From an uncultured Erythrobacter sp. (GTDB taxonomy: Bacteria; Pseudomonadota; Alphaproteobacteria; Sphingomonadales; Sphingomonadaceae): a stretch of 64,000 nucleotides of DNA. Every line of letters begins with the position of its first letter. Within the stretch, counting starts at the first letter, position 1. Positions 1-64,000 of the stretch are shown piece by piece. Both the position numbers and the translations under genes were made by a program. The notes beneath the pieces are model-generated. The model searched no databases. It was not told the DNA's origin and saw only the letters and a program-made list of their open reading frames with translations. Location of the stretch: the NCBI GenBank assembly GCA_947493165.1, contig CANLPY010000002.1:310001-374000 (forward strand), given 5' to 3'.

Positions 1-107
1 TCAGAGCCTGCATCGCGCTCAACCGCTTCAAAGGCAGCGCAGATTTGGTCACGCAGGCTTTCAAACCACTCCTTCGCGCGGCCTGTTTGCGTTCCCCAAT
101 CCGTCAT
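1..107 (-). CDS. hemF: Coproporphyrinogen III oxidase, N-terminal fragment
   Basis: Only the first 35 codons are inside the window; the gene runs off the left edge. The peptide starts MTDWGTQTGRAKEWF and continues LRDQICAAFEAVE, the amphipathic N-terminal helix typical of oxygen-dependent HemF, which oxidatively decarboxylates coproporphyrinogen III in haem synthesis. An in-frame ATG at 122 is an alternative start that would add five residues. It is divergent from pdeM across about 100 bp. The identification rests on a short stretch, so the name is probable rather than certain. Confidence 0.6.
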   Translation of the reverse strand, partial: MTDWGTQTGRAKEWFESLRDQICAAFEAVERDAGS

Positions 108-183
108 CACGTCATTCCCCATCCGATTTCCGGCAGACCATGACTATTACACCTTGGGTGTCAACGGAAATTGAGGGAGATCA

Positions 184-219
184 ATGCCCTTGCAAATTCA
201 ATCACACGGCGTCACATGA
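184..219 (+). other. Possible 11-codon upstream ORF before pdeM
   Basis: An ATG at 184 has a good Shine-Dalgarno (GAGGGAGA, 174-181) and opens an 11-residue frame, MPLQIQSHGVT. Its TGA overlaps the ATG at 216 of pdeM in an ATGA arrangement. The pdeM start codons have no ribosome binding site of their own, so this could be a leader peptide that couples translation. A sequencing frameshift is an alternative explanation. Confidence 0.35.
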
Positions 220-932
220 TAACCATGGTTCCCGTTTCGTTCGCTCCCTTTGATTTTGCTGGGCAAGAGCTTGTCCTGACCAAGTCGAACGCGCTCTATT
301 GGCCGAAAGAGCGCGCTTTGCTGGTGGCGGATCTGCATCTGGAAAAGGGCAGTTTTTACGCGCAGCACGGCCAGATGCTGCCGCCCTATGATAGCCGTGA
401 GACACTGGAACGGATTGCAGATAGCGTAAAGCAAACGGGCGCGCGCCGGGTGATCACTTTGGGTGACAACTTCCACGATGACGCTGGTACGCAACGGCTC
501 GATCCCTATGCCGCTGGCATGTTGGAATCGCTGACCCGCGCGCTCGATTGGGTTTGGATCACCGGCAATCACGACGAGAATATGCAGCGCTCTTTCGGCG
601 CGCAGCTGACCGAGGAGCTGGAGATTGGCGGGATTGTGCTGAGGCATGAGGCAAAGGCGGGCGAGACGCAGCCGGAGCTGTCCGGGCATTATCACCCCAA
701 GATGCGGATCAAAGTCAGGAACCGGCACATCGCGCGGCCATGCGGTGTGATCAGTCGGAGCAAAACCGGCTCCGACCGCATGATCCTGCCGGCATTCGGC
801 GCATTCACGGGCGGGATGGATGCCGGCGATCCGGTGATTTTGGACGCACTGAAACCCGCGAGCCAGATCGATGCTGTGCTGCCCGCGAAGGGGAAATTGG
901 TCACATTCCCGCTTTTTAGAGATGCGGCCTAG
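216..932 (+). CDS. pdeM: Ligase-associated DNA damage response endonuclease PdeM
   Basis: A calcineurin-like metallophosphoesterase of about 238 residues. Metal-binding motifs are visible in order: DLHLEKG (D-x-H), GDNFHD (G-D-x-x-H-D), GNHDEN (G-N-H-D) and the late SGHYHPK (G-H-x-H). The family is a predicted nuclease or phosphoesterase that often travels with an ATP-dependent DNA ligase and an Lhr-type helicase. Those partners are not in this window, so they lie elsewhere or are missing. The start is uncertain: ATG 216 is in an ATGA overlap with a short upstream ORF, ATG 225 is next, and a TTG at 171 would be in frame. The residues after 225 (MVPVSFAPF) fit the family N-terminus best. Confidence 0.85.
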   Translation: MITMVPVSFAPFDFAGQELVLTKSNALYWPKERALLVADLHLEKGSFYAQHGQMLPPYDSRETLERIADSVKQTGARRVITLGDNFHDDAGTQRLDPYAAGMLESLTRALDWVWITGNHDENMQRSFGAQLTEELEIGGIVLRHEAKAGETQPELSGHYHPKMRIKVRNRHIARPCGVISRSKTGSDRMILPAFGAFTGGMDAGDPVILDALKPASQIDAVLPAKGKLVTFPLFRDAA

Positions 933-1013
933 TTAGCCCAAAACAAAACTCCAGACTCATCTGGCACTTTGTAAGCTTTGCCATTACATAGCGCGCAGCA
1001 CATGTTGGCTATC

Positions 1014-1030
1014 AAAGGAGAATACACATA
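1014..1030 (+). promoter_or_regulatory. infC ribosome binding site and ATA start
   Basis: AAAGGAG at 1014-1020 is followed after 7 nt by ATA at 1028, in frame with the infC body. The first in-frame ATG (1052) has no Shine-Dalgarno. IF3 genes are known to use rare start codons (AUU in E. coli) so that IF3 represses its own mRNA. This layout fits that autoregulation. Confidence 0.7.
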
Positions 1031-1570
1031 GCCCGTCCACCTCGGCGTTCGATGGCCCCGCCCATTAAAAGCGGCCCTCGCTACGATAATTTCATTCAAG
1101 TTCCCAAGGTCCGCGTGATCGACGAAAACGGCGAGAATATCGGCGTTATGCTCACAGCTGAAGCCACCGAGCAGGCCAATGAAGTTGGCCTAAACCTCGT
1201 TGAGGTTTCGCCCAACGCAGACCCGCCCGTGTGCAAGTTCCTTGATGTCGGTAAGTATCGGTATGAAGCCCAGAAAAAGGCCAATGCCGCGCGTAAGACC
1301 CAGAAAACGCAGGACATCAAAGAAGTCAAAATGCGCCCCAATATCGACACGCATGATTATGATGTGAAGATGCGCAACGTGAACAAGTTCATCGACAATG
1401 GTGACAAGGTAAAGGTCACTCTGCGTTTTCGCGGACGCGAAATGGCGCACCAGCATCTCGGCATGGACCTGCTCAAACGGGTCCAGGAAGATGTTGAAGA
1501 AACCGCCAAGGTTGAAGCGTTCCCGCGGCTGGAGGGCCGGCAAATGCTGATGGTGCTGGCGCCTAAGTGA
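1028..1570 (+). CDS. infC: Translation initiation factor IF-3
   Basis: IF3 binds the 30S subunit, prevents premature joining with 50S and proofreads start codons. The N-domain has the hallmark [14 protein letters not shown] followed by DLVEVSP-type residues ([18 protein letters not shown]). A lysine-rich linker helix ([14 protein letters not shown]) joins it to the C-domain ([26 protein letters not shown]). The ATG at 1052 gives 172 residues. The ATA at 1028, placed correctly after a strong Shine-Dalgarno, adds ARPPRRS-type residues and gives 180. The 3' end overlaps the GTG of the next gene in a GTGA context. Confidence 0.92.
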
Positions 1571-2106
1571 TCGCAGCCATCACGCAGTTACTTCGCAAAA
1601 GGGCGGGAGTGCTTAGCACTCTCGCCCTTTTGCTTGGTGCAATCGTGCTGCAGGGATGTGCGACGCTGAATGAAAATTCGACTGTCGGCGCTCTTGACGC
1701 ACAAGCAGACTACTCAATCTTCATGGCACGGATCGACCAGATGAAGTTTACCGGCTCACCGGAATGCCCGGATGGCTATATCTGCATGAATTCGTTGTAC
1801 GATCTGAAACTAACGCCAGTGGAATACATCGCTGGAAACCCAAATGTGGGCGCGCGGACCTACGCAATTTCTCAGCACTCAGCGTATCGCAGGGGCATTC
1901 TATTGGCGGTGCACGCAAAGCGTGCCAGCAAAGGCGAGTGGGCTTTGGTTGATCGCTCACTTATTCGGGTCGAAACCTGCCTTAGCGATGAGGCGGTTGA
2001 AAGCGTGGAAGTTCTTAAGCCATCGACCAGCAATTGGGATGCAGTTGAGGACGAAGAAGCCGAACAAGTGTGCTTTAATCGCATCCTGCTTCCATCCGAC
2101 GATTGA
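1567..2106 (+). CDS. Putative lipoprotein of unknown function
   Basis: A protein of 179 residues starting at a GTG that overlaps the infC stop. The N-terminus is a lipoprotein signal: basic LLRKR, a hydrophobic stretch, then the lipobox LQGC with Cys at about residue 31. The mature part is acidic with several cysteines ([24 protein letters not shown]), suggesting disulfides in the periplasm. No family is recognised. A strong hairpin at 1597-1631 sits inside the signal-peptide codons and may terminate many infC transcripts, so expression would depend on readthrough. Confidence 0.7.
1597..1631 (+). terminator. Near-perfect hairpin in the lipoprotein signal-peptide codons
   Basis: A 35-nt almost perfect palindrome runs from AAAAGGGCG through GAGTGC-TTA-GCACTC to CGCCCTTTT. 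It has about 16 bp of stem, one G-T wobble and a short T run, and starts 27 nt after the infC stop. The shape is that of an intrinsic terminator or attenuator, although the T run is only four long. Confidence 0.55.
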
Positions 2107-2294
2107 ACCGTGCGGTGCTCCAATATCGATGAAAATCGAACCGTAACCGACCAATGACATCGCGCGCGCGCGTACATCGTGTAACACAGTCTCAAGGGAT
2201 TGGGCCGTTTCCCCCGAACGGCTGACAGTTCCGCCGCGCTGGCCGCCCCCGCCGGCGCGGCACCACATTACTCAAAACATACAGTCCTCGTGTC

Positions 2295-2768
2295 TCATTC
2301 AAACTGAGCGATGAGATCAGTCGTATCGCTTTCGACCAAAGGTTTGCGCGCAAAGCGCCACCAGTAATGCCCAGTAAGCGCACCGGTCAGCGCGCCGAAA
2401 GCGAACACAATCGTAAGCGAGAAGTCGAATTCCCCAACCACCAGAGCAAACAATAGTGGCGGGATCAGACCAGCGAACACTCCCCCGACCACATAGGCGT
2501 TGCGGCTTTCCTTGCCGCGCTGCCTAAGAACATTGGTTAGCGGAAGGCCGAAAACCAGCAAGCCCAAGCCTGCACTGCCAAATCCGATCAGGAACGGCAG
2601 AAATATCACAAGTAGTCCGGCAAAGACGTCTTCGCTCATCAACGAGATGCCTGCTACAAAGGTAATCAGGGTCAGTAGCCCCGTGCCGAACAATGACCCT
2701 AGCGCTGCCGCTTTGATCCCAGCAATCAGGCTTGCACCGCGTTCCATGTGCTGCGCATAAGACAGCAT
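2295..2768 (-). CDS. Small integral membrane protein, unknown function
   Basis: About 157 residues from the ATG at 2768 (MLSYAQHMERG). Four hydrophobic segments can be seen: GSLFGTGLLTLITFVAGI, VFAGLLVIFLPFLIGFG, YVVGGVFAGLIPPLLFALVV and FSLTIVFAFGALTGALTG. The protein ends in a soluble acidic tail. No motif or family is recognised. The gene is divergent from the DASS transporter, with about 40 bp between the starts. A longer frame to 2825 would run into the transporter gene, so the shorter start was preferred; ATG 2747 is also possible. Confidence 0.6.
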   Translation of the reverse strand: MLSYAQHMERGASLIAGIKAAALGSLFGTGLLTLITFVAGISLMSEDVFAGLLVIFLPFLIGFGSAGLGLLVFGLPLTNVLRQRGKESRNAYVVGGVFAGLIPPLLFALVVGEFDFSLTIVFAFGALTGALTGHYWWRFARKPLVESDTTDLIAQFE

Positions 2769-2810
2769 GAGAGGCACCGCAAGCGGACCTGATTTGGGGA
2801 TTGAGCAAGG

Positions 2811-4370
2811 ATGACCGCGCAGCAAATTGGCCGTGTGTTTGGCCCCTTAATCTTCGCGATCACCGCCTTTACATCCCCGCCAGCCGGAATGCCGGGTGAA
2901 GCATGGCTGGTCGCCGGATTGGTCGTGTGGATGGCCAGTTGGTGGATGACAGAGGCGGTTCCGCTGACGGTTACCGCCCTTTTACCCTTCGTCGTTCTGC
3001 CGTTTTCCGGCGTTTCGAACGCGCGCGATGTCGCCAGCACATATTACTCACCGATCCTGTTCTTGCTGCTTGGCGGGGCGTTCTTAGCGCTCGCGATTGA
3101 GCGCACGGGCCTACACAAACGGCTCAGCCTGACGATCCTGAAGACGGTCGGCAGCGGCGGTGGGCAAACGCAATTGCTGCTCGCTTTCATGATTTCGGCG
3201 GCGCTGCTGTCGATGCTGATTTCCAACACCTCGACCAGCCTGATTATGATGCCCATGGCGCTGGCTGTGCTGTCTGGAGGCGAGGTTGCCCGCGCCGCCG
3301 CGCCGCCCGCTCCCTCCGCCCTTCCACCCGGAACAACCGTGGATGCGGCTAATCCGGGTGGCCGGTCCTCAAGTAGCGAAGCGATAGGACAGAAAAAACA
3401 CGCGGAGGGCGCGGGTGGCGTGGTCGCAAGCGATAGCGATGCTCCAAACAAAGAAGGCCTCTCAGGCGCGCTCCCGATGGGCATTGCCTTTGCCGCCAGC
3501 ATTGGCGGGCTGGGAACGCTCGTCGGGTCGCCCACCAATGCGATTGCAGTTGGCCTGCTCGACACGATGATCGGGGTAGAGATTACCTTTGTTCAATGGA
3601 CGCTGTTTGGCCTGCCCATCGTGATCGTTGGGGTTCCAATTGCCGCCCTCATCATCGCCAAGTTTCAAAAGGTGTCGCAGCACCCGTTTGATGTCGCCGC
3701 CGCGCGCAAGTCCATCGACACACATGCAGCATGGACGAGCGCAGAACGCCGGCTGATCCCGGTTGTCGCGCTGACATTTCTTGCCTGGATGACGGTGCCG
3801 TGGGTTAAGCCGGTTCTGCCCGATGGTTCATGGACCAATGGGACGATAGCCATTATTGCCAGCTTCGCGCTGTTCCTGCTGCCTGATGGCACAGGACGTC
3901 CGCTGCTAATCTGGCGCGAGGCAGACCGCGCGCCTTGGGGCGTGATCATGATGTTTGGTGGAGGGTTGGCGCTCGCCGCTGGAATGCAAGCCTCTGGCCT
4001 TGCCACATGGCTGGCAGAGGCGCTGTTGCCGCTGGAAACCTTGCCCTTGTTCGTGGTCGCATTGTGCGTCGTGGCTATGATTATCGTAATCACTGAATTT
4101 GCCAGCAATGTTGCGACCGCAACCGGCATTATTCCCGTCGTCGCCGCTTTGGTTGTGGCCTTGGGCGCTGATCCCATGCTGCTGGCAATGCCCGCTGCGC
4201 TGGCGGCAAGCTGGGGCTTTATGCTGCCCGCCGGGACCGGGCCAAACGCGATTGCGTGGTCCACCGGACGGATCAAGATTGAACGGATGGTCGGCGCAGG
4301 CCTGGTGCTCGATGTGATCGGAGTGTTCCTGATCGTCGGCATGGTGTGGGGAATTGCCTGGTTGGTTTGA
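2811..4370 (+). CDS. DASS/SLC13-family anion:sodium symporter
   Basis: A 519-residue membrane protein of the divalent anion/Na+ symporter family (dicarboxylates, sulfate or similar). The family signatures are clear: SNTSTSLIMMPMAL near residue 145, SIGGLGTLVGSPTNAIA near 225, EFASNVATATGIIPV near 430 and the C-terminal LPAGTGPNAIAWSTG. These are the repeated Ser-Asn-Thr type motifs that form the Na+ and substrate sites. About 45-55 hydrophilic, Ala/Gly/Ser-rich residues are inserted at about 160-215, between the first binding hairpin and the next membrane helix. The DNA of this insert contains a 9-bp inverted repeat. Substrate specificity cannot be read from the sequence. Confidence 0.85.
   Translation: MTAQQIGRVFGPLIFAITAFTSPPAGMPGEAWLVAGLVVWMASWWMTEAVPLTVTALLPFVVLPFSGVSNARDVASTYYSPILFLLLGGAFLALAIERTGLHKRLSLTILKTVGSGGGQTQLLLAFMISAALLSMLISNTSTSLIMMPMALAVLSGGEVARAAAPPAPSALPPGTTVDAANPGGRSSSSEAIGQKKHAEGAGGVVASDSDAPNKEGLSGALPMGIAFAASIGGLGTLVGSPTNAIAVGLLDTMIGVEITFVQWTLFGLPIVIVGVPIAALIIAKFQKVSQHPFDVAAARKSIDTHAAWTSAERRLIPVVALTFLAWMTVPWVKPVLPDGSWTNGTIAIIASFALFLLPDGTGRPLLIWREADRAPWGVIMMFGGGLALAAGMQASGLATWLAEALLPLETLPLFVVALCVVAMIIVITEFASNVATATGIIPVVAALVVALGADPMLLAMPAALAASWGFMLPAGTGPNAIAWSTGRIKIERMVGAGLVLDVIGVFLIVGMVWGIAWLV
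3324..3361. repeat. Inverted repeat inside the DASS transporter insert
   Basis: CCACCCGGA at 3324-3332 is repeated inverted as TCCGGGTGG at 3353-3361 with 20 bp between. It lies in the extra hydrophilic loop of the transporter and keeps the reading frame, as expected if a short palindromic element had been inserted. Confidence 0.45.
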
Positions 4371-4445
4371 GCAAGCAAAACGCAACCGGTTGCACTTGTA
4401 ACTTGATCGCGATACTTCCTCTTCCTGATGGGCGAAATGGAGAGG

Positions 4446-4527
4446 CGTTCCTGCGGAGGTTAGGAACGGGAGCCGCGCCGCCCTGACAATCAGCTCCTGC
4501 CTTCCTGGGAGCGCGCATTTAGGAAGG
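4446..4527 (+). promoter_or_regulatory. Structured leader with Shine-Dalgarno-sequestering helix
   Basis: Four potential helices are visible. CGTTCCT (4446) pairs with AGGAACG (4462). GCTCC at 4493 can pair either with GGAGC at 4469 or with GGAGC at 4508. CCTTCCT at 4500-4506 is complementary to AGGAAGG at 4521-4527, the Shine-Dalgarno of the next gene. The alternatives are mutually exclusive, as in riboswitches or attenuators. No known SAM-riboswitch consensus was recognised, so the ligand, if any, is unknown. Confidence 0.45.
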
Positions 4528-4537
4528 ATACCCACAT

Positions 4538-5857
4538 ATGACGGACGCTATTGACCCGACTGACGCCCCGACCCCGCGTCGCAAGCCCAAGCAGCCTAAA
4601 ACCAGCCTTGGTGGGCACACGCTGAAGCCATCAACCCAGATGATGGGATATGGCTTTGACCCGGCCCTGTCCGAGGGCTCTTTGAAAAGCCCCATCTTTC
4701 TCACCTCTACCTTTGCGTTTGAGAGCGCGGCGGCGGGCAAGCGGCATTTTGAAGGCATTACTGGCAAGCGTCCGGGCGGCGCGGAAGGCCTGGTCTATTC
4801 GCGCTTCAACGCGCCTAATCAGGAAATCCTAGAGGACCGCTTGGCGATCTGGGACGGCGCTGAGGAAGCGCTGAGCTTTTCAAGCGGGATGACCGCAATC
4901 GCTATACTGATGCTGGCTGCATGCAAGGCAGGCGATGTGATCGTGCATTCCGGCCCGCTCTACGCAGCATCGGAAGGCTTTGTCGCCAAGACTATGGCCA
5001 AATACGGCGTCACTTATGTCGATTTCCCTGCCGGGGCGACCCGCGAAGAACTTGATGCGGTGATGGCCAAAGCCAAAGCTCAGGCCGAGGCCCAAGGCGG
5101 CGAAGTGCCGCTGATTTACCTTGAAAGCCCGGGCAACCCGACCAACGCGCTGGTCGACATCGAAGCGGTGCGCGGCGCGCGCGATGCTCACTTTGATGCT
5201 GATGCGTGCCCCATTGCGATCGATAACACTTTCCTTGGGCCGCTGTGGCAGCGCCCGCTGGACCATGGGGCTGACCTCGTCGTGTATTCGCTGACCAAAT
5301 ATGTCGGCGGCCACTCAGACCTCGTCGCAGGCAGCGTATCGGGAAAGAAACGCTTCATTGATGCGATCCGCGCCCTGCGTAACACAATGGGCGGCATTGC
5401 CGATCCGAACACAGCGTGGATGCTGTGCCGCAGTCTAGAGACCGTTGAGCTGCGTATGCAACGCGCGGGCGAGAATGCGCAGAAGGTGTGCGAATTCCTA
5501 TCTCAACATCCAAAGGTCGAAGGTCTTGGCTATCTCGGCATGATCAAGGATGCACGTCAGCAGGATATTTATGACCGGCACTGCCTTGGCGCAGGTTCGA
5601 CCTTCAGCGTCTTTATCAAAGGCGGTGAGGCAGAATGCTTCCGATTCCTCGATGCGCTCAAGATTGCCAAACTCGCGGTGAGCCTAGGCGGCACGGAAAC
5701 GCTCGCCAGCCATCCCGCTGCGATGACGCACTTGTCTGTCCCGCAGGAACGCAAAGACGCACTCGGCATCACTGATAATCTGGTGCGGATCAGTATTGGG
5801 ATTGAGGATGCAAATGACCTTATCGCCGATTTTGAACAGGCACTGGAACACGTCTGA
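4538..5857 (+). CDS. Cys/Met-metabolism PLP enzyme, cystathionine gamma-synthase family
   Basis: A 439-residue fold-type I PLP enzyme of the trans-sulfuration family (O-succinylhomoserine sulfhydrylase, cystathionine gamma-synthase or methionine gamma-lyase). Visible features are YSRFNAPNQEILEDRLA, the cofactor-binding SSGMTAIA, the ESPGNPTN loop, AIDNTFLGP and the PLP lysine in SLTKYVGGHSD, plus the C-terminal GGTETLASHPAAMTH. An N-terminal extension rich in Pro/Lys (first 35 residues) precedes the usual start. The exact reaction cannot be decided from motifs. The leader is structured and can hide the Shine-Dalgarno AGGAAGG, suggesting feedback control. The following SDR begins about 40 bp downstream. 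Confidence 0.85.
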   Translation: MTDAIDPTDAPTPRRKPKQPKTSLGGHTLKPSTQMMGYGFDPALSEGSLKSPIFLTSTFAFESAAAGKRHFEGITGKRPGGAEGLVYSRFNAPNQEILEDRLAIWDGAEEALSFSSGMTAIAILMLAACKAGDVIVHSGPLYAASEGFVAKTMAKYGVTYVDFPAGATREELDAVMAKAKAQAEAQGGEVPLIYLESPGNPTNALVDIEAVRGARDAHFDADACPIAIDNTFLGPLWQRPLDHGADLVVYSLTKYVGGHSDLVAGSVSGKKRFIDAIRALRNTMGGIADPNTAWMLCRSLETVELRMQRAGENAQKVCEFLSQHPKVEGLGYLGMIKDARQQDIYDRHCLGAGSTFSVFIKGGEAECFRFLDALKIAKLAVSLGGTETLASHPAAMTHLSVPQERKDALGITDNLVRISIGIEDANDLIADFEQALEHV

Positions 5858-5896
5858 TTGCTGGCCTACTCTCTCCTGAAAATTCAGGAGAGAGAT

Positions 5897-6703
5897 TTGG
5901 CAGCCGCAGCATCATCGACACGAAAGCCCGTATTTCTCGTCATTGGCGCAGGAGCGGGCATTGGAGGCCACGTCGCTGCTCGCTTCGCAGCGGGCGGCTA
6001 TCATGCGGTGCTCGCGCGGCGCTCTGATGAAGCGGGTCTGGCAAAGGTAGTAGCGGGTATCGAAACAGCGGGCGGCAGTGCGTCTGGCGTGCTGCTTAAC
6101 GCTGCCGATGATGGCTCAATTGAAAATCTGGTCGAGCGCGTTGAGCGTGATACCGGCCCGATTGAATGCGCGCTCTACAATCTGGGCGCGCAGATCGGAA
6201 ACCGGGCGCTTGCCGATACCCCGCACCGCACATTTGAGCTGGGCTGGCGCCTGGGCACATTTGGCTTGTTCAGGCTTGCCCACGCGGTGTTCCCAGCCAT
6301 GGCGGAACGCGGAAAAGGCTCCCTTCTCGTCACCTCAGCAACAGCAGCCGTGCGCGGCAATGCCGGACAGCACAGCCATGCCGCAGCGATGGCTGGACGG
6401 CGGATGCTATGCCAGACATTAAACGCAGAGTTCGGTCCACAAGGTATTCACGTCGCTCACGTCGTGGTCGATGGTTCGGTTGATGCGCCTGACACTTTGG
6501 GCAAAATGCTGGGCGATAGTTTCGAGGGCTATAAAGCCTCAAAAGGTGAGGATGGGGTGATCAAGCCGGCTGCGCTCGCGGAGACCTATTGGCACCTGGC
6601 GCAGCAGCCCAAGAACTGCTGGACGCACGAGATTGACGCACGGCCTTGGACGGACACCCCATGGTGGAACGACAATCCGATTGCGGCAATTGACCGGAAG
6701 TAA
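5897..6703 (+). CDS. SDR-fold protein with altered catalytic residues
   Basis: A short-chain dehydrogenase/reductase fold of about 268 residues. The Rossmann motif GAGAGIG is intact near the N-terminus and LYNLGAQ replaces the usual NNAG. The catalytic Ser is present (VTSATAA), but the Tyr-x-x-x-Lys segment reads HAAAM, so both Tyr and Lys are missing. It may be a non-classical reductase or a binding or pseudo-enzyme. The TTG at 5897 was chosen because AGGAGAGAG lies just upstream; the longer frame from 5858 has no ribosome binding site. It probably shares a transcript with the preceding PLP enzyme. Confidence 0.7.
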   Translation: MAAAASSTRKPVFLVIGAGAGIGGHVAARFAAGGYHAVLARRSDEAGLAKVVAGIETAGGSASGVLLNAADDGSIENLVERVERDTGPIECALYNLGAQIGNRALADTPHRTFELGWRLGTFGLFRLAHAVFPAMAERGKGSLLVTSATAAVRGNAGQHSHAAAMAGRRMLCQTLNAEFGPQGIHVAHVVVDGSVDAPDTLGKMLGDSFEGYKASKGEDGVIKPAALAETYWHLAQQPKNCWTHEIDARPWTDTPWWNDNPIAAIDRK

Positions 6704-6708
6704 GCGGC

Positions 6709-8406
6709 TTACCGCAGCTTCTCGAAAACAATGCCTTCCGCTAGCGCTGCGGACACCAAAGCGCTGGTGACTTGGCCTTCGCTGTCACGCTGGAAAACAA
6801 CTTCCTGAAGGCCCGAACCAGGGCCTGTGAAGGTATCCAAGGTGAATGCTGACAACGCAATTGGGGGCAATCGCAAATGAAAGGCGGTGAGCGTGCCGTC
6901 GACAACACGCAATTCATAGCGCGTCTGCAATTCCTCGCTGAAGAACATCCCGCTGAATTCCTCTAAGTTCAGCGTCTCTGGATCGACCGGTGTTATGGCT
7001 GTTTTGTGGGCCGTCAATTCACCGTTCAAGCCAATCACATATTTGAGCTCCTGCGCTTGCTCACCAGGTTCATTATCGAATCTGATCGAAAGTTGGCTCG
7101 CAGTGTTCAAGACGAATTCGCCTTTGCCCGATTGGGCAAGTGTCAATTGCTGGCCGGTCCCATAGGGCGAGAACTGCAATTTGCCTTCGGCGCTTGAGAT
7201 ATCGAACACCGCTCCGGGAAAGAGTTCATATTGGCCTGCATAACTATCCAGCTCGCGTTGCGTCGCCTCGCTCCATTCCGGTTCCGCTGCTTTCTCAAAG
7301 TCGGGATTATCGGCCAAGTAGATATCTGCGAGCGCGAAAGCGGTCCCGGCGGCGTCGAAATCACCACGGTTGCTGAGCAAAGCGACCGTGAAGTTTGCCT
7401 CGGGCACGCGCAAAAGGAACGACCGAAACCCAGCAATGCGACCGCCGTGTGACCATGTTTCAAAGCCGCCATACATCCGCGATTCCTGTCCGCGCGACAG
7501 CAGCGATACCTCTCCATCTGAGGTTACGCCGCGCTGCTCCATCAGGGCGAAAACGCGCTCATTGCCGACAGTCATCAGTTTGAAGTTTGCCGACCATTTC
7601 ATCAGATCGGCGATCGTCGTGATCACCCCTGTGGAGCCAACAATCTCTCGATTAAGAATGCTCTTTGTGATCCCTCTGCGAGACACGTTGTAGGAGTTTG
7701 CGACGTTGGGTACCAATGACGACCGTTTGGTCTGGACCACCGTATTGTCCATGCCAAGCGGCGTGAATATCGTCTGCTCTAGATGGGCATCAAACGCTTG
7801 GTCAGACACTTTCTCGACGATCTTCGCCAGCAGGGCATAGCCGGTATTGCTGTATTCGATTTGTTCTGCTGGTAAGAAATTGAGCCCTCGCTGGCGCGCG
7901 ATCATCGAATATTGCTGTTGCTGGGTAACGATGTCGTCTTCGAGCCAACCAGCCATCAACAGCAATGTACCGACTTCTCGCAGGCCGCTTGTGTGATCCA
8001 GCAACTGTGCAACCGATATCTTCTCCGGCAATGCGCTCAGCTCTGGCAATATCTCGCGGACATCATCTTCGAGGCTAAGTTTGCCCTGATCAACAAGAAT
8101 TGAGATCGCAAATGCGGTAAATTGCTTTGACAGAGATGCAGCGTGAAACGCGGTCTGGTTTGAGATAGGAATACTGTGCTCTAAATCAGCGGCTCCATAT
8201 CCCTTTTGAAACACTGTCTCGCCATCGGCAACGATGGCCACCGCCAAACCAGGGCCTGCAGGATCGTCCCACTTTGCTAGCAGTTCCCTCGCCGCGTCTC
8301 CTTTAGTCGAAGTCTCAGCGACTTCTTGGGCCTGAGCCGTGGGCGGTGATCCCAAATGCAAGCCAGTAGCGATAAGCCCACAAAACACCCATCCGATAAA
8401 CCGCAT
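6709..8406 (-). CDS. Secreted serine hydrolase, beta-lactamase class C (S12) family
   Basis: A 565-residue protein with an N-terminal signal peptide ending near TAQAQE. The S12 catalytic triad motifs are present: SLSK (S-x-x-K) in HAASLSKQF, YSN in IEYSNTGYALL (Y-x-N), and SHGGRIAGF as the H-G-G box. It is likely a periplasmic esterase or D-amino-peptidase-like enzyme rather than a true beta-lactamase, given about 200 extra C-terminal residues that look beta-rich. It starts 3 bp after the stop of the J-domain gene, so the two are co-transcribed. Confidence 0.85.
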   Translation of the reverse strand: MRFIGWVFCGLIATGLHLGSPPTAQAQEVAETSTKGDAARELLAKWDDPAGPGLAVAIVADGETVFQKGYGAADLEHSIPISNQTAFHAASLSKQFTAFAISILVDQGKLSLEDDVREILPELSALPEKISVAQLLDHTSGLREVGTLLLMAGWLEDDIVTQQQQYSMIARQRGLNFLPAEQIEYSNTGYALLAKIVEKVSDQAFDAHLEQTIFTPLGMDNTVVQTKRSSLVPNVANSYNVSRRGITKSILNREIVGSTGVITTIADLMKWSANFKLMTVGNERVFALMEQRGVTSDGEVSLLSRGQESRMYGGFETWSHGGRIAGFRSFLLRVPEANFTVALLSNRGDFDAAGTAFALADIYLADNPDFEKAAEPEWSEATQRELDSYAGQYELFPGAVFDISSAEGKLQFSPYGTGQQLTLAQSGKGEFVLNTASQLSIRFDNEPGEQAQELKYVIGLNGELTAHKTAITPVDPETLNLEEFSGMFFSEELQTRYELRVVDGTLTAFHLRLPPIALSAFTLDTFTGPGSGLQEVVFQRDSEGQVTSALVSAALAEGIVFEKLR

Positions 8407-8409
8407 ACT

Positions 8410-8943
8410 CTACCCCTTCCACGTCCGGCGTTCTTCGGCCTGACGCAGCACTTCGTAACTGACTTGGATTGCCTGAAACTGCTTGGCTGCCTCTTCATCG
8501 CCGGGCATCACATCAGGATGCACGAGCTTGGCCTTGGCGCGGTAGGCTTTCTTGATCGCTGTAAAGTCCACATCCGCGTCCAGCCCCAACACTTCGAGCG
8601 CGCGCATTTCATCGTCCGATCGGCTGCCATCTCCAGAACCGGTCCAGCCGTAATGCGATGCCTCAGCATAGCCGGAGTTTTCGCGCTGCTCATCTTTGGC
8701 GCGCTTGGCTTTTTCCTCTTTGTCGAGCCCTTCGAAATAGTCCCAGCCTTTATTATATTCCGCTGCGTGTTTTTGGCAGAAGTGCCAACGATCAGGGCTG
8801 TTGGGCGATTTGGGCGCAGGGCACAGGCCGGGTTCACCGCAGCCATGCCTGTCACACTCACGCTGCGTCACAGCCTCGCGCGAGGAATCGTAGGAACGCC
8901 AGCGCGGAAAGCCCCAATCATTGGATCGGCGCGGCTTAGGCAT
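8410..8943 (-). CDS. J-domain (DnaJ-like) co-chaperone
   Basis: 177 residues with the J-domain at the C-terminus (residues about 110-175). ALEVLGLDADVDFTAIKKAYRAKAKLVHPDVMPG carries the invariant HPD loop needed to stimulate DnaK. The N-terminal half holds four cysteines and conserved tryptophans (CDRHGCGEPGLCPAP, RWHFCQKHAAEYNKGWDYF), a possible metal site; this architecture recurs in sphingomonads. A charged linker (EEKAKRAKDEQRE) separates the two parts. It is the first gene of a two-gene unit with the S12 hydrolase. Confidence 0.85.
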   Translation of the reverse strand: MPKPRRSNDWGFPRWRSYDSSREAVTQRECDRHGCGEPGLCPAPKSPNSPDRWHFCQKHAAEYNKGWDYFEGLDKEEKAKRAKDEQRENSGYAEASHYGWTGSGDGSRSDDEMRALEVLGLDADVDFTAIKKAYRAKAKLVHPDVMPGDEEAAKQFQAIQVSYEVLRQAEERRTWKG

Positions 8944-9022
8944 GATTACACAGGTGAATTGCAGTTGGTCGGATAAACATCGGCCCTAGTCTAGGGATGC
9001 TGGAGCGCAATTGGAAGATGTG

Positions 9023-9047
9023 GGAACCAGTTGCAATGTGAAATGTT
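9023..9047 (+). promoter_or_regulatory. Candidate EcfG (general stress) promoter
   Basis: GGAAC at 9023, then 17 nt, then GTT (TGTT at 9044-9047). This is one base from the alphaproteobacterial EcfG consensus GGAAC-N16-CGTT. It faces the small secreted-protein gene 70 bp downstream. Confidence 0.5.
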
Positions 9048-9116
9048 GCATTGCAATGAAGCGTTCATCATTTGACGCTAATTGCCTGCCGCACTTGAAT
9101 TTTTATAGAGGTCACA

Positions 9117-9284
9117 ATGAGCCCGCAACTCGCCATTTCCAGCGCCTTTTCAGTTTTCGCATTGGCTGCGCTGTGCGTGGTCGGCGTAAGCGGGACTGAT
9201 CGCGGATCATTCGCGCAGACGCCGTTGGCGGTGCAGGCCGAAATACCAAGCCTTTCGGCTGTCGATCTCGACCTGCTGCCCTAG
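9117..9284 (+). CDS. Small secreted or membrane protein, 55 aa
   Basis: ATG at 9117 preceded by GAGG. The 55-residue product has a hydrophobic segment (residues about 10-25, SAFSVFALAALCVVGVS) and a short acidic/hydrophobic tail ending DLDLLP. It looks like an N-terminal anchor or uncleaved signal. No family is recognised. The candidate EcfG promoter 70 bp upstream suggests stress induction and supports this being a real gene. It is convergent with pal. Confidence 0.5.
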   Translation: MSPQLAISSAFSVFALAALCVVGVSGTDRGSFAQTPLAVQAEIPSLSAVDLDLLP

Positions 9285-9293
9285 GTTTTCGGT

Positions 9294-9848
9294 TTAGTTG
9301 ATAACGATGCTGGCAGCGCGGCGGTTTTGCGCCCACGCACTCTCATTCGATCCCAATGCAATCGGACGTTCCTTACCAAAGCTGACAGTGGTGATGCGGC
9401 TGGCCGGGATGCCCAGACTAACCAGATAATTCTTAGCTGAATTGGCCCGACGTTCGCCCAACGCTAGGTTGTATTCGCGCGTGCCGCGCTCATCGGCGTG
9501 GCCTTCAATCGTAATGCGAACCTGCGAATATTGGCCGAGATATTGCGCCTGAGTCTGCAGAACCGTCGCATCCTGGCTGTCAATGTTGAACCGGTCAGTA
9601 TCGAAATAGACAACCGTGTTGCTCGCACCGATCGTGCTCTCAAAATGAGCCTGCGTGCCGGGACCGGCCACTGATGCTGTAGGAGCGGTTGATGTAGTCG
9701 CAGGAGCAACCGTTGCCGCCGGTGTTGGTGGCAGGTCTTCGGGCGCTTCTTTCGCGCAAGCGGCCAGTACGCTGGCTGATGATAACAGCGCAATTGCCGC
9801 AATCTTGCTTGATGAACGGCCAGTGGTGTCATTGGTTGGGATAGTCAT
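9294..9848 (-). CDS. pal: Peptidoglycan-associated lipoprotein Pal
   Basis: About 184 residues. A signal peptide with lipobox SVLAAC is followed by an Ala/Thr/Pro-rich linker and an OmpA-like domain. VYFDTDRFNID begins the domain, and ITIEGHADERGTREYNLALGERRA is the signature that binds meso-diaminopimelate in peptidoglycan. Pal is anchored in the outer membrane and works with TolB in constriction. The start at 9848 (MTIPTN) puts the lipobox about 30 residues in; a longer frame would run over the end of tolB. It is the last gene of the Tol-Pal operon. Confidence 0.95.
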   Translation of the reverse strand: MTIPTNDTTGRSSSKIAAIALLSSASVLAACAKEAPEDLPPTPAATVAPATTSTAPTASVAGPGTQAHFESTIGASNTVVYFDTDRFNIDSQDATVLQTQAQYLGQYSQVRITIEGHADERGTREYNLALGERRANSAKNYLVSLGIPASRITTVSFGKERPIALGSNESAWAQNRRAASIVIN

Positions 9849-9907
9849 GGCAAATCCTCTCTTGAATGTGACCAGCTTGGAAAAGCCAATCAGGGTAAAC
9901 AATCGCA

Positions 9908-11323
9908 TCAGTCCCGGATTGGGCCCCATGCAGGGTCAGAAGCATCCACCGGTGTGCGCAGACGGCGTTCGTTGCGTCCGGTTAGATCGACCTGATGCAA
10001 ACCAGACCGACCAGAATTGCGCGCTGTTCGGAAGAATTGAATGATCCGTCCATTCGGCGCCCACGTCGGAGCTTCATCTTGCCATCCGTTCGTCAGCACC
10101 CGAAGGTTACGCCCCGCTGGCGTCATGACAGCAATATTAAAGTCGCCCGCGATCCGTGTGAAAGCAATTTGATCGCCGCGCGGGCTCCATTCAGGCGTCG
10201 CGCAGCGGCCGCCAAAGAAGGTAATACGCCGCTGGTTCGATCCATCAGCATCCATCACATAACATTGCTGAGAGCCCGAACGATCGCTTTCAAACACGAT
10301 CTGGCGGCCATCGGGTGAATATGATCCACCGATGTCGATCCCCGGCGTATTGGTCAGCCGCACGCTGCGCCCCCCATTTGCAGGCACGCGGTAGACATCA
10401 GTGTTACCGCCCACAGCCATTGAATACAGTATGCTGCGGCCATCGGGTGACCAACGCGGCGCAAAGGTTGGGTTGCCAGTATCTGCCACCAATGTCTGCT
10501 TGCCCGTGCCAATGTCATAAACATAGATACGCGGGTTGCCATCGACATAAGACAGGTAAAGCAGCTGTTTGTAATCAGGCGAATATCGCGGCGTCAGCGC
10601 GGTGGCGCTGCCCAATGTCAAAAAGCGGTGGTTTGCCCCGTCGCTGTCCATAATCGCGAGCCGCTTAACCCGGTTATCTTTGGGGCCTGTTTCAGCGATA
10701 TAGGCGATGCGGCTGTCAAAGAACGGACTTTCCCCGGTCAAGCGCGCATAGATGAGGTCAGAGCATTTGTGCGCCGCGCGCCGCCAATCAGCCGGGCGAA
10801 CGACCCATCCTTTGCGCTCCAGCTCATCCTGCAAAGCAACGTCATAGAGATAGCATCCGACCGTTAGCTGGCCATCAGCGCCCGCATTCACGAAGCCATG
10901 CACCAGCATTTCTGCACCGCGCCCGCTCCAACTGCCCCATGAGGGCGCTCTGATCTGCGGAAAGCTAGGCTTGGGTAGAGCATCGGGGCCCGTCGGCTTG
11001 AAGATGCCATTGTTGCGCAAGTTGGCGGTGATAACGCGGGCAATTTCCTGGCCCAGTGCCGCTGTGCCATCGGCATTGGCCGCTGTCTGGCGATCACGTT
11101 CGGTTGCGAAGGCGGGAATGGCAATGCCTAGGTCATCCCAATCACTCTCGTCGGTTACGGAACCGGTCAAACCACCTTCTTCGCTGGCGGTTTCTTCAAA
11201 AACTGTTTCGACGGCGCCGCCTTCACCAACGGGCTCACCCAAATCCTCGTTTTGGGCAGCGGCGGGCGCTGCCAGCAACGCCAGCGTCAATAGAGTCAAG
11301 GGGCGGGGTAAAGTGAATTTCAT
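9908..11323 (-). CDS. tolB: Tol-Pal system periplasmic protein TolB
   Basis: 471 residues. A cleavable signal (LALLAAPAAAQ) is followed by the D1 domain and a C-terminal six-bladed beta-propeller built from repeats with SPDG motifs (YSPDYKQLLYLSY, WSPDGRSILYS, YSPDGRQIVFESDRSG, WSPRGDQIAFTR). TolB shuttles between TolA and Pal. ATG 11323 lies 2 nt after the tolA stop (TGATAATG), indicating translational coupling and fixing the start. An acidic insertion (EPVGEGGAVETVFEE) follows the signal and is not part of the usual core. Confidence 0.95.
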   Translation of the reverse strand: MKFTLPRPLTLLTLALLAAPAAAQNEDLGEPVGEGGAVETVFEETASEEGGLTGSVTDESDWDDLGIAIPAFATERDRQTAANADGTAALGQEIARVITANLRNNGIFKPTGPDALPKPSFPQIRAPSWGSWSGRGAEMLVHGFVNAGADGQLTVGCYLYDVALQDELERKGWVVRPADWRRAAHKCSDLIYARLTGESPFFDSRIAYIAETGPKDNRVKRLAIMDSDGANHRFLTLGSATALTPRYSPDYKQLLYLSYVDGNPRIYVYDIGTGKQTLVADTGNPTFAPRWSPDGRSILYSMAVGGNTDVYRVPANGGRSVRLTNTPGIDIGGSYSPDGRQIVFESDRSGSQQCYVMDADGSNQRRITFFGGRCATPEWSPRGDQIAFTRIAGDFNIAVMTPAGRNLRVLTNGWQDEAPTWAPNGRIIQFFRTARNSGRSGLHQVDLTGRNERRLRTPVDASDPAWGPIRD

Positions 11324-11325
11324 TA

Positions 11326-12159
11326 TCAAAGCCTTCTGTCGAAACGCCATGCCGAAATGGTTTTCCAGCCGTTGTAATACTGTTCGGGAAGATCGAAAGG
11401 TGCTGCAAGCTGAATCGCTCTAATCACGCGTTCGCAATGCAGGTTTGCCTGTGGCCGGTTAGAAGCCGTGATGCTGCTTTCCGTTGTGTTGCAGCGGGGC
11501 CTACCGTTTAGCGAGCCGTCCGGATTGAGCCGCCAAGACGCCACCGAAACCAGTTTTTCAGCGTCAACGCCCTGCGGCGCTGTCCAGTGCGGGCGCAATT
11601 GCCGGGTAATAGCAGAACGCAAGCTGGCCTGCGCACTCGCGCCGATTTGTGACGCGGGAATGCGCGTATCATCTGTGTTGGTTGAATTGCCTGCACCGGG
11701 CAGAAAATCATCACCGATTCTGCCTCCACCGCGCGGTGTGGGAGCGGCGGTGGGCCGTGATGTAGGACGCGAAGTTGGTCTGCTAGTTGGGCGTGATGTT
11801 GGACGGGAAGTTGGGCGGGAGGTCGGTCGCGCTGTCGGCCTAGAGGTGGGCTGAACGTCAGGCGCCGCCCGATTGTTATCGGGCTGAACATCGGGCTGCT
11901 GCTGGGGCGGCGCGATCTCATCCGAAATCTCCGGCGCAATCGCTGCTCGGCTTTCCGCCACCGGATCAGGCGCAGTCGATTCCAGACTGACCTCGCTCGC
12001 GAGGCTCACCGTCATACGTTCAGGGATCGCGACCAGCTCATCGCGCACAGGCTGAAGCAAGAGCAGCGCGACCACGCCAACATGCAGCGCCAGCGCAACG
12101 ATCAGACCGATACGCTCTTCGCCGCGAAAACCGGCAGGCTGGATCACTTGCTCGCTCAT
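11326..12159 (-). CDS. tolA: TolA/TonB-like cell envelope protein
   Basis: 277 residues with one N-terminal membrane segment (IGLIVALALHVGVVALLLL), a long periplasmic stalk and a C-terminal domain. The stalk contains eight consecutive (S/A)RPT tetrapeptides at about 110-142, unlike the Ala/Lys/Glu-rich helix of E. coli TolA. It is more likely an extended polyproline-type rod. The C-terminal part (LRSAITRQLRPHWTAP, LNPDGSL) fits the TolA/TonB C-terminal fold. The identification is mainly by position between tolR and tolB. Start ATG 12159 has GAGGAG just upstream. Confidence 0.85.
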   Translation of the reverse strand: MSEQVIQPAGFRGEERIGLIVALALHVGVVALLLLQPVRDELVAIPERMTVSLASEVSLESTAPDPVAESRAAIAPEISDEIAPPQQQPDVQPDNNRAAPDVQPTSRPTARPTSRPTSRPTSRPTSRPTSRPTSRPTAAPTPRGGGRIGDDFLPGAGNSTNTDDTRIPASQIGASAQASLRSAITRQLRPHWTAPQGVDAEKLVSVASWRLNPDGSLNGRPRCNTTESSITASNRPQANLHCERVIRAIQLAAPFDLPEQYYNGWKTISAWRFDRRL

Positions 12160-12171
12160 CACTCCTCGGCG

Positions 12172-12615
12172 CTATGGCGGCGTAACTGAACCGCTGGTGA
12201 CCAGCGAGATTGATGAAAAGCCAGCGCGGTTCAATTCACCCATCACAGCCATCACTCTGCCGTAATCAAGCGCGCGATCACCGCGCAGCACAATTTGCGG
12301 CTGCTGGCCATCACCGCCGCGATCAATCCGCGCCAGCGCCTCTGGGAAAGCGCCCGGCTCCACCGCAGCATCGTCAATGTAGATAACGCCATTGCCATCG
12401 ACCGACACGGTGATCTGCTCAGGCGTTTGCTCGATCGGATTGGCGCGGCTTTCCGGCAGCTCAATCGGCACACCAGAGGCGAGCAAAGGCGCCGTCACCA
12501 TAAAGATGATAAGCAGCACCAGCATCACATCGACAAAAGGCGTGACGTTGATCTCCGCCATCGGCGCGCGGCGCGAACGGCGTGATCTGCCGCGGGAAGG
12601 CATCGACATTGCCAT
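12172..12615 (-). CDS. tolR: Biopolymer transport protein TolR/ExbD
   Basis: 147 residues. A basic N-terminus (SRGRSRRSRRAP) is followed by MAEINVTPFVDVMLVLLIIFMV. The single membrane helix carries the conserved Asp (FVDVMLVLL) that takes part in proton-driven motion with TolQ. A periplasmic domain with LPESRANPIEQTPEQITVSVDGNG completes the protein. The ATG overlaps the tolQ stop by one base (TAATG), so translation is coupled. Confidence 0.93.
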   Translation of the reverse strand: MAMSMPSRGRSRRSRRAPMAEINVTPFVDVMLVLLIIFMVTAPLLASGVPIELPESRANPIEQTPEQITVSVDGNGVIYIDDAAVEPGAFPEALARIDRGGDGQQPQIVLRGDRALDYGRVMAVMGELNRAGFSSISLVTSGSVTPP

Positions 12616-13313
12616 TATACTTTATCCAACTCGCGGCTGAGCCCAGCATGGAAGCGGTCAGCAAAGCGCTGCAAGCGCGCCTCAAACCGGTTCACTCGGC
12701 TACTAAAGCGGTTGTAAGCAATCACTGCTGGGATCGCAGCGAACAGGCCAATTGCCGTCGCGAACAGAGCCTCAGAAATGCCCGGTGCAACCACCGCGAG
12801 AGAGCTGCTTTCCTGCGCGCCAATCTGGAAAAAGCTGTTCATGATGCCCCACACCGTACCGAACAGGCCGACAAACGGTGCGACTGATCCAGTCGTCGCG
12901 AGGAAACCGAGTCTCTCTGCCAGCTCGTCCGCTTCATATGCAACCTGACTTTCCATCGCGGAACTGATTCGCTGACGGGCTGCATCCTTATCCAGGGATG
13001 CCGCTTTGGTTGACGCTTTCCATTCGCGCAGGCCCTTTGCGGCGACACGAGCCGAGGCGACCTCCTTCTGCGAACGCTTACCCAACACCGCTTCGTGGTC
13101 CGTTGTATCAAAGAAATCCTCTTCATATCCACGGGCCTTGCGCTCCATTCCGCCGATCCTCAGGCTGAACGAAATTATGATCATCCATACCCAGATACTG
13201 GCGAGCAGCAGGCCCGCCATCACCAATTGCACCACGATATCTGCGTCTAAAAACAGCTCAACCGGATCAAGCCGGGTCGGCGCAGCAGCAGCAAGGATTG
13301 AAAGCATAGTCAT
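12615..13313 (-). CDS. tolQ: Tol-Pal system proton channel subunit TolQ
   Basis: 232 residues with three membrane spans. The conserved second and third helices read [20 protein letters not shown] and [23 protein letters not shown], the ExbB/TolQ/MotA pore signature. TolQ with TolR makes the proton-driven motor of the inner membrane. The start at 13313 is supported by an ATGA overlap with the ybgC stop. Confidence 0.95.
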
Positions 13314-13762
13314 TTCGTCTCGGGTTCCATAAATGAAGTGAAGGCTGCGCGCCAATCAGCAGGTTGCCGCCGTGGTCGCCCTTCGAGAGTGATAAAACCG
13401 ACGCGCAATTGCGCGTCCACCAGAATTTCGTCGCCGCGCCGCGCCACTTGATGCATCCGGCAACTGGCCGCGCCAAGCTCTGTACATGTCGTCACAATCA
13501 CAACGTCATCGTCGAGCCGCGCAGGGCGCAGATATTTGAGATTGATTTCAGAGACAGCATAAGCGCCCTCACCCGCCTCAATCGCCCCGCGCTGATCAAT
13601 TTTCAGCAACCGTAACAAATCGGAGCGGGCGCGCTCAAACCACCGCAGATAGTTAGCATGATAGGTAATGCCGGACAGATCGGTGTCCTCGTAATAGACG
13701 CGCACGGCATAAAGATGCCGCATGCCGTCGATAATTCCACCGGGAGGAGTAGGGTTAACCAT
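13310..13762 (-). CDS. ybgC: Acyl-CoA thioesterase YbgC, Tol-Pal associated
   Basis: 150 residues with a hot-dog fold. The catalytic signature is [26 protein letters not shown], with Asp in EDTD and the family's HANYL segment. In other bacteria YbgC acts on acyl-CoA or acyl-ACP and heads the tol-pal operon, as here. It overlaps tolQ by 4 bp. The operon order is ybgC-tolQ-tolR-tolA-tolB-pal; no cpoB (ybgF) gene follows pal. Confidence 0.92.
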
Positions 13763-13871
13763 CGCATGTCACCTAACCCAGCACGGATTCGCTGGGAAGA
13801 GTGCATTGCTATGCGGCAGATGAACGGCGATGAAACGAATCTGGCTTGCGGTCAGCTGCGGTCAGTTGCGC

Positions 13872-14252
13872 CTATCTGTTCAAGATCATCGGTCCCAAAG
13901 GCTGCCCGCCAAAGATGTGCACGTGCAGATGCGGCACTTCTTGCCCGCCATGCGCGCCAATATTCGCAAGCAAGCGATACCCCGGCTCAACCAGCCCCTT
14001 TGCCCGCGCCACTTCGCCAACCGCGCGCACAAAACCGCCGATTTCGGCATCCGACGCTTTGGCAGAAAAATCATCCCAGCTGACATAACGTCCTTTAGGG
14101 ATCACCAAAGCATGCACTTCGGCTTGCGGATTGATGTCTTCGAACGCGAAGGCGAAGTCGTCTTCGTAAACCGTGTTCGATGGGATCTCGCCGCGCAGGA
14201 TTTTCGCGAAAATGTTGTCGTCGTCATACGGCAAGGTCGCGTCGATCGGCAT
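13872..14252 (-). CDS. HIT-family nucleotide-binding protein (HinT-like)
   Basis: 126 residues. The N-terminus NIFAKILRGEIPSNTVYEDD and the catalytic triad EVPHLHVHIFGG (H-x-H-x-H) are typical of HinT purine nucleoside phosphoramidases. The ATG overlaps the hisE stop by one base (TAATG), so it is the last gene of the his operon. HIT genes after hisE recur in alphaproteobacteria, but a link to histidine synthesis is not established by the sequence. Confidence 0.92.
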   Translation of the reverse strand: MPIDATLPYDDDNIFAKILRGEIPSNTVYEDDFAFAFEDINPQAEVHALVIPKGRYVSWDDFSAKASDAEIGGFVRAVGEVARAKGLVEPGYRLLANIGAHGGQEVPHLHVHIFGGQPLGPMILNR

Positions 14253-14581
14253 TATGCGTCTCCTCGAGAGGCTTTTTCATCAAGGCCCGACAGCCCTTCG
14301 CGCCGGTCCAGTTCGGCAAGCACATGATCTAGCGAAACACCCTTTGCGTTCAGCAGAACCAGCAAGTGAAAAAGCAAGTCCGCGCTTTCACCCACCAATT
14401 CCTCATTGCTGCCTGAAACAGCCGCGATCACCGCTTCGGTTGCTTCCTCGCCCAGCTTTTGTGCGATTTTTGGCAAACCTTTGGCGTTGAGTTTGGCGAC
14501 ATAGCTTGTGTCAGGAGAGGCGTCGCGGCGCGCGGCAATGGTCTGCTCCAAGCGCCCAAGGGTGTCGGTGTGTGTGCTCAT
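14252..14581 (-). CDS. hisE: Phosphoribosyl-ATP diphosphatase
   Basis: 109 residues from the ATG at 14581. The MazG-like helices are [18 protein letters not shown] and [17 protein letters not shown], with the E-x-x-E and E-x-x-D metal-binding residues. HisE removes pyrophosphate from phosphoribosyl-ATP, the second step of histidine synthesis. It begins 14 bp after hisF and overlaps the HIT gene by one base. Confidence 0.93.
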
Positions 14582-14595
14582 GCCTGTCCTTTCTC

Positions 14596-15378
14596 TCAAA
14601 CGCCGCGCGCAGGCAAGCCGGCGGCTCTGAGCGCCTCGTGCGCCTCAGAAATGGTGTGCGTGCCGAAATGGAAGATGCTGGCGGCCAGCACCGCGCTCGC
14701 ATGGCCTTTGCTGACACCATCGACCAGGTGATCGAGTGTGCCGACGCCGCCGCTGGCGATCACGGGCACGCTGACTGCATCGGCGATGGTCCGGGTGAGC
14801 TCCAGATCGTAACCCGCCTGTGTCCCGTCGCCATCCATGCTGGTGACGAGCAATTCGCCTGCACCAAGGGCTGCAACCTGCTTGGCATAGTCTACCGCAT
14901 TGATCCCGGTCGGCTTGCGCCCGCCATGGGTGAAGATTTCCCACTGCGGCACGGCTTCACCCACGGGTAAGATCACGCGGCGCGCATCAACGCTGGCGAC
15001 GACACATTGGCTGCCGAACTTCTCAGCAATTTCGCGCACCAGCTCTGGGCGGGCCACTGCCGCGGAATTGATTGCGACCTTGTCTGCGCCTGCCAGCAGC
15101 AATTCGCGAGCATCCTCTACACTGCGCACCCCGCCGCCCACGGTCAGCGGCATAAAACACACCTGCGCCGTGCGGCGCACCATATCGAGCAGAGTGCCGC
15201 GCCCTTCGTGGCTGGCGGAAATGTCGAGAAAACACAGCTCATCCGCGCCCGCCGCGTCATAGGCGCGTGCTTGCTCAACAGGATCGCCAGCGTCTTTGAG
15301 ATCGACGAAATTGACGCCTTTGACAACGCGGCCATCGGCCACATCAAGGCAAGGTATGACGCGGATGCGGACGGTCAT
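14596..15378 (-). CDS. hisF: Imidazole glycerol phosphate synthase, cyclase subunit
   Basis: 260 residues forming a TIM barrel. Catalytic Asp residues lie in [14 protein letters not shown] (N-terminal) and [16 protein letters not shown], and the phosphate sites are VGGGVRS and [11 protein letters not shown]. With HisH it turns PRFAR plus ammonia into IGP and AICAR. The start [11 protein letters not shown] at 15378 matches the usual family start. The 148-bp gap to hisA is unusually long for this operon and holds a dispersed GC-rich repeat. Confidence 0.95.
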
Positions 15379-15383
15379 CTTTG

Positions 15384-15449
15384 TGTTCCGCAAGCGCATC
15401 CGCGCTCGCGATCTCCTCGCAACTTAGGGGCAAGTCCGCGTCGCTGCGG
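15384..15449. repeat. Dispersed GC-rich palindromic repeat, copy A
   Basis: On the minus strand it reads CCGCAGCGACGCGGACTTG, then GCGAGGAGATCGCG and GCGGATGCG, ending TTGCGGAACAC. It is nearly the same as copy C at 47.2 kb and related to copy B at 16.9 kb. It separates hisA from hisF. Confidence 0.6.
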
Positions 15450-15526
15450 AAGGCCACTTGACCTAGCGGTCGCTGACGCGGCCGTCTGATGCAATCCATG
15501 GCTGAGTAGAAACATCATCCCCGCGC

Positions 15527-16255
15527 CTACGTTCTTTGGGCCATCGCGATGGCTGCTGCCAGGTCGAGCTTGCCTTCATACAAGGCGCGGCCCGTAATCA
15601 CGCCTTCGATGCCTTCTTTTGCGTGCAGCGAGAGCACGTGAATGTCGTCCAAGCCCTTCACCCCGCCGCTGGCGATGACGGGAATATCGACCTGCCGCGC
15701 GAGCTCCAGCGTCGCATCAATGTTCGCGCCTTTCAGCAAACCATCGCGGCCAATGTCAGTGAACAGCAGGCTAGCGACGCCCGCGTCCTCGAACCGGCGG
15801 GCAAGGTCGACCACCGGCACATCGGACACGTCCGACCAACCCTCGGTCGCGACCATGCCGTCTTTGGCGTCAACGGCGACGACAATGCCGCCCTCCCATT
15901 CCTTCGCCATCTCTTTGACGAATTCTGGGTTCTTTAGCGCGGCTGATCCCATCACCACGCGGCTCACACCAAGCTTGAACCAGCCCTCAACGCCCGCCGC
16001 ATCGCGGATGCCCCCGCCCAATTGCACATGGCCGGGAAAGGCAGCGATGATGGCTTCCACAGCCTCGCGGTTCTCGGTCCGCCCCGCAAAACTGCCGTCG
16101 AGATCGACAACATGCAGATATTCAGCGCCGCTTTCCGCAAAAAGAGTGGCCTGCGCTGCCGGATTGTCACCATAGACGGTGGCGCGGTCCATATCGCCCT
16201 CTGCCAGCCGCACGACTTCGCCGTTTTTGAGGTCAATGGCGGGGAAGATGATCAT
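15527..16255 (-). CDS. hisA: ProFAR isomerase (phosphoribosylformimino-AICAR-P isomerase)
   Basis: 242 residues, a TIM barrel homologous to HisF. IIFPAIDLKNGEVVRL carries the catalytic Asp of the first strand, VDLDGSFAGR and LGGGIRD hold phosphate sites, and FTDIGRDGLLKGAN gives the second catalytic Asp. It opens the ribose of ProFAR to PRFAR. The ATG overlaps the hisH stop (ATGA), so the two are coupled. Confidence 0.95.
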   Translation of the reverse strand: MIIFPAIDLKNGEVVRLAEGDMDRATVYGDNPAAQATLFAESGAEYLHVVDLDGSFAGRTENREAVEAIIAAFPGHVQLGGGIRDAAGVEGWFKLGVSRVVMGSAALKNPEFVKEMAKEWEGGIVVAVDAKDGMVATEGWSDVSDVPVVDLARRFEDAGVASLLFTDIGRDGLLKGANIDATLELARQVDIPVIASGGVKGLDDIHVLSLHAKEGIEGVITGRALYEGKLDLAAAIAMAQRT

Positions 16256-16884
16256 GAAGGGTTCCAAGTTAGAAAGCGCGCCAAAGTCTCAAGCCCGTAA
16301 GCTTGGCTCTTTTCCGGGTGGTATTGCACGCCCAGAATATTGTCCTTGGCCACCGCCGCGACCAATCCCTCCCCATGGTCCGTCATAGCGGCAACATGAT
16401 GCGGATCATCGACAGAAAAGTGATAGGAATGGAGGAAATACGCCTCGCCCTCCTCCACCACAAAATGGTCCCGCGCATGCGGCATCAACGCGACATCATT
16501 CCAGCCCATATGCGGGATTTTGATCGCCGGGTCGCTAGGCTCGATCAGGTGGACTTCACCCGGTATCCAGCCAAGGCCGGGGGTGATGCCGTGTTCCAGA
16601 CCTTGGGTGGCAAGCAATTGCATTCCCACACAAATACCAAGGAATGGCGCGCCGCCCACATGCACCCGCTCGGTCATCGCTTCGACCATGCCAGAAATTG
16701 ATTTCAACCCCTCGGCACACGCCTTGAACGACCCGACACCGGGCAGCACGATCCGGTCGGCCGCGCGCACCACATTGGGATCGGCAGTCACTTCAACTGA
16801 CGCACCAACCGCTTTCAGCGCATTGTGAACGGAATGAAGATTGCCCGCGCCATAATCAATCAGCGCGACTTTTTCGGTCGGCAT
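16252..16884 (-). CDS. hisH: Imidazole glycerol phosphate synthase, glutaminase subunit
   Basis: 210 residues of a class I glutamine amidotransferase. ALIDYGAGNLHSV opens the domain. The nucleophile is in FLGICVGMQLL, and His and Glu of the triad are in GVQYHPEKSQ. It supplies ammonia to HisF. ATG 16884 sits 7 nt after GGAGG; a GTG one codon upstream is the alternative. It is preceded by a 120-bp gap with a copy of the dispersed repeat. Confidence 0.95.
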   Translation of the reverse strand: MPTEKVALIDYGAGNLHSVHNALKAVGASVEVTADPNVVRAADRIVLPGVGSFKACAEGLKSISGMVEAMTERVHVGGAPFLGICVGMQLLATQGLEHGITPGLGWIPGEVHLIEPSDPAIKIPHMGWNDVALMPHARDHFVVEEGEAYFLHSYHFSVDDPHHVAAMTDHGEGLVAAVAKDNILGVQYHPEKSQAYGLETLARFLTWNPS

Positions 16885-16902
16885 CACGATGCCTCCCTAT
16901 TT

Positions 16903-16970
16903 CCGCACGCCATCCGGCGCGCGATATCCTCGCTCATGCGATTGAAAATCGCGTCGCTGCGGGCGGGCGG
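16903..16970. repeat. Dispersed GC-rich palindromic repeat, copy B
   Basis: On the minus strand it contains GGGCGCCCGCCCGCCCGCAG, CGACGCGATTTT, GAGCGAGGATATCGCGCG and GCGTGCGGAA. This is the same order of blocks as copies A and C but more diverged. It lies between hisB and hisH. Confidence 0.55.
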
Positions 16971-17007
16971 GCGCCCTTGCGGTTGCTTCGCAGCCGAAAC
17001 CCCGCCT

Positions 17008-17601
17008 TTACCCACCAAGCTGCCCCTTGGTGCTTGGTATAGCGCCAGCTTTGCGCGGGTCTTGTTCCACGGCAATTCGCATTGCGCGGGCGAAGCCTTT
17101 GTAAATACTCTCGCAAATGTGGTGATTGTTTTCGCCGTAAAGCAGCTCAATATGCAAAGTGATGCCCGCCGACTGCGCGATGGACTCGAACCAATGCCGG
17201 ATCAGTTCAGTGTCCCATTCGCCTAGCTTTTCCTGACTGAACTGTGCATTCCACACACAATATGGCCGCCCCGAAATGTCGAGCGCCACGCGCGCCAGCG
17301 TCTCATCCATCGGCGAATACGCGCTGCCATAGCGGCCAATTCCGGCTTTATCGCCTAGCGCATCTGACAGCGCCTGACCCAGAGCAATCGCGCTGTCCTC
17401 TGTCGTGTGATGTTGATCGACATGCAGATCGCCGCGCACTTTCATGCTCACATCGATCAGCGAATGTTTGGAAAATTGCTCCACCATGTGATCAAGAAAG
17501 CCGATGCCGGTCGACACGTCATACGTGCCCGTTCCGTCAAGATTGACCGCAATCGCAATCTCGGTTTCTGCTGTGTTTCGCTCGACTGAGCCGGTTCGCA
17601 T
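17008..17601 (-). CDS. hisB: Imidazoleglycerol-phosphate dehydratase
   Basis: About 197 residues of the monofunctional HisB type, without the phosphatase domain. The Mn-binding signatures are [37 protein letters not shown] and [19 protein letters not shown]. It dehydrates IGP to imidazole-acetol phosphate. ATG 17601 (MRTGS) fits the usual family N-terminus; ATG 17613 would add MQTE. It is the first gene of the minus-strand his operon and is divergent from the SspB-like gene. Confidence 0.93.
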
Positions 17602-17730
17602 TTCTGTCTGCATAATGCCGTGGGCTATAGGCTGAAAGCGGCGCGGCGCAAGCATATCGGGCGTAACTCATCGCACGAACACGCAAAACGCTTGACCCGC
17701 GCGGCCAGCCTCGCCACCTTCATTCTCGAA

Positions 17731-18234
17731 ATGAGCGAAGACACACCAGATAGCATGATCCCGTATGACGAGATCGTTCAAGAGGCGCTGCGCGCCGTGG
17801 TCGGCCGTGTGCTGGGCGAAATCGTGGCTGGCGGCAGTGAACTGCCTGGCACGCATCACTTTTACATCACGTTCAAAACTGGTGCAGCCGGGGTTTCGAT
17901 CCCTCAGCACCTTCGCGAACGCTTTCCGGATGAGATGACAATCGTTTTGCAGAACAAGTTCTGGGAACTTGAAGTGCGCGATGACGGCTTTTCTGTCGGC
18001 CTATCGTTCAATCAAATCCCCGCCAAATTGTCCGTGCCCTATGCCGCGATAACGGCCTTTGTGGACCCTGCGGTGGATTTCGGACTGCAATTTCAAGCGA
18101 CTGTCGCAGATATGGCGCCTGAAGAGCATGAGGATGCCGAAAACGACGCCGCGGAAGGCAGCGAAGAAGAGGCAATTGAGGGCGCAGATGACGGCTCGAA
18201 CGTGGTTACTGTTGATTTTGGCCGCAAGAAATAG
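17731..18234 (+). CDS. SspB-type ClpXP adaptor
   Basis: 167 residues. The N-terminal domain has the SspB fold signature of alphaproteobacteria (YDEIVQEALRAVVGRVL, HHFYITFKTGAAGVSIP, RFPDEMTIVLQNKFWELEV, FSVGLSFNQIPAKLSVPY). It is followed by a long acidic disordered tail and the C-terminal VTVDFGRKK. In the family that end is the ClpX-docking peptide and the domain binds ssrA-tagged substrates. ATG 17731 was chosen because conserved sequence begins soon after it. Confidence 0.88.
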   Translation: MSEDTPDSMIPYDEIVQEALRAVVGRVLGEIVAGGSELPGTHHFYITFKTGAAGVSIPQHLRERFPDEMTIVLQNKFWELEVRDDGFSVGLSFNQIPAKLSVPYAAITAFVDPAVDFGLQFQATVADMAPEEHEDAENDAAEGSEEEAIEGADDGSNVVTVDFGRKK

Positions 18235-18289
18235 CCCATTTGCTTGCGCAAACGCGGACACTTAAGCGCCTTCAAGCATTGATACAGTG

Positions 18290-18676
18290 ATGACCAAACC
18301 GGACACCCCGCAATCAGACCTTGTTCCGCTGGACGATTCCCAGACCTCAGCAAACTCGCGTGACAGCATGGTCGGGCCCAGCACCAACCCGGCGACCAAT
18401 CTGCTGATCGCAGATGTGGTTTTGCGCGGCGCATCGTCGCTGTTTCGCAAGCGGGTAGAGAAAGGCATGGTCAAAACCAGCCCTGACGAAGCCGAAGCCC
18501 GCGACATTCTGGACGGGCGCGGGATCATGACAACGCTTGCGCTGTATGGCGTCAGCAAACTCGCCACTCGGTCACCTGTCGGCCTAGGATTGGTTGCAGG
18601 CGGATTGGTGCTGAAGACATTGTACGATCGCGGCAAATCGGTTGAGAAGTCGAAAAAGGCCGCTGGCAAAGACTAA
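18290..18676 (+). CDS. Hypothetical protein with a membrane-interacting C-terminus
   Basis: 128 residues from ATG 18290; a GTG one codon earlier is an alternative. The first 35 residues are polar and likely disordered. The body has LLIADVVLRGASSLFRKRVEKG and a glycine-rich hydrophobic stretch (ALYGVSKLATRSPVGLGLVAGGLVLKTLYDRG), and the tail is basic. It could associate with the membrane. No family is recognised. It lies between the SspB-like gene and gmk on the same strand. Confidence 0.6.
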   Translation: MTKPDTPQSDLVPLDDSQTSANSRDSMVGPSTNPATNLLIADVVLRGASSLFRKRVEKGMVKTSPDEAEARDILDGRGIMTTLALYGVSKLATRSPVGLGLVAGGLVLKTLYDRGKSVEKSKKAAGKD

Positions 18677-18763
18677 GGCCGGCAGGCAAATGCCCGCACA
18701 TTTTTTGAGCCGGCCAAGACCATCCCACTTGATTTCCGTTCACGCTTTGCGGCATCGGGCGAT

Positions 18764-19423
18764 ATGGGAAACGACATAACGCATTCTGAGACTGAAACCG
18801 GCACGCTTAATCGGCGCGGCCTGATGTTTATCCTGTCTTCGCCATCAGGCGCCGGCAAAACCACCCTTTCGCAAATGCTGCTGAAGGCTGATGATGAGAT
18901 TGCTCTATCCGTCTCGGCCACCACGCGCCCGCCGCGGCCTGGCGAAACAGACGGGGTGGATTATCACTTTGTCTCCGATGCACAATTCGACCAGATGGTC
19001 GAAGAGGACGACTTTTACGAATGGGCGCACGTCTTCGATCACCGTTATGGCACGCCCAAGGGCATGATCCGTAACGCTCTGAAAGAAGGACAAGACTTCC
19101 TTTTCGACATCGACTGGCAGGGAACACAGCAGCTTTATCAAAAAGATCAGCAGGACGCAGTGAGTGTCTTCATCCTGCCGCCTAGCCTCGCCGCCCTGCG
19201 ACAGCGGCTAGAATCGCGGGCCACCGATAGCGGCGATGTAATCGACGGGCGGATGGAGCGCGCGCGAGCGGAAATCAGCCATTGGGCTGAATATGACTAT
19301 GTCGTGATCAATGATGACCGCGAGAGCTGCTTCGCAAAAGTGCGCGAGATCTTGCACGCAGAGCGGATGCGCCGCACGCGCCAAACCGGGCTGATCCCGT
19401 TTGTGCGCGAATTGATGGGCTAA
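18764..19423 (+). CDS. gmk: Guanylate kinase
   Basis: 219 residues. The P-loop is SSPSGAGKTTL and the GMP-binding part SVSATTRPPRPGETDGVDYHFV; the lid follows (FYEWAHVFDHRYGTPKG) and FDIDWQGTQQL is the Walker-B-like strand. It phosphorylates GMP or dGMP with ATP. A 20-residue N-terminal extension precedes the usual start; an internal ATG at the MFILSSPSG segment is an alternative start. It is convergent with the next gene, 9 bp between stops. Confidence 0.95.
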   Translation: MGNDITHSETETGTLNRRGLMFILSSPSGAGKTTLSQMLLKADDEIALSVSATTRPPRPGETDGVDYHFVSDAQFDQMVEEDDFYEWAHVFDHRYGTPKGMIRNALKEGQDFLFDIDWQGTQQLYQKDQQDAVSVFILPPSLAALRQRLESRATDSGDVIDGRMERARAEISHWAEYDYVVINDDRESCFAKVREILHAERMRRTRQTGLIPFVRELMG

Positions 19424-19432
19424 GTTCAGGCC

Positions 19433-20116
19433 CTAGGTCGTTTCGCGGTCTTCCAGCTGATCCAGCAATTCTTGCAGCTGTTCATCAATAATCGCGCCGC
19501 TATCCCCGCCGCCATAATTAAGCGCGCCGCTGGAAAATGTGGTGCCAAACGTTTCACCCAGCCGGTGAGTTTGCAGCACGCCTGAGGCAAAATCACGAGT
19601 GCTGAGTGTATCCAGCGGATGGATGAATGCGGCCCAGACCAAGTTTTGCGCAACGGCATAGCGCGCGTCTAATGCAGTATCGAAATTGGCCTGCATCAGG
19701 CGTTGCAGGCTCCCTTCTGGCAGCAATTCAATCGGAGCGATGGGCGAAATCACGCGCATCCGGCCTTGGCTCGTATCCGTCACCACCAAAATCGTACGTT
19801 CTTCGATTGATAATTGCCAGCTGTTGCCCGTGCGTTCCGCATCGCCATCCAGCGCGCGGATCACTGCGTCCATCTCTTCCAACGTGGCCTGCATTTCCTC
19901 GCTCAGCTCCTGTTCCGGCGCTGGCGCAGCATCGGCCTGCGGAGCTACCGGGGCCTCATTCTCGGCTTCTACAGCCAAATCGCTGAAATCGTCGAGAGCC
20001 GGCGCAGTGTCAGCTTGCTGTGCATCCGCGTTGGGGATGGCGGCAATACCAAGGCCAAAGAACACCGCCAGCGAGGCGGCTTGCAGGAGCTGAAAGTGGC
20101 GCTTGGTCTTTTGCAT
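19433..20116 (-). CDS. Secreted protein with YbjN/CesT-like domain
   Basis: 227 residues with a signal peptide (ASLAVFFGLGIAAIPNADAQQ) and an acidic Ala/Pro-rich linker. A compact domain follows (SWQLSIEERTILVVTD, RMRVISPIAPIELLPEGSLQRLMQANFDTALDARYAVAQNLVWAAFIHPLDTLS) that resembles the type III secretion chaperone/YbjN fold. Such periplasmic proteins are common in sphingomonads, with unknown role. The ending is acidic and possibly helical (DEQLQELLDQLEDRE). The family assignment is by pattern only. Confidence 0.65.
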   Translation of the reverse strand: MQKTKRHFQLLQAASLAVFFGLGIAAIPNADAQQADTAPALDDFSDLAVEAENEAPVAPQADAAPAPEQELSEEMQATLEEMDAVIRALDGDAERTGNSWQLSIEERTILVVTDTSQGRMRVISPIAPIELLPEGSLQRLMQANFDTALDARYAVAQNLVWAAFIHPLDTLSTRDFASGVLQTHRLGETFGTTFSSGALNYGGGDSGAIIDEQLQELLDQLEDRETT

Positions 20117-20225
20117 GGGGAGTATCCTTTGACGCGGTGGGTCTCTCGATTACTTTCGAGAGCCGCGCGCCAAAGGTTACAGTTTCAGTCTAAAAGCTGG
20201 GGCCGCTTCAAACCCCAGATCACTA

Positions 20226-21032
20226 TCAGCCCGCTGGATCAACAAAATTACCTGCGCCGATGTTCGCGTTGACCACGCCGCCATCAATCGCCAGCGTCGT
20301 GCCGACCACATAATCGCCAGCACGGCTAAGCAGGTAGATCGCGCCTGCCGCCATATCTTCGGTCACGCCAACCCGCTTTGAAGGAATGCCCTTCTTGACC
20401 ATGTCCTCATTGTCGCGCGCTGCGCGGTTCATCGCGCTTGGGAAAGCGCCTGGACCGATGCCGTTGACGATGATGTTATCGCCGACCAGCTCAGCCGCCA
20501 TCCGCCGGGTAAGGTGGATCAGACCGGCCTTGGACGCTTGATAGGGATAAGTCGGCCACGGGTTCGACTTCATCCCATCAATCGATGCGATCATCAGCAC
20601 CTTCGCCGGACGTTCAGCCGTGCCAGCCGCTTTTAGCAGTGGGTGCAGTTTTTGCGTGAGGAAGAACGGGGTCTTCACATTCAGATCCATCGTGCGGTCC
20701 CAGCCCGCCTCGCTAAACTCAGTGAATGGCTCACCCCAGGCCGCGCCTGCGTTATTGACCAACAGATCAAGCTTGTCTTCGCGAGAGGAGAGTTCATCTG
20801 CGAGCTGCCTTATACCGTCCATCTGGCTAAGATCACCGACCAAACCGATGACTTTTTCGCCCAGTTCAGCAGCGGTTTCATCGACCTGCTCTTTCTTGCG
20901 AGCGACGATGTAGACCCGTTCTGCGCCCGCTTCCAGCAGACCTTCGACGATCATCTTGCCGATGCCGCGGCTGCCGCCTGTTACGAGGGCCACGCGGCCC
21001 TGCAGGCCGAACAATTCATTGAGGTTCATCAT
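20226..21032 (-). CDS. SDR-family dehydrogenase (beta-oxidation-associated)
   Basis: 268 residues of a classical SDR. The NAD(P) site is TGGSRGIGK, NNAGAAWGEP follows, the catalytic Ser is in MIASIDGMKS and the Tyr-x-x-x-Lys is YPYQASKAGLIHL. A likely job is oxidation of a 3-hydroxyacyl-CoA or similar intermediate of the pathway encoded by the neighbours. Start 21032 follows GGAGAGAC. It is 15 bp downstream of the acyl-CoA dehydrogenase gene, so both are in the same minus-strand operon. The substrate is unknown. Confidence 0.85.
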   Translation of the reverse strand: MMNLNELFGLQGRVALVTGGSRGIGKMIVEGLLEAGAERVYIVARKKEQVDETAAELGEKVIGLVGDLSQMDGIRQLADELSSREDKLDLLVNNAGAAWGEPFTEFSEAGWDRTMDLNVKTPFFLTQKLHPLLKAAGTAERPAKVLMIASIDGMKSNPWPTYPYQASKAGLIHLTRRMAAELVGDNIIVNGIGPGAFPSAMNRAARDNEDMVKKGIPSKRVGVTEDMAAGAIYLLSRAGDYVVGTTLAIDGGVVNANIGAGNFVDPAG

Positions 21033-21047
21033 TGTGTCTCTCCTAAA

Positions 21048-22187
21048 TCAATAACCGCTCATCTCGGCAACGCGGCCAGCGTGGTAGTACGCATCACCCA
21101 AAAATTCACCCAGCGCGCGGTCGCGCTTCATATACAGGCCAATGTCATATTCGTCGGTCATGCCGACGCCGCCGTGCATTTGCACACCTTCGCGCACTGC
21201 AAGACCTGCGGTTTTGGCGACTTTGGCCTTAGCAACAGAAGCCATCAGATCGGCCTTCTCACTGTCGCCATCAAACAATTGCTGCGCTTTGAATACGGCG
21301 GCACGGGCAATTTCAACCTCTGAATAGAGGTGGCTGGCGCGGTGCTGCAAAGCCTGAAATTCGCCAATCAGCTTGCCAAATTGCTTGCGCTGTTTGAGAT
21401 ATTCCACGGTGATATCCATCGCCCCTCGAGCAACGCCAACGCCCTCTGCCGCAGAGCCGATACGGCCCGCAGTGAGCATCGCGTTGAGAATGTCACGGCC
21501 GCCATCAACTTCGCCAATCACGGCGTCACCGTCCAGCTCTACGCCGTCAAACTTGGTGTGGGTCGCAACCGAGCTATCGACAAGGCGCACCGCGTCGTGG
21601 CTCATATTGGCGGCGTCTTTCGGAACCGCGAAAAGCGTGATGCCGTCTGCGTCATCGTCGCTGCCTGATGTGCGCGCAGCAACCACCAGCATATCGGCGC
21701 TGGCGCCTTGGATCACGAAATCCTTTTGGCCCGACAGCTTAAAGCCATTGCCAGACTTTTCAGCCCGCATGGCGATCCGTTCTGGACGGTGCTTTGAGCC
21801 TTCATCAACTGCAACGGCGAACACGCTTTTGCCTTCTATCAGGCCTGGCAGATAGCGACCGCGCAAATCATCGCTGCCCGATTTAAGCGCGGTTGCCGCC
21901 AGCACAGAGCTGGTCAGAAACGGCGATGGTGTAAGGTTGCGGCCAATTTCTTCGAGCACAATGCCAGCTTCGACATGGCCCATTGCCATGCCGCCATCCT
22001 CTTCAGAAACGAGAATGCCGGTGAAGCCCATTTCAGCAAATTGCTCCCACAGGGCATGGCCAAAGCCATCGGGACAATCGCGGTCTCGCCAGTGGCGCAG
22101 CTGTTTTTCTATGCTGCCTTGTTCAGCCATGAACTGGGCGGCGCTATCAGCCAACATTGTCTGATCGTCATCGTGGTAAAGGGGCAT
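21048..22187 (-). CDS. Acyl-CoA dehydrogenase subunit lacking the catalytic Glu segment
   Basis: 379 residues with the acyl-CoA dehydrogenase fold. LVSEEDGGMAMGHVEAGIVLEEIGR is in the N-domain, and the FAD-binding C-domain has YLKQRKQFGKLIGEFQALQHRAS and QMHGGVGMTDEYDIGLYMKRDRALGEFLGD. The usual EGTSE catalytic loop is not visible at the end. Its neighbour at 22.3-23.5 kb has that loop, so the two may form an obligate heteromer, as the actinobacterial ChsE1-ChsE2/FadE pairs do. An enzyme on bulky acyl chains is therefore plausible. Confidence 0.85.
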   Translation of the reverse strand: MPLYHDDDQTMLADSAAQFMAEQGSIEKQLRHWRDRDCPDGFGHALWEQFAEMGFTGILVSEEDGGMAMGHVEAGIVLEEIGRNLTPSPFLTSSVLAATALKSGSDDLRGRYLPGLIEGKSVFAVAVDEGSKHRPERIAMRAEKSGNGFKLSGQKDFVIQGASADMLVVAARTSGSDDDADGITLFAVPKDAANMSHDAVRLVDSSVATHTKFDGVELDGDAVIGEVDGGRDILNAMLTAGRIGSAAEGVGVARGAMDITVEYLKQRKQFGKLIGEFQALQHRASHLYSEVEIARAAVFKAQQLFDGDSEKADLMASVAKAKVAKTAGLAVREGVQMHGGVGMTDEYDIGLYMKRDRALGEFLGDAYYHAGRVAEMSGY

Positions 22188-22272
22188 GGTCCCTTGGTCC
22201 TCTCATACGTTTTATTTGTGAGGCCGCCTGCGTTCTATGCGCAAGCGGCCCGGTAGTGCTGTGCCAGCCAGA

Positions 22273-23451
22273 TTATGATCCGGGCAGGTCGAGAATGCGC
22301 TTGGAAATCACGTTGAGCATAACTTCCGATGTGCCGCCCTCAATTGAGTTCGCTTTGGTGCGCAGCCAATTGCGCGATGGTTTACCGCCATTCGTCTCTT
22401 CGCTTTCCCATTCGAGGCTGCGCGATCCGCCAGCTGACATCATCAATTCGTGACGTCGCTTGTTGAGCTCAGTCCCGGCGTATTTCATCATGTTGGGCTG
22501 CGCAGGGTGCGCCTTGCCAACTTTGACTTCATCCAGAAACTTCTCGCCCATCGCGCCGTAAGCCAGCGCATCGACATCAAACATCGCCAGTTCTGCGCGC
22601 AGCACCGGATCAAGCTCACCAGCGTGGCGCTTCATCGCCGCGCCAATGGTTCCGGTGTTGCCGCCGTCGGCGCCTGAAATCATCTCGCGCTCATGACCCA
22701 GCAGATATTTCGCCACATCCCAGCCGCGATTGATCTCTCCAACATAGGCCGGAATGCCCTCGCCATAACTCTTGGGCACCTTCACATCGTCCATGAAGGT
22801 TTCGCAGAAAGGCGAGCTGCCACTGATCAGCTTGATCGGCTTGGTTGCGCAGCCTTCGCTCTCCATGTCGAAAAGCATGAAGGTGATGCCTTGATACTTA
22901 TTTTCTTTGTCAGTGCGCACGAGGCAGAAAATCCAATCGGCCTGATCAGCGTATGAGGTCCAAACCTTTTGACCGTTGACGACCCAGTGATCGCCTTTGT
23001 CTTCGCCAAAGGTTTGCAGACTGACGAGGTCTGAACCGCTGCCAGGCTCTGAATAACCTTGGCACCAGCGGATTTCACCGCGCGCGATCTCGCCCAAGAA
23101 ATGCTTCTTCTGTTCTTCCGTACCAAAATGCAGCAGCGCCGGACCAAGCATCCAGATGCCAAATGAGCTAAGCGGCGGACGTGCATTGATACGGCTCATT
23201 TCTTGGCGCAACACTTTGGCTTCTGCCGGGGCAAGGCCTGCGCCGCCATATTCCTTAGGCCAGGCAGGCACGGTGTATCCCTTCGCAAGGCAGGCGTCGA
23301 ACCACGCTTTTTGCGCGTCATTCTTGAAGGTCGCGCGGCGGCCACCCCAGTAAATGTCGCTCTCATCACGAACGGGCTTGCGCATCTCAGCTGGGCAATT
23401 CGCCTCCAGCCATTCACGCGTCTCGCTGCGGAATTGTTCTAGATCGGACAT
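22273..23451 (-). CDS. Acyl-CoA dehydrogenase, catalytic subunit candidate
   Basis: 392 residues. AWPKEYGGAGLAPAEAKVLRQEM is in the N-domain, and the middle domain has WCQGYSEPGSGSDLVSLQT and VVNGQKVWTSYADQADW. The C-terminal NSIEGGTSEVMLNVISKRIL carries the catalytic Glu. It removes two hydrogens from an acyl-CoA and passes electrons to ETF. It is the first gene of the minus-strand catabolic operon and is followed by the Glu-less paralogue. Divergent from the MFS carrier; palindromic operator candidates lie between. Confidence 0.88.
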   Translation of the reverse strand: MSDLEQFRSETREWLEANCPAEMRKPVRDESDIYWGGRRATFKNDAQKAWFDACLAKGYTVPAWPKEYGGAGLAPAEAKVLRQEMSRINARPPLSSFGIWMLGPALLHFGTEEQKKHFLGEIARGEIRWCQGYSEPGSGSDLVSLQTFGEDKGDHWVVNGQKVWTSYADQADWIFCLVRTDKENKYQGITFMLFDMESEGCATKPIKLISGSSPFCETFMDDVKVPKSYGEGIPAYVGEINRGWDVAKYLLGHEREMISGADGGNTGTIGAAMKRHAGELDPVLRAELAMFDVDALAYGAMGEKFLDEVKVGKAHPAQPNMMKYAGTELNKRRHELMMSAGGSRSLEWESEETNGGKPSRNWLRTKANSIEGGTSEVMLNVISKRILDLPGS

Positions 23452-23483
23452 GTCGCCGGCTCTCCTCTCAATTAGGCTCCCAC

Positions 23484-23605
23484 TTGACGCTTACGTTATG
23501 GTCATTTGGGGCAAGGCTGCAAGCGCTGAAATTCAGGTTATAGCATGCCGTAGCGTCAACCAGTTTCCATTGACGCGAACAGCGCTTTGCTTACGCTTGC
23601 GTCAA
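23484..23605. promoter_or_regulatory. Divergent operator region with TTGACG palindromes
   Basis: Two matches to TTGACG-N4-CGTwA are seen, at 23484-23498 (plus strand) and 23591-23605 (minus strand). Between them is GCGTCAA-N10-TTGACGC at 23553-23576. The pattern resembles the ACG/CGT-centred palindromes reported for LiuR-type MerR regulators of branched-chain and fatty acid catabolism. No regulator gene is nearby. Confidence 0.5.
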
Positions 23606-23667
23606 GAGTTTGGGAGAGCTTTAGTGATCAGATTCGCGCAATTTGCAGATACGGCGGGGCTTGCTGG

Positions 23668-25134
23668 ATGAGTCTCCTTCAAGGCAAGCTACCGTTAAAG
23701 TTAAAGCTGATTCATGGCTTTGGGGCGGTCGCATTTGGGGTCAAAGACACCGGCTTTCAGTTTTTCCTATTATTTTTCTATAGCCAAGTGATGGGGATGG
23801 ATGCGGGCCTGGTCAGCCTAGCATTGCTCTGCGCGCTGCTGATCGATGCGGTGATTGATCCGATCCTCGGCAACCTTTCTGACCGCACTTACACCAAATG
23901 GGGCAGGCGCCTGCCGTGGCTTTACGCCGCCCCCGTCCCACTAGCCTTTGCATGGGTGATGATGTGGTCCCCGCCTGGCGGAGAAGCACCGACCTTCTTG
24001 GGTTTGCTCGGTATTGCGGTCGTTGTTCGCGTGCTGCTTTCTGCTTGCGAGGTACCCTCCATCTCCCTGCTGCCCGAAATCACTAGCGATTATGATGAGC
24101 GGACGACCCTGTTCCGGTTTCGTTATATTTCTGGCTGGCTTGGTGGGATCTTGATGATGGTGCTCGCATACACCGTGTTCATGACCGGCGAGGATGGCCT
24201 GCTAAACAGGGAAGGGTACAGAGCTTGGGCCGTAACTGGCGGATGTCTGATCGTCCTGTCAGTCATGGGTTCGGCCTGGGGTCAGCACAAACTGGTCGCG
24301 CATTTGCCCGAAACAAAACCCGCCCCTTTTACGTTCAAGGGCTGTTTCGAGGAAATATTCGAGGCATTCCGAGAACGGGCGTTTTTGATATTCGCCGCGG
24401 GCGGTCTTGCGGCCTATGTAAATCAGGGACTGACCTTCTCGCTTACCAATTATCTTACGCTGTATGTGTGGAGGCTGGATACGGCGCAAATACCATTGCT
24501 GCCCGAGGGGGTGACCGCGCTCAGCCTTTATCCGCTCGCGCTTTTCCTTTCGGCCATTCTGATGTTCTTTGTGGTCGGACCAATGCACAAACGCTTCGGG
24601 AAACCCAAAAGCGCCGCGTTATCTGCTCTTGGGACCGTACTGTTTACGGTGATCCCATATATGGCGCTTTATGCAGGGGTATGGCCGCCGCTTGATACCG
24701 CCACTTCCGGTATTGCGCTGCTACTGCTTTTGATGGCTGGCAACACGCTGGGCATTGTGGTTCTGATTTCGGCAAGCTCGATGATCGCGGAAATTGTCGA
24801 AGCCTATCTTGAACGGACAGGAAAACGAGCTGAAGGCGCGTTCTATTCAGGCAACTGGCTAATCCAGAAATGCGCGACAGGACTTGGTTTATTTCTTACT
24901 GGCCAAGTCCTGTCTTTCATCAGTTTTTCCCGCGATGCGGCCCCTGGTGAAGTGCCCGAGGCAACCATTGGTAACCTCATTCTATTCTATGTGGTGGCAA
25001 CGTCCGTCCTAATGTGCATCGCCGCATTCTGGCTAGCCCGGTTCCCGATCAATCGCGCCGATCACGAAGCGCGTATCGCGGCGATGAATGAGCGAAACCA
25101 AGCAGATCGTCCAGCCGAGACGCAGGTGCCGTAA
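23668..25134 (+). CDS. MFS transporter, GPH (glycoside-pentoside-hexuronide) type
   Basis: About 488 residues and 12 predicted membrane helices. The GPH/MFS loop motif appears as GNLSDRTYTKWGRRLPWLYA, and VPSISLLPEITSDYDERTTLFRFR follows with the conserved acidic and basic residues. ATG 23668 (MSLLQGKLPL) was chosen over a longer frame that would start in the operator region. Transporters of this group move sugars but also other organic anions. Next to acyl-CoA enzymes, an organic acid or terpenoid-like substrate is equally possible. Confidence 0.82.
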   Translation: MSLLQGKLPLKLKLIHGFGAVAFGVKDTGFQFFLLFFYSQVMGMDAGLVSLALLCALLIDAVIDPILGNLSDRTYTKWGRRLPWLYAAPVPLAFAWVMMWSPPGGEAPTFLGLLGIAVVVRVLLSACEVPSISLLPEITSDYDERTTLFRFRYISGWLGGILMMVLAYTVFMTGEDGLLNREGYRAWAVTGGCLIVLSVMGSAWGQHKLVAHLPETKPAPFTFKGCFEEIFEAFRERAFLIFAAGGLAAYVNQGLTFSLTNYLTLYVWRLDTAQIPLLPEGVTALSLYPLALFLSAILMFFVVGPMHKRFGKPKSAALSALGTVLFTVIPYMALYAGVWPPLDTATSGIALLLLLMAGNTLGIVVLISASSMIAEIVEAYLERTGKRAEGAFYSGNWLIQKCATGLGLFLTGQVLSFISFSRDAAPGEVPEATIGNLILFYVVATSVLMCIAAFWLARFPINRADHEARIAAMNERNQADRPAETQVP

Positions 25135-25231
25135 CGGAACCGCATCGCCTACCCAAATGAGAGCTTGGCGCTTCAGTTGCACTCTGCCACGGTTCGCCCA
25201 ACAGATTCGAAGATAGAGAGAGGAAACCCCC

Positions 25232-26569
25232 ATGGATTTTGAGCCAACCGAACGTCAGGTCTATTGGCGCGACCGCGTGCGCGATTTCATCGAAACGCAT
25301 GTTCGCCCCAATATGGATACCTACAAAGCGCAGGATGCAGAAGGTGACCGCTGGAAAGTCATCCAGATCATTGAAGACAAAAAGAAGCTGGCGAAAGACG
25401 CAGGTATTTGGAACCTCTTTATGCCGCCGCGCAATGAGGGCCACCATCACGTCGAAGAGAGTTTTGAGTTTGAAGGCCCCGGCCTCACCAACCTCGAATA
25501 CGCTCTGTGCGCCGAAGAAATGGGCCGCATCGGCTGGGCAAGCGAAGTTTTCAACTGCTCTGCACCTGACACCGGCAATATGGAAGTGTTCCATCGCTAC
25601 GGCACGATCGAGCAAAAGGAACAATGGCTGCGCCCGCTGATGAACGGCGAAATTCGTTCTGCCTTCCTTATGACAGAGCCTTTCACGGCCAGCTCGGATG
25701 CGACCAATATCGAAACCCGCATTGAGCGTGATGGCGACGAATATGTAATCAATGGCCGCAAGTGGTGGTCTTCGGGTCTGGGCGATCCGCGCTGCAAAGT
25801 GTCCATCGTAATGGGTAAAACTGACCCAACCGCAGGCCGTCACGCACAGCAATCAATGCTATTGATGCCTAATGATGCGCCGGGTGTGAACATAATCCGC
25901 CACCTGCCTGTGTTCGGATATGACGATGCGCCCCACGGCCATATGGAAGTCGAAATGAAGGACGTTCGCGTACCCGTTTCCAACATGCTGCTGGGCGAAG
26001 GTCGCGGATTTGAGATCGCCCAAGGGCGCCTTGGCCCAGGCCGTATCCACCACTGTATGCGCACCATTGGCGTCGCCGAAGAAGCGCTGGCGAAGATGTG
26101 TAAGCGCCTGCAAGAGCGCGAAGCCTTCGGCAAGCCGATCTATAAGCATTCGGTTTGGGAAGAGCGTGTTGCGCGCGCCCGTATTGATATCGACATGACC
26201 CGCCTGCTGTGCCTGAAAGCGGCCGACATGATGGATAAGGTTGGCAACAAATCGGCCAAGCAAGAAATCGCCATGATCAAGGTTCAGGCGCCAAACATGG
26301 CTCTGAAAATCATCGATGATGCGATCCAAGCCCATGGCGGCGGCGGCGTGTCGAACGATTATGGCCTCGCCAACGCTTACGCGCATCAGCGCACTCTGCG
26401 CCTTGCCGATGGTCCGGATGAAGTTCACGCTCGCTCCATTGCGCGCATGGAGTTTGGCAAACATGTCCCTGAAGAAGGTCCGACCGCCAACGCCTTGCGC
26501 GGCGGCGGCGGCCGGGCTGCCAACGATGCGGGCAGCGCAAGTTCGGGTGATATGGGCGCCACGCGCTAA
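25232..26569 (+). CDS. Acyl-CoA dehydrogenase, ACAD10/11- and LvaC-like
   Basis: 445 residues. Family motifs are [45 protein letters not shown] and the C-domain [29 protein letters not shown]. The end reads [33 protein letters not shown], in which ADGPDEVH replaces EGTSE. This is the hallmark of the ACAD10/11 group, some members of which eliminate phosphate from 4-phosphoacyl-CoA. An APH-type kinase lies two genes downstream. A Gly/Ala/Ser-rich tail of about 25 residues ends the protein. SD GAGAGAGGA precedes ATG 25232. Confidence 0.88.
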
Positions 26570-26596
26570 GCAAACGGGCTAAGGGAGAGGCGAAAT

Positions 26597-27685
26597 ATGG
26601 CGAAAGCTGCCATTCTGGAAACACCGGGTCAGGGGTTGGTGATCGGTGAGATTGAACTCGCCACCCCTGCCCCGCATGAAGTCTTGATTGATACCAAGGC
26701 CTGCGGCCTGTGCCATTCAGACTTGCACTTTATTGACGGGGCTTACCCCCATGCCCTGCCCGCCATTCCGGGCCATGAAGCCGCCGGAATTGTCCGTGCT
26801 GTGGGTAGCGAAGTGCGCACCGTAAAGCCCGGCGACCATGTCGTATCCTGCCTCAGCGCATTTTGCGGAACTTGTGAGTTTTGCGTTACCGGGCGGATGG
26901 CGTTGTGCCTTGGCGCAGCGACGCGCCGCGGCAAGGGTGATGCGATGCGTATCACTCGAAATGGCGGCGAGCCTGTTAACCAGATGCTAAACCTGTCGGC
27001 CTTTTCCGAACAGATGCTGATCCACGAAAACGCCTGCGTCTCAATTGATAAAGAGATGCCGTTAGACCGGGCAGCGGTGATCGGCTGCGCGGTTACGACT
27101 GGCGCCGGTACAATCTTCAACGCGTGCAAAGTTACTCCCGGTGAGACAGTCTTGATCGTCGGGTGCGGCGGGGTTGGCCTTGCCGCCATCAATGCCGCGA
27201 AAATCGCGGGCGCGGGCAAAGTGATTGCGGCTGATCCGCTTCCCGAAAAGCGCGCTTTGGCGGAGACCTTGGGCGCGAGCCACACGGTCGACGCGCTGGC
27301 CGATGATGTGGTCAAGCAGATCATGGAAATCTCAGGCGGCGGCGTCGATTGGGGGATAGAGGCCGTTGGGCGTCAGGCCTCAGCTGACCTCGCGGTTGCG
27401 GCGCTCAAACGCGGCGGCACGGCGGTGATCCTCGGTATGATGCCGCTGGATTGCAAAGTAGGACTTGGCGCGATGGACCTGCTTGGAGGCAAAAAGCTGA
27501 TGGGCGCGATAATGGGGATGAACCACTTCCCGGTCGACTTGCCGCGCCTTGTTGATTTCTACATGCGCGGCCTGCTCGATCTTGACACGATCATCGCGGA
27601 GCGGATCGCATTGGAAGATATCAATGCTGGTTTTGACAAAATGCGCGAGGGGCATTCCGCGCGCAGCGTAGTGGTGTTTGACTGA
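26597..27685 (+). CDS. Zinc-dependent alcohol dehydrogenase, class III-like
   Basis: 362 residues of the medium-chain dehydrogenase family. Catalytic zinc ligands are in KACGLCHSDLHF and PGHEAAGIV. The structural zinc lobe is SCLSAFCGTCEFCVTGRMALC, with four cysteines. The NAD site is LIVGCGGVGLAAINAAKIAGA. It oxidises an alcohol to aldehyde or ketone with NAD+. It lies between the ACAD10/11-like dehydrogenase and the kinase and its stop overlaps the kinase start, so the three form one unit. Confidence 0.88.
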   Translation: MAKAAILETPGQGLVIGEIELATPAPHEVLIDTKACGLCHSDLHFIDGAYPHALPAIPGHEAAGIVRAVGSEVRTVKPGDHVVSCLSAFCGTCEFCVTGRMALCLGAATRRGKGDAMRITRNGGEPVNQMLNLSAFSEQMLIHENACVSIDKEMPLDRAAVIGCAVTTGAGTIFNACKVTPGETVLIVGCGGVGLAAINAAKIAGAGKVIAADPLPEKRALAETLGASHTVDALADDVVKQIMEISGGGVDWGIEAVGRQASADLAVAALKRGGTAVILGMMPLDCKVGLGAMDLLGGKKLMGAIMGMNHFPVDLPRLVDFYMRGLLDLDTIIAERIALEDINAGFDKMREGHSARSVVVFD

Positions 27686-28788
27686 TGACGGAAAGCTCAC
27701 AAAGCGATGCCGCCTCGGCGATCGATTTTGACAAGGAAATGGTCGGCACGGTCGAAGTGCCAGAGGCAGATCGGCTTGATCTGGAAAGGCTGACGGCGTG
27801 GTTTGAAACCAATGTTGAAGGCTTTTCCGGCCCGATCAGCTATACCAAGTTCAAAGGCGGGCAATCCAACCCGACATACAAAATTGAAACACCGGGGGCG
27901 AATTACGTGCTGCGCCGCCAGCCGTTCGGTAAGTTGTTGCCCAGCGCGCATGCGGTGGACCGCGAATACAAGGCCATGACCGGCCTTTACCCAACCGGGT
28001 TTCCAGTGCCAAAAACATATGGTCTGTGCGAAGATTCAGAAGTGCTCGGCTCCAAGTTCTTTGTCATGAGCATGGCTGATGGCCGCTCGCTTTGGAACGG
28101 GGCTTTGCCAGCCTCTTCTCCGGAGGAGCGCCGCGAACTTTACAATGCGCTGATCGACACCATTGCTGACATGCACCTCAACAAGCCCGACGAAATCGGT
28201 TTGGGTGATTACGGCAAACCGACCGACTATTGCGCACGGCAAATTGCGCGCTGGTCAAAGCAGTATAAGCTGTCTGAAACCGAACATATGCCGCAGATGG
28301 AGCGGCTGATCGAATGGCTGCCACAAACAATCCCGCCGCAGCATGAAAGCAGCGTTGTGCACGGCGATTACCGGCTCGACAATGTGATCTTTCATAAGAC
28401 CGAGAACCGCGTGATCGCAGTGCTGGATTGGGAGCTTTCGACGCTGGGCGATCCGATTGCTGATTTCAGCTATCTGATGCTCAACTGGTTCCAGCCTTCT
28501 GACGATGGCCGCGCCGGTCTGCTGGGTCTAGATTTGCCTGCGCTGGGTATTCCGACGGTGCAAGAGGCAGTCGATCGCTATGTCGCGCGCACGGGATATC
28601 CCGTGCCCCCGATGGAATGGTATTTTGCCTATAATCTGTTCCGGCTTGCAGGGATCATGCAGGGCATCAAAAAACGCGTGATTGATGGCACTGCGTCATC
28701 CGCTCACGCCAAAGCTATGAGCGACCGGGTCGCGCCGCTGGTTGAGCGTGCTTATCAGTTTGCGCTTGAAGCGGGGATGCCGGAGTAA
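27685..28788 (+). CDS. APH-family kinase, LvaA/ACAD10-type (acyl-CoA hydroxyl kinase candidate)
   Basis: 367 residues of the aminoglycoside phosphotransferase fold. FKGGQSNPTYKIETPGANYVLRR is the nucleotide-binding loop, VVHGDYRLDNVIF holds the catalytic Asp and Asn, and VLDWELSTLGDPIADFSYL the metal-binding Asp. Proteins of this subgroup are fused to ACAD domains in animal ACAD10/11 and pair with LvaC in Pseudomonas levulinate degradation, where the 4-hydroxyl of a hydroxyacyl-CoA is phosphorylated. Antibiotic resistance is an unlikely role. The ATG overlaps the preceding stop by one base (TGATG). Confidence 0.85.
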   Translation: MTESSQSDAASAIDFDKEMVGTVEVPEADRLDLERLTAWFETNVEGFSGPISYTKFKGGQSNPTYKIETPGANYVLRRQPFGKLLPSAHAVDREYKAMTGLYPTGFPVPKTYGLCEDSEVLGSKFFVMSMADGRSLWNGALPASSPEERRELYNALIDTIADMHLNKPDEIGLGDYGKPTDYCARQIARWSKQYKLSETEHMPQMERLIEWLPQTIPPQHESSVVHGDYRLDNVIFHKTENRVIAVLDWELSTLGDPIADFSYLMLNWFQPSDDGRAGLLGLDLPALGIPTVQEAVDRYVARTGYPVPPMEWYFAYNLFRLAGIMQGIKKRVIDGTASSAHAKAMSDRVAPLVERAYQFALEAGMPE

Positions 28789-28814
28789 CCCTCCAGCGTC
28801 CCACGCCTCATAAA

Positions 28815-31199
28815 TCAGAACTCTGCGCTAAAGCTTACAACGGCGCCTGCATCGTCGCGCGTTCCAGCGAAATGTCCCGGATCACGGCGGTAAAACAGGC
28901 TTGCCCCAGCCCGGCCAAAGCCGAACGGTCCGTGCCATGCCAATTCGCCCATCATCTCGCGCCCTTCAGGGCTAAGCGACAGGCGTTGGCGACCGAAAAT
29001 CGCGCTTTCTGTGGCGTAATCATAGGCCACCGGCAGATCTAGCAGCAGCGCGCCGCCGCTTACCCGCAAGGGCTGGCTGATGCGAAGGCCCATGCTGTCA
29101 CCGGAGACCAGCGCGCCATATTTTGTCACATCGAATGACCACGCCTGACTGAGCAATTGCGAGCCTTGACCAATCTGAGCGTTGCCGCGCGGACGGGTTA
29201 TACCTTGACGATAGGCCCCGCCAATGCGCCAATCACGTGTAAATTGATGGCCAAATTCAGCGTCGAGAAACACACTATCCGCCCCGCGAATGCCTAGCGC
29301 ATCATGGAAGTGCCCGCCCAACAGCGTGTCTTGTTCCTGCATCCATGTGAGCGAGAATATAGCCTCCACACCAGCAATCTCCCGGTCTGCTGCGACGCCT
29401 AGGCTTGCTGTTGGGCGCCGCTCTCTAACGCCGGAAAGCACATCTCCCGCTTGCCGATTTGCGCCCAGAAACGCGTCTCCGCGATCGGCAGAAACCGTTA
29501 GCCCCCACGGGCCAATCTGTTGCCTCGCGGCGAGCGCGAACTCACTGCTTTGGAAAAAGCCATCATCGCCGCCCGCTTGCGGCGCGATACGGAACGCCGG
29601 CCGCTTTGCGCCCTGCAATTGCGCGACCAAGCCGCCTGAACCTTGGAAAAAGGCAAAGCCGAGCTGCGTATCTGGTGCGATTTTGGCAGCGACACGCGCG
29701 GCCAACACACGGGCCATTTGCGCCTCTTCAGACGATAGCTGCAATTGCTCTGCCCACGCCAATCCGCCGGCACGCGGCCCCTCCGCCACAGTAAAGGCCA
29801 TCGAAAGCGGTCCTGCCGACGCCGCGCGGTTGATACCGCCCTGCTCCACCACGCCGCGAAGGCGTTGCACTTGAGCAGAATTGCGCGTCCGCCCATCAAG
29901 TTCCAGAGTGTAAGCCCGGTCATAGCGATCCGTCACAATGGTGCTGAGACCGGTGCGCGCCAAGGCATCACCCATCGCGGCCGATCCAATCGCGACATCA
30001 TCAGCCAACGCCAGCACAGAACCTGTGCCCGCTACAGTGGTTGCGCCGGACGGTGCGATCGCGGCAGCGATGTCGAGAACACCGGTGCCATAAATTGCAT
30101 CGATCCCGACATCACCTGCGTCTGTTGCAGTGTCGAGGAGGATTTCGACAATCTCTTGTCCCGTTAGATTGGGGAACGCCTGGGCCAACAAAGCCACAGC
30201 GCCTGAAACCTGCGGCGCGGCAAAGCTCGTTCCTGAAAACAGAGTGACAAATTGATCGCCGTCGATTGTCTCGACAAAAACTTCGCCATCTTCATAGACG
30301 CAGCAGATCGCTTGACCACGCGCGTTAATGTAAGAGCCTGCGAAATCGCCAGCGCGATTGGTAAAATCAGAAATATCGCCGTTTTCGTCAACTGAACCGA
30401 CAATGATGACATTGCCATCGCCCGCTTCTTGCAGGCTGGAGGCGAAGGGATCGGGTTGATCAGGTGGAATGTCCGCATCTGATCCATCGCCTGAATTGCC
30501 AGCGGAAACAACCACAACAACCCCTGCCGTCGCGGCGCGGCGAACAGCATCAAGCACTTGCCTGCTCGCCCGTCCGCCTCCCAAACTGATGTTCACGACA
30601 ACAGCGCCCGAATTCACCGCCAAATCGATCCCATCTGCAATCGCAGAATCGTTAAACAGGCAGCCTAGTGACGCATCTTGCGGCGTATCATCGCCGCACG
30701 AGCCGACGGAATCAGCGCGCACAGCCAACACCTCAGCATCAAACGCGATGCCAATCACTCCGGTATCATTGCGACCACCCGCGGCAACAAGAGCAACATT
30801 TGTCCCGTGATCATCATCGGGATCAACGCCGCGATTGCCTTCGACATCCGCAGAATTGGCATTCACTCGGCCTGCGAATTCGGGGCTATCAGTGTCGAGG
30901 CCAGTGTCGATAATTGCGATAACTTCGCCATCGCCTGTGAAGCCTTGTTCCCACGCAGACACTGCGCCGTGAAATGCCGGACCATCAGAGCGCCGCACCT
31001 CAGCCGTATCGAAACTGCTTGGCGGTGGTGGAGGCGGCGGTGGCGGTGGCGGCGGAGGTGGCGGAGGTGTTGGTGCCGGCGCAGATATAGGGCCACCCGA
31101 TTGGCCTGATGGACTGCCGCCGCATGCGCTAAGCGCTGCACAGGCGGTCGCCGTGACAACCAACCTCCACGTTATTGGGCATTCGGGATCATTCTTCAT
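28815..31199 (-). CDS. Secreted S8 (subtilisin-like) serine protease with beta-rich C-terminus
   Basis: 794 residues. A lipoprotein-type signal (AALSACGGS) is followed by a linker of about 17 consecutive prolines. The S8 domain has catalytic Asp in IAIIDTGLDTD, His in DDHGTNVALVA, Asn in VVVSAGNSGDG and Ser in FSGTSFAAPQVSG. The C-terminal 400 residues are beta-rich and end in VVSFSAEF with a terminal Phe. This suggests an outer-membrane barrel of autotransporter kind, so a surface-exposed protease is likely. The combination of a lipobox and a barrel-like end is unusual. Confidence 0.85.
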   Translation of the reverse strand: MKNDPECPITWRLVVTATACAALSACGGSPSGQSGGPISAPAPTPPPPPPPPPPPPPPPPSSFDTAEVRRSDGPAFHGAVSAWEQGFTGDGEVIAIIDTGLDTDSPEFAGRVNANSADVEGNRGVDPDDDHGTNVALVAAGGRNDTGVIGIAFDAEVLAVRADSVGSCGDDTPQDASLGCLFNDSAIADGIDLAVNSGAVVVNISLGGGRASRQVLDAVRRAATAGVVVVVSAGNSGDGSDADIPPDQPDPFASSLQEAGDGNVIIVGSVDENGDISDFTNRAGDFAGSYINARGQAICCVYEDGEVFVETIDGDQFVTLFSGTSFAAPQVSGAVALLAQAFPNLTGQEIVEILLDTATDAGDVGIDAIYGTGVLDIAAAIAPSGATTVAGTGSVLALADDVAIGSAAMGDALARTGLSTIVTDRYDRAYTLELDGRTRNSAQVQRLRGVVEQGGINRAASAGPLSMAFTVAEGPRAGGLAWAEQLQLSSEEAQMARVLAARVAAKIAPDTQLGFAFFQGSGGLVAQLQGAKRPAFRIAPQAGGDDGFFQSSEFALAARQQIGPWGLTVSADRGDAFLGANRQAGDVLSGVRERRPTASLGVAADREIAGVEAIFSLTWMQEQDTLLGGHFHDALGIRGADSVFLDAEFGHQFTRDWRIGGAYRQGITRPRGNAQIGQGSQLLSQAWSFDVTKYGALVSGDSMGLRISQPLRVSGGALLLDLPVAYDYATESAIFGRQRLSLSPEGREMMGELAWHGPFGFGRAGASLFYRRDPGHFAGTRDDAGAVVSFSAEF

Positions 31200-31404
31200 T
31201 ATGAAGTCCTTTTAATGCCCCTTCCGGGACAAAGCTTAAGATCAAGCCTGCTGCGAAAGCAAGGCTTGCTAACTAACAAAGCAAGCCGAACGCCGAATGA
31301 ACGCGCCTGAGTACTTGTCGGTAGAGGCACGGCGGGCTAGCAGCGCAAGTTCAGCGCCCAACGCGGGCGAATGCAAATTCAAGAAAATCCAGTTTGGAGC
31401 TAGT

Positions 31405-32241
31405 ATGTCAGACGAACTCATCACCCAGATCGAAGAAGCGTGGGAAAAACGCAAAGAGATTACACCGGGTCACGAGGTTCGTCATGCGGTCAATGATGCT
31501 TTGTCGCTGCTGGATACTGGTGAGGCACGCGTGGCTGAGCCTGATGGTGCTGGCGGATGGCGGGTCAATCAATGGCTCAAGAAAGCCGTGCTCTTGTCCT
31601 TCCGCCTCAATGAAAACATTGTGATGGATAGCGGATCATGCAGCCAAGGCGCGTTCGATAAAGTGCCAACCAAGTTTGCTGGCTGGGGCGCAAACCGTTT
31701 CCGCGATGCAGGCTTCCGCGTTGTTCCAGGCGCGGTTGCGCGGCGCGGCAGCTTTATTGCTAAGGGCGTGGTGTTGATGCCCAGCTTCGTTAACATCGGC
31801 GCCTACGTAGATGAAGGCACAATGATCGATACCTGGGCCACCGTCGGCTCATGCGCGCAAATCGGCAAGAACGTTCATATCTCTGGCGGCGCTGGCATTG
31901 GCGGCGTGCTTGAACCGCTTCAGGCGGAACCTGTTATTATTGGTGATGGCGCATTCATTGGCGCGCGCAGCGAAGTGGCTGAAGGCGTTCGAGTGGGTGA
32001 GGGCGCCGTCCTTTCGATGGGCGTGTACCTTGGTGCATCAACCAAAATCGTCGACCGTGCCACCGGCGAAGTGCACATGGGCGAAGTCCCACCATATGCC
32101 GTGGTTGTGCCAGGAAGTATGCCTGGAAAGCCGCTTCCCGACGGATCGCCCGGCCCATCGCTCTATTGTGCGGTGATCGTAAAGACTGTGGACGCTCAGA
32201 CTCGGTCCAAAACGGGCATTAACGAGCTGCTGCGCGAGTAA
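31405..32241 (+). CDS. dapD: 2,3,4,5-tetrahydropyridine-2,6-dicarboxylate N-succinyltransferase
   Basis: 278 residues. An N-terminal helical domain ([12 protein letters not shown]) is followed by a left-handed beta-helix of hexapeptide repeats ([52 protein letters not shown] is the central part, cited by position 130-180). The protein ends near LLRE. It succinylates tetrahydrodipicolinate in lysine and meso-DAP synthesis. A frame open 36 codons further upstream was rejected because the conserved family start is [13 protein letters not shown]-like. Confidence 0.95.
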
Positions 32242-32264
32242 TCTCACAAATACATGCGATGCTC

Positions 32265-32289
32265 GGAAAGAGGATGGCGCGAGCGGGTT
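32265..32289 (+). promoter_or_regulatory. EcfG-like promoter candidate (one mismatch)
   Basis: GGAAA at 32265 and GTT at 32287 are spaced by 17 nt. The -35 differs from GGAAC at one base. It stands about 40 bp before the small membrane-protein gene. Confidence 0.3.
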
Positions 32290-32326
32290 AATCCGCCTAT
32301 AAACAAAGCAATGGCCCGGAGGACTT

Positions 32327-32479
32327 ATGACAAACGATAAAGACGAAATTCACATTGAAGATGATGATGCGCGCGGGGCGCACACAACCGGCGCAATGCG
32401 CTGGGTTCTGGGTATCAGTCTAGTCGCTGCTATCATCGCCATGACATTGGTCTGGGTTATTCCTGCAATCTACGGCTGA
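32327..32479 (+). CDS. Small single-span membrane protein, 50 aa
   Basis: ATG 32327 follows a strong Shine-Dalgarno (CGGAGGAC). The product has an acidic N-terminus (DKDEIHIEDDD), then one helix (WVLGISLVAAIIAMTLVWVI) and a two- or three-residue end. It belongs to no family recognised here. The clear Shine-Dalgarno, possible stress promoter and amphipathic layout support a real gene. Confidence 0.6.
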   Translation: MTNDKDEIHIEDDDARGAHTTGAMRWVLGISLVAAIIAMTLVWVIPAIYG

Positions 32480-32495
32480 CCGCTTAATCTGAATT

Positions 32496-32528
32496 GCGAT
32501 CTCAATGAGACTGGTTCAATGAGATCGC
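32496..32528. terminator. Hairpin after the small membrane-protein gene
   Basis: GCGATCTCA at 32496-32504 pairs with TGAGATCGC at 32520-32528 across a 15-nt loop, giving 9 perfect base pairs. There is no T run, so it is either a weak terminator or a 3'-end stabiliser. Confidence 0.4.
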
Positions 32529-32554
32529 CCAATCAGAGTAGCCCGGCGAGGCTG

Positions 32555-32579
32555 GGAACACACATTTGATTGGTGGGTT
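32555..32579 (+). promoter_or_regulatory. EcfG-type promoter for the tudor-like gene
   Basis: GGAAC at 32555-32559, then 17 nt, then GTT at 32577-32579; only the C of CGTT is changed. The gene start is 31 bp further on. Confidence 0.55.
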
Positions 32580-32610
32580 ATATCCTGAAAACGACACTGA
32601 GGATATAATT

Positions 32611-32841
32611 ATGAGCAATTCCAACAGCTTCCAAACAAATCAATATGTAAAATGGGACTGGGGTAACGGCGAAGCGACCGGTCAAATCAAAGAGCGTTTC
32701 GAACGCGAAGTTACCCGCACTTTGGCAGGCAACGAAGTCACCAGAAATGGTGATACAGACAACCCTGCCTATCTCATCAAGCAAGAAGACGGCGCCGAAG
32801 TGCTCAAACTTGGGTCAGAAATTGAGGCTCAGGACAGCTGA
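32611..32841 (+). CDS. HVA1/tudor-like small stress protein
   Basis: 76 residues from MSNSNSFQ. The core YVKWDWGNGEATGQIKERFE matches small proteins of the hypervirulence-associated TUDOR/DUF2945 group (pattern V-x-W-x-W-G-x-G-x-A-x-G). AYLIKQEDGAEVLKLGSEI is the second conserved part. These are found in stress regulons in many alphaproteobacteria; the molecular role is unknown. It is preceded by an EcfG-type promoter and followed by the remains of a DUF3008 gene. Confidence 0.7.
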   Translation: MSNSNSFQTNQYVKWDWGNGEATGQIKERFEREVTRTLAGNEVTRNGDTDNPAYLIKQEDGAEVLKLGSEIEAQDS

Positions 32842-32843
32842 GC

Positions 32844-32995
32844 CATGCCTGACGCCGAAAGCCAAGCGCAGCGAAACGGCCAAATCCGATCTGTAAGGCG
32901 CATCGATCGAAATGTACGAGAGTATGAGCGAGCGCGAGCTGGAGGAGATGGCCTCTACCTAGCGCAAGAACTTACCCGAAACCGCCGATGATTAA
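32844..32995 (+). pseudogene. Decayed DUF3008-like small protein gene
   Basis: It opens with MPDAESQAQRN, similar to the MPAKSKAQQ start of DUF3008 proteins. After a frame change it reads MYESMSERELEEMAST, a TAG stop, then RKNLPETADD. DUF3008 proteins have EMYDSMSEKELEEFASTKRKG-like ends, so an AAG-to-TAG change and an upstream indel or deletion explain the break. Its second half is repeated intact at 33.15-33.27 kb. It follows the tudor-like gene, a common stress-regulon neighbour. Confidence 0.55.
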
Positions 32996-33423
32996 GCGCC
33001 GGTCACTCTTGCTCGGGGATCAATGTCTCAAATGGCAGCATGGTAGAGACGCTGCTTGAATAACGCTCCGCTTCGCGAAGAACGCGCATCGCGTTGCGGC
33101 TCGAAATCAGTTCCAGCTCAACCTGAGAATATCCGCGCCGCGCCAATTCACGGCCAAATCCGATCTGTAAGGCGCATCGATCGAAATGTACGAGAGTATG
33201 AGCGAGCGCGAGCTGGAGGAGATGGCCTCTACCTAGCGCAAGAACTTACCCGAAACCGCCGATGATTAAGCGCCGGTCACTCTTGCTCGGGGATCAATGT
33301 CTCAAATGGCAGCATGGTAGAGACGCTGCTTGAATAACGCTCCGCTTCGCGAAGAACGCGCATCGCGTTGCGGCTCGAAATCAGTTCCAGCTCAACCTGA
33401 GAATATCCGCGCCGCGCCAATTC
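32876..33423. repeat. Perfect tandem duplication of 274 bp
   Basis: Positions 32876-33149 and 33150-33423 look identical base for base, head to tail, with no spacer. Each unit holds the second half of the DUF3008-like remnant and the last 147 bp of the M19 dipeptidase gene. This explains the 435-bp stretch without an intact gene between 32842 and 33276. Confidence 0.93.
33003..33149 (-). pseudogene. Duplicated 3' fragment of the M19 dipeptidase gene
   Basis: The upstream copy of the tandem duplication carries the final 48 codons and stop of the dipeptidase (RRGYSQVELELISSRNAM to the EQE end) with no start or body. It is a non-functional remnant produced by the duplication. Confidence 0.85.
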
Positions 33424-34569
33424 GGTGAACAGCGCGGGGTAACCGGCGCTATCTTCCATTCCGACCGGACCGGTGGGCATCCCATCGTAATCCGCACCGA
33501 TCCCTATATATTCCACACCAATCAAAGCGCGGATATGGTCAATGTGATCGGCCATTTGGCTAAGCGGGGTTTGCGGCTCTGGATTGGCTTCATCCCAGGC
33601 CTCCATCGCAGCTGTCACCAATGTAGGCTGGCCTTGTAGTAAAGCCTCTTGCTTGGCTTGTTCAGCCTCACGCGCGGCAAACCATTGGCGCGCATCCTCA
33701 CTAAGAAAGCCCGGCAGCCCGACAACCATTACGATCCCGCCATTTTCTGGCAGGCGCGCAAGCACGCTATCAGGCACGTTGCGCGCGTGACCATTGATCG
33801 CCCGAGCGCCGGAATGGCTGAAGATCACCGGAGCCTGCGCCACGTCGAGCGCATCCATCATCGTTTCTTCGCTGACGTGGCTTAGATCAACCAACATGCC
33901 GATGCGGTTCATCTCGCGGATCAAGTCCCTGCCAAACGCCGTCAGCCCGCCATGCTCTGGCGCATCCGTCGCGCTATCGGCCCACGGCGTGTTTTTAGAG
34001 TGAGTGATTGTCATATAACGCGCCCCAAGATCATACATCTGGCGCAGCACGCCCAAGCTAGAGCCGATAGAATGACCACCTTCCATGCCCAGAAATGACG
34101 CGATCTTACCCTCTGCCATCGCGCTTTCGGCTTGATCGGCTGTCAGCGTGAATTGCAACTGATCAGGATAGCGCGCGATTAAGCGCTTCATCACGTCGAT
34201 CTGCTCCATCGTCATCTGCACAGCCGCAGGCTCACTGATGTTGGTCGGCACATAGACGGACCAGTATTGCGCGCCGACTTTCCCCTCTGCCAAACGCGTG
34301 AGATCAGTGTGCATTACACGCCCATCTGGCCGCGTTGGCCCCGTATCCGTCGTGTCGACGAAATCGAAATTGTTGATCTGATTATCAAAGCGAGCGCGCA
34401 GCTGGATCGGCACGTCATTATGTCCGTCAAACACGGGTGCTGCATCAAGAGCCGCCTCAGCCAGCGCCTCTGCAGGATCAAGCGCTTCAACCACCGGGTC
34501 TGTTTCTTGCGCGCTCAGCGGAGTTGTAAGGATAGTTGCGGCGAATAAGCTAGCGACAAGTTTCTTCAC
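33277..34569 (-). CDS. Secreted membrane-dipeptidase (M19) family protein
   Basis: About 430 residues with a signal peptide (LVASLFAATILTTPLSAQE). Metal ligands of the family are visible: VFDGHNDVP (H-x-D), FLGMEGGHSI (Glu), TITHSKNTPW and LVDLSHVSEETMMDAL (His residues) and IGADYDGMP. It is likely a zinc dipeptidase. The start is a GTG at 34569 after AGGAGC; longer frames to 34689 lack a signal and a ribosome binding site. The last 147 bp are duplicated downstream of its stop. Confidence 0.85.
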   Translation of the reverse strand: MKKLVASLFAATILTTPLSAQETDPVVEALDPAEALAEAALDAAPVFDGHNDVPIQLRARFDNQINNFDFVDTTDTGPTRPDGRVMHTDLTRLAEGKVGAQYWSVYVPTNISEPAAVQMTMEQIDVMKRLIARYPDQLQFTLTADQAESAMAEGKIASFLGMEGGHSIGSSLGVLRQMYDLGARYMTITHSKNTPWADSATDAPEHGGLTAFGRDLIREMNRIGMLVDLSHVSEETMMDALDVAQAPVIFSHSGARAINGHARNVPDSVLARLPENGGIVMVVGLPGFLSEDARQWFAAREAEQAKQEALLQGQPTLVTAAMEAWDEANPEPQTPLSQMADHIDHIRALIGVEYIGIGADYDGMPTGPVGMEDSAGYPALFTELARRGYSQVELELISSRNAMRVLREAERYSSSVSTMLPFETLIPEQE

Positions 34570-34708
34570 GGGGTACGGCTCCTTGAAAGGGCAGGACGGA
34601 ATTGCGCCTTGGTTTAGCAAGCAACGCGGCAATGGAAAGCCTGCTTGTAAAGCAATTGATTGAGAACAACGGGTGGCGGCCCGGCTCATAAAAAAAGGAT
34701 CGCGCCAA

Positions 34709-35137
34709 ATGAAGAACCATGGGACAATCCGTAAGCAACCAATCCGAGCCGCTTTGCGCGTCCTAATCGCGTTTCTTTATGCCTATGCAGGCTATGCACA
34801 CATCGCCGCACCAGAACCGTTTCTGGCGATCACGCCGGAATGGGTCCCCGCGCCTGAAAGCGTGGTTTACTGGACGGGTGTTGCAGAGATTGCCGGAGCC
34901 GCCGCTTTGCTACAGCCATTTTGGAGGAAACTAAGGACTGCTGCGGGAATAGGGCTCGCGCTGTATGCGCTGTGCGTGTGGCCAGCGAACATCAATCACT
35001 TCGCGATGGATTTGGCGAGCGCTGATGGCGGCCTAGGCCTTGGCTATCATGTGCCAAGGATGATTGCGCAGCCAATATTGATCTGGCTGGCCTTGTGGAC
35101 CGGCGGCGTGACCAATTGGCCATTTCGCCGCCGGTAA
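34709..35137 (+). CDS. DoxX-like membrane protein
   Basis: About 142 residues with four membrane segments (VLIAFLYAYAGYAHIAAP, WTGVAEIAGAAALLQPF, TAAGIGLALYALCVWPANI, MIAQPILIWLALWTGG). YAGYAHIAAPEPFLAITPEWVP and WTGVAEIAGA match the DoxX/DUF4149-like group. The function is not known; these are often linked to redox or quinone biology. Start 34709 is the second ATG. Confidence 0.7.
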   Translation: MKNHGTIRKQPIRAALRVLIAFLYAYAGYAHIAAPEPFLAITPEWVPAPESVVYWTGVAEIAGAAALLQPFWRKLRTAAGIGLALYALCVWPANINHFAMDLASADGGLGLGYHVPRMIAQPILIWLALWTGGVTNWPFRRR

Positions 35138-35148
35138 ACTTCCACGAA

Positions 35149-35400
35149 TTAGGTGAGGTGCTTAGATACAGCAGCCGTCATTTTGAACATTGAGATCTGG
35201 TCTTTACCGATCACAGCAGCCAGTTTGGCATCAGGATTGATCTGACGCTTGTCTTTGCTGTCCTGAAGGCTGTTGCCTTTAATGTATTCCCAAATCTTTG
35301 AAGTCACTTGAGCGCGTGTCATCGGACCTTTGCCGATTACGTTTTCAAGTTCAGATGAAAGTTGCACCGGTTTTTGCAGTGCGTTGGTCTTTCCAGCCAT
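35149..35400 (-). CDS. SWIB/MDM2 domain protein
   Basis: 83 residues made almost only of a SWIB domain: LSSELENVIGKGPMTRAQVTSKIWEYIKGNSLQDSKDKRQINPDAKL is the core (residues about 14-60), then VIGKDQISMFKMTAAVSKHL. In chlamydiae and eukaryotes such domains bind chromatin-related partners; the role in proteobacteria is unknown. Start 35400 (MAGKTNALQK) has AGGAGAGG upstream. Confidence 0.88.
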   Translation of the reverse strand: MAGKTNALQKPVQLSSELENVIGKGPMTRAQVTSKIWEYIKGNSLQDSKDKRQINPDAKLAAVIGKDQISMFKMTAAVSKHLT

Positions 35401-35457
35401 GAGCCTCTCCTTTGTAGTGGTGGCAGGTTTCAAAAAATCAAAACGTGTAGTTCAAAC

Positions 35458-36039
35458 TTAGTCTTCGTCATCAACCCATTCTTCGGTCTCTGACCCGGTG
35501 AACGGCGCGACCATCACGGCGCACCCGGTGATTGTACCCTTCAGCGATGCGACCAAGTCGTCACGTGTCGCTCCGGGCATCAATGTCAGCGGCAATTCGG
35601 TGGCGAACAGCTGAAACACATAATGCCGTGTCTCGCCAACCGGCGGATCAGGCAGCAGCCATTCCGAATTGCCTTGCGTATTCTTACCGGCACGCGGAGG
35701 AACTTCACCCTCTAGCAGCATGCCCTTCTGTCCTTTTAAGCCCCACACGAGCCAGTGACAGGCAGGATCAGACCCAGTGGCTGAGCCATCCTCTACAATC
35801 AAAACCAATTCTTGCGATCCAGGAGGCGGCGCGCTCCATTCAAGCGGCGGCGCCACGGCGTCTTCTTCTTGAGCGGTGAAGCAAGGATCAAGCTCCTCAC
35901 CCGGTCCGAATGCAGGGCTGCTCAACTTAAAGCCACCGCGCCCCAAATTGCGCTCACCACCCAGTTCAGCAATCGCCAAACCCCCGTGCCGTGCAGGCGC
36001 AGGTATAGCTGAATTAAGCCAATCGGGCAGGTCACTCAT
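35458..36039 (-). CDS. YbhB/YbcL (PEBP/Raf kinase inhibitor-like) protein
   Basis: 193 residues. The PEBP core motifs are LSSPAFGPGEELDPCFTAQ (conserved ligand loop), SQELVLIVEDGSATGSDPACHWLVWGL (D-P-A-x-x-x-W pattern) and PPVGETRHYVFQLFAT. Bacterial members bind phospholipids or small anions. The C-terminal tail is acidic (EEWVDDED), and no signal peptide is seen. Confidence 0.88.
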   Translation of the reverse strand: MSDLPDWLNSAIPAPARHGGLAIAELGGERNLGRGGFKLSSPAFGPGEELDPCFTAQEEDAVAPPLEWSAPPPGSQELVLIVEDGSATGSDPACHWLVWGLKGQKGMLLEGEVPPRAGKNTQGNSEWLLPDPPVGETRHYVFQLFATELPLTLMPGATRDDLVASLKGTITGCAVMVAPFTGSETEEWVDDED

Positions 36040-36327
36040 CGGGACAATTTCCTCCTAGTCCGTTTAAGTAAGTTAGGCGCTCAGCGCAGCCAAGACGAGG
36101 TGCAAGGGCGAGAATTGCCACGGTTTCTGAGGAAAACTTGCGTAAATTTGTGAAAATTCAGCTGGAAATGCCGCTTTACGGGTGGGATCAAGGTTCCGTT
36201 CGCATGTCGACGTCACAAAATTTGCACTCGTTAACCTTCATAATCTTGCTCAGAGTCGGTTCATCCGCCATGCTCAAGAGATCTAAAGCACCAGTCACGA
36301 CAGCAATAACGTCCGGAGTCGCACCGT

Positions 36328-37779
36328 ATGACCATGGGTAGGTCAATCCTAACCGCCACGCTTGCCGTTTCACTCGCAGCCTGCGGAGGCGGCGATGGCG
36401 ACGGCGCAGCTCCGCCCACTGGCGGCGGCATCTCTGGTGGTGGCGGTGGTGGCAGCGGCGGCGGATCGGGCGGCACGGGCTGCTCTGTTAGAGAGCAGCA
36501 GGATTTCGCCCGCGCTGTGATCGATGAATGGTACCTGTTCCCAGACTTGGTCGATACGACAGCCAATGCCGCGAACTTTGCCGATGTACAATCTTACCTT
36601 GATGCTCTTGTTGCGCCAGCGCGCGCGCAAGCACGCGATGTTGGCTTTACCTTCGCGACATCAATTCAAGAAGAGAACGCACTGATCAATTCAGGCGCGA
36701 CCGCTGGCTTTGGCATCCGCTTGGCCTATGACACAGTCAATGACCGCGTATTTGTGCTTGAGGCATATGAAGGCGCGCCCGGACTGGCTGCCGGCATTGA
36801 TCGCGGCACACAATTGCTCGCCATTGGAACCACCAGCGCCAACCTCCAAACTGTAACCGCGCTCATGGGATCGGGCGGTCCGCAGGCTGTGATTGATGCG
36901 CTTGGTCCATCGACAGCTGGCACTTCGCGCGTGCTGCAGTTTCGAACGGCGAGCGGCACAACAACCGAAACCAGCGTTTCAAAAGCCGACTTTTCGCTCG
37001 ATCCAGTGTCTGACCGCTATGGCGCATCCATCATTGATGATGGCGGCAAAAAGGTCGGCTATTTGAACCTGCGCACCTTCATAACGTCATCAACGGCGGA
37101 TGAACTGCGCAGTGCCTTTGCGCTGTTCCAAGCAGAAGGCGCGACCGAACTGATTATTGATCTGCGCTATAATGGCGGCGGTCTGGTGAGCGCAGCTGAG
37201 ACCTTCGGCGACTTGCTGGGCAGTGGGCGCATTGGCCAAGTGTTTAGCGAAACCGTGCTGCGCCCATCCAAGTCTTCGGAAAATTCAACCGAGCTGTTTG
37301 AGACGGAAGCAAACTCGTTAGCGCCGACGAAAATCGCGTTCATCGGACGCCGGAGCACAGCCTCTGCCAGTGAGCTTGTGATGAATTCGATGATCCCATA
37401 CCTTGGTAACAACATGGCGCTGATCGGTGACGACACATCCGGCAAACCAGTTGGACAGTTCGCATTTGACCAAGCAGCCTGCGATCTGCGTGTCCGCGCT
37501 GTCACCTTCCAGACTGTAAATGCTGATGGTGATGGAGATTACTTCCGCGGGATCGCCAGCTCCATTCCGAACACCTGCCAAGCGAGCGACGATATCTTCA
37601 CTGAGCTTGGAGATCCAAGCGAAGCGTCCATCGCAACTGCACTCGATTTCCTTGCCGGACGCTCCTGCACGGCCATTTCTGCAACTGGTGTTCAAGGCGC
37701 GCAGGGCGGGTTTCGTCAGACGCTGCTGCAACCTGACCGGCCAAACGCGGCGCAGTTTGAAATCCCGGGATTGTTCTAA
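36328..37779 (+). CDS. Lipoprotein S41 (C-terminal processing) peptidase
   Basis: 483 residues. A lipoprotein signal (LAVSLAACGGG) is followed by a glycine/serine-rich linker and a PDZ-like part (AGFGIRLAYDTVNDRVFVLEAYEGAPGLAAGIDRGTQLL begins the domain near 115). The S41 catalytic domain follows. The nucleophile is in RRSTASASELVMNSM; Lys lies 25 residues later in DTSGKPVGQ and Gln four after that, matching the Ser-Lys-Gln arrangement of Tsp/CtpA. It probably cleaves periplasmic or surface proteins. The 289-bp region before it has no recognised element. Confidence 0.88.
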   Translation: MTMGRSILTATLAVSLAACGGGDGDGAAPPTGGGISGGGGGGSGGGSGGTGCSVREQQDFARAVIDEWYLFPDLVDTTANAANFADVQSYLDALVAPARAQARDVGFTFATSIQEENALINSGATAGFGIRLAYDTVNDRVFVLEAYEGAPGLAAGIDRGTQLLAIGTTSANLQTVTALMGSGGPQAVIDALGPSTAGTSRVLQFRTASGTTTETSVSKADFSLDPVSDRYGASIIDDGGKKVGYLNLRTFITSSTADELRSAFALFQAEGATELIIDLRYNGGGLVSAAETFGDLLGSGRIGQVFSETVLRPSKSSENSTELFETEANSLAPTKIAFIGRRSTASASELVMNSMIPYLGNNMALIGDDTSGKPVGQFAFDQAACDLRVRAVTFQTVNADGDGDYFRGIASSIPNTCQASDDIFTELGDPSEASIATALDFLAGRSCTAISATGVQGAQGGFRQTLLQPDRPNAAQFEIPGLF

Positions 37780-37855
37780 CAGGGCGCAAGGCGGGCATTG
37801 GGACGCCCGCCTGTCGCGGCCGTTATCCACTCCACTGCAAGCTTCGGCCGGCCGA

Positions 37856-38236
37856 TCAACCGTTCGGTGTAACGCTCAACAAGTTTTCGACCGCTGCGCC
37901 AACCACAGCCTCTGCCGGAGCAGGTTTGGCGATCAATGGCGCCTGCAACAATCGCACTCGCTCATTATGGCGATCAAGGTCGCCCGTATGCAGAACATAA
38001 GGGATGCCATGGCGGTCAAGCTGGCGGGCCACTGGAAAGCAGGTGGACCCGCCGCCCAATGAAACGTCCAGTATAGCCAAATCAATGTCGTTGCCGTTCT
38101 GCTCCACCAGAGCAAGCGCCGCTTCACAGGTCGTTGCGGTGAACGGATGCAAGCCACGATCCTCTGCTGCGAACTCCAGATCCATCAGGATCAGGGGCTC
38201 ATCTTCAAGCAGTAAGACCGAGTAGTGGGAAGCCAT
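37856..38236 (-). CDS. Single-domain response regulator
   Basis: 126 residues, only a receiver domain. The acidic pocket is LLLEDEP (residues 11-13), the phospho-acceptor Asp57 lies in LAILDVSLGG, the Thr in VLHTGD and the Lys in LIAKPAP. There is no output domain, so it is a phosphate relay or sink. The ATG overlaps the LOV kinase stop by one base (TGATG), so they are a cognate pair. Confidence 0.9.
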   Translation of the reverse strand: MASHYSVLLLEDEPLILMDLEFAAEDRGLHPFTATTCEAALALVEQNGNDIDLAILDVSLGGGSTCFPVARQLDRHGIPYVLHTGDLDRHNERVRLLQAPLIAKPAPAEAVVGAAVENLLSVTPNG

Positions 38237-39321
38237 CAGATTTTCCCTGCGGGCACCATGATGGAGGCGGACATGCCATTCTCGCCCCATGTCCGCTCAA
38301 TCGTCCCGCCAGCAGTGGCTAGCAAGCGATCAACAATGGCTGTTCCTGTGCCCGGCGTGAGATCAGCCGGATCAATCGACGGTCCGCCGGTTTCACGCCA
38401 TTCTATCAATAAAGCTTGGCTACCATCTTCCGGTTTCCAATGGACGCTAACTGAGCCTTTTTCTCCAGACCACGCGCCGTGCTTAATCGCGTTTGCGGCA
38501 AGCTCATGGAGGATAAGGCCAACAATCGAAACGATAGTGAACGGCATTCTTAGCCCGTCTTCACCATGCAGCTGCATCCGCCCCTCTTCCCGTTCATAGG
38601 GTTTGAGAACCGCCTTGCACGCTTCGCCGATATCGATGCTGCCAGATGAAGCGTCATCCAGCGTCGTTTCATAAGCTCGGCCCAAAGCTTGGATACGGGC
38701 GTTAATCTCAGCCGCTTCATCGCGGATACCGCGCACCCGCCCGGTGACATTGACGATCCCGGAAATGACCGAGAACATGTTCTTCATCCTGTGCGATAAT
38801 TCACGCGCCATCTCTTTTGCATGACGTTCTTCACTGCGCGCCGCCCGCACGTCAGAGACATCCCATTGGCTGCCGAAGAAATAGACCAGCTCGCCTTCTG
38901 CATTGTAGATCGGGCCAAGGTGGAGCGCGTTCCAGAAGGTCGTGCCGTTCTTGCGGTAATTCAGCAATTCGACCACCACGACATCTTCATTAGCCAATGC
39001 GTCGCGGATGCGGCCGATAGGTTCTTGATCTGTGTCTGGCCCTTGCAAGAACCGGCACGAGCGGCCCAAAATTTCCTCTTCCGAATAGCCTGTCAGGCGC
39101 CGGAACGCACGATTAGCAAACACGATCGGCAAGTCATCTTGGTGCGGATCACACAGGCAAATCGCCATGCGCGTCTGCGCCATAGCCTGTTCAAACAAGA
39201 CACCTGACGCGCCAGAAAACTGGTCGCCCGGATGGCCGGCCTTAAACCGTTCAGGTGCATCATCAAATCGCATTGTGACCTGGTTAGGGCCCGTACGATT
39301 GCTCTCGTCGTCGGTACTCAC
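38236..39321 (-). CDS. Blue-light LOV-HWE sensor histidine kinase
   Basis: 361 residues, soluble. The LOV/PAS domain (about 45-155) has the flavin-adduct cysteine in GRSCRFLQGPDTD (Cys89), the FMN contacts NYRKNGTTFWN and the Gln of YFFGSQWDVS. The dimerisation/phospho-acceptor box is ELSHRMKNMFSVISG (His177) and the N-box is HELAANAIKHGAWS. LLIEWRETGG has the W-x-E that defines HWE kinases. This matches the E. litoralis EL346/EL368 class. A perfect EcfG promoter lies 58 bp upstream. It probably links blue light to the general stress response. Confidence 0.92.
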   Translation of the reverse strand: MSTDDESNRTGPNQVTMRFDDAPERFKAGHPGDQFSGASGVLFEQAMAQTRMAICLCDPHQDDLPIVFANRAFRRLTGYSEEEILGRSCRFLQGPDTDQEPIGRIRDALANEDVVVVELLNYRKNGTTFWNALHLGPIYNAEGELVYFFGSQWDVSDVRAARSEERHAKEMARELSHRMKNMFSVISGIVNVTGRVRGIRDEAAEINARIQALGRAYETTLDDASSGSIDIGEACKAVLKPYEREEGRMQLHGEDGLRMPFTIVSIVGLILHELAANAIKHGAWSGEKGSVSVHWKPEDGSQALLIEWRETGGPSIDPADLTPGTGTAIVDRLLATAGGTIERTWGENGMSASIMVPAGKI

Positions 39322-39378
39322 GTTAAATCTTTCCCCAGCAATGCTTTACAGCGCTGGCTCGTCTATCATTGCTTAAAC

Positions 39379-39403
39379 AACGACAAACGCGGGGGCATGT
39401 TCC
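39379..39403 (-). promoter_or_regulatory. EcfG promoter of the LOV kinase gene
   Basis: On the minus strand: GGAAC, 16 nt, CGTT, an exact match to the alphaproteobacterial general-stress consensus. It ends 58 bp before the kinase ATG. Confidence 0.75.
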
Positions 39404-39520
39404 GAGATTTAGCTGAGTCGTGCGAGCGGTTCAGCGCAAGTCACAGACATTACAGAGCTTAATTTCAAAAGCGCATTTTATTACGCATCCTTACATTCGC
39501 GCCTGGTTAGAAAAGCACAA

Positions 39521-39952
39521 TCATATTTCGTATTCGTCCAAAACCGACAGCACAAAAATAAGAAAGCCAAGGGCGAAAAGTCCTTCAACCACTAGGCCAG
39601 CTGCGAGCATCGGCTGAACTGTACCGCCTAATATTTGCGGTGCGAGCAGTGCGACCACGCCGATCTTGCACAATACGCCCGCCCAAATGACCGGACCGAA
39701 CCGCATTGGATCGCGCGCGACGTGGAAATAAACAATACCAAAGCTGAAAACTAGCAGACCAATCATCCGCGCATCAATGGTCGCATCCGGGCTGAGCATG
39801 GCGGCAAGGCCAAAGATCAGATTGAACACTGCCGCGGCCCAAAAGAACATCGACCAATAGCGCGAGAATTTGCTCGCGCCATTTCCATTAGCTGTGCTTC
39901 TTTCGTCGGTGACCCCTTCGGTATTCGCAGCACCATCATTTACGTCGGTCAT
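39521..39952 (-). CDS. Four-helix membrane protein, unknown function
   Basis: 143 residues with a polar N-terminus of about 30 and then four membrane segments (WSMFFWAAAVFNLIFGLAAM, MIGLLVFSFGIVYFHVA, VIWAGVLCKIGVVALLAP, MLAAGLVVEGLFALGFLIFVL). No family is recognised. The ATG overlaps the stop of the upstream lipoprotein gene (ATGA), indicating co-translation. Confidence 0.65.
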   Translation of the reverse strand: MTDVNDGAANTEGVTDERSTANGNGASKFSRYWSMFFWAAAVFNLIFGLAAMLSPDATIDARMIGLLVFSFGIVYFHVARDPMRFGPVIWAGVLCKIGVVALLAPQILGGTVQPMLAAGLVVEGLFALGFLIFVLSVLDEYEI

Positions 39953-40386
39953 TCGTTCCCGTCTCCGGTTTCGCTCATTACATTTCCGGTGTAGCCGCAG
40001 CCATTCAGCATGGCATCACCTAAGTTGATTGTCGCAGTATAAGGGTATTCGCGGTCGCTCATCCCGTCGCTGCAGACGGCAGGCGTAACAGCAATCTGCA
40101 GGGCCTCGCCGTCCAAAGTGCCATTAAGCCCCAAACCATTGTTGCCCGAAAAGCGGGAGACAGGAATCATGATTCCAGCAGCATTATCCGGCGTCGAATA
40201 TGTCAGCTGATCGCCTTCGATTGTCATGTTCCAAAACGGTTCCGTGCCGATCAGAGTCAACTTTTCATCGGCTGAAATAGCATCGAACCGCTTCGGCGTA
40301 TCAGCTCGGTCATCGCCGCCGCCGCCGCACCCAGCGGTCATCAAAGTCAGGAGCGCGAAAGCGCTAATCGCGGGATCAATTTTCAT
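39949..40386 (-). CDS. COG3650-like lipoprotein
   Basis: About 145 residues. A signal with lipobox (LLTLMTAGCGGGG) precedes a domain typical of COG3650 predicted lipoproteins: IGTEPFWNMTIEGDQLTYSTPDN and CSDGMSDREYPYTATINLGDAMLNGCGY, with a likely disulfide between the two cysteines. It is co-expressed with the membrane protein that follows, with a 4-bp overlap. The role is unknown, probably outer-membrane associated. Confidence 0.75.
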   Translation of the reverse strand: MKIDPAISAFALLTLMTAGCGGGGDDRADTPKRFDAISADEKLTLIGTEPFWNMTIEGDQLTYSTPDNAAGIMIPVSRFSGNNGLGLNGTLDGEALQIAVTPAVCSDGMSDREYPYTATINLGDAMLNGCGYTGNVMSETGDGNE

Positions 40387-40484
40387 GGGCTCATCATCTT
40401 GCTTCACTCGATACTACGATAGCTTTGCGGGCACGTCACCCTTCGCAACTGGGCAGTGGACACGTTTTTATGCGAATAACAGAC

Positions 40485-40516
40485 ACAAAAAAGGCGAGCC
40501 GCTATGGCCCGCCTTT
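40485..40516 (-). terminator. Terminator after the fasciclin gene
   Basis: On the minus strand, GGCGGGCC pairs with GGCTCGCC (one G-T) over a 5-nt loop and is followed by a run of six T. It lies about 25 bp past the fasciclin stop. Confidence 0.75.
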
Positions 40517-40541
40517 CTCGAAATCAAAGCTGTTTACGCGA

Positions 40542-41108
40542 TTACTGCGGCATCAGCACAGTGTCGATCACGTGGACCAGGCCGTTCGATGCTTCGACGT
40601 CCACTGCGGTGATCGTCGCGGTTCCACCTGCGGCATCGGTTAGCACGACTGAACCGCCGACGATTGTTGCGGTCAGCGTTCCGCCGCCCACGGTTTCGAC
40701 GGCGTAACCATCTTCACCGGCGCCTTCGATGGCGCTTGTCAGCGTGGCTGCATCCACTGCACCGCTCACGACGTGATATTGCAGGATTGAACCCAGCGTA
40801 TCTGTGTCTTCGGTGGTCAGCGTTTCGACCGTGCCTTCTGGCAGCTTGGCAAACGCATCATTGGTTGGCGCGAATACGGTGAACGGACCTTCGCCTGATA
40901 ATGTCTCGCCAAGGCCTGCTGCGGTTACGGCTGCGACCAAAGTTGAAAAGCTCTCATCGCCCTGTGCAACGTCAACGATCGTGCCGGCGGTGGCCTTTTC
41001 AGCCATTGCGGTCTCATCTGCTGTGGTTGCATCGCTTTCTGCTTCTGGCGCACATGCGGCAAGTGAAAGTGCGACGGTTGATGCGAGTGCGATTTTAAGG
41101 GTGTTCAT
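40542..41108 (-). CDS. Fasciclin (FAS1)-domain lipoprotein
   Basis: 188 residues. Lipobox LSLAACAPE is followed by an Ala/Thr/Glu-rich linker and one FAS1 domain: FSTLVAAVTAAGLGETLSGEGPFTVFAPTNDAFAKLPEGTVETL is its first half, and YHVVSGAVDA, TLTATIVGGSVVLTDAAGGTATITAVDVEASNGLVHVIDTVLMP the second. FAS1 proteins mediate adhesion. It is preceded by an exact EcfG promoter and followed by an intrinsic terminator, so it is a stress-induced single gene. Confidence 0.92.
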   Translation of the reverse strand: MNTLKIALASTVALSLAACAPEAESDATTADETAMAEKATAGTIVDVAQGDESFSTLVAAVTAAGLGETLSGEGPFTVFAPTNDAFAKLPEGTVETLTTEDTDTLGSILQYHVVSGAVDAATLTSAIEGAGEDGYAVETVGGGTLTATIVGGSVVLTDAAGGTATITAVDVEASNGLVHVIDTVLMPQ

Positions 41109-41194
41109 AATGTCATCCTTGAATTTTAAGGGGAATTTTGTGTCATTCAGATCGAATGGGGACTGGCCGCTTTGCCGGTCCGCTTGTAGATACG

Positions 41195-41219
41195 AACGGA
41201 CAGCCCGCTTGGATGTTCC
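41195..41219 (-). promoter_or_regulatory. EcfG promoter of the fasciclin gene
   Basis: On the minus strand GGAAC, 16 nt, CGTT, an exact match. It is 87 bp before the fasciclin ATG, with no other minus-strand gene between. Confidence 0.75.
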
Positions 41220-41296
41220 GAAATTTATTGTGCAAGTGCGAAATAATGTTGCGAGCGCGTAATCAGATAATGGCCAGTTTGAGGTGGGCTGGAGAG

Positions 41297-41321
41297 GGAA
41301 CTAGCCCGCGCAGTTCGAGTT
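41297..41321 (+). promoter_or_regulatory. EcfG-type promoter of the photolyase-like gene
   Basis: GGAAC at 41297-41301, 17 nt, GTT at 41319-41321. The ATG at 41331 is 9 nt after the -10 element, so the transcript would be leaderless or nearly so. Confidence 0.6.
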
Positions 41322-41330
41322 GGTTCGGTT

Positions 41331-42548
41331 ATGCAATGGACGCCAACACGTAGCGCTGGTTTGGACCAGCTGTCAGATTTTCTTCCGCGAGCTGGGCGCA
41401 ATTACGCCGACACCCGCAATTACGATAACGGAACGCAACGCAGCAATGTATCCCAATTGTCGCCTTGGCTTCACGCTGGCCTGCTGAGCCAGGCGGAGGT
41501 TTGTGCAGCGGCACTTGAACAACATGGACCGCAAGCGAGCGAACAGTTCGTCGCTGAAGTGTTCTGGCGCGTGTATTTCAAGGGCTATCTTGAACAGCGA
41601 CCAAGCGTTTGGACGGCATATTGCAAAGATCGCGGCGCTGCGCTCAGCAAACTTCAGAGCAGTTCAAGTCATAGCAAAGCCTATGACGAGGCGGTACGAG
41701 GAAACACTGGAATAGAAGCGTTTGACCATTGGGCGCGTGAGCTGGTGGAAACGGGCTATCTACACAACCATGCCCGGATGTGGTTTGCGAGCATCTGGAT
41801 TTTCACGTTGAAGCTGGATTGGCAATTGGGCGCGGACTTTTTTCTGCGGCATTTGATTGATGGCGATGCGGCGTCCAACACGCTGAGCTGGCGCTGGGTC
41901 GCAGGACTGCACACCAAAGGCAAAACCTATTTGGCGCGGGCTGACAATATTAAACGCTACACTGCCAATCATCGCGAAGGCCCCCTTTCTGCAAATGGCT
42001 TAGCGGATGAAACAAACGCGCTGGAAGAAACGCCAGAGCACACTCGCCAGCCGCTCGATCTGCCTGATACGCCTGATGATGCGGCTTTCGATCAGCCCTT
42101 TGCCCTGCTGCTGCATGACGATGCGGCTAGCCATGTTCCGCTTAACCTGCCCGTCTGCCCAGCCTTGGTGATCGGCGCAGCCCGTCCTGACGCACGCTCG
42201 ACGCTTGGCGTGGCCGAGGCAGCTGCAACATTCGCGCAAGAGAGCGTGGCCGGCGGGGTCACTGCCGCTGCGCAGAACTATGATTGCCCATCGGCGCATT
42301 GGACTGACAATAGGTCGCTTGCGGACATATTGGTCGATGCGGGCATTCAGCGCATAGCCCTGCCCTATCTACCAACCGGATGGACGCGTGATGCGCTGTG
42401 GCCGGATCTCGCCTCAATGGCGAAAGACGGGCACATCATTAACCTGCTCCAGCCGCTTAATCGCTTGACCTGGCCGCACGCCAAAGCGGGTTTTTTTGGC
42501 GTGAAGAAGAAATCAGAAGGGATTTTGCAGGAGCTCGGCCTGATTTAG
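41331..42548 (+). CDS. Photolyase/cryptochrome-type FAD-binding protein with reversed domain order
   Basis: 405 residues. The N-terminal half is the FAD-binding part of photolyases: RNYADTRNYDNGTQRSNVSQLSPWLHAGLLS, ETGYLHNHARMWFASIWIF, LDWQLGADFFLRHLIDGDAASNTLSWRWVAGL. The usual N-terminal alpha/beta antenna domain is missing. Instead about 170 C-terminal residues look like an alpha/beta domain (FALLLHDDAASHVPLNLPVCPALVIGA, GIQRIALPYLPTGWTRD) and may be that domain moved to the other end. It could be a photoreceptor or repair enzyme. An EcfG-type promoter immediately upstream and the LOV kinase nearby fit light-stress use. Confidence 0.8.
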   Translation: MQWTPTRSAGLDQLSDFLPRAGRNYADTRNYDNGTQRSNVSQLSPWLHAGLLSQAEVCAAALEQHGPQASEQFVAEVFWRVYFKGYLEQRPSVWTAYCKDRGAALSKLQSSSSHSKAYDEAVRGNTGIEAFDHWARELVETGYLHNHARMWFASIWIFTLKLDWQLGADFFLRHLIDGDAASNTLSWRWVAGLHTKGKTYLARADNIKRYTANHREGPLSANGLADETNALEETPEHTRQPLDLPDTPDDAAFDQPFALLLHDDAASHVPLNLPVCPALVIGAARPDARSTLGVAEAAATFAQESVAGGVTAAAQNYDCPSAHWTDNRSLADILVDAGIQRIALPYLPTGWTRDALWPDLASMAKDGHIINLLQPLNRLTWPHAKAGFFGVKKKSEGILQELGLI

Positions 42549-42632
42549 ACAAGGTGCGGCCTGCGGCCATAGTTAACCCAACGCTTACACCTGCTGCGCT
42601 ATGCCTTGCGCTAAGAAAACAAGGCAAGGCAC

Positions 42633-43841
42633 ATGCAATATCCCAACCGATTGCAAACCGCATTGGTCTTTGATCAGCGGCACGACATTCTCGAAGCGGC
42701 AGTGCGTGATTTCGCCCGCATAGAAGAGATGAAAAGCGGCGCGATCTTTAATGTGCCAGAGAGCAATCCGAGTAAATTTTACCGGCTGTTCAACGGCGAT
42801 GAAGAATTGATGCTGACCTTTGAATATATGGATGGTCCAGCAAATGCTGATGCATTTCGGGGCCCCCTCGCCTCGACTATCACCGGCATTATGTGTCCCG
42901 ACATCCGCGAGCGCATAACGACATCGCAAAGCCATATTCTGGTCGAAGTATCGCACGGTGTCATGGGCGGGGTCGAAAATGATCCCAAGATCGCTGCCTT
43001 CTTGAGCGAGGTTGGGATGCCTAAGGCGGGTGCGAGCAAAGAGCAGTTCAATCGCAGGCTAGAGGTTCTGACATTGATGACGCGGATCGTCACAGATCAC
43101 GCAAAGCCAACCGCCATTCACTGGACCCAGTCAGATCAATTGTTCGAATATGACAATTTTGAAGCCTACGCCTCCAACAGTGATGCACCAGGGCCGCTGC
43201 ACGTTCACCCTTATCTGTTTGGGCCAATTGCTGCGCCAGGCGAACCACAGAAGATGGGCATACGCACATTTGGCGCTCGGCACTGGTTAGGCCGAGAAAT
43301 TCTGGTTGAACCAAACGTGCTGCCGTGGGCTGCCAACTATGAGACCATTCTCGCATTCTTGCGCATCGCCTCTTTAGAAAACGGCTATATCATACCCGAT
43401 GGTGATACATTTGGACCGGATGATCGCAGCCTTTCCTACCGCGTCGACTATCGTGACGCTGATCCTGAAGAGGGCGAATTGGGCGTTCCATTCTATGAAT
43501 TGACCCCGCTTAAACACATCAAATACGGCTTTGTCGCAGCGGACCATGTCCCTGATGAAAACGTCTTTGATGACCGCTCATTCCCGCCTGACATCATGCC
43601 AGAAGATGAGAGCGAAAAAGCAGAACTAGCAAATGAGTGGCGCGAGAAACGCGAGCTGGCTGAAAACGCCGGTGGATCGTTTGAAGTGCGCGCCATTGGC
43701 AACGGCGGCGCCGCGCCGCAACCTCCACGGCCTGATCCAACACCAACACAGGTCAGCGCGCCATCAGCCAGTAATCCGGGTATGCCAAGCCTATCAGGGC
43801 GAGGGCTGCGAGCGAAAGTGTTTGGCCGCAAGGGAACGTAA
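42633..43841 (+). CDS. Hypothetical protein, 402 aa, ending in an FGRK motif
   Basis: No family is recognised with confidence; parts such as AIHWTQSDQLFEYDNF and ENGYIIPDGDTFGPDDRSLSY faintly recall DUF4261-type proteins. It is soluble and acidic, without signal or membrane segment. The last 60 residues are Pro/Ser-rich and end SGRGLRAKVFGRKGT. A similar basic FGR motif ends the orphan at 44.4-45.3 kb and begins the one at 49.2-50.0 kb. AAGGCAAGG lies before ATG 42633. The gene stands in an accessory stretch of orphans. Confidence 0.6.
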   Translation: MQYPNRLQTALVFDQRHDILEAAVRDFARIEEMKSGAIFNVPESNPSKFYRLFNGDEELMLTFEYMDGPANADAFRGPLASTITGIMCPDIRERITTSQSHILVEVSHGVMGGVENDPKIAAFLSEVGMPKAGASKEQFNRRLEVLTLMTRIVTDHAKPTAIHWTQSDQLFEYDNFEAYASNSDAPGPLHVHPYLFGPIAAPGEPQKMGIRTFGARHWLGREILVEPNVLPWAANYETILAFLRIASLENGYIIPDGDTFGPDDRSLSYRVDYRDADPEEGELGVPFYELTPLKHIKYGFVAADHVPDENVFDDRSFPPDIMPEDESEKAELANEWREKRELAENAGGSFEVRAIGNGGAAPQPPRPDPTPTQVSAPSASNPGMPSLSGRGLRAKVFGRKGT

Positions 43842-43915
43842 CGCCCCGCAGCAATGCAGCGATTTTGGGAAGTTTGCTGGGCTAGTCCAGCCGACCTGAG
43901 ATTGAGAAACTGCGT

Positions 43916-44167
43916 TTAAGCAGTCTCAATTGCAGCCTCTGCTTCGGCCTTGGCAGCCGCTGCTTCGGCTTCTGCCAAACGGCGCGCGGCGCGTTCTTCA
44001 TCAGCCCGCGCACGGTCTGCAACCGTCTTGCGCGCTTGCTCTGCCAGACCGCGCCATGTTTCCTCGGCGCGTAAGTGGCGCTCTTTCACGTTAGCAAGAT
44101 CAGCCTTCTGCGCAGCAGCAGCCGCTTCGTCGGCGCGCTCGGTGTAGAATTCATAGGTCTGGGCCAT
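43916..44167 (-). CDS. Small alanine/glutamate-rich coiled-coil protein
   Basis: 83 residues, almost all helical: YTERADEAAAAAQKADL, ERHLRAEETWRGLAEQARK, ADEERAARRLAEAEAAAAK. Similar short ones occur widely in sphingomonads, with a pattern of R-A-E-E-x-W-R. The function is unknown. It is monocistronic as far as can be seen. Confidence 0.65.
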   Translation of the reverse strand: MAQTYEFYTERADEAAAAAQKADLANVKERHLRAEETWRGLAEQARKTVADRARADEERAARRLAEAEAAAAKAEAEAAIETA

Positions 44168-44378
44168 GCTTGGTCTCTCTTTTTCTGGTTAGCGCTTGCT
44201 TGGCCCCAGCACCCGCAGGCGTTGGCTAGCAATACCGCAGCGAATCGGCGGCGACGCTGGTTCTTGGAAACAGGCAAGCGGGTTAGCAGACTTATGCACA
44301 TTCGCCTAATCAATCGGGGTATGTGCCAAAAGGATGCAGCATTCGGCCCAAACCCGCGCATCCGCCGCAAGTCAGCAA

Positions 44379-45305
44379 TTATGCAGCTTTATCGCGCTTA
44401 GTGCCGCGACCAAACAGACGCGCGAAGAAGCCACGTGGCTGTGAGACCTCGCCTTCATTGTCTGCGTTCTCAGAAATCTTGCGGCGCAAGTCAGAGCCGC
44501 TCACTTCCTGTTCTTCCACCACCTCTTTGCGCTGGATGAAATCATCAGGAACCAGCGACGGAGCTTCAAAAACCGGGCGGCGTTCCACCGCCTGTGCTGC
44601 TTTACCTTCTTGAATGACGCTAACAAACTCTGGCCGCATATCTTCCAGACTTACAACAGCGCGCAGGCCCGCACCCGATAGATCGCGTTCAAATGCAGCG
44701 GCAATTGCTTGCTGACACCGCAATGCGCGCCACCAGCAGCCAAGCACATATTCGACATATCGCAGCGGCGCTTGATCTGGCGCGTCATCGCGAAAGAAGT
44801 GGCGCTGTTTGTGAAACAGTAAGGCTGTGTTGAGCGGGCCGAACCCATCAATCTCAAGGTAAAGCTCGAAGTCTTCTTCTTTACCTGCCCACGCCGGGCC
44901 TTCTTCACCGTGGCATTCCGCGATAAGATCAGCGGCCGGCGTGCTGGAAAACGCATAGCCTTCATCCGTATAGATCATGGCCGATAAGAACGGATCGTGC
45001 GTTTTGCCTTTCTCAAAGGCGAGATCAACCATGTTGGCAGCAACGATCACAAGCGTGCTCACTGGCTCACCTTCTAGGCCGTCGAGACTGTCGAGCAGAT
45101 CTTCAAAGCCAGTGACTTCGCACGTTTCAGGGCCCAGTTCGCGGCACAGCGCAGCGACAGGACTATCCATTGTCTCCAGCTCTGCGGCGAGCAATTTTTC
45201 AGCGGCGGCAAAGTCAGATACTGCAAAAAGCGTATGCAGCTGATCTTCGAATTGTTGTTCGCCTTCGGCGGTTGCAAAAACTTGCTGTAGACGATGCATC
45301 GTCAT
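44379..45305 (-). CDS. Hypothetical protein, 308 aa, ending in an FGR motif
   Basis: Soluble and acidic, no signal. Regions such as LAEGEQQFEDQ-like N-terminus, SAMIYTDEGYAFSS, FGPLNTALLFHKQRHFFRDDAP and RYVEYVLGCWWRALRCQQAIAAAFER are visible but match no known family here. The C-terminus is charged and ends GFFARLFGRGTKRDKAA, reminiscent of the FGRK end of the 42.6-kb protein. ATG 45305 follows AAGGGG. It lies on the other strand from that protein, with the coiled-coil gene between. Confidence 0.6.
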   Translation of the reverse strand: MTMHRLQQVFATAEGEQQFEDQLHTLFAVSDFAAAEKLLAAELETMDSPVAALCRELGPETCEVTGFEDLLDSLDGLEGEPVSTLVIVAANMVDLAFEKGKTHDPFLSAMIYTDEGYAFSSTPAADLIAECHGEEGPAWAGKEEDFELYLEIDGFGPLNTALLFHKQRHFFRDDAPDQAPLRYVEYVLGCWWRALRCQQAIAAAFERDLSGAGLRAVVSLEDMRPEFVSVIQEGKAAQAVERRPVFEAPSLVPDDFIQRKEVVEEQEVSGSDLRRKISENADNEGEVSQPRGFFARLFGRGTKRDKAA

Positions 45306-45482
45306 TGGCCCCTTAGTCACCCGTTCGCGCGGACCAGGCGGTGCGCGAGTCCATCTTTCGCCTCGCTAGAAGGAAGGCCTTCAGATGCGTTAACCGTACA
45401 TGGCTACCATGCAGTTAATGGACTGGGCGGTTAATAGGCTGGGCGGGTAATAGCGGTTGGTCAGATTTCACCGCTCCAAAGC

Positions 45483-45514
45483 AAAAGGGGCGCAGACCAA
45501 ACAGCCCGCGCCCC
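45483..45514 (-). terminator. Terminator of the cold-shock gene
   Basis: On the minus strand GGGGCGC and GCGCCCC form a 7-bp stem over a 14-nt loop and are followed by TTTT. It lies about 55 bp past the cspA stop. Confidence 0.7.
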
Positions 45515-45567
45515 TCTATACTGTCGTGACCAGCGCCTAATCGGCCCCGATCAAACCTGATAAGTGC

Positions 45568-45780
45568 TTAGTCAGCAGCCGAAAGGTTTACAGCGCTTTC
45601 CTTGCCATTACGGCCAGCTTCAACGTCATAGTTGAGGCGCTGGTCCTTATCGAGCGACTGCATGCCAGCTGCTTGAACAGCTGAAATGTGCACGAAGCTA
45701 TCGTTAGAACCATCGTCAGGCTGGATGAAACCATAGCCCTTGTCGGTGTTGAAGAATTTTACGGTGCCAGTCTTGGCCAT
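45568..45780 (-). CDS. Cold-shock protein, CspA family
   Basis: 70 residues. The RNP motifs are KGYGFIQPDD (K-G-Y/F-G-F-I) and DSFVHISAVQ (F-V-H). GTVKFFNTDKGYGF is the standard start, and NYDVEAGRNGKESAVNL ends it. It is a single-stranded nucleic acid chaperone. An intrinsic terminator follows. The 295 bp upstream contain the long leader expected for cold-shock genes but no motif that can be named. Confidence 0.95.
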   Translation of the reverse strand: MAKTGTVKFFNTDKGYGFIQPDDGSNDSFVHISAVQAAGMQSLDKDQRLNYDVEAGRNGKESAVNLSAAD

Positions 45781-46040
45781 GATTTGTCCCTTTCAAGAAC
45801 AAGTAGTTGCCCGCACACGTTTGAGCGCGGGATATGCATCAAATCGTCCGTTGAAAGGAAGTCGTCGTCTGGTTTACGCCGGGGAGCCGAAGGCCCAAGC
45901 GGCGGATCACAAATCTCGAAGTCCGTCGCAAATTTCGACGTCAGCAAGCGCGCCTTAGCAGCACTTTACACAAACGCCTAATTATTACCGGCTTTTGCGG
46001 TATTTGTAAGCGGTAAGTCGAGCCGCGCACCGGCCAATTT

Positions 46041-46065
46041 GGAACATGTGTGGGCGCGGTTCGTT
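46041..46065 (+). promoter_or_regulatory. EcfG promoter of the lipocalin gene
   Basis: GGAAC at 46041-46045, 16 nt, CGTT at 46062-46065, an exact match. The first good ATG, 46075, is 9 nt after it, so the mRNA should have almost no leader. An ORF start at 46039 would overlap the promoter and is rejected. Confidence 0.75.
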
Positions 46066-46074
46066 TGCTTATAC

Positions 46075-46641
46075 ATGATACCTGCTCAACCTCTACGCCC
46101 GCTCATCATCGCTCCGATCTTGCTGGCACTGGGTGCCTGCGTCGGCTCTCCGGGACCGGTTGGCAACCCAGCCGTGCCAGAGCCTGCGCGCGCCGTCGCT
46201 TTGCCTGCCTATCTTGGCACGTGGTACGAATATGGCCGCTACGAAGCGCCCTTTCAGGAAGGGTGCGAGGGCGTGACGGCGCAATATTCGCTGCGAGAGG
46301 ACGACAAGATCAAGGTCGTGAACTCTTGCTACAAAGGGTCGCTTGAAGGCGAGTTCAAGCAGTCCACCGGCAAAGCCAAAGTGGTTGACGGGTCAGACGG
46401 CGCAAAGCTGAAGGTCAGCTTCTTTGGTCCGTTCTATGGCGATTATTGGGTGCTGGACCGCGGCGAGCCCGGCACGAATGGCCAGTACCCGTGGTCAATC
46501 GTGGGGGAGCCAAGCGGGCGGTATCTATGGATGCTCACCCGCGAGGCAAAACCCAGCGCCGAACTGCGCGCCGCGCTGGAGGCACGCGTGCGAGAACTCG
46601 GCTATGACTGGGATTTGGTGAGGCTGACACAGCAGGATTGA
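46075..46641 (+). CDS. blc: Outer-membrane lipocalin (Blc-type) lipoprotein
   Basis: 188 residues. A short signal with lipobox LALGAC precedes the lipocalin fold: LGTWYEYGRYEAPFQEGCEGVTAQYSLRED (G-x-W-Y-E motif), NSCYKGS, FFGPFYGDYWVLDRG and the C-terminal WMLTREAK with the third lipocalin box. Blc binds fatty acids or lysophospholipids and is controlled by a stress sigma factor in E. coli. Here an exact EcfG promoter lies directly before the start, which agrees with stress control. Confidence 0.9.
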   Translation: MIPAQPLRPLIIAPILLALGACVGSPGPVGNPAVPEPARAVALPAYLGTWYEYGRYEAPFQEGCEGVTAQYSLREDDKIKVVNSCYKGSLEGEFKQSTGKAKVVDGSDGAKLKVSFFGPFYGDYWVLDRGEPGTNGQYPWSIVGEPSGRYLWMLTREAKPSAELRAALEARVRELGYDWDLVRLTQQD

Positions 46642-46658
46642 GTTTTTTGTCTGCGCCC

Positions 46659-47021
46659 TCAGATCTCCTTATCAGGCCGCGGGTCGTGCTTGTGCTTTTC
46701 CTGCTTGCCCAGCACGCGTTCCAGCCGCTGGGCCATAGTGTTCGCAGCCTTGCGAGCCGCCGTGTCCACATCGCTGGCGTGTTCGGTGACGCCGATTGGC
46801 TTGTCCCCGCGCGGGCGCGCTTCGATCATGCAGGTTTTATCATCCGCGCCGCCTTTGCGGGCGTTCTCATCAGAGACGTGCACCTCTAGCCGGGTCAGGC
46901 GATTTTCGAACCGAGCAAGCTTGTGACGCACGGCGTTTTCAATCCGCTCTGCGACGTTTGCTGTGCCCATAACGCTGCTGTCAGAGTTGAACTGGAACTG
47001 CATGGTTTCGGTGTTTGGCAT
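46659..47021 (-). CDS. Ribosome hibernation factor, HPF/RaiA family (short form)
   Basis: 120 residues. QFQFNSDSSVMG starts the beta-alpha fold; LARFENRLTRLEVHVSDENARKGGADDKTCMIEARPRGDKPIGV is the conserved core, then AARKAANTMAQRLERVLGK. The C-terminus is short, so it lacks the dimerisation domain of long HPF. It would bind the 30S subunit in stationary phase. ATG 47021 was chosen; frames further upstream carry no conserved sequence. Confidence 0.85.
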   Translation of the reverse strand: MPNTETMQFQFNSDSSVMGTANVAERIENAVRHKLARFENRLTRLEVHVSDENARKGGADDKTCMIEARPRGDKPIGVTEHASDVDTAARKAANTMAQRLERVLGKQEKHKHDPRPDKEI

Positions 47022-47457
47022 CGGGGGCGAGGCTCCTCTCTTAAGGGGGTTTGTTGTGGTAATGGATATGGGGATTGGAAGCGCAGGTTCCAGAAGAATC
47101 GGAAAGGAAATGATCCAATCGTCGCAGGCTTGGAATGGTTCGAGGCCGTGATGCCTCGCACGGGCGCCCGCCCGCCCGCAGCGACGCGGACTTGTCCGCA
47201 AGCCGCGAGGACATCGCATCGCGGATGCGATGCGGAACACAAAAACGCCTGACCGTGCTCCGCAACCAAGCCAGCTGCCTTGCGCCTAGTATCTTGGCGC
47301 AATCTTGATGGCCTGGAATGGTCCGGCGAGCGACCAGCGAGCCGCAAGCGCGACCCCGCGCCGGCCGGTTAGGCCGAAAGCCAAGCGAACGGATGTGAGC
47401 GCTGGCGCTTGAAGCCAAACAAAGACTCTTTCCCATCTTGGCGCTAGAACCTCGGCA
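47022..47457. other. 436-bp GC-rich intergenic region
   Basis: No gene is supported here. It contains repeat copy C (47172-47243). A second GC-rich stretch follows (47330-47420), with short inverted repeats such as CCGGCCGG and GAGCGCTGGCGC. Its possible translations are short and unlike any known protein. Confidence 0.5.
47172..47243. repeat. Dispersed GC-rich palindromic repeat, copy C
   Basis: On the plus strand: CCCGCCCGCAGCGACGCGGA, CTTGTCCGCAAGCCGCGAGG, ACATCGCATCGCGGATGCGA and TGCGGAACACAAA. It matches copy A closely and copy B more weakly. Translation of the minus strand gives SASLRAGGRPC, and of copy B's plus strand IASLRAGGRPC, confirming a shared origin. Confidence 0.6.
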
Positions 47458-47928
47458 ATGTCCCAAGCACAAGCCCCCATCACAATCCTGGTCGATGCCG
47501 ATGCCTGCCCGGTTAAAGACGAGGTTTACCGCGTCGCAGAGCGATTTAAGGCTGAGGTGCGCATCGTCAGCAATTCTCCTTTCCGCATCCCCGACCATCC
47601 GCGAATAAAGCGCGTTGTGGTCGACGACGGCTTTGACGCGGCGGATGATTGGATTGCGGAAAATGCGGACCCGCGAAGCGTGGTGCTCACCGCCGATATT
47701 CTGCTGGCGGAGCGGTGCCTAAAGGCGGGCGCGGCGGTGCTGTCTCACAATGGCAAACCCTTCGATGCCGCCAGTATCGGCAGCGCCATCGCAACCCGCG
47801 CAATTATGGAAGACCTGCGCGCCGGGATGGACGGCATCGGGGGCGGCCCACCGCCGTTCTCAAAGGCCGACCGCTCGCGGTTTTTGCAGGAGCTGGACCG
47901 GGTGCTAGTGAAATTGGGGCGAGGTTAG
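47458..47928 (+). CDS. YaiI/YqxD (DUF188) family protein
   Basis: 156 residues. ILVDADACPVKDEVYRVAERF, VVVDDGFDAADDWIAENADPRSVVLTADILLAERCLKAGAAVLSHNGKPFD and ATRAIMEDLRAGMDGIGGGPPPFSKADRSRFLQELDRVL are the whole-length family signature (cited by segments). The fold is NYN/PIN-like, so a nuclease activity is suggested but not proven. A diverged fragment of the same gene type lies 2.3 kb downstream at 50.06 kb. Confidence 0.9.
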   Translation: MSQAQAPITILVDADACPVKDEVYRVAERFKAEVRIVSNSPFRIPDHPRIKRVVVDDGFDAADDWIAENADPRSVVLTADILLAERCLKAGAAVLSHNGKPFDAASIGSAIATRAIMEDLRAGMDGIGGGPPPFSKADRSRFLQELDRVLVKLGRG

Positions 47929-47944
47929 GGAATTCTTTGGCTAG

Positions 47945-48160
47945 TTAGCCACCCAGACCCGCAGCCGCGTTTTGCCGATCTCGCTCTGCAATCGCAAGTT
48001 GAAGGCCGGTGTAGCAATACGGACCGACCATAAATTCGCGAACAAGGCGCGTCGTAATCCCCCCGGGCAAAGCATTACCAAAAGCGCGCTGCGCCGCACC
48101 TTCATCGTCCCATTCGGCCAATTTGTCCGCGGTCTCGCCCGGTCCGGCGATCCGTGTCAT
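47945..48160 (-). CDS. Small hypothetical protein, 71 aa
   Basis: MTRIAGPGETADKLAEWDDEG opens the protein, then AFGNALPGGITTRLVREF and YTGLQLAIAERDRQNAAA. No signal, membrane segment or known family. The ATG at 48160 overlaps the previous stop at 48157 (ATGA), so the two small genes are translationally coupled. This supports both being real. Confidence 0.5.
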   Translation of the reverse strand: MTRIAGPGETADKLAEWDDEGAAQRAFGNALPGGITTRLVREFMVGPYCYTGLQLAIAERDRQNAAAGLGG

Positions 48161-48360
48161 GACAGGTCCGGGCGCGGCGGCTCGCCACAAACGAAAGGGG
48201 TGCCGTTGTGAGGCGATCCGACGCCCTTGCGCATCAGCCGAATGCGCTTGGCGTAAAGTGCGATCAAATCGAAATGGTTCTGGCGTTCATCGGCATTGTC
48301 CGCCCTATACGCCTTCATCGCGGCAATTTGATGCGCGTGCAGGAGTTCGTTGAGATCCAT
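48157..48360 (-). CDS. Small hypothetical protein, 67 aa
   Basis: MDLNELLHAHQIAAMKAYRA starts the protein, then DNADERQNHFDLIALYAKRIRLM and a Pro/Gly tail. Short proteins with DLNELLxxHQ-type starts recur in sphingomonads, from memory. A Shine-Dalgarno (AAAGGAGC) stands before ATG 48360. It forms a two-gene unit with the 71-aa protein. Confidence 0.6.
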   Translation of the reverse strand: MDLNELLHAHQIAAMKAYRADNADERQNHFDLIALYAKRIRLMRKGVGSPHNGTPFVCGEPPRPDLS

Positions 48361-48443
48361 GGTCCAGCTCCTTTCTGAGAGTGTCGATGCCCGCCAAGGA
48401 CGAGGCCGGAGACGCAAAAACGCCCCCGGCCAAGTTCCCGGCC

Positions 48444-48701
48444 CTAGCTTTGCTGCTTGCTGGCCTGTTCGCCTTGGCTCTGTTCTGGCTGAGCGGACCC
48501 ATGCGTCATATTGGTTGCATAGGTGGTGCCGCCGTTCACTTGGCGCGTTTCGTAGCCAAAGTCTTGGCCTGAACGAGGCTCTTGCGCCTGCTGTTGCAGA
48601 TCAGCCTTGTTGAACGGCAACGCATCGCCTCCTTTTACCGGAGTGATGAGGCCGCTGCCTTTAGCGACATCGTATGATTTGATTTTTCCTGAATGAGCCA
48701 T
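48444..48701 (-). CDS. Cold-shock-domain-like small protein
   Basis: 85 residues. HSGKIKSYDVAKGSGLITPVKGGDALPFNKADLQQQ resembles the first half of a cold-shock domain (G-x-I-K-x-Y-D-x-x-K-G-x-G-x-I). The RNP2 F-V-H is not conserved and the tail is Gln/Ser-rich. Such CSD variants are widespread in alphaproteobacteria. It follows an AGGAGACGA Shine-Dalgarno. Confidence 0.7.
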   Translation of the reverse strand: MAHSGKIKSYDVAKGSGLITPVKGGDALPFNKADLQQQAQEPRSGQDFGYETRQVNGGTTYATNMTHGSAQPEQSQGEQASKQQS

Positions 48702-48764
48702 GAGGTCGTCTCCTTATTCCATGCAGGCGATCACAAATGACCACTTGTGCATGACTAAGAGGCG

Positions 48765-48950
48765 GAAAAGAAAGACAGAAATACTGATAAATACTATATG
48801 TCGTCGATTTTGACTTCTAGTAATATTTAGATAAGATCAAAATAATTTATTTCAATACTTCGAATTCAATTAAAATATTTTATTTTATTTTGGTCAAAGT
48901 TCATATTAACTGCTAAAAGCATACACTCAGCATTCCGCTGAGATTGGAAA
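48765..48950. other. AT-rich island
   Basis: About 185 bp with an AT share of roughly 70-75 %, with runs such as ATTTTATTTTATTTT, in a GC-rich neighbourhood. No gene is visible. It could be a promoter or UP-element region for the basic protein that follows, a nucleoid-protein site, or a sign of foreign DNA. Confidence 0.6.
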
Positions 48951-48952
48951 AT

Positions 48953-49087
48953 ATGATGGCCAAAGGTCAACAAAAGAAGAGCCGCGAAGCCCGCAAACCC
49001 AAAAAGGAAAAGGTCAAAACCAACGCCTCACAGCCGAGCCAGAAGCCCGGAGTAATCAAGGGGCTGGAGAATATGAAGAACGGTTGA
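48953..49087 (+). CDS. Small basic protein, 44 aa
   Basis: MAKGQQKKSREARKPKKEK is followed by VKTNASQPSQKPGVIKGLENMKNG. About a third of the residues are Lys or Arg. Similar tiny proteins starting MAKGQ(x)xSNRExRKPKKEK occur throughout alphaproteobacteria, from memory; the function is unknown, perhaps ribosome or nucleic-acid binding. There are two in-frame ATGs, 48953 and 48956. Confidence 0.6.
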   Translation: MMAKGQQKKSREARKPKKEKVKTNASQPSQKPGVIKGLENMKNG

Positions 49088-49212
49088 TCCGGCAAATGGG
49101 GATTGGGCCCCGGCCTGATCCCGCTTGGCGCGATTGCGCGATCCGCCGTTTAGCAAAACGGGGCAATCTAAACGGCAGCACTAACCTTCAAGGAAGGCGC
49201 ACACCACCACGC

Positions 49213-50004
49213 TCAGGCGTGCTGGCGCAGTTCATCTAAACGGGGAAGAAATTGCGAAGGATCAACCGCCGCCATCGGAACGGAGCATTCGACTGCAATC
49301 TTTGCCAGAACCATTGGATCAAGCGAACTTGCGCCAAGATCAATTGCTTTTCCGATTGCAAAGCCAAGCGCAGCTGGTCGCCATTCCATAGCAAGGCCAG
49401 CCGCTTCAAAAGCAATGTCGGCCTGAGGCCAAGCGCAAAGCGCCAGATCGATTGGCAAGGCATTCGGTGTAAATTCTGGCGGCAATCTAGGCACACCGAA
49501 TTGCGAGGAGCCAACAGATTGCATTGTGTGATCGACGGGCTCGTGAAGGAAGTCATGCTCGATCTGCGCGCCGTGCTTCATTGCCCATTGAAGTGCAATG
49601 TTCAGCAACGATGCTTCGCTTTCATAGAGATAGCGGCTAGGAAGATCGCCGGCAAAATAACTCTGCCCGCCCTCTTGGCGCTCAAGCACCAAATTGGGAT
49701 TGGTGTCATGCCCTTTTACGACTTCAAGTTCGCACAATGCGGTAGCGATGCAAGCAACGCCTCCTGCAGATGCAAGAAGTCCAATGAAATTCTCTAATCC
49801 AACCGGATCGCTGGGATCACCAGAGGCGACCATTTGCTGATAGAGAAGTTCAAAAAAGAACTCCCCTGATACTTGAGCAAACTCCATCCCGCCTTGGTGC
49901 CCTTGCGCTTTGCTGACTTCGGGCAAAGTTCGCAGCACGATGGGCTCTTTCTGCAACCCCTTACGACCAAACATAGTGTTCTCCTTATCGAGAAGACTAG
50001 ACAT
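49213..50004 (-). CDS. Hypothetical protein, 263 aa, with an N-terminal FGRK motif
   Basis: MSSLLDKENTMFGRKGLQKEP opens the protein; starting at the second Met (49974) it would read MFGRKGLQ directly. The body is acidic and soluble (GGMEFAQVSGEFFFELLYQQMVASGD, FIGLLASAGGVACIATALCELEVV, LLNIALQWAMKHGAQIEHDF). No family is recognised. It may be related to the two FGR orphans at 42.6 and 44.4 kb, only by the short motif. AAGGAGAAC lies before ATG 49974. Confidence 0.6.
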   Translation of the reverse strand: MSSLLDKENTMFGRKGLQKEPIVLRTLPEVSKAQGHQGGMEFAQVSGEFFFELLYQQMVASGDPSDPVGLENFIGLLASAGGVACIATALCELEVVKGHDTNPNLVLERQEGGQSYFAGDLPSRYLYESEASLLNIALQWAMKHGAQIEHDFLHEPVDHTMQSVGSSQFGVPRLPPEFTPNALPIDLALCAWPQADIAFEAAGLAMEWRPAALGFAIGKAIDLGASSLDPMVLAKIAVECSVPMAAVDPSQFLPRLDELRQHA

Positions 50005-50056
50005 TTATCGTTAAAAACCAGTGAATTCGCCCTGCTAACGGGCACGTTCAACAAAA

Positions 50057-50155
50057 GGCGCCGTCGCGACCCGCGCCATTATGGAAGACCTGCGCGCCGG
50101 CATGGACGGGCCGTTAGGCGCAGCCGGAGGCGGCCCTTACTTGGCCCCCTCTTGA
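50057..50155 (+). pseudogene. Fragment of a YaiI (DUF188) gene
   Basis: An open stretch of 32 codons reads GAVATRAIMEDLRAGMDGP and continues GGGP before a TGA. It is nearly identical to residues 108-130 of the intact DUF188 protein at 47.5 kb but differs at several bases. There is no start or remaining body. It overlaps the 3' end of the RidA-like gene on the opposite strand. Confidence 0.7.
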
Positions 50156-51003
50156 CCCGCGCTGCCCTCAATCACCGTTTCAGCCCGGTAAGAGCATTCG
50201 CCCAGCGCCTCAAAATATTGGCCAAACGCCTGCACGTTCCCGCCAAAGGCCTTGCGCAACCGAACCTCAGCCTCCTGCCCTGCACTTTCCATAATGGCGC
50301 GGTCCATATCATCCACCCGGAAAAGGTCGGCCGCCGCGATCGCCTCTTCCAGGATCAAGGGCCGCGTAAAGGCCTCGAGAGCAGGCTTAGGGAAAAAACC
50401 GTCATCTAGGGCATTGGCGTGAAGCCTCCACCGGCCCACACAAACGCTCGCTTCCTCAGGCGTATAGACATTGGCAGCCTTCGCCTCGCCCGCGTAAAGA
50501 TAGGTGACCGCCATATCCCAATCCACAGCGCGAACCTGCGCCTCTTTCGGATTGTGCGCCACGCACTCGATCTCGATCTTGGCGCCAGCGGCAAGGTCTT
50601 TGACCGCCATGGTCGAGCGGGTGGGATAGCGGCCCTCTTTGAAGAACTCACGATAGACAGCGTTAAACGCGCCAAAGTCGTCGATGTCGCTGAGCCAAAC
50701 AGTGCATTTGAACAGCGCATCGTGGGTGAGGCCATAAAGCGCCAAAGTCTCCCCAATCCGCTCCATAGCCCGCCGCGTCTCGGCCTCAATACCGTTTGTT
50801 GGGTCCGCCTCGGTGGAACGCGCAAGGCCGAGCTGCCCCGCAAGGTAGAGCGTATCCCCCACCTGCACAGCGCGAGAGAAGGGCGTTTCGGGATTGGCAT
50901 GGGAAAGAAACTCCGGCTCAGCAGGCACGGATTGTGCAAGCGCTGGCGCGGCGGCAAGCGCTAGGGTGAGGGTTGCGGCTAGGGTGGTGATTGGGTTGGT
51001 CAT
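50137..51003 (-). CDS. RidA-family protein with signal peptide and extra C-terminal domain
   Basis: 288 residues. A signal (LTLALAAAPALAQ) is followed by an Rid fold: FSRAVQVGDTLYLAGQLGLARST, TRRAMERIGETLALYGLTHDALFKCTVWLSDIDDF, YREFFKEGRYPTRSTMAVKDLAAGAKIEIECVAH with the conserved Arg and Glu. Normal RidA ends there at about 130 residues; this one continues with about 120 residues of unknown kind (SVCVGRWRLHANALDDGFF, LEEAIAAADLFRVDDMDRAIME). A periplasmic deaminase-like or binding protein is possible. ATG 51003 was chosen; longer frames run into the palindromic repeat. Confidence 0.75.
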   Translation of the reverse strand: MTNPITTLAATLTLALAAAPALAQSVPAEPEFLSHANPETPFSRAVQVGDTLYLAGQLGLARSTEADPTNGIEAETRRAMERIGETLALYGLTHDALFKCTVWLSDIDDFGAFNAVYREFFKEGRYPTRSTMAVKDLAAGAKIEIECVAHNPKEAQVRAVDWDMAVTYLYAGEAKAANVYTPEEASVCVGRWRLHANALDDGFFPKPALEAFTRPLILEEAIAAADLFRVDDMDRAIMESAGQEAEVRLRKAFGGNVQAFGQYFEALGECSYRAETVIEGSAGQEGAK

Positions 51004-51054
51004 GAGAAGGCCATACACTAGAGAAACGTCATCCTGAACCCCGCGCCCTGCACC

Positions 51055-51136
51055 GTCATCCTGAACTTGTTTCAGGATAACCCCATCAACCACGCGCCAA
51101 GCCTTGAGGGTTATCCCGAAACAAGTTCGGCATGAC
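51055..51136. repeat. REPIN-like inverted repeat, upstream of the GIY-YIG gene
   Basis: GTCATCCTGAACTTGTTTCA followed by GGATAACCC is mirrored after 24 bp by GGGTTATCCCGAAACAAGTT and CGGCATGAC. Each arm has about 29 bp with two or three mismatches. A partial extra arm (CGTCATCCTGAAC) lies at 51027. Sequences of this kind (translated as LKQVQDD) are widespread short palindromes of alphaproteobacterial genomes. Confidence 0.85.
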
Positions 51137-51166
51137 GAGATGGAGACAAACCGCTACCCTTGCACC

Positions 51167-51463
51167 ATGGCCAAACACCCCTGCGTCTACATTCTAGCCA
51201 GCGGCAAACGCGGCTACATCTACATCGGCGTCACCTCAGACATGGCCGCGCGATACCACCAACACCAAGAGGGTTCCTTCGAAGGCTTCGCGCGGCGCCG
51301 CAATTGCAAGCGGTTGGTGCACGTGGAGATGTTCGCGACGATGGACGAGGCCATCACCCGCGAGAAACAGCTCAAAAACTGGCACCGTGATTGGAAGATC
51401 AGTTTGGTGGAGGGGGATAACGCAGACTGGCGCGATTTGGGGATGGAGATGGGGTTGCGGTAG
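51167..51463 (+). CDS. GIY-YIG nuclease-domain protein, 98 aa
   Basis: CVYILASGKRGYIYIGVTSD is the GIY-YIG core (Y-I-L ... Y-I-G); the conserved Arg is in DMAARYHQHQEGS and the catalytic Glu in TMDEAITREKQLKNWHRDWK. This is the YhbQ/single-domain type with no DNA-binding extension. It is bracketed by two REPIN-like palindromes, 30 bp before and 50 bp after, so a role in the spread or upkeep of these palindromes is possible. ATG 51167 was chosen, since frames starting earlier run through the repeat. Confidence 0.88.
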   Translation: MAKHPCVYILASGKRGYIYIGVTSDMAARYHQHQEGSFEGFARRRNCKRLVHVEMFATMDEAITREKQLKNWHRDWKISLVEGDNADWRDLGMEMGLR

Positions 51464-51512
51464 TCCTGACCAACCGACAACCGTGCTCACCTAGAGGCAT
51501 CACCCCTCACCA

Positions 51513-51591
51513 GTCATCCCGGACTTGATCCGGGATAACCCTCGCGGGTTTGCGCTTGGCTCCTGTTATCCTGAAACAAGTTCAGGATGAC
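51513..51591. repeat. REPIN-like inverted repeat, downstream of the GIY-YIG gene
   Basis: GTCATCCCGGACTTGATCCG plus GGATAACCC is mirrored by GTTATCCTGAAACAAGTTCA plus GGATGAC. It is the same family as the element at 51.06 kb, and within each copy one arm differs from the other (Cgg versus Tga variants). Confidence 0.85.
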
Positions 51592-51603
51592 GGGGAAGGA
51601 AGG

Positions 51604-52566
51604 TCACTGGTAATCGAGCGAACGTCGGATCGTAGCTGCAAGCTTCTCCACAAACTCATCAGGTTCGTGTTTCGTCCACATAACAGTCGTGCAGTGGTTT
51701 GTATCGAAGTGAGTTTGGCGATCATCAAACTTGGACTTTTCGCAGATATAAATAACGGGTTTGCCTAGGCCTTCAGCATATCCCGCCTCCCAGTAAGCTC
51801 CTGGGTTATCGTGAGTGAGATCGGCAATGATAAAAGCAGCGTCTTGGATATGGGCGCGCATTATGTTGTCAATGATGCCAGCGCGAGAGACATCCCGCAG
51901 ATCAATCAGAGGATGCCCTATCTCCTGAAGTTTGGGCTTCACGTGTTGATCTAAAAGGCCATCAAGTGTGGCATCACCAAATTTAAGCGCAATAAAACCG
52001 GTTTTAGCCTTTGTAACCCCTCGCTTTTCCGACTCGTAAATTTCCCAGCCTGCTAAGGTCAAATCGAGGTCAATCGATTGGTATTGGTGTTGTAGATCAC
52101 TGGCATCAATACCGATGAGGACCCCTCTTTCGATCAATTCGCTCGAAATTTTCTCGGCTGAGCGCCGATCCACAGCACCGACCAAAGGATGAAATTCTGG
52201 CGGAAACTGACTAAGAGGCTCTGCGGCTTTGATCACATAGTCGCCGACGAAGCGGATAATTCCGCTCGCTTGTTGCGCAGGCGATGGAAGTGAGGGCGCT
52301 TCTTCAATCAAATTTTCGATGTCGTATGTCGTTACAACCAGAACATCATCTTGAGGCCCCAAGCTATCTGTTTGCAGCCTGAGTCGGCGCGAAAGCACCG
52401 CACGAAGTGGCAGGGTAAAATCCGAATACTGAGATGCCGCAGCACTTCTTGAGAAAATGAAACTCCCACAAACGTCGCAATCGTAGCGGTAGCCATCTGC
52501 ACCCATTCCGTCCCGCTGTTTGCAAGGAAAGCCATCACGCGATTGGCAAACTGGACATTGGGTCAT
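51604..52566 (-). CDS. Zinc-ribbon protein with nucleoside 2-deoxyribosyltransferase/TIR-like domain
   Basis: 320 residues. The N-terminus is a likely zinc ribbon (CPVCQSRDGFPCKQR, CDVCGSF). The middle (about 60-190) is of unknown kind. The C-terminus (about 190-315) has FIALKFGDATLDGLLD, FIIADLTHDNPGAYWEAGYAEGLGKPVIYICE, typical of the nucleoside 2-deoxyribosyltransferase-like superfamily. Relatives of that fold serve as NAD+- or nucleotide-degrading effectors in anti-phage systems. It follows thiC after 40 bp, but its origin next to the GIY-YIG/REPIN unit suggests an accessory gene. Confidence 0.7.
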   Translation of the reverse strand: MTQCPVCQSRDGFPCKQRDGMGADGYRYDCDVCGSFIFSRSAAASQYSDFTLPLRAVLSRRLRLQTDSLGPQDDVLVVTTYDIENLIEEAPSLPSPAQQASGIIRFVGDYVIKAAEPLSQFPPEFHPLVGAVDRRSAEKISSELIERGVLIGIDASDLQHQYQSIDLDLTLAGWEIYESEKRGVTKAKTGFIALKFGDATLDGLLDQHVKPKLQEIGHPLIDLRDVSRAGIIDNIMRAHIQDAAFIIADLTHDNPGAYWEAGYAEGLGKPVIYICEKSKFDDRQTHFDTNHCTTVMWTKHEPDEFVEKLAATIRRSLDYQ

Positions 52567-52606
52567 TTCATACGCTCAGCTAGTGTGATCTCTATGGTGA
52601 TCCACA

Positions 52607-54745
<2,139 letters not shown>

Positions 54746-55345
54746 TTAGTCTTCGCCAACGGCGGCAGACAAACACAGTGCCAGCAGCAATGTCGCCAAG
54801 ACGCCAGAACCGCCCGCCAGCGGCAATTCGCCAAACACACTGCGCCCCATCGCCATTGAGAAGGTGTTGGTGACCAGTGCGACCACACCAATCGCCGCAG
54901 TCAATCCGCCCAGCGCTTTGGCGCCCGCGATCATCTTAGCCATGCCAAACACCATTGCAGCGAGACCCAGCAGGATTTTCGCAGCGTTATAGACCATGAA
55001 GGAAAATGCGACGATCCCGCTTGCGGCCGGTGCAGTTCCTTCAACAGCGGTGGCCGCGTCGCGGAATGGACCGAACATTGTGAGACCCACGCCCACTTGC
55101 ACCACATTCAATATCGCAGCCGCCAAAATCGCTGAAAAGCCCAGGCTGAAACGTTTTGAATCGGCCATTGCGGATCCCGCGAAAGCGGCGAGTAAGACAA
55201 ACAGCAGGCCTTCAAGACCCCAAAGCCATTGGCGCGGAATATCAGCTTCGGCAATGTAGAGCGCAGTGTAAAGCGCCTGTGTCACAGCCGCCAATATCAG
55301 CAGAGCCGCCGTGATCTGCACGGTCCGTTTCAGTGTAAATTGCAT
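54746..55345 (-). CDS. Multi-span membrane protein, unknown function
   Basis: 199 residues with six likely spans (VQITAALLILAAVTQALYTALYI, WGLEGLLFVLLAAFAGSAM, LGFSAILAAAILNVVQVGVGL, IVAFSFMVYNAAKILLGLAAMVFGM, LGGLTAAIGVVALVTNTFSMAMG, GVLATLLLALCLSAAVG, the last perhaps cleaved). Small residues dominate. No family is recognised. Divergent from the secreted protein at 55.5 kb. Confidence 0.65.
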   Translation of the reverse strand: MQFTLKRTVQITAALLILAAVTQALYTALYIAEADIPRQWLWGLEGLLFVLLAAFAGSAMADSKRFSLGFSAILAAAILNVVQVGVGLTMFGPFRDAATAVEGTAPAASGIVAFSFMVYNAAKILLGLAAMVFGMAKMIAGAKALGGLTAAIGVVALVTNTFSMAMGRSVFGELPLAGGSGVLATLLLALCLSAAVGED

Positions 55346-55513
55346 GATTTGATATCCCTTTTTTATCCGGCTTATTTATGCAAGGTTCGCACTTGCAAGC
55401 TCAAAGGTTACGCTCATCGAGGGTATGCCGCTGCTCAGAGTTTAAATTGCCGCGCAACAATGTATGCTGACAATGGGTTCCCGAGGACGGGAGTTACGGT
55501 AAGGGATCGATCA

Positions 55514-56521
55514 ATGAGAAACGTAATATTTGGTGGCACGGCACTGGCTGCCGCTATGGTAGCAAGTCCGGCATTGGCCAATGAAGACGCAGGCTCATTC
55601 GCACCTCTCACTCAGTCCACCGAAAAGGGGACGTATTGGGCGCTCGATGGAGGCCCAGACGATGCCTCGCCAAGCTACACACGGATCGAGAATCTCTGCC
55701 TGACAACAGATGGTCGGCGTTTCTTTGGCATTCATCCAGCCGCGGGGAATGAGCCCACATTCGCTATCACCGAAGGCGGACCACTGCCGATCACTTTGAA
55801 CCCGGTGGATGCGAGCGCGGGTAAGCGCCACTACAAGATAAGCAACCCTGAACGCGAAGATGAATATCTGACCATGAATTTCATTGCGCCCGGAACGCGT
55901 GAAGCAGGCCTGCCCAGTGCGACAGCAGGTTTGACCAGCATTAACACGGGCGAGGAATATCAGGTCGATTGCGTTGAAAATGATCAGATTGTTATGATAG
56001 CCGCGACTGAAGACGGCGCCATGATTGTAACATTGGAAGATGACGGACTTGTCCTAAGCAGTCCAGAAAAGGCAGAGGGCAACACTCTGGATATGAGGGG
56101 TGGCTTGTATTCGTATGACGCAGCGGGCGGCGTCTTTCACTTCTTTCAAAACGAGGGACGCATAGCCATCGGCCTGAGCGCCTTCGGTCAAACAGACAAA
56201 GAAGCGATCTTGTTCGAAAGTGCATTGGCAAAGGAAAACCAGCAGCCAATCGTCTACTTCCTGGCGAACCCATCGCTTTTGGCTGAGCGGGTACCGACCA
56301 TGGCAGCAGAAACCGGATCGATGATTGACCGCCTTTCCGCCTGCAACCACTTCGCCGGAGAGACAAGCGAAGACACGGAGCGCAACGCGCAGATCATGGT
56401 CCAGTGGAAAGCGCTCGAATGCGACGCTGTCCCCGCGCAATACAACAGCGCGCTAGCGGCAGCTGCGGATGGCAGCCCGCTAAAAACCTATCTGGAGGCG
56501 AATTCGCCCAACTGGATTTGA
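55514..56521 (+). CDS. Secreted protein of unknown function, 335 aa
   Basis: A signal peptide (GGTALAAAMVASPALANED) precedes an acidic mature part. Repeated beta-type stretches (YTRIENLCLTTDGRRFFGIHP, YLTMNFIAPGTRE, GEEYQVDCVENDQIVMIAATEDGAMIVTLEDDGLVLSS) suggest a beta-rich periplasmic protein. A helical C-terminal 90 residues hold cysteines in SACNHF and ALECDAVP. No family is recognised. ATG 55514 is preceded by GGGATCGATC, a weak Shine-Dalgarno. Confidence 0.7.
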   Translation: MRNVIFGGTALAAAMVASPALANEDAGSFAPLTQSTEKGTYWALDGGPDDASPSYTRIENLCLTTDGRRFFGIHPAAGNEPTFAITEGGPLPITLNPVDASAGKRHYKISNPEREDEYLTMNFIAPGTREAGLPSATAGLTSINTGEEYQVDCVENDQIVMIAATEDGAMIVTLEDDGLVLSSPEKAEGNTLDMRGGLYSYDAAGGVFHFFQNEGRIAIGLSAFGQTDKEAILFESALAKENQQPIVYFLANPSLLAERVPTMAAETGSMIDRLSACNHFAGETSEDTERNAQIMVQWKALECDAVPAQYNSALAAAADGSPLKTYLEANSPNWI

Positions 56522-56525
56522 TCGC

Positions 56526-57389
56526 CTAATTCTGCGCAGTTTCAAACGCTGGAATTTCGGCTTTCTGACCGGCGGCGGTAAAATGCTTCCACTCGCTATC
56601 GGCCAGCCACGCGGGCGTTTGCACAGGAACGTGGACGCCGACCGCTGACTGTGCGTTTAGTGTGCGGTCAATCAGCATCCCTGCATCTTCCTCACGGAAG
56701 AACCAAAATGGCACCATCACAAGGTTCGTGCGAGCGCAGCAAAAGAACTTTGCATTCATCGTAAAGTGCTGTTTTGCAGGGTCGGCATCGCCCATGTGCA
56801 TGACACGAACCAGCTCACCCGACGCGCGGGTCGCAGATACGCGGAATGTGATGTTGTGTACATCGGAATGGCGCTCTGGCCAGCCTGCATGGGGCGTGCG
56901 AATTGCCTCGACGGTGGCGCCGGCAACATCGAACTTTTGAGCCGCCTCACCATTGGAAAGCGCAATCGCGGTTATGCGCGCTGCAAAACCTTCATCCCAC
57001 AATTCATGCGCCCGCATATCCGCGACCGCTTGTTCAGGCGCAATGATCTGAATGCCTGATTGCGCGGCCATCAAACGGTTGAAGTATTCAGGCGAGAAAT
57101 GGTCACCGTGTGCGTGGCTGACGAACACGGCATCGACGTTATTATAGGGCGCATCGCCTGAAATAATCGCCTCAATCAGCGTATCGTCCATTTCAGCAAG
57201 CGAACCGAAATGATTGTCGTAAAGCGGATCGAACAGGAACTTTGCCTCACCCAATTGGGTGCGCACACCGGCATTGAGGATCGCAGTCACACGGTCTTGC
57301 GCTTCATTAGCAACCTGCGCCGAAGGCTCCGGAACGGAACACGCAGCTGCCATCAGGCTTAGCGAAAGTGGCAGAATCGAAAATCGCAT
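56526..57389 (-). CDS. MBL-fold metallo-hydrolase lipoprotein
   Basis: 287 residues. Lipobox SLMAAACSV is followed by an MBL-fold domain: VFVSHAHGDHFSPEYFN is the zinc motif (H-x-H-x-D-H), GNHFGSL-like NHFGSLAEMDD lies earlier, and later IRTPHAGWPERHSDVHN and VMHMGDADPAKQHF give further ligands. A UlaG-like or N-acyl-type hydrolase is possible. The real start is 57389; frames further upstream run into the next gene. Confidence 0.82.
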   Translation of the reverse strand: MRFSILPLSLSLMAAACSVPEPSAQVANEAQDRVTAILNAGVRTQLGEAKFLFDPLYDNHFGSLAEMDDTLIEAIISGDAPYNNVDAVFVSHAHGDHFSPEYFNRLMAAQSGIQIIAPEQAVADMRAHELWDEGFAARITAIALSNGEAAQKFDVAGATVEAIRTPHAGWPERHSDVHNITFRVSATRASGELVRVMHMGDADPAKQHFTMNAKFFCCARTNLVMVPFWFFREEDAGMLIDRTLNAQSAVGVHVPVQTPAWLADSEWKHFTAAGQKAEIPAFETAQN

Positions 57390-57464
57390 AGGTCTTGCTC
57401 CGTCAGGGATGACAGCAGGATAAGCCTGTGCGAACTGTCTGTCCAATTGAGGAGAGAGACGACT

Positions 57465-58583
57465 ATGCCGTTCCGTATGACCGAGATGGTTGGGTGTGAA
57501 TTCCCACTGTTTGCCTTTTCGCACTGCCGCGATGTTGTCGCAGCGGTCAGCCGTGCGGGCGGATTTGGCGTGCTTGGCGCGGTCAGCGTCACCCCCGATC
57601 AGCTCGAAGCGGAGCTGACATGGATCGACGACAACGCCGATGGCAAACCATACGGGATCGACGTGTTGATCCCAGAGGTTCAGGCGGTCGATCACTCGGT
57701 CAGCGCGGATGAGATTATCGCTGCCATCCCTCAGCAATATCGCGACATGACACGCGGCATTTTGCGCGAAGCCGGCATCAGCGAGGATATGGCAAAACCG
57801 CTGGGCGGCAGCCAAGCTCCCAACACATCACTGGGGCAGGAATTGCTTGAGGTCAGCTTTAACCACCCAGTCCGGCTGATCGCCAATGCGCTGGGAACCG
57901 CCCCGCCTGCGATGATCGAAGCGGGCAAGAAACATGGCATTCCAGTCGCAGCTCTTGTGGGTGCAAAAGAGCACGCGATGAAGCAAATCGATGCGGGCGT
58001 GGACCTGATCGTTGCGCAAGGCGGCGAAGGCGGCGGTCATTGCGGCGATGTCTCCACCATAGTCCTGATCCCAGAGGTTATCGCTGCGATTGAGCAGGCG
58101 GGCGCAGACATTCCGGTGCTGGCGGCCGGCGGGATAATGAACGGCCGGCAAATGGCCGGAATGATGGCGATGGGCGCAGCGGGCGCATGGTGCGGCAGCG
58201 TGTGGCTTGCCACGCCAGAGGCTGAGACCAGCGAAGTGTTCCGCGACAAGATGGTCGGCGCATCCAGCCGCGATACGGTCCGCTCCAAATATCGCACGGG
58301 CAAATATTCACGCCAGCTGCGATCGGGCTGGCACACCAAATGGGATGAGGCAGGCCTGCCCGCCTTGCCCATGCCGCTAATGAGCCTGCTTAGCGAACCG
58401 GTGCTGCGCGCAATTGATGCAGCCGCGGTTGGCGGCAATGCTGAGGCCCAAGAGCTATGCTCTTACTGGGTTGGCCAAGGGGTTGGCTTGGTCAGCGAAG
58501 TGCGCAGCAGCGGCGCGGTGGTACAGGATTTCAAACGCGAATTCGCCGAGGGTTTTGAAACTCTGGAAGGCGCGATTGAGTAG
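57465..58583 (+). CDS. Nitronate monooxygenase-type flavin oxidoreductase
   Basis: 372 residues of a TIM-barrel FMN enzyme. FPLFAFSHCRDVVAAVSRAGGFGVLGAVSVTPDQLE is the N-terminal part. The active-site His lies in VAQGGEGGGHCGDVSTIVLIPEV, followed by VLAAGGIMNGRQMAGMMAMGAAGAWCGSVWLATPE (FMN phosphate loop). It probably oxidises propionate 3-nitronate or related nitronates. Start ATG 57465 follows GAGGAGAGA. It faces the MBL gene across 75 bp. Confidence 0.88.
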   Translation: MPFRMTEMVGCEFPLFAFSHCRDVVAAVSRAGGFGVLGAVSVTPDQLEAELTWIDDNADGKPYGIDVLIPEVQAVDHSVSADEIIAAIPQQYRDMTRGILREAGISEDMAKPLGGSQAPNTSLGQELLEVSFNHPVRLIANALGTAPPAMIEAGKKHGIPVAALVGAKEHAMKQIDAGVDLIVAQGGEGGGHCGDVSTIVLIPEVIAAIEQAGADIPVLAAGGIMNGRQMAGMMAMGAAGAWCGSVWLATPEAETSEVFRDKMVGASSRDTVRSKYRTGKYSRQLRSGWHTKWDEAGLPALPMPLMSLLSEPVLRAIDAAAVGGNAEAQELCSYWVGQGVGLVSEVRSSGAVVQDFKREFAEGFETLEGAIE

Positions 58584-58589
58584 CTGAAA

Positions 58590-60413
58590 TCAGCCGCCCT
58601 TTTCGCTCGCAATCCAACGGTTGATCTTCTGCTCCAGCACAGCCAGCGGCAGCCCGCCCGTGTTCAGCACTTGAGCGTGGAATTCCTTGATATCAAAGCC
58701 ATCGCCCAGTTGTTCTTCAGCGCCGGCACGCAGCTCCTGAATTTTCAGCGCGCCAATCTTATACGCCAAGGCTTGGCTTGGAATGGCGATATACCGCTCC
58801 ACTTCTGAGACCACTTCGGTGCGGGTCATACCGGAATTTTCGAGCATAAAATCAATTGCTTGCTCTCGGCTCCACCCCTTGGAGTGCAGGCCGGTGTCGA
58901 CCACCAGACGCATGGCGCGCAATTGCTCATCCTGCAGCGTACCATAGCGGTTCCACGGATCTTCGAAGAAGCCCATTTCATAGCCCAAAGTCTCTGCATA
59001 AAGCGCCCACCCTTCGATAAAGGCGGTGGTCCCGCCAAAGCGCATGAAGGCGGGCAAATCTTCGTTTTCTTGTGCCAGGCTGATCTGGAAGTGATGGCCC
59101 GGCGCGCCCTCATGCAAATACAGTGTCATGTTCCCGGTGGTTAGCCGGCTCGGCAGGTCATAGGCGTTGAAATAGAATACTCCAGCGCGTGAGCCATCTG
59201 GCGTGCCTGACTGGTATGATCCGCCTGCACTGAACTGCTCGATTGAGGGGTCATAAGGCTTAATCTCAAGCTGCGACTTAGGCAGCAAAGAAAAGTATTC
59301 GCCGATCTTCTTATCGACCTCTTTGCCGATGTCGTAATAGGCCTGCGTGAGCGCTTCACGGCTTTCCGGCTTGAACTGGGGATCGGTGCGCACAAAATCG
59401 AAAAACTCGTTGAGCGTGCCGCCGAAACCAACCTCGGCCTTCACCTGTTCCAAATCGCTTTTGACGCGCGCAACTTCGCTAAGACCAAGTTGGTGGATCG
59501 TATCGGCATCAAGTGGCAGCGTCGTCGTGCTCTCGATCAATTGCGCGTAAAGCTCTTCCCCGCCTTCCATTTGGCTAAGGCCCACGCTGTCACGCGCGGC
59601 GGCAAGATATTCATCACGTAGGAAATCCCGCATCCGTTCATGCGCAGCATAAATCTCAGCGGTCTTTGCTTCATAGGCTGCGGTGAGCCGCGCTTTATCT
59701 TCGTCAGAGAAGTCTTCTGGGAACGCATTGACCGGCCCCATAAACTGCGATTCCGCAATCGGAATTTCGATCTGCGTCGTCAGCTGCGAGATAACATTGC
59801 CAATGGTCAGCTTGGTTTCCAGCACACCGCTTTCCATGCCGTCCCGAAATTTCTCAATCGCGCGGTCATTGATCGCGATGTAATCATCGTGGCGCGACAG
59901 ATTGTCTTCATAATTCGCCATCGTCTTGAACGGCGCTGCACCCGCGCCGCTGGCAAAATTTGGGTAGAAGGTGTGAAAGCCGCTGAAGTGGTTGACCGGG
60001 CGCACTTCTGTAAGCGCGCGAATGCGGTCTGTGCTGCCTTTCAGCGACTGCTCTTGATTATATTTGAACACGTCATAGGCAAGCGCATCAGTGGCAGACA
60101 GCTTTGACCGGTCAATCTGCGCGAGCAGCGCCATGTTAAGCTGAGTGTCAGTGCGGCCAGCGATGAATTGCGCATCCGTGAGGTAATCGCCGAGCTTGTC
60201 CGCGTCCGTATCATCGCCTCGAAACAGGCGCGAGAGCGGGTTGAGCGCCAGGCTGCGCTCATCAGAATCGGCAAACAGTGTGAACAGTCTATCACGTTCC
60301 GATTGCGCCTGATCAGCTGCAACTTCAGTTGTTTCGCTATGATTGTGAGCGATGGCTGGCGCTGTTGGCAAAGCCAGTGCAGTCGCAGCAAGGAACGCGG
60401 CGCGCATGTTCAT
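58590..60413 (-). CDS. DUF885-family secreted metallo-carboxypeptidase-like protein
   Basis: 607 residues with a signal peptide (LAATALALPTAPAIAHNH). The conserved zinc-type motif is LHEGAPGHHFQISLAQEN (H-E-x-x-P-G-H), with GGTTAFIEGWALYAETLGYEMGFFEDP downstream as the second ligand region. The family resembles M32 carboxypeptidases. It may act on proline-containing or other peptides. Start is ATG 60413 (MNMRAAFLAATAL); ATG 60407 is the alternative. Confidence 0.85.
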   Translation of the reverse strand: MNMRAAFLAATALALPTAPAIAHNHSETTEVAADQAQSERDRLFTLFADSDERSLALNPLSRLFRGDDTDADKLGDYLTDAQFIAGRTDTQLNMALLAQIDRSKLSATDALAYDVFKYNQEQSLKGSTDRIRALTEVRPVNHFSGFHTFYPNFASGAGAAPFKTMANYEDNLSRHDDYIAINDRAIEKFRDGMESGVLETKLTIGNVISQLTTQIEIPIAESQFMGPVNAFPEDFSDEDKARLTAAYEAKTAEIYAAHERMRDFLRDEYLAAARDSVGLSQMEGGEELYAQLIESTTTLPLDADTIHQLGLSEVARVKSDLEQVKAEVGFGGTLNEFFDFVRTDPQFKPESREALTQAYYDIGKEVDKKIGEYFSLLPKSQLEIKPYDPSIEQFSAGGSYQSGTPDGSRAGVFYFNAYDLPSRLTTGNMTLYLHEGAPGHHFQISLAQENEDLPAFMRFGGTTAFIEGWALYAETLGYEMGFFEDPWNRYGTLQDEQLRAMRLVVDTGLHSKGWSREQAIDFMLENSGMTRTEVVSEVERYIAIPSQALAYKIGALKIQELRAGAEEQLGDGFDIKEFHAQVLNTGGLPLAVLEQKINRWIASEKGG

Positions 60414-60522
60414 GTAGGTTCAGTCCCGTTAACTAAGTTCTATTGCAGCAAACCGCTAAACCGAGCTGCCGGGCAGAGCAAGCATCTGGCCGACCAGCGT
60501 GCACACCTGTTCGATCAACGCC

Positions 60523-61497
60523 CTAGTGCCCGCTAAGACAAAACCGATCGCCGCGGCGAGCAATGTTAAAGCCGCGTTGCAGGACCTCTTTGCTTTCGGC
60601 GCTGCTTGGATCGCGGATCGGATTGGAATGGTTGTAATGGATGAAATGCAATTTTGCCCGCTGATCATCCGGCAAATGTTGCAGCAGATCCATTGTCTCA
60701 ACCACACGAGGATGCGGAATCTCTGACATGTCCCGGCCAACACCGTTTTCATCAAGCAGCTCATTATCGTCCCAGAACGTCGCGTCGACAAACGCATAAT
60801 CGACCTTGCGAACGATCTCAGGCGATAATCCATCTTCGGACCAGCGGTCGATGTCGGGCAGATAGAGAACGGAGAACCGCTCAGGGTCGGCTATGACCCA
60901 GCCAACCGTTTCAGAATATTCGTCGCGGTGTTCCACGGGCAAAGCGATTGCCCGCATTGAGCCGCCTAGAAATGCGGCGCGTACGCCTTCTGCTCGTCCA
61001 TCCTGCCAACCCGGTGGTTCAAGCCGCTCAAATGTAATGTTGCCTAAATTGACAAGCTGGCTCCAGGGCCCATTGGTGCGCAAGAATTGCTCCATGCGCG
61101 GCATGGCATAGACGGGCACATTATGTGCTCCAGCCGCCTCGCGTCCAAAATATGCCAGTCCCAAATAGTGCCCAATATGCGCATGGGTTAGGAACACGCC
61201 GTCTACGCCTAGGCCGTTGCCCCTGCCCGTGCCCTTCTGCGCAGGCTCAATCGCATCGAGCATTGAAAGCTGCTCTGTAATGGCCGGACTTGCATCGAAT
61301 AGGTAGCGTTTGCCCGCTTTCCGGTCGATCAGGCCAAGCGATGAGGGAAGAAGGCGCGGCGCCTTGTCATCGGCATTACCGATCTGCGGAGCCCCTGCGT
61401 CCTGCCCTGCTCCCAGCACCACCATCTCGGCTTCGCATTGCACGGGCTCAGCTTGGGGCGTGACGCCTGCCCAAAGTGCCAACAAAGTCCAGATCAT
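60523..61497 (-). CDS. MBL-fold protein, PqqB-like
   Basis: 324 residues with a signal-like N-terminus (TLLALWAGVTPQAEP). VVLGAGQDAGAPQIG and SLGLIDRKAGKRYLFDASPAITEQL are the PqqB-type opening; FLTHAHIGHYLGLAYFGREA has the HxHxxH zinc motif. LPVEHRDEYSETVGWVIAD and FIHYNHSNPIRD follow. True PqqB works in PQQ synthesis, but no pqqACDE genes are nearby. The signal makes a periplasmic hydrolase more likely. Confidence 0.8.
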   Translation of the reverse strand: MIWTLLALWAGVTPQAEPVQCEAEMVVLGAGQDAGAPQIGNADDKAPRLLPSSLGLIDRKAGKRYLFDASPAITEQLSMLDAIEPAQKGTGRGNGLGVDGVFLTHAHIGHYLGLAYFGREAAGAHNVPVYAMPRMEQFLRTNGPWSQLVNLGNITFERLEPPGWQDGRAEGVRAAFLGGSMRAIALPVEHRDEYSETVGWVIADPERFSVLYLPDIDRWSEDGLSPEIVRKVDYAFVDATFWDDNELLDENGVGRDMSEIPHPRVVETMDLLQHLPDDQRAKLHFIHYNHSNPIRDPSSAESKEVLQRGFNIARRGDRFCLSGH

Positions 61498-61509
61498 CGC
61501 GGCGCGCGC

Positions 61510-62802
61510 CTATTCAATCACCCGGCCGCGCACCATCACGAAACCAACGTCTTCCAGCACGGTGACATCAGCCAGCGGATTGCCATCAACTGCGATGATA
61601 TCGGCAGAAAAGCCCGGCGCGATTTTGCCGATTTGATCTTCAAGGCCCAGAACCTCTGCCGCCCTCGTGGTTGCCGCTGCCAAAGCCTCTCGGTTGGACA
61701 TGCCGCCTTGCACCATCAGCGCCAGCTCGCCCGCGTTTTCACCGTGAGGGAACACGCCTGCATCCGTACCGAATGCGATCTTCACGCCATATTCGCGGGC
61801 GCGCTCAACGATGGTTCCGGCAACTTGGCCGACTTCGTTGATCTTCGCGTCGACAACTGGTGTGTAATAGCCTGTGCCAACGTTTTTCTTGATCCCTTCA
61901 AACGCCATCAGCGTAGGAACAAGCGTCGTGCCGCTGGCTTTCATGGCGGCAGCGGCATCTTCATCAATATAAGTGCCGTGTTCGATGGTGTGGACCCCGG
62001 CGCGCGCTGCCGCTTCGATCCCGCGTGCGCCATGCGCGTGCGCTGCCACCTTCAGGCCGAGCGTTTCGGCGGTATCGACAATCGACTTCATTTCTTCAGC
62101 GGTAAAATGCGCTTCTAGTCCCCGCCCCTGTTGAGATAGAACGCCGCCAGTTGCGGTAATCTTGATCAGGTCAGCGCCGTATTTTGAAGCGGTGCGCACC
62201 CGTTCTGCGCATTGGATCGGGCCTGTGCAGGAAAAGTCGGATGTGAGCGCATCATTCACTTCCTTGCGGAACCCATTGGTGTCGCCGTGACCCCCAACAA
62301 TCGCGATTGTGCGGGCAGATGTGACGATGCGCGGGCCAGCGACCACACCCGTTTCAGTGGCCCGGCGCAGGCTTTGTGTGACTTGATCAGTGCGCGAACC
62401 AAGATCGCGCACTGTGGTGAAACCAGCAAGCGCGGTCAGCCGGGCGTTCTTTGCCGCGATCAAAGTGTACCATTCAGGCGGGTTGGTTGCTGCGCGCCAG
62501 AACTCTCCGCTCGGGTCACCGGAAAGGTGCGTGTGCAGATCAATCATTCCCGGCATGACAGTCTTGTCAGAGAGGTCGATTATCCGATCAGCCTCGATTG
62601 GTCCTGGCGGCGCAGGGACCGTATCAACCGCTACTAAACGCCCGTCTTCAATGTAGATGATGGCCGGTCCGGTCGGTTCACTATCCGCATCAGCAATCAC
62701 GGATCCGGCGCGGATCACAATTGTTTCTGCAGCGGCAGAACTTGCAAGGACTGCGGCCACTGCCGCCACGGGAACCGTTAGTTTCGACAGGTATTTCATA
62801 AC
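61510..62802 (-). CDS. Secreted amidohydrolase (imidazolonepropionase/prolidase-like)
   Basis: 430 residues. A signal (VAAVAAVLASSAAAE) precedes the amidohydrolase fold. VMPGMIDLHTHLSGDPSG holds the H-x-H, LIKITATGGVLSQ the carboxylated Lys-like strand, KVAAHAHGARGIEAAARAGVHTIEHGTYID two further His, and AFGTDAGVFPHGENAGELALMV the Asp. Such periplasmic enzymes cleave cyclic amides, dipeptides or organophosphate-like esters. It is 12 bp from the next gene (PqqB-like), both on the minus strand. Confidence 0.88.
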   Translation of the reverse strand, partial: VMKYLSKLTVPVAAVAAVLASSAAAETIVIRAGSVIADADSEPTGPAIIYIEDGRLVAVDTVPAPPGPIEADRIIDLSDKTVMPGMIDLHTHLSGDPSGEFWRAATNPPEWYTLIAAKNARLTALAGFTTVRDLGSRTDQVTQSLRRATETGVVAGPRIVTSARTIAIVGGHGDTNGFRKEVNDALTSDFSCTGPIQCAERVRTASKYGADLIKITATGGVLSQQGRGLEAHFTAEEMKSIVDTAETLGLKVAAHAHGARGIEAAARAGVHTIEHGTYIDEDAAAAMKASGTTLVPTLMAFEGIKKNVGTGYYTPVVDAKINEVGQVAGTIVERAREYGVKIAFGTDAGVFPHGENAGELALMVQGGMSNREALAAATTRAAEVLGLEDQIGKIAPGFSADIIAVDGNPLADVTVLEDVGFVMVRGRVIE

Positions 62803-62952
62803 TGGGCCTCTCTTGGTTTTCTGCTTGATAGACATGCATTTGAGCGCGGCACAACCCTTTGGCCCAATTACGGCGCTTCAAACATATTTGCCATATTGCC
62901 CCTGAACGTTATGCAGGGATGTAATATTACACCAAACGGGGACAATATTCTG

Positions 62953-64000
62953 ATGAACCGGCTAGCCTTTGCATCCGCCACCCTTTTCGCTTCAGTCTCA
63001 CTCGCGGCGACTGCGCAAGCCCGCCCGATGACGCCAGAAGACGTCGCCAAACTGGAAAGCGTCGGCGCGATGGTCGTCTCTCCCGATGGCAGCAAAGTCG
63101 CTTTCACCACCTCAAGCCTGCCAGACGTGACCGAGGGCGAGGATGACGGAACGTTTACTCAGGAATTGAAGGTCGCCGCCGCAGCCGATCAAGCCCGGGC
63201 TTACCTGCCGAATGATGTTTCGCCAGGCGGCATCGCATTCTCTCCTGATGGCGCAATGGTCAGCTTCTTGTGGTCCAAAGAAGACGAAGACCGCGCCGTT
63301 TGGGGTGTGCCGATTGATGGCGGCACGTACAAAAAGCTCGCTGGGATCGAAGACGCAGATGTTCGCAGCTATCGCTGGAGCGATGATGGACGCACGCTTT
63401 ATCTGCTCGCCGATGCGGAAGAAGACAAGCAACGCACCAAGCAAAACAAAGCGGGTTTTAACGCACGCGTCTATGAAGAAGAGTTCAAGGCTGCGCGCCT
63501 GTTTGCCGCAAACGTAAGCGAAGAAATTGATGAAGCCCCGCGTCAGATCAACGTCCCCGGTTTCGTGAGCGCATTTGATATTGCACCGGGCAGCGCGTTC
63601 GGAATTATTGAGACGGCTCCAACACCGTTGGTCGACGACAGTCTTACCAGCAATCGGGTGAACATTATCGACCTTGGCACAGGCAATATCCGCGCCGTGG
63701 TTGAGACACCGGGCAAGATTGACGATGTAGAAATCTCACCCGATGGTCGACAGCTGTCGCTGATCGCAGGCGTGGACGTGAACGATCCGGCTGCGACAAC
63801 CTTGCACCTCGTTGACACAGCCACTGGCAGCTACCGTGCGCTGAACGCTGGCGCAGCTGAAGCCGCAGTTGATGCCGAATGGCTCGCCAATGGCCGGCTC
63901 GCGACAATCATCCACAAGGGCGCGCAAAGCTTGCTGCGCACATACAATGCAGATGGCAGCGTGCGCAGCGAACAATCATCAGGAGTTCTGATCCTGCGCC
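62953..64000 (+). CDS. S9 (prolyl oligopeptidase) family peptidase, N-terminal part
   Basis: 349 codons are present; the gene runs off the right edge. A signal peptide (FASATLFASVSLAATAQA) is followed by the beta-propeller typical of DPP-IV/acylaminoacyl peptidases, with repeats such as VVSPDGSKVAFTTSS, FSPDGAMVSFLWS, WSDDGRTLYLLAD and SPDGRQLSLIAG. The catalytic alpha/beta-hydrolase domain is outside the window. It faces the amidohydrolase gene and reads toward the next segment. Confidence 0.85.
   Translation, partial: MNRLAFASATLFASVSLAATAQARPMTPEDVAKLESVGAMVVSPDGSKVAFTTSSLPDVTEGEDDGTFTQELKVAAAADQARAYLPNDVSPGGIAFSPDGAMVSFLWSKEDEDRAVWGVPIDGGTYKKLAGIEDADVRSYRWSDDGRTLYLLADAEEDKQRTKQNKAGFNARVYEEEFKAARLFAANVSEEIDEAPRQINVPGFVSAFDIAPGSAFGIIETAPTPLVDDSLTSNRVNIIDLGTGNIRAVVETPGKIDDVEISPDGRQLSLIAGVDVNDPAATTLHLVDTATGSYRALNAGAAEAAVDAEWLANGRLATIIHKGAQSLLRTYNADGSVRSEQSSGVLILR

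Follow-up and report, generated by a model that had tools for sequence, protein, structure and literature searches.

What does a small nuclease gene do between two inverted palindromes, and does its product act on them? This question is raised by a GIY-YIG gene in the window, that is, the whole 64,000-nucleotide stretch of DNA analysed here. The first-pass annotation had likened the arrangement to that of REPIN/RAYT systems and proposed a domesticated mobile unit driven by a GIY-YIG nuclease. Judging from the comparisons below, the locus is likely to be a member of a widespread class, in which a small GIY-YIG gene lies within an inverted pair of CGTC REPs (single REPs or REPIN dimers), the nuclease acts on its cognate palindrome, and copies have been dispersed.

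Table 1. The GIY-YIG locus and its palindromes; positions refer to the window unless contig C1 is named.
Feature	Position	Strand	Remarks
98-aa single-domain GIY-YIG nuclease gene	51167..51463	+	PF01541, E = 5.3e-16, 59.1 bits
Conserved Y, Y, R, E, N positions present in the GIY-YIG protein			Alignment A1
Partial REP arm	51027..51039	+	CGTCATCCTGAAC; inverted match to 51580-51592, 13/13
Upstream palindrome dimer	51054-51137		Ends 29 bp before the ATG of the GIY-YIG gene
Outer upstream palindrome, CGTC-tagged	51054..51078	+	Stem ATCCTGAA, loop CTTGT
Inner upstream palindrome, degenerate	51113..51137	-	ATGCCGAA, CTTGT, TTCGGGAT; closes the dimer 51054-51137
Downstream palindrome dimer	51512-51592		Starts 48 bp past the stop of the GIY-YIG gene
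Inner downstream palindrome, other class	51513..51536	+	ATCCCGGA, CTTGA, TCCGGGAT
Outer downstream palindrome	51568..51592	-	Equals 51054-51078, inverted
Places of the degenerate pattern in the genome	Both window dimers; C1:669561-669642; C1:722120; C1:807484-807555		

The match to PF01541, the only Pfam domain of the window protein, confirms the annotated 98-aa single-domain gene between the palindromes (Table 1); NCBIfam and PADLOC gave no match for this protein. The third, partial arm annotated just upstream was likewise found. Two inverted repeats of about 80 bp do stand around the gene and their outer members are identical (CGTCATCCTGAACTTGTTTCAGGAT, inverted), but each repeat is a REPIN-like dimer of two short palindromes, and the inner members differ. 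The inner palindromes have drifted, with 3 mismatches between the inner and the outer upstream one, or are of another class. All window tags read CGTC or AGTC. Folded as single-stranded DNA, the upstream dimer is predicted to form one long hairpin (z -8.5) and the downstream dimer two separate hairpins and a small one (z -5.5).

When up to 3 mismatches are allowed, the palindrome pattern occurs three times in the 64 kb, always at the GIY-YIG locus, and is absent from 100 shuffles of the sequence; the second type, represented by the inner downstream palindrome, occurs once, at the same locus. A degenerate pattern allowing up to 2 mismatches marks five places in the 2.97-Mb genome, two of which flank the window gene. 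This genome holds two small GIY-YIG genes and a third GIY-YIG match in a 650-aa frame, which from its length is presumably UvrC. The second small gene (L008, G000 C1:964608-964829) has a palindrome of another class (ACCCCGGG, CTTGA) 21 bp upstream. Next to the window unit lies a 320-aa gene (51604-52566, minus strand) with a weak nucleoside 2-deoxyribosyltransferase-like match of 24 bits, under the cut-off of 28.8. The contents of the surrounding ridA-thiC interval differ between members of the genus. As an empty-site comparison this interval was unclean, with ridA and thiC close together in four of eight relatives and other material between them in two.

The palindromes can be compared with a known family. 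Di Nocera et al (2013; PMC3733652), in the passages available, describe a CGTC-REP super-family with the tag CGTC or TGTC, an 8-bp stem starting with A, a loop of 4 or 5, and inverted dimers, known from Alphaproteobacteria, Neisseria (dRS3), and other groups. According to these passages, CGTC REPs “apparently lack a dedicated transposase”, and none of the tyrosine transposase genes of the named CGTC-positive species is flanked by CGTC sequences. The palindromes studied here, tagged CGTC or TGTC, with 8-bp stems that start with AT or AC, loops of 4 or 5, and inverted dimers, fit this super-family as described in those passages. Our scan, which required GTCA followed by T or C, recovered CGTC-type tags, stems of 8-9 bp, loops of 4-5 bases, and inverted dimers, and the base preceding GTC is mostly C or T (56 units and 81 dimers). 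In some relatives, the palindromes deviate from the CGTC-AT pattern, as does GTCGTCCCTGC in Bradyrhizobium. The palindrome features are the same, but the passages of PMC3733652 report no dedicated enzyme, whereas here a GIY-YIG clade is tied to them.

Among 180 loci, we counted 81 REP dimers in “+-” orientation, 73 of which span 65-104 bp, and 56 REP(+)...REP(-) pairs of 330-520 bp that resemble the terminal inverted repeats of a classical insertion sequence. No target-site duplication was detected: the 56 units and 81 dimers lack direct repeats of at least 5 bases at offsets 0-3, and shorter direct repeats at their ends stay within the shuffle range.

Bracketing by palindromes is confined to one group of GIY-YIG proteins. 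From 149 genomes of the family, 100 GIY-YIG places were chosen among the best-scoring matches listed, with up to 20 kb around each; together with 29 of the 30 loci in that list, L008, and the window, they give 131 rows, 130 of which are in the protein tree (L060, with an interrupted frame of 14 aa, was omitted; L023 was dropped from the flank scan). Two scans were applied, a strict REP pattern and a tolerant hairpin scan, the latter for all flank counts. The strict pattern undercounts, with 31 of the 100 loci positive within 300 bp; its density is 27 and 28 per 100 loci in the two gene-adjacent 100-bp bins versus 0.3 per bin past 1 kb. By the tolerant scan, palindromes flank 55 of 57 rows in one clade, 45 of them on both sides, versus 1 of 73 outside it. 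The clade was delimited provisionally, once tree and flanks were known (node SH-aLRT 82); a wider starred set of 65 rows contains the same 55 flanked ones. The palindrome of the sole flanked row outside (L039) differs in stem and loop from all others and is probably there by chance, and the two clade members unflanked by the scan (L110 and L125) show imperfect palindromes by eye. A chance origin of the bracketing is rejected by the shuffles of the 64 kb, the bin densities, and the control windows described below. Since outside-clade rows of the same genomes are unflanked, bracketing is not a general GIY-YIG property either. The expectation of the first-pass annotation that genes of this subgroup are flanked above the rate found elsewhere is thereby borne out, the sampled sister groups being unflanked.

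Within the clade, the commonest layout is REP(+)-gene-REP(-), with one outward-pointing palindrome per side (19 of 57 rows), in units mostly 350-410 bp from end to end. In 43 of 51 cases, a gap of 5-32 bp separates the end of the upstream palindrome from the start codon. The downstream palindrome has its start anywhere from 22 bp ahead of the stop to 33 bp past it in 42 of 49. In several units (L072, L096, L127, L129, L135, L138, and others), it overlaps the gene end, at a distance of -6 or of -21/-22 from the stop, so that the last codons come from the REP. All 60 “+...-” REP pairs that enclose 250-700 bp in the 180 loci hold a GIY-YIG gene; as these loci were picked for that gene, the count means that nothing else nearby is so enclosed and is not a genome-wide rate. 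Flank homology collapses the 57 clade loci to 29 places, a place being defined by no shared flank DNA at E ≤ 1e-8 over at least 120 bases within 3 kb, a definition that older shared descent may escape. Part of the association is therefore shared descent, which counts against our preferred explanation. The enzyme itself is under purifying selection, with dN/dS of 0.08-0.29 in 10 of 12 pairs and saturation in the other two. Residues Y8, Y19, R29, E66, and N85, which we take to be the catalytic positions of GIY-YIG nucleases, are invariant in the 11 rows of alignment A1.

If enzyme and palindrome belong together, their types should agree, and palindrome class indeed follows enzyme clade, also across places without shared flanks. 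Each locus was assigned the class of its nearest palindrome. The nearest protein relative shares the stem class in 41 of 55 flanked genes (shuffle mean 14). When only relatives at other places are admitted, 38 of 55 agree in stem class, against a shuffle mean of 14 and a maximum of 26; for loop class, 50 of 55 agree, the shuffles averaging 27 and reaching 41 at most. With one row per place, the stem class is shared in 14 of 28 versus 4.9 (p = 0.001) and the loop class in 23 of 28 versus 14.2 (p = 0.002). The agreement extends, more weakly, to the genome-wide level. Away from the sampled genes, TGAA-class REPs have a median of 12 in genomes with a TGAA enzyme (n = 20) versus 5 in those with a CCGC enzyme (n = 12; one-sided p = 0.02), and CCGC-class REPs a median of 0.5 versus 9, respectively (p = 0.008). 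The excess of own-class REPs away from the gene gave p = 0.009 in a difference test; this genome-wide comparison omitted two genomes having both classes, and further enzymes in the genomes compared are not all classed.

The association reaches well beyond the family. A contig scan with one genome per species yielded at least 580 confirmed candidates, from which we used the best 80, ranked by similarity to one palindrome-flanked member. Their titles name Alpha-, Beta-, Gamma-, and Deltaproteobacteria, Bacteroidota, Nitrospira, Ignavibacteriales, Chloroflexi, Omnitrophota, Scalindua, Myxococcota, and several Patescibacteria. The tolerant scan places a palindrome within 300 bp in 60 of these 80 relatives and on both sides in 45. 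Counting loci with two-sided REPs or with an exact inverted repeat of 13 nt or longer around the gene gives 66 of 80 versus 3 of 480 control windows from the same loci; when REPs on either side suffice, the figures are 74 of 80 versus 54 of 480. Among the remaining six are two Bradyrhizobium loci with palindromes recognized by eye, in direct orientation. The exact bracketing repeat alone was seen in 0 of 480 control windows. In this broad sample, REP-like hairpins occur by chance within 300 bp often enough (53 of 480) to count against the preferred explanation. As L166 shares flanking letters with L110, the family sample and the 80 loci overlap.

Mobile replicons carry the gene as well. A plasmid collection contained 37 records with a match, and 8 were selected for different organisms. 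By eye, 7 of the 8 loci have palindromic repeats within 200 bp on both sides, including those of Neisseria gonorrhoeae (dRS3-like), Azospirillum lipoferum, Novosphingobium aromaticivorans pNL2, and the cyanobacterium Planktothrix; the Rhizobium tumorigenes plasmid locus shows no palindrome close by, a point against the preferred explanation. On plasmid p1 of Planktothrix agardhii (L263), the palindrome-associated gene has a type IIL restriction gene on one side and DISARM drmA on the other. Further, 11 IMG/VR viral contigs (L225-L235) carry relatives of the clade, and 9 of these are palindrome-flanked. The REPIN/RAYT-like arrangement and the GIY-YIG-linked short-palindrome system proposed by the first-pass annotation for a local case survived the flanking tests as a general association that crosses phyla.

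Orthologous places with and without the unit demonstrate that the gene and its palindromes are present or absent jointly. A unit lies within about 2 kb of ruvA in at least 11 genomes of 10 genera. Among 20 stretches compared at this place, palindromes are found in all 8 with the gene and in none of the 12 without. Seven of the 8 have palindromes on both sides by the scan, and the eighth has a second one, with a changed tag, by eye. In three of the 8, the unit lies beyond dsrE, and five further gene-free stretches beyond dsrE (L295-L299) contain no palindrome. The clean pair G002 and G089, from the same genus, differs by about 436 extra bp in G002, comprising the gene and both palindromes between dsrE and ruvB (names assigned by Pfam); in G089, the two flanking matches overlap by 3 bases, TGA, the dsrE stop. 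The pairs G006/G092, G015/G097, and G096/G012 were unclean, since different sequence stands in place of the unit or next to it. Azospirillum lipoferum 4B has a REPIN-gene-REPIN unit between sufB and sufC, and the same interval in three relatives measures 87-129 bp and contains neither unit nor, by eye, a palindrome. On Sphingobium plasmids, four aligned filled alleles contain the unit. Among the four empty ones, a lone palindrome is present in two: in the first it is identical to the outer arms, and in the second it departs from them at two bases. The remaining two have other sequence at this site, in one case with a different palindrome recognized by eye. The lone palindrome (L267 and L269), two-tagged and situated where the complete unit sits in sister plasmids, could either have been left by a deletion or have served as a target for insertion; its occurrence in two of four empty alleles is not predicted by whole-unit insertion alone.

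Palindrome number was expected by the first-pass annotation to depend on the gene, and here the outcome is mixed. A clade-like copy, defined by E ≤ 1e-22, a threshold that also admits unflanked sister groups, is present in 95 of the 149 family genomes. The 54 genomes without a copy have a median REP count of 3.5; the median is 16 in the 44 with a single copy, 16.5 in the 24 with two, 60.5 in the 14 with three, and 48 in the 13 with four or more. The relation to the clade, strong in the raw counts, is weaker after subtracting four REPs per copy (p = 6e-4). This dependence is real but imperfect: at least 20 REPs occur in 9 of the 54 clade-free genomes and at most 5 in 14 of the 95 clade-bearing ones, both counting against the preferred explanation. 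Contrasting presence and absence of the clade within genera gives 11 up, 3 down, and 2 ties (p = 0.057, not significant), or 10 up, 5 down, and 1 tie after subtracting four REPs per copy (p = 0.30). By number of PF01541 matches, the extreme same-genus contrast yields 24 up, 15 down, and 5 ties (p = 0.20), and genera with both one-match and richer genomes 14 up, 1 down, and 4 ties. In the 54 clade-free genomes, REP number correlates with non-clade GIY-YIG matches as well (rho 0.50), so part of the copy-number trend is unspecific. One clade-free genome (G044) has 239 REP-pattern matches although neither a clade copy (E ≤ 1e-22) nor a Y1 gene is matched in it; its enzyme may have been lost, the gene may be missing from the 90-contig draft, or another mobiliser may be present.

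Y1 transposases of the RAYT superfamily (PF01797) are present in 24 of the 149 genomes and gave no match in the other 125, the window genome included. Of the 38 genomes with at least 40 REPs, 9 have Y1 and 29 none, 34 have the GIY-YIG clade, and 3 have neither. Genomes free of Y1 have a median of 19 REPs if they carry the clade (n = 77) and of 3 if they do not (n = 48). A RAYT as the mobiliser is thus poorly supported, as most REP-rich genomes lack Y1.

The closest analogy is to REPIN/RAYT systems. Both combine short dispersed palindromes, often in inverted pairs, with a dedicated enzyme whose small gene stands between copies of these palindromes: two inverted REPs joined as a dimer are seen in the two window repeats and in the 81 dimers of the 180 loci, and an enzyme gene bracketed by REPs in 55 of 57 clade rows. 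They differ in enzyme, a GIY-YIG nuclease here (PF01541 only in the window protein, no PF01797 in its genome) versus an HUH/Y1 tyrosine transposase, and in tag, CGTC versus GTAG; the window unit is therefore not a member of the REPIN/RAYT family. The GIY-YIG and HUH/Y1 folds are unrelated, so the two kinds of system probably originated independently. For RAYTs, the passages available from PMC8049555 describe palindromes that are commoner where the enzyme is present, and enzymes that are single-copy and not seen on plasmids. By contrast, up to 8 clade-like copies per genome and plasmid loci are found here. As to other small GIY-YIG proteins, the UPF0213 members 1zg2 and 1ywl are the only solved-structure sequences matched by the clade profile (E ≤ 0.01), and the outside-clade small rows of the same genomes, perhaps UPF0213 in the strict sense, are flanked in 1 of 73. 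Among the matches listed from open-access full text, no title or abstract links bacterial GIY-YIG genes with REPs; most subscription papers and all preprints lie outside this literature, and a prior report is possible. The accessible parts of a 2025 REP survey (PMC12306157) mention neither GIY nor a transposase, and those of a Coxiella MITE paper (PMC5896051) do not mention GIY.

How might such a unit work? Taken together, the data support the reading that the enzyme maintains or mobilises its palindromes. The nuclease would most likely recognize the palindrome cognate to it, probably in hairpin or cruciform form, and would nick or cut it. Host repair or replication would then copy the palindrome, or the whole unit, elsewhere without target duplication, and dispersed REPs and REPINs of the same class would be passive copies, as REPINs are to RAYTs. 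Of the domesticated mobile unit that the first-pass annotation had envisaged, the bracketing proved general and clade-bound; its driving by the enzyme we infer, and the copy-number dependence is imperfect. The enzyme looks partly domesticated, because a position close to ruvA is met repeatedly, in about ten genera.

The GIY-YIG fold also occurs in homing endonucleases, and the enzyme studied here might instead cut pre-existing lone palindromes, upon which its gene would be copied in by gap repair from another unit, so that the gene spreads and the palindromes do not. Free-standing GIY-YIG homing endonucleases share the catalytic domain, and spread of a gene without target duplication is conceivable for them. 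The lack of any detected target duplication here and the lone palindrome in two of four empty Sphingobium alleles, one with two changed bases, speak for such homing. That palindrome is, however, also expected from deletion between the short direct repeats of both REPs, and when the palindrome is taken as the homing site, no intact site exists in any of the 12 gene-free ruvA stretches, the five beyond dsrE, or the three Azospirillum sites. The window protein also differs from homing endonucleases in consisting, by Pfam, of a GIY-YIG domain only (98 aa) and in its two-sided palindromes. Homing into existing palindromes as a general rule is thus unsupported by the ruvA, dsrE, and Azospirillum empty sites, and we keep it as an unlikely rival.

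A slightly less probable reading is that a structure-specific host nuclease trims or resolves REP hairpins, and that gene and palindromes remain side by side since the latter tune expression or dosage, with no copying involved. Purifying selection, the units near ruvA in 11 genomes of 10 genera, and genomes that have the gene and few REPs would suit such a role. It accords poorly with units at 29 places by flank homology, inside an operon, on plasmids, and in several copies per genome, and with the joint absence of gene and palindromes. Finally, that a RAYT or other transposase mobilises REPs which happen to carry a GIY-YIG gene seems very improbable, although Y1 occurs in 24 of the 149 genomes and REPs persist in some genomes without the clade: Y1, the only transposase family counted, is missing from 29 of the 38 REP-rich genomes, the clade is found in 34 of them, and REP number is higher with the clade among Y1-free genomes. 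Moreover, no gene other than the GIY-YIG gene is enclosed in the sampled loci, the class of a REP follows the clade of the enzyme, and, in the available passages of PMC3733652, no tyrosine transposase gene of the named CGTC-positive species is CGTC-flanked.

Returning to mobilisation by the nuclease, the GIY-YIG clade is a strong candidate for the enzyme behind CGTC REPs, which the available passages of the defining paper (PMC3733652) leave open. On balance, though with some caution, we favour the view that the nucleases of this clade are the long-missing mobilising enzymes of these REPs, and that they define a class of mobile elements, composed of a small nuclease gene, two hairpin ends, and passive palindromes, which arose independently of RAYTs and is present in many phyla. 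Given a specific candidate family with cognate classes of enzyme and palindrome, a single small protein and a hairpin oligonucleotide would suffice to test this view. Should it hold, partnerships between palindromes and enzymes would have evolved at least twice, from unrelated nucleases.
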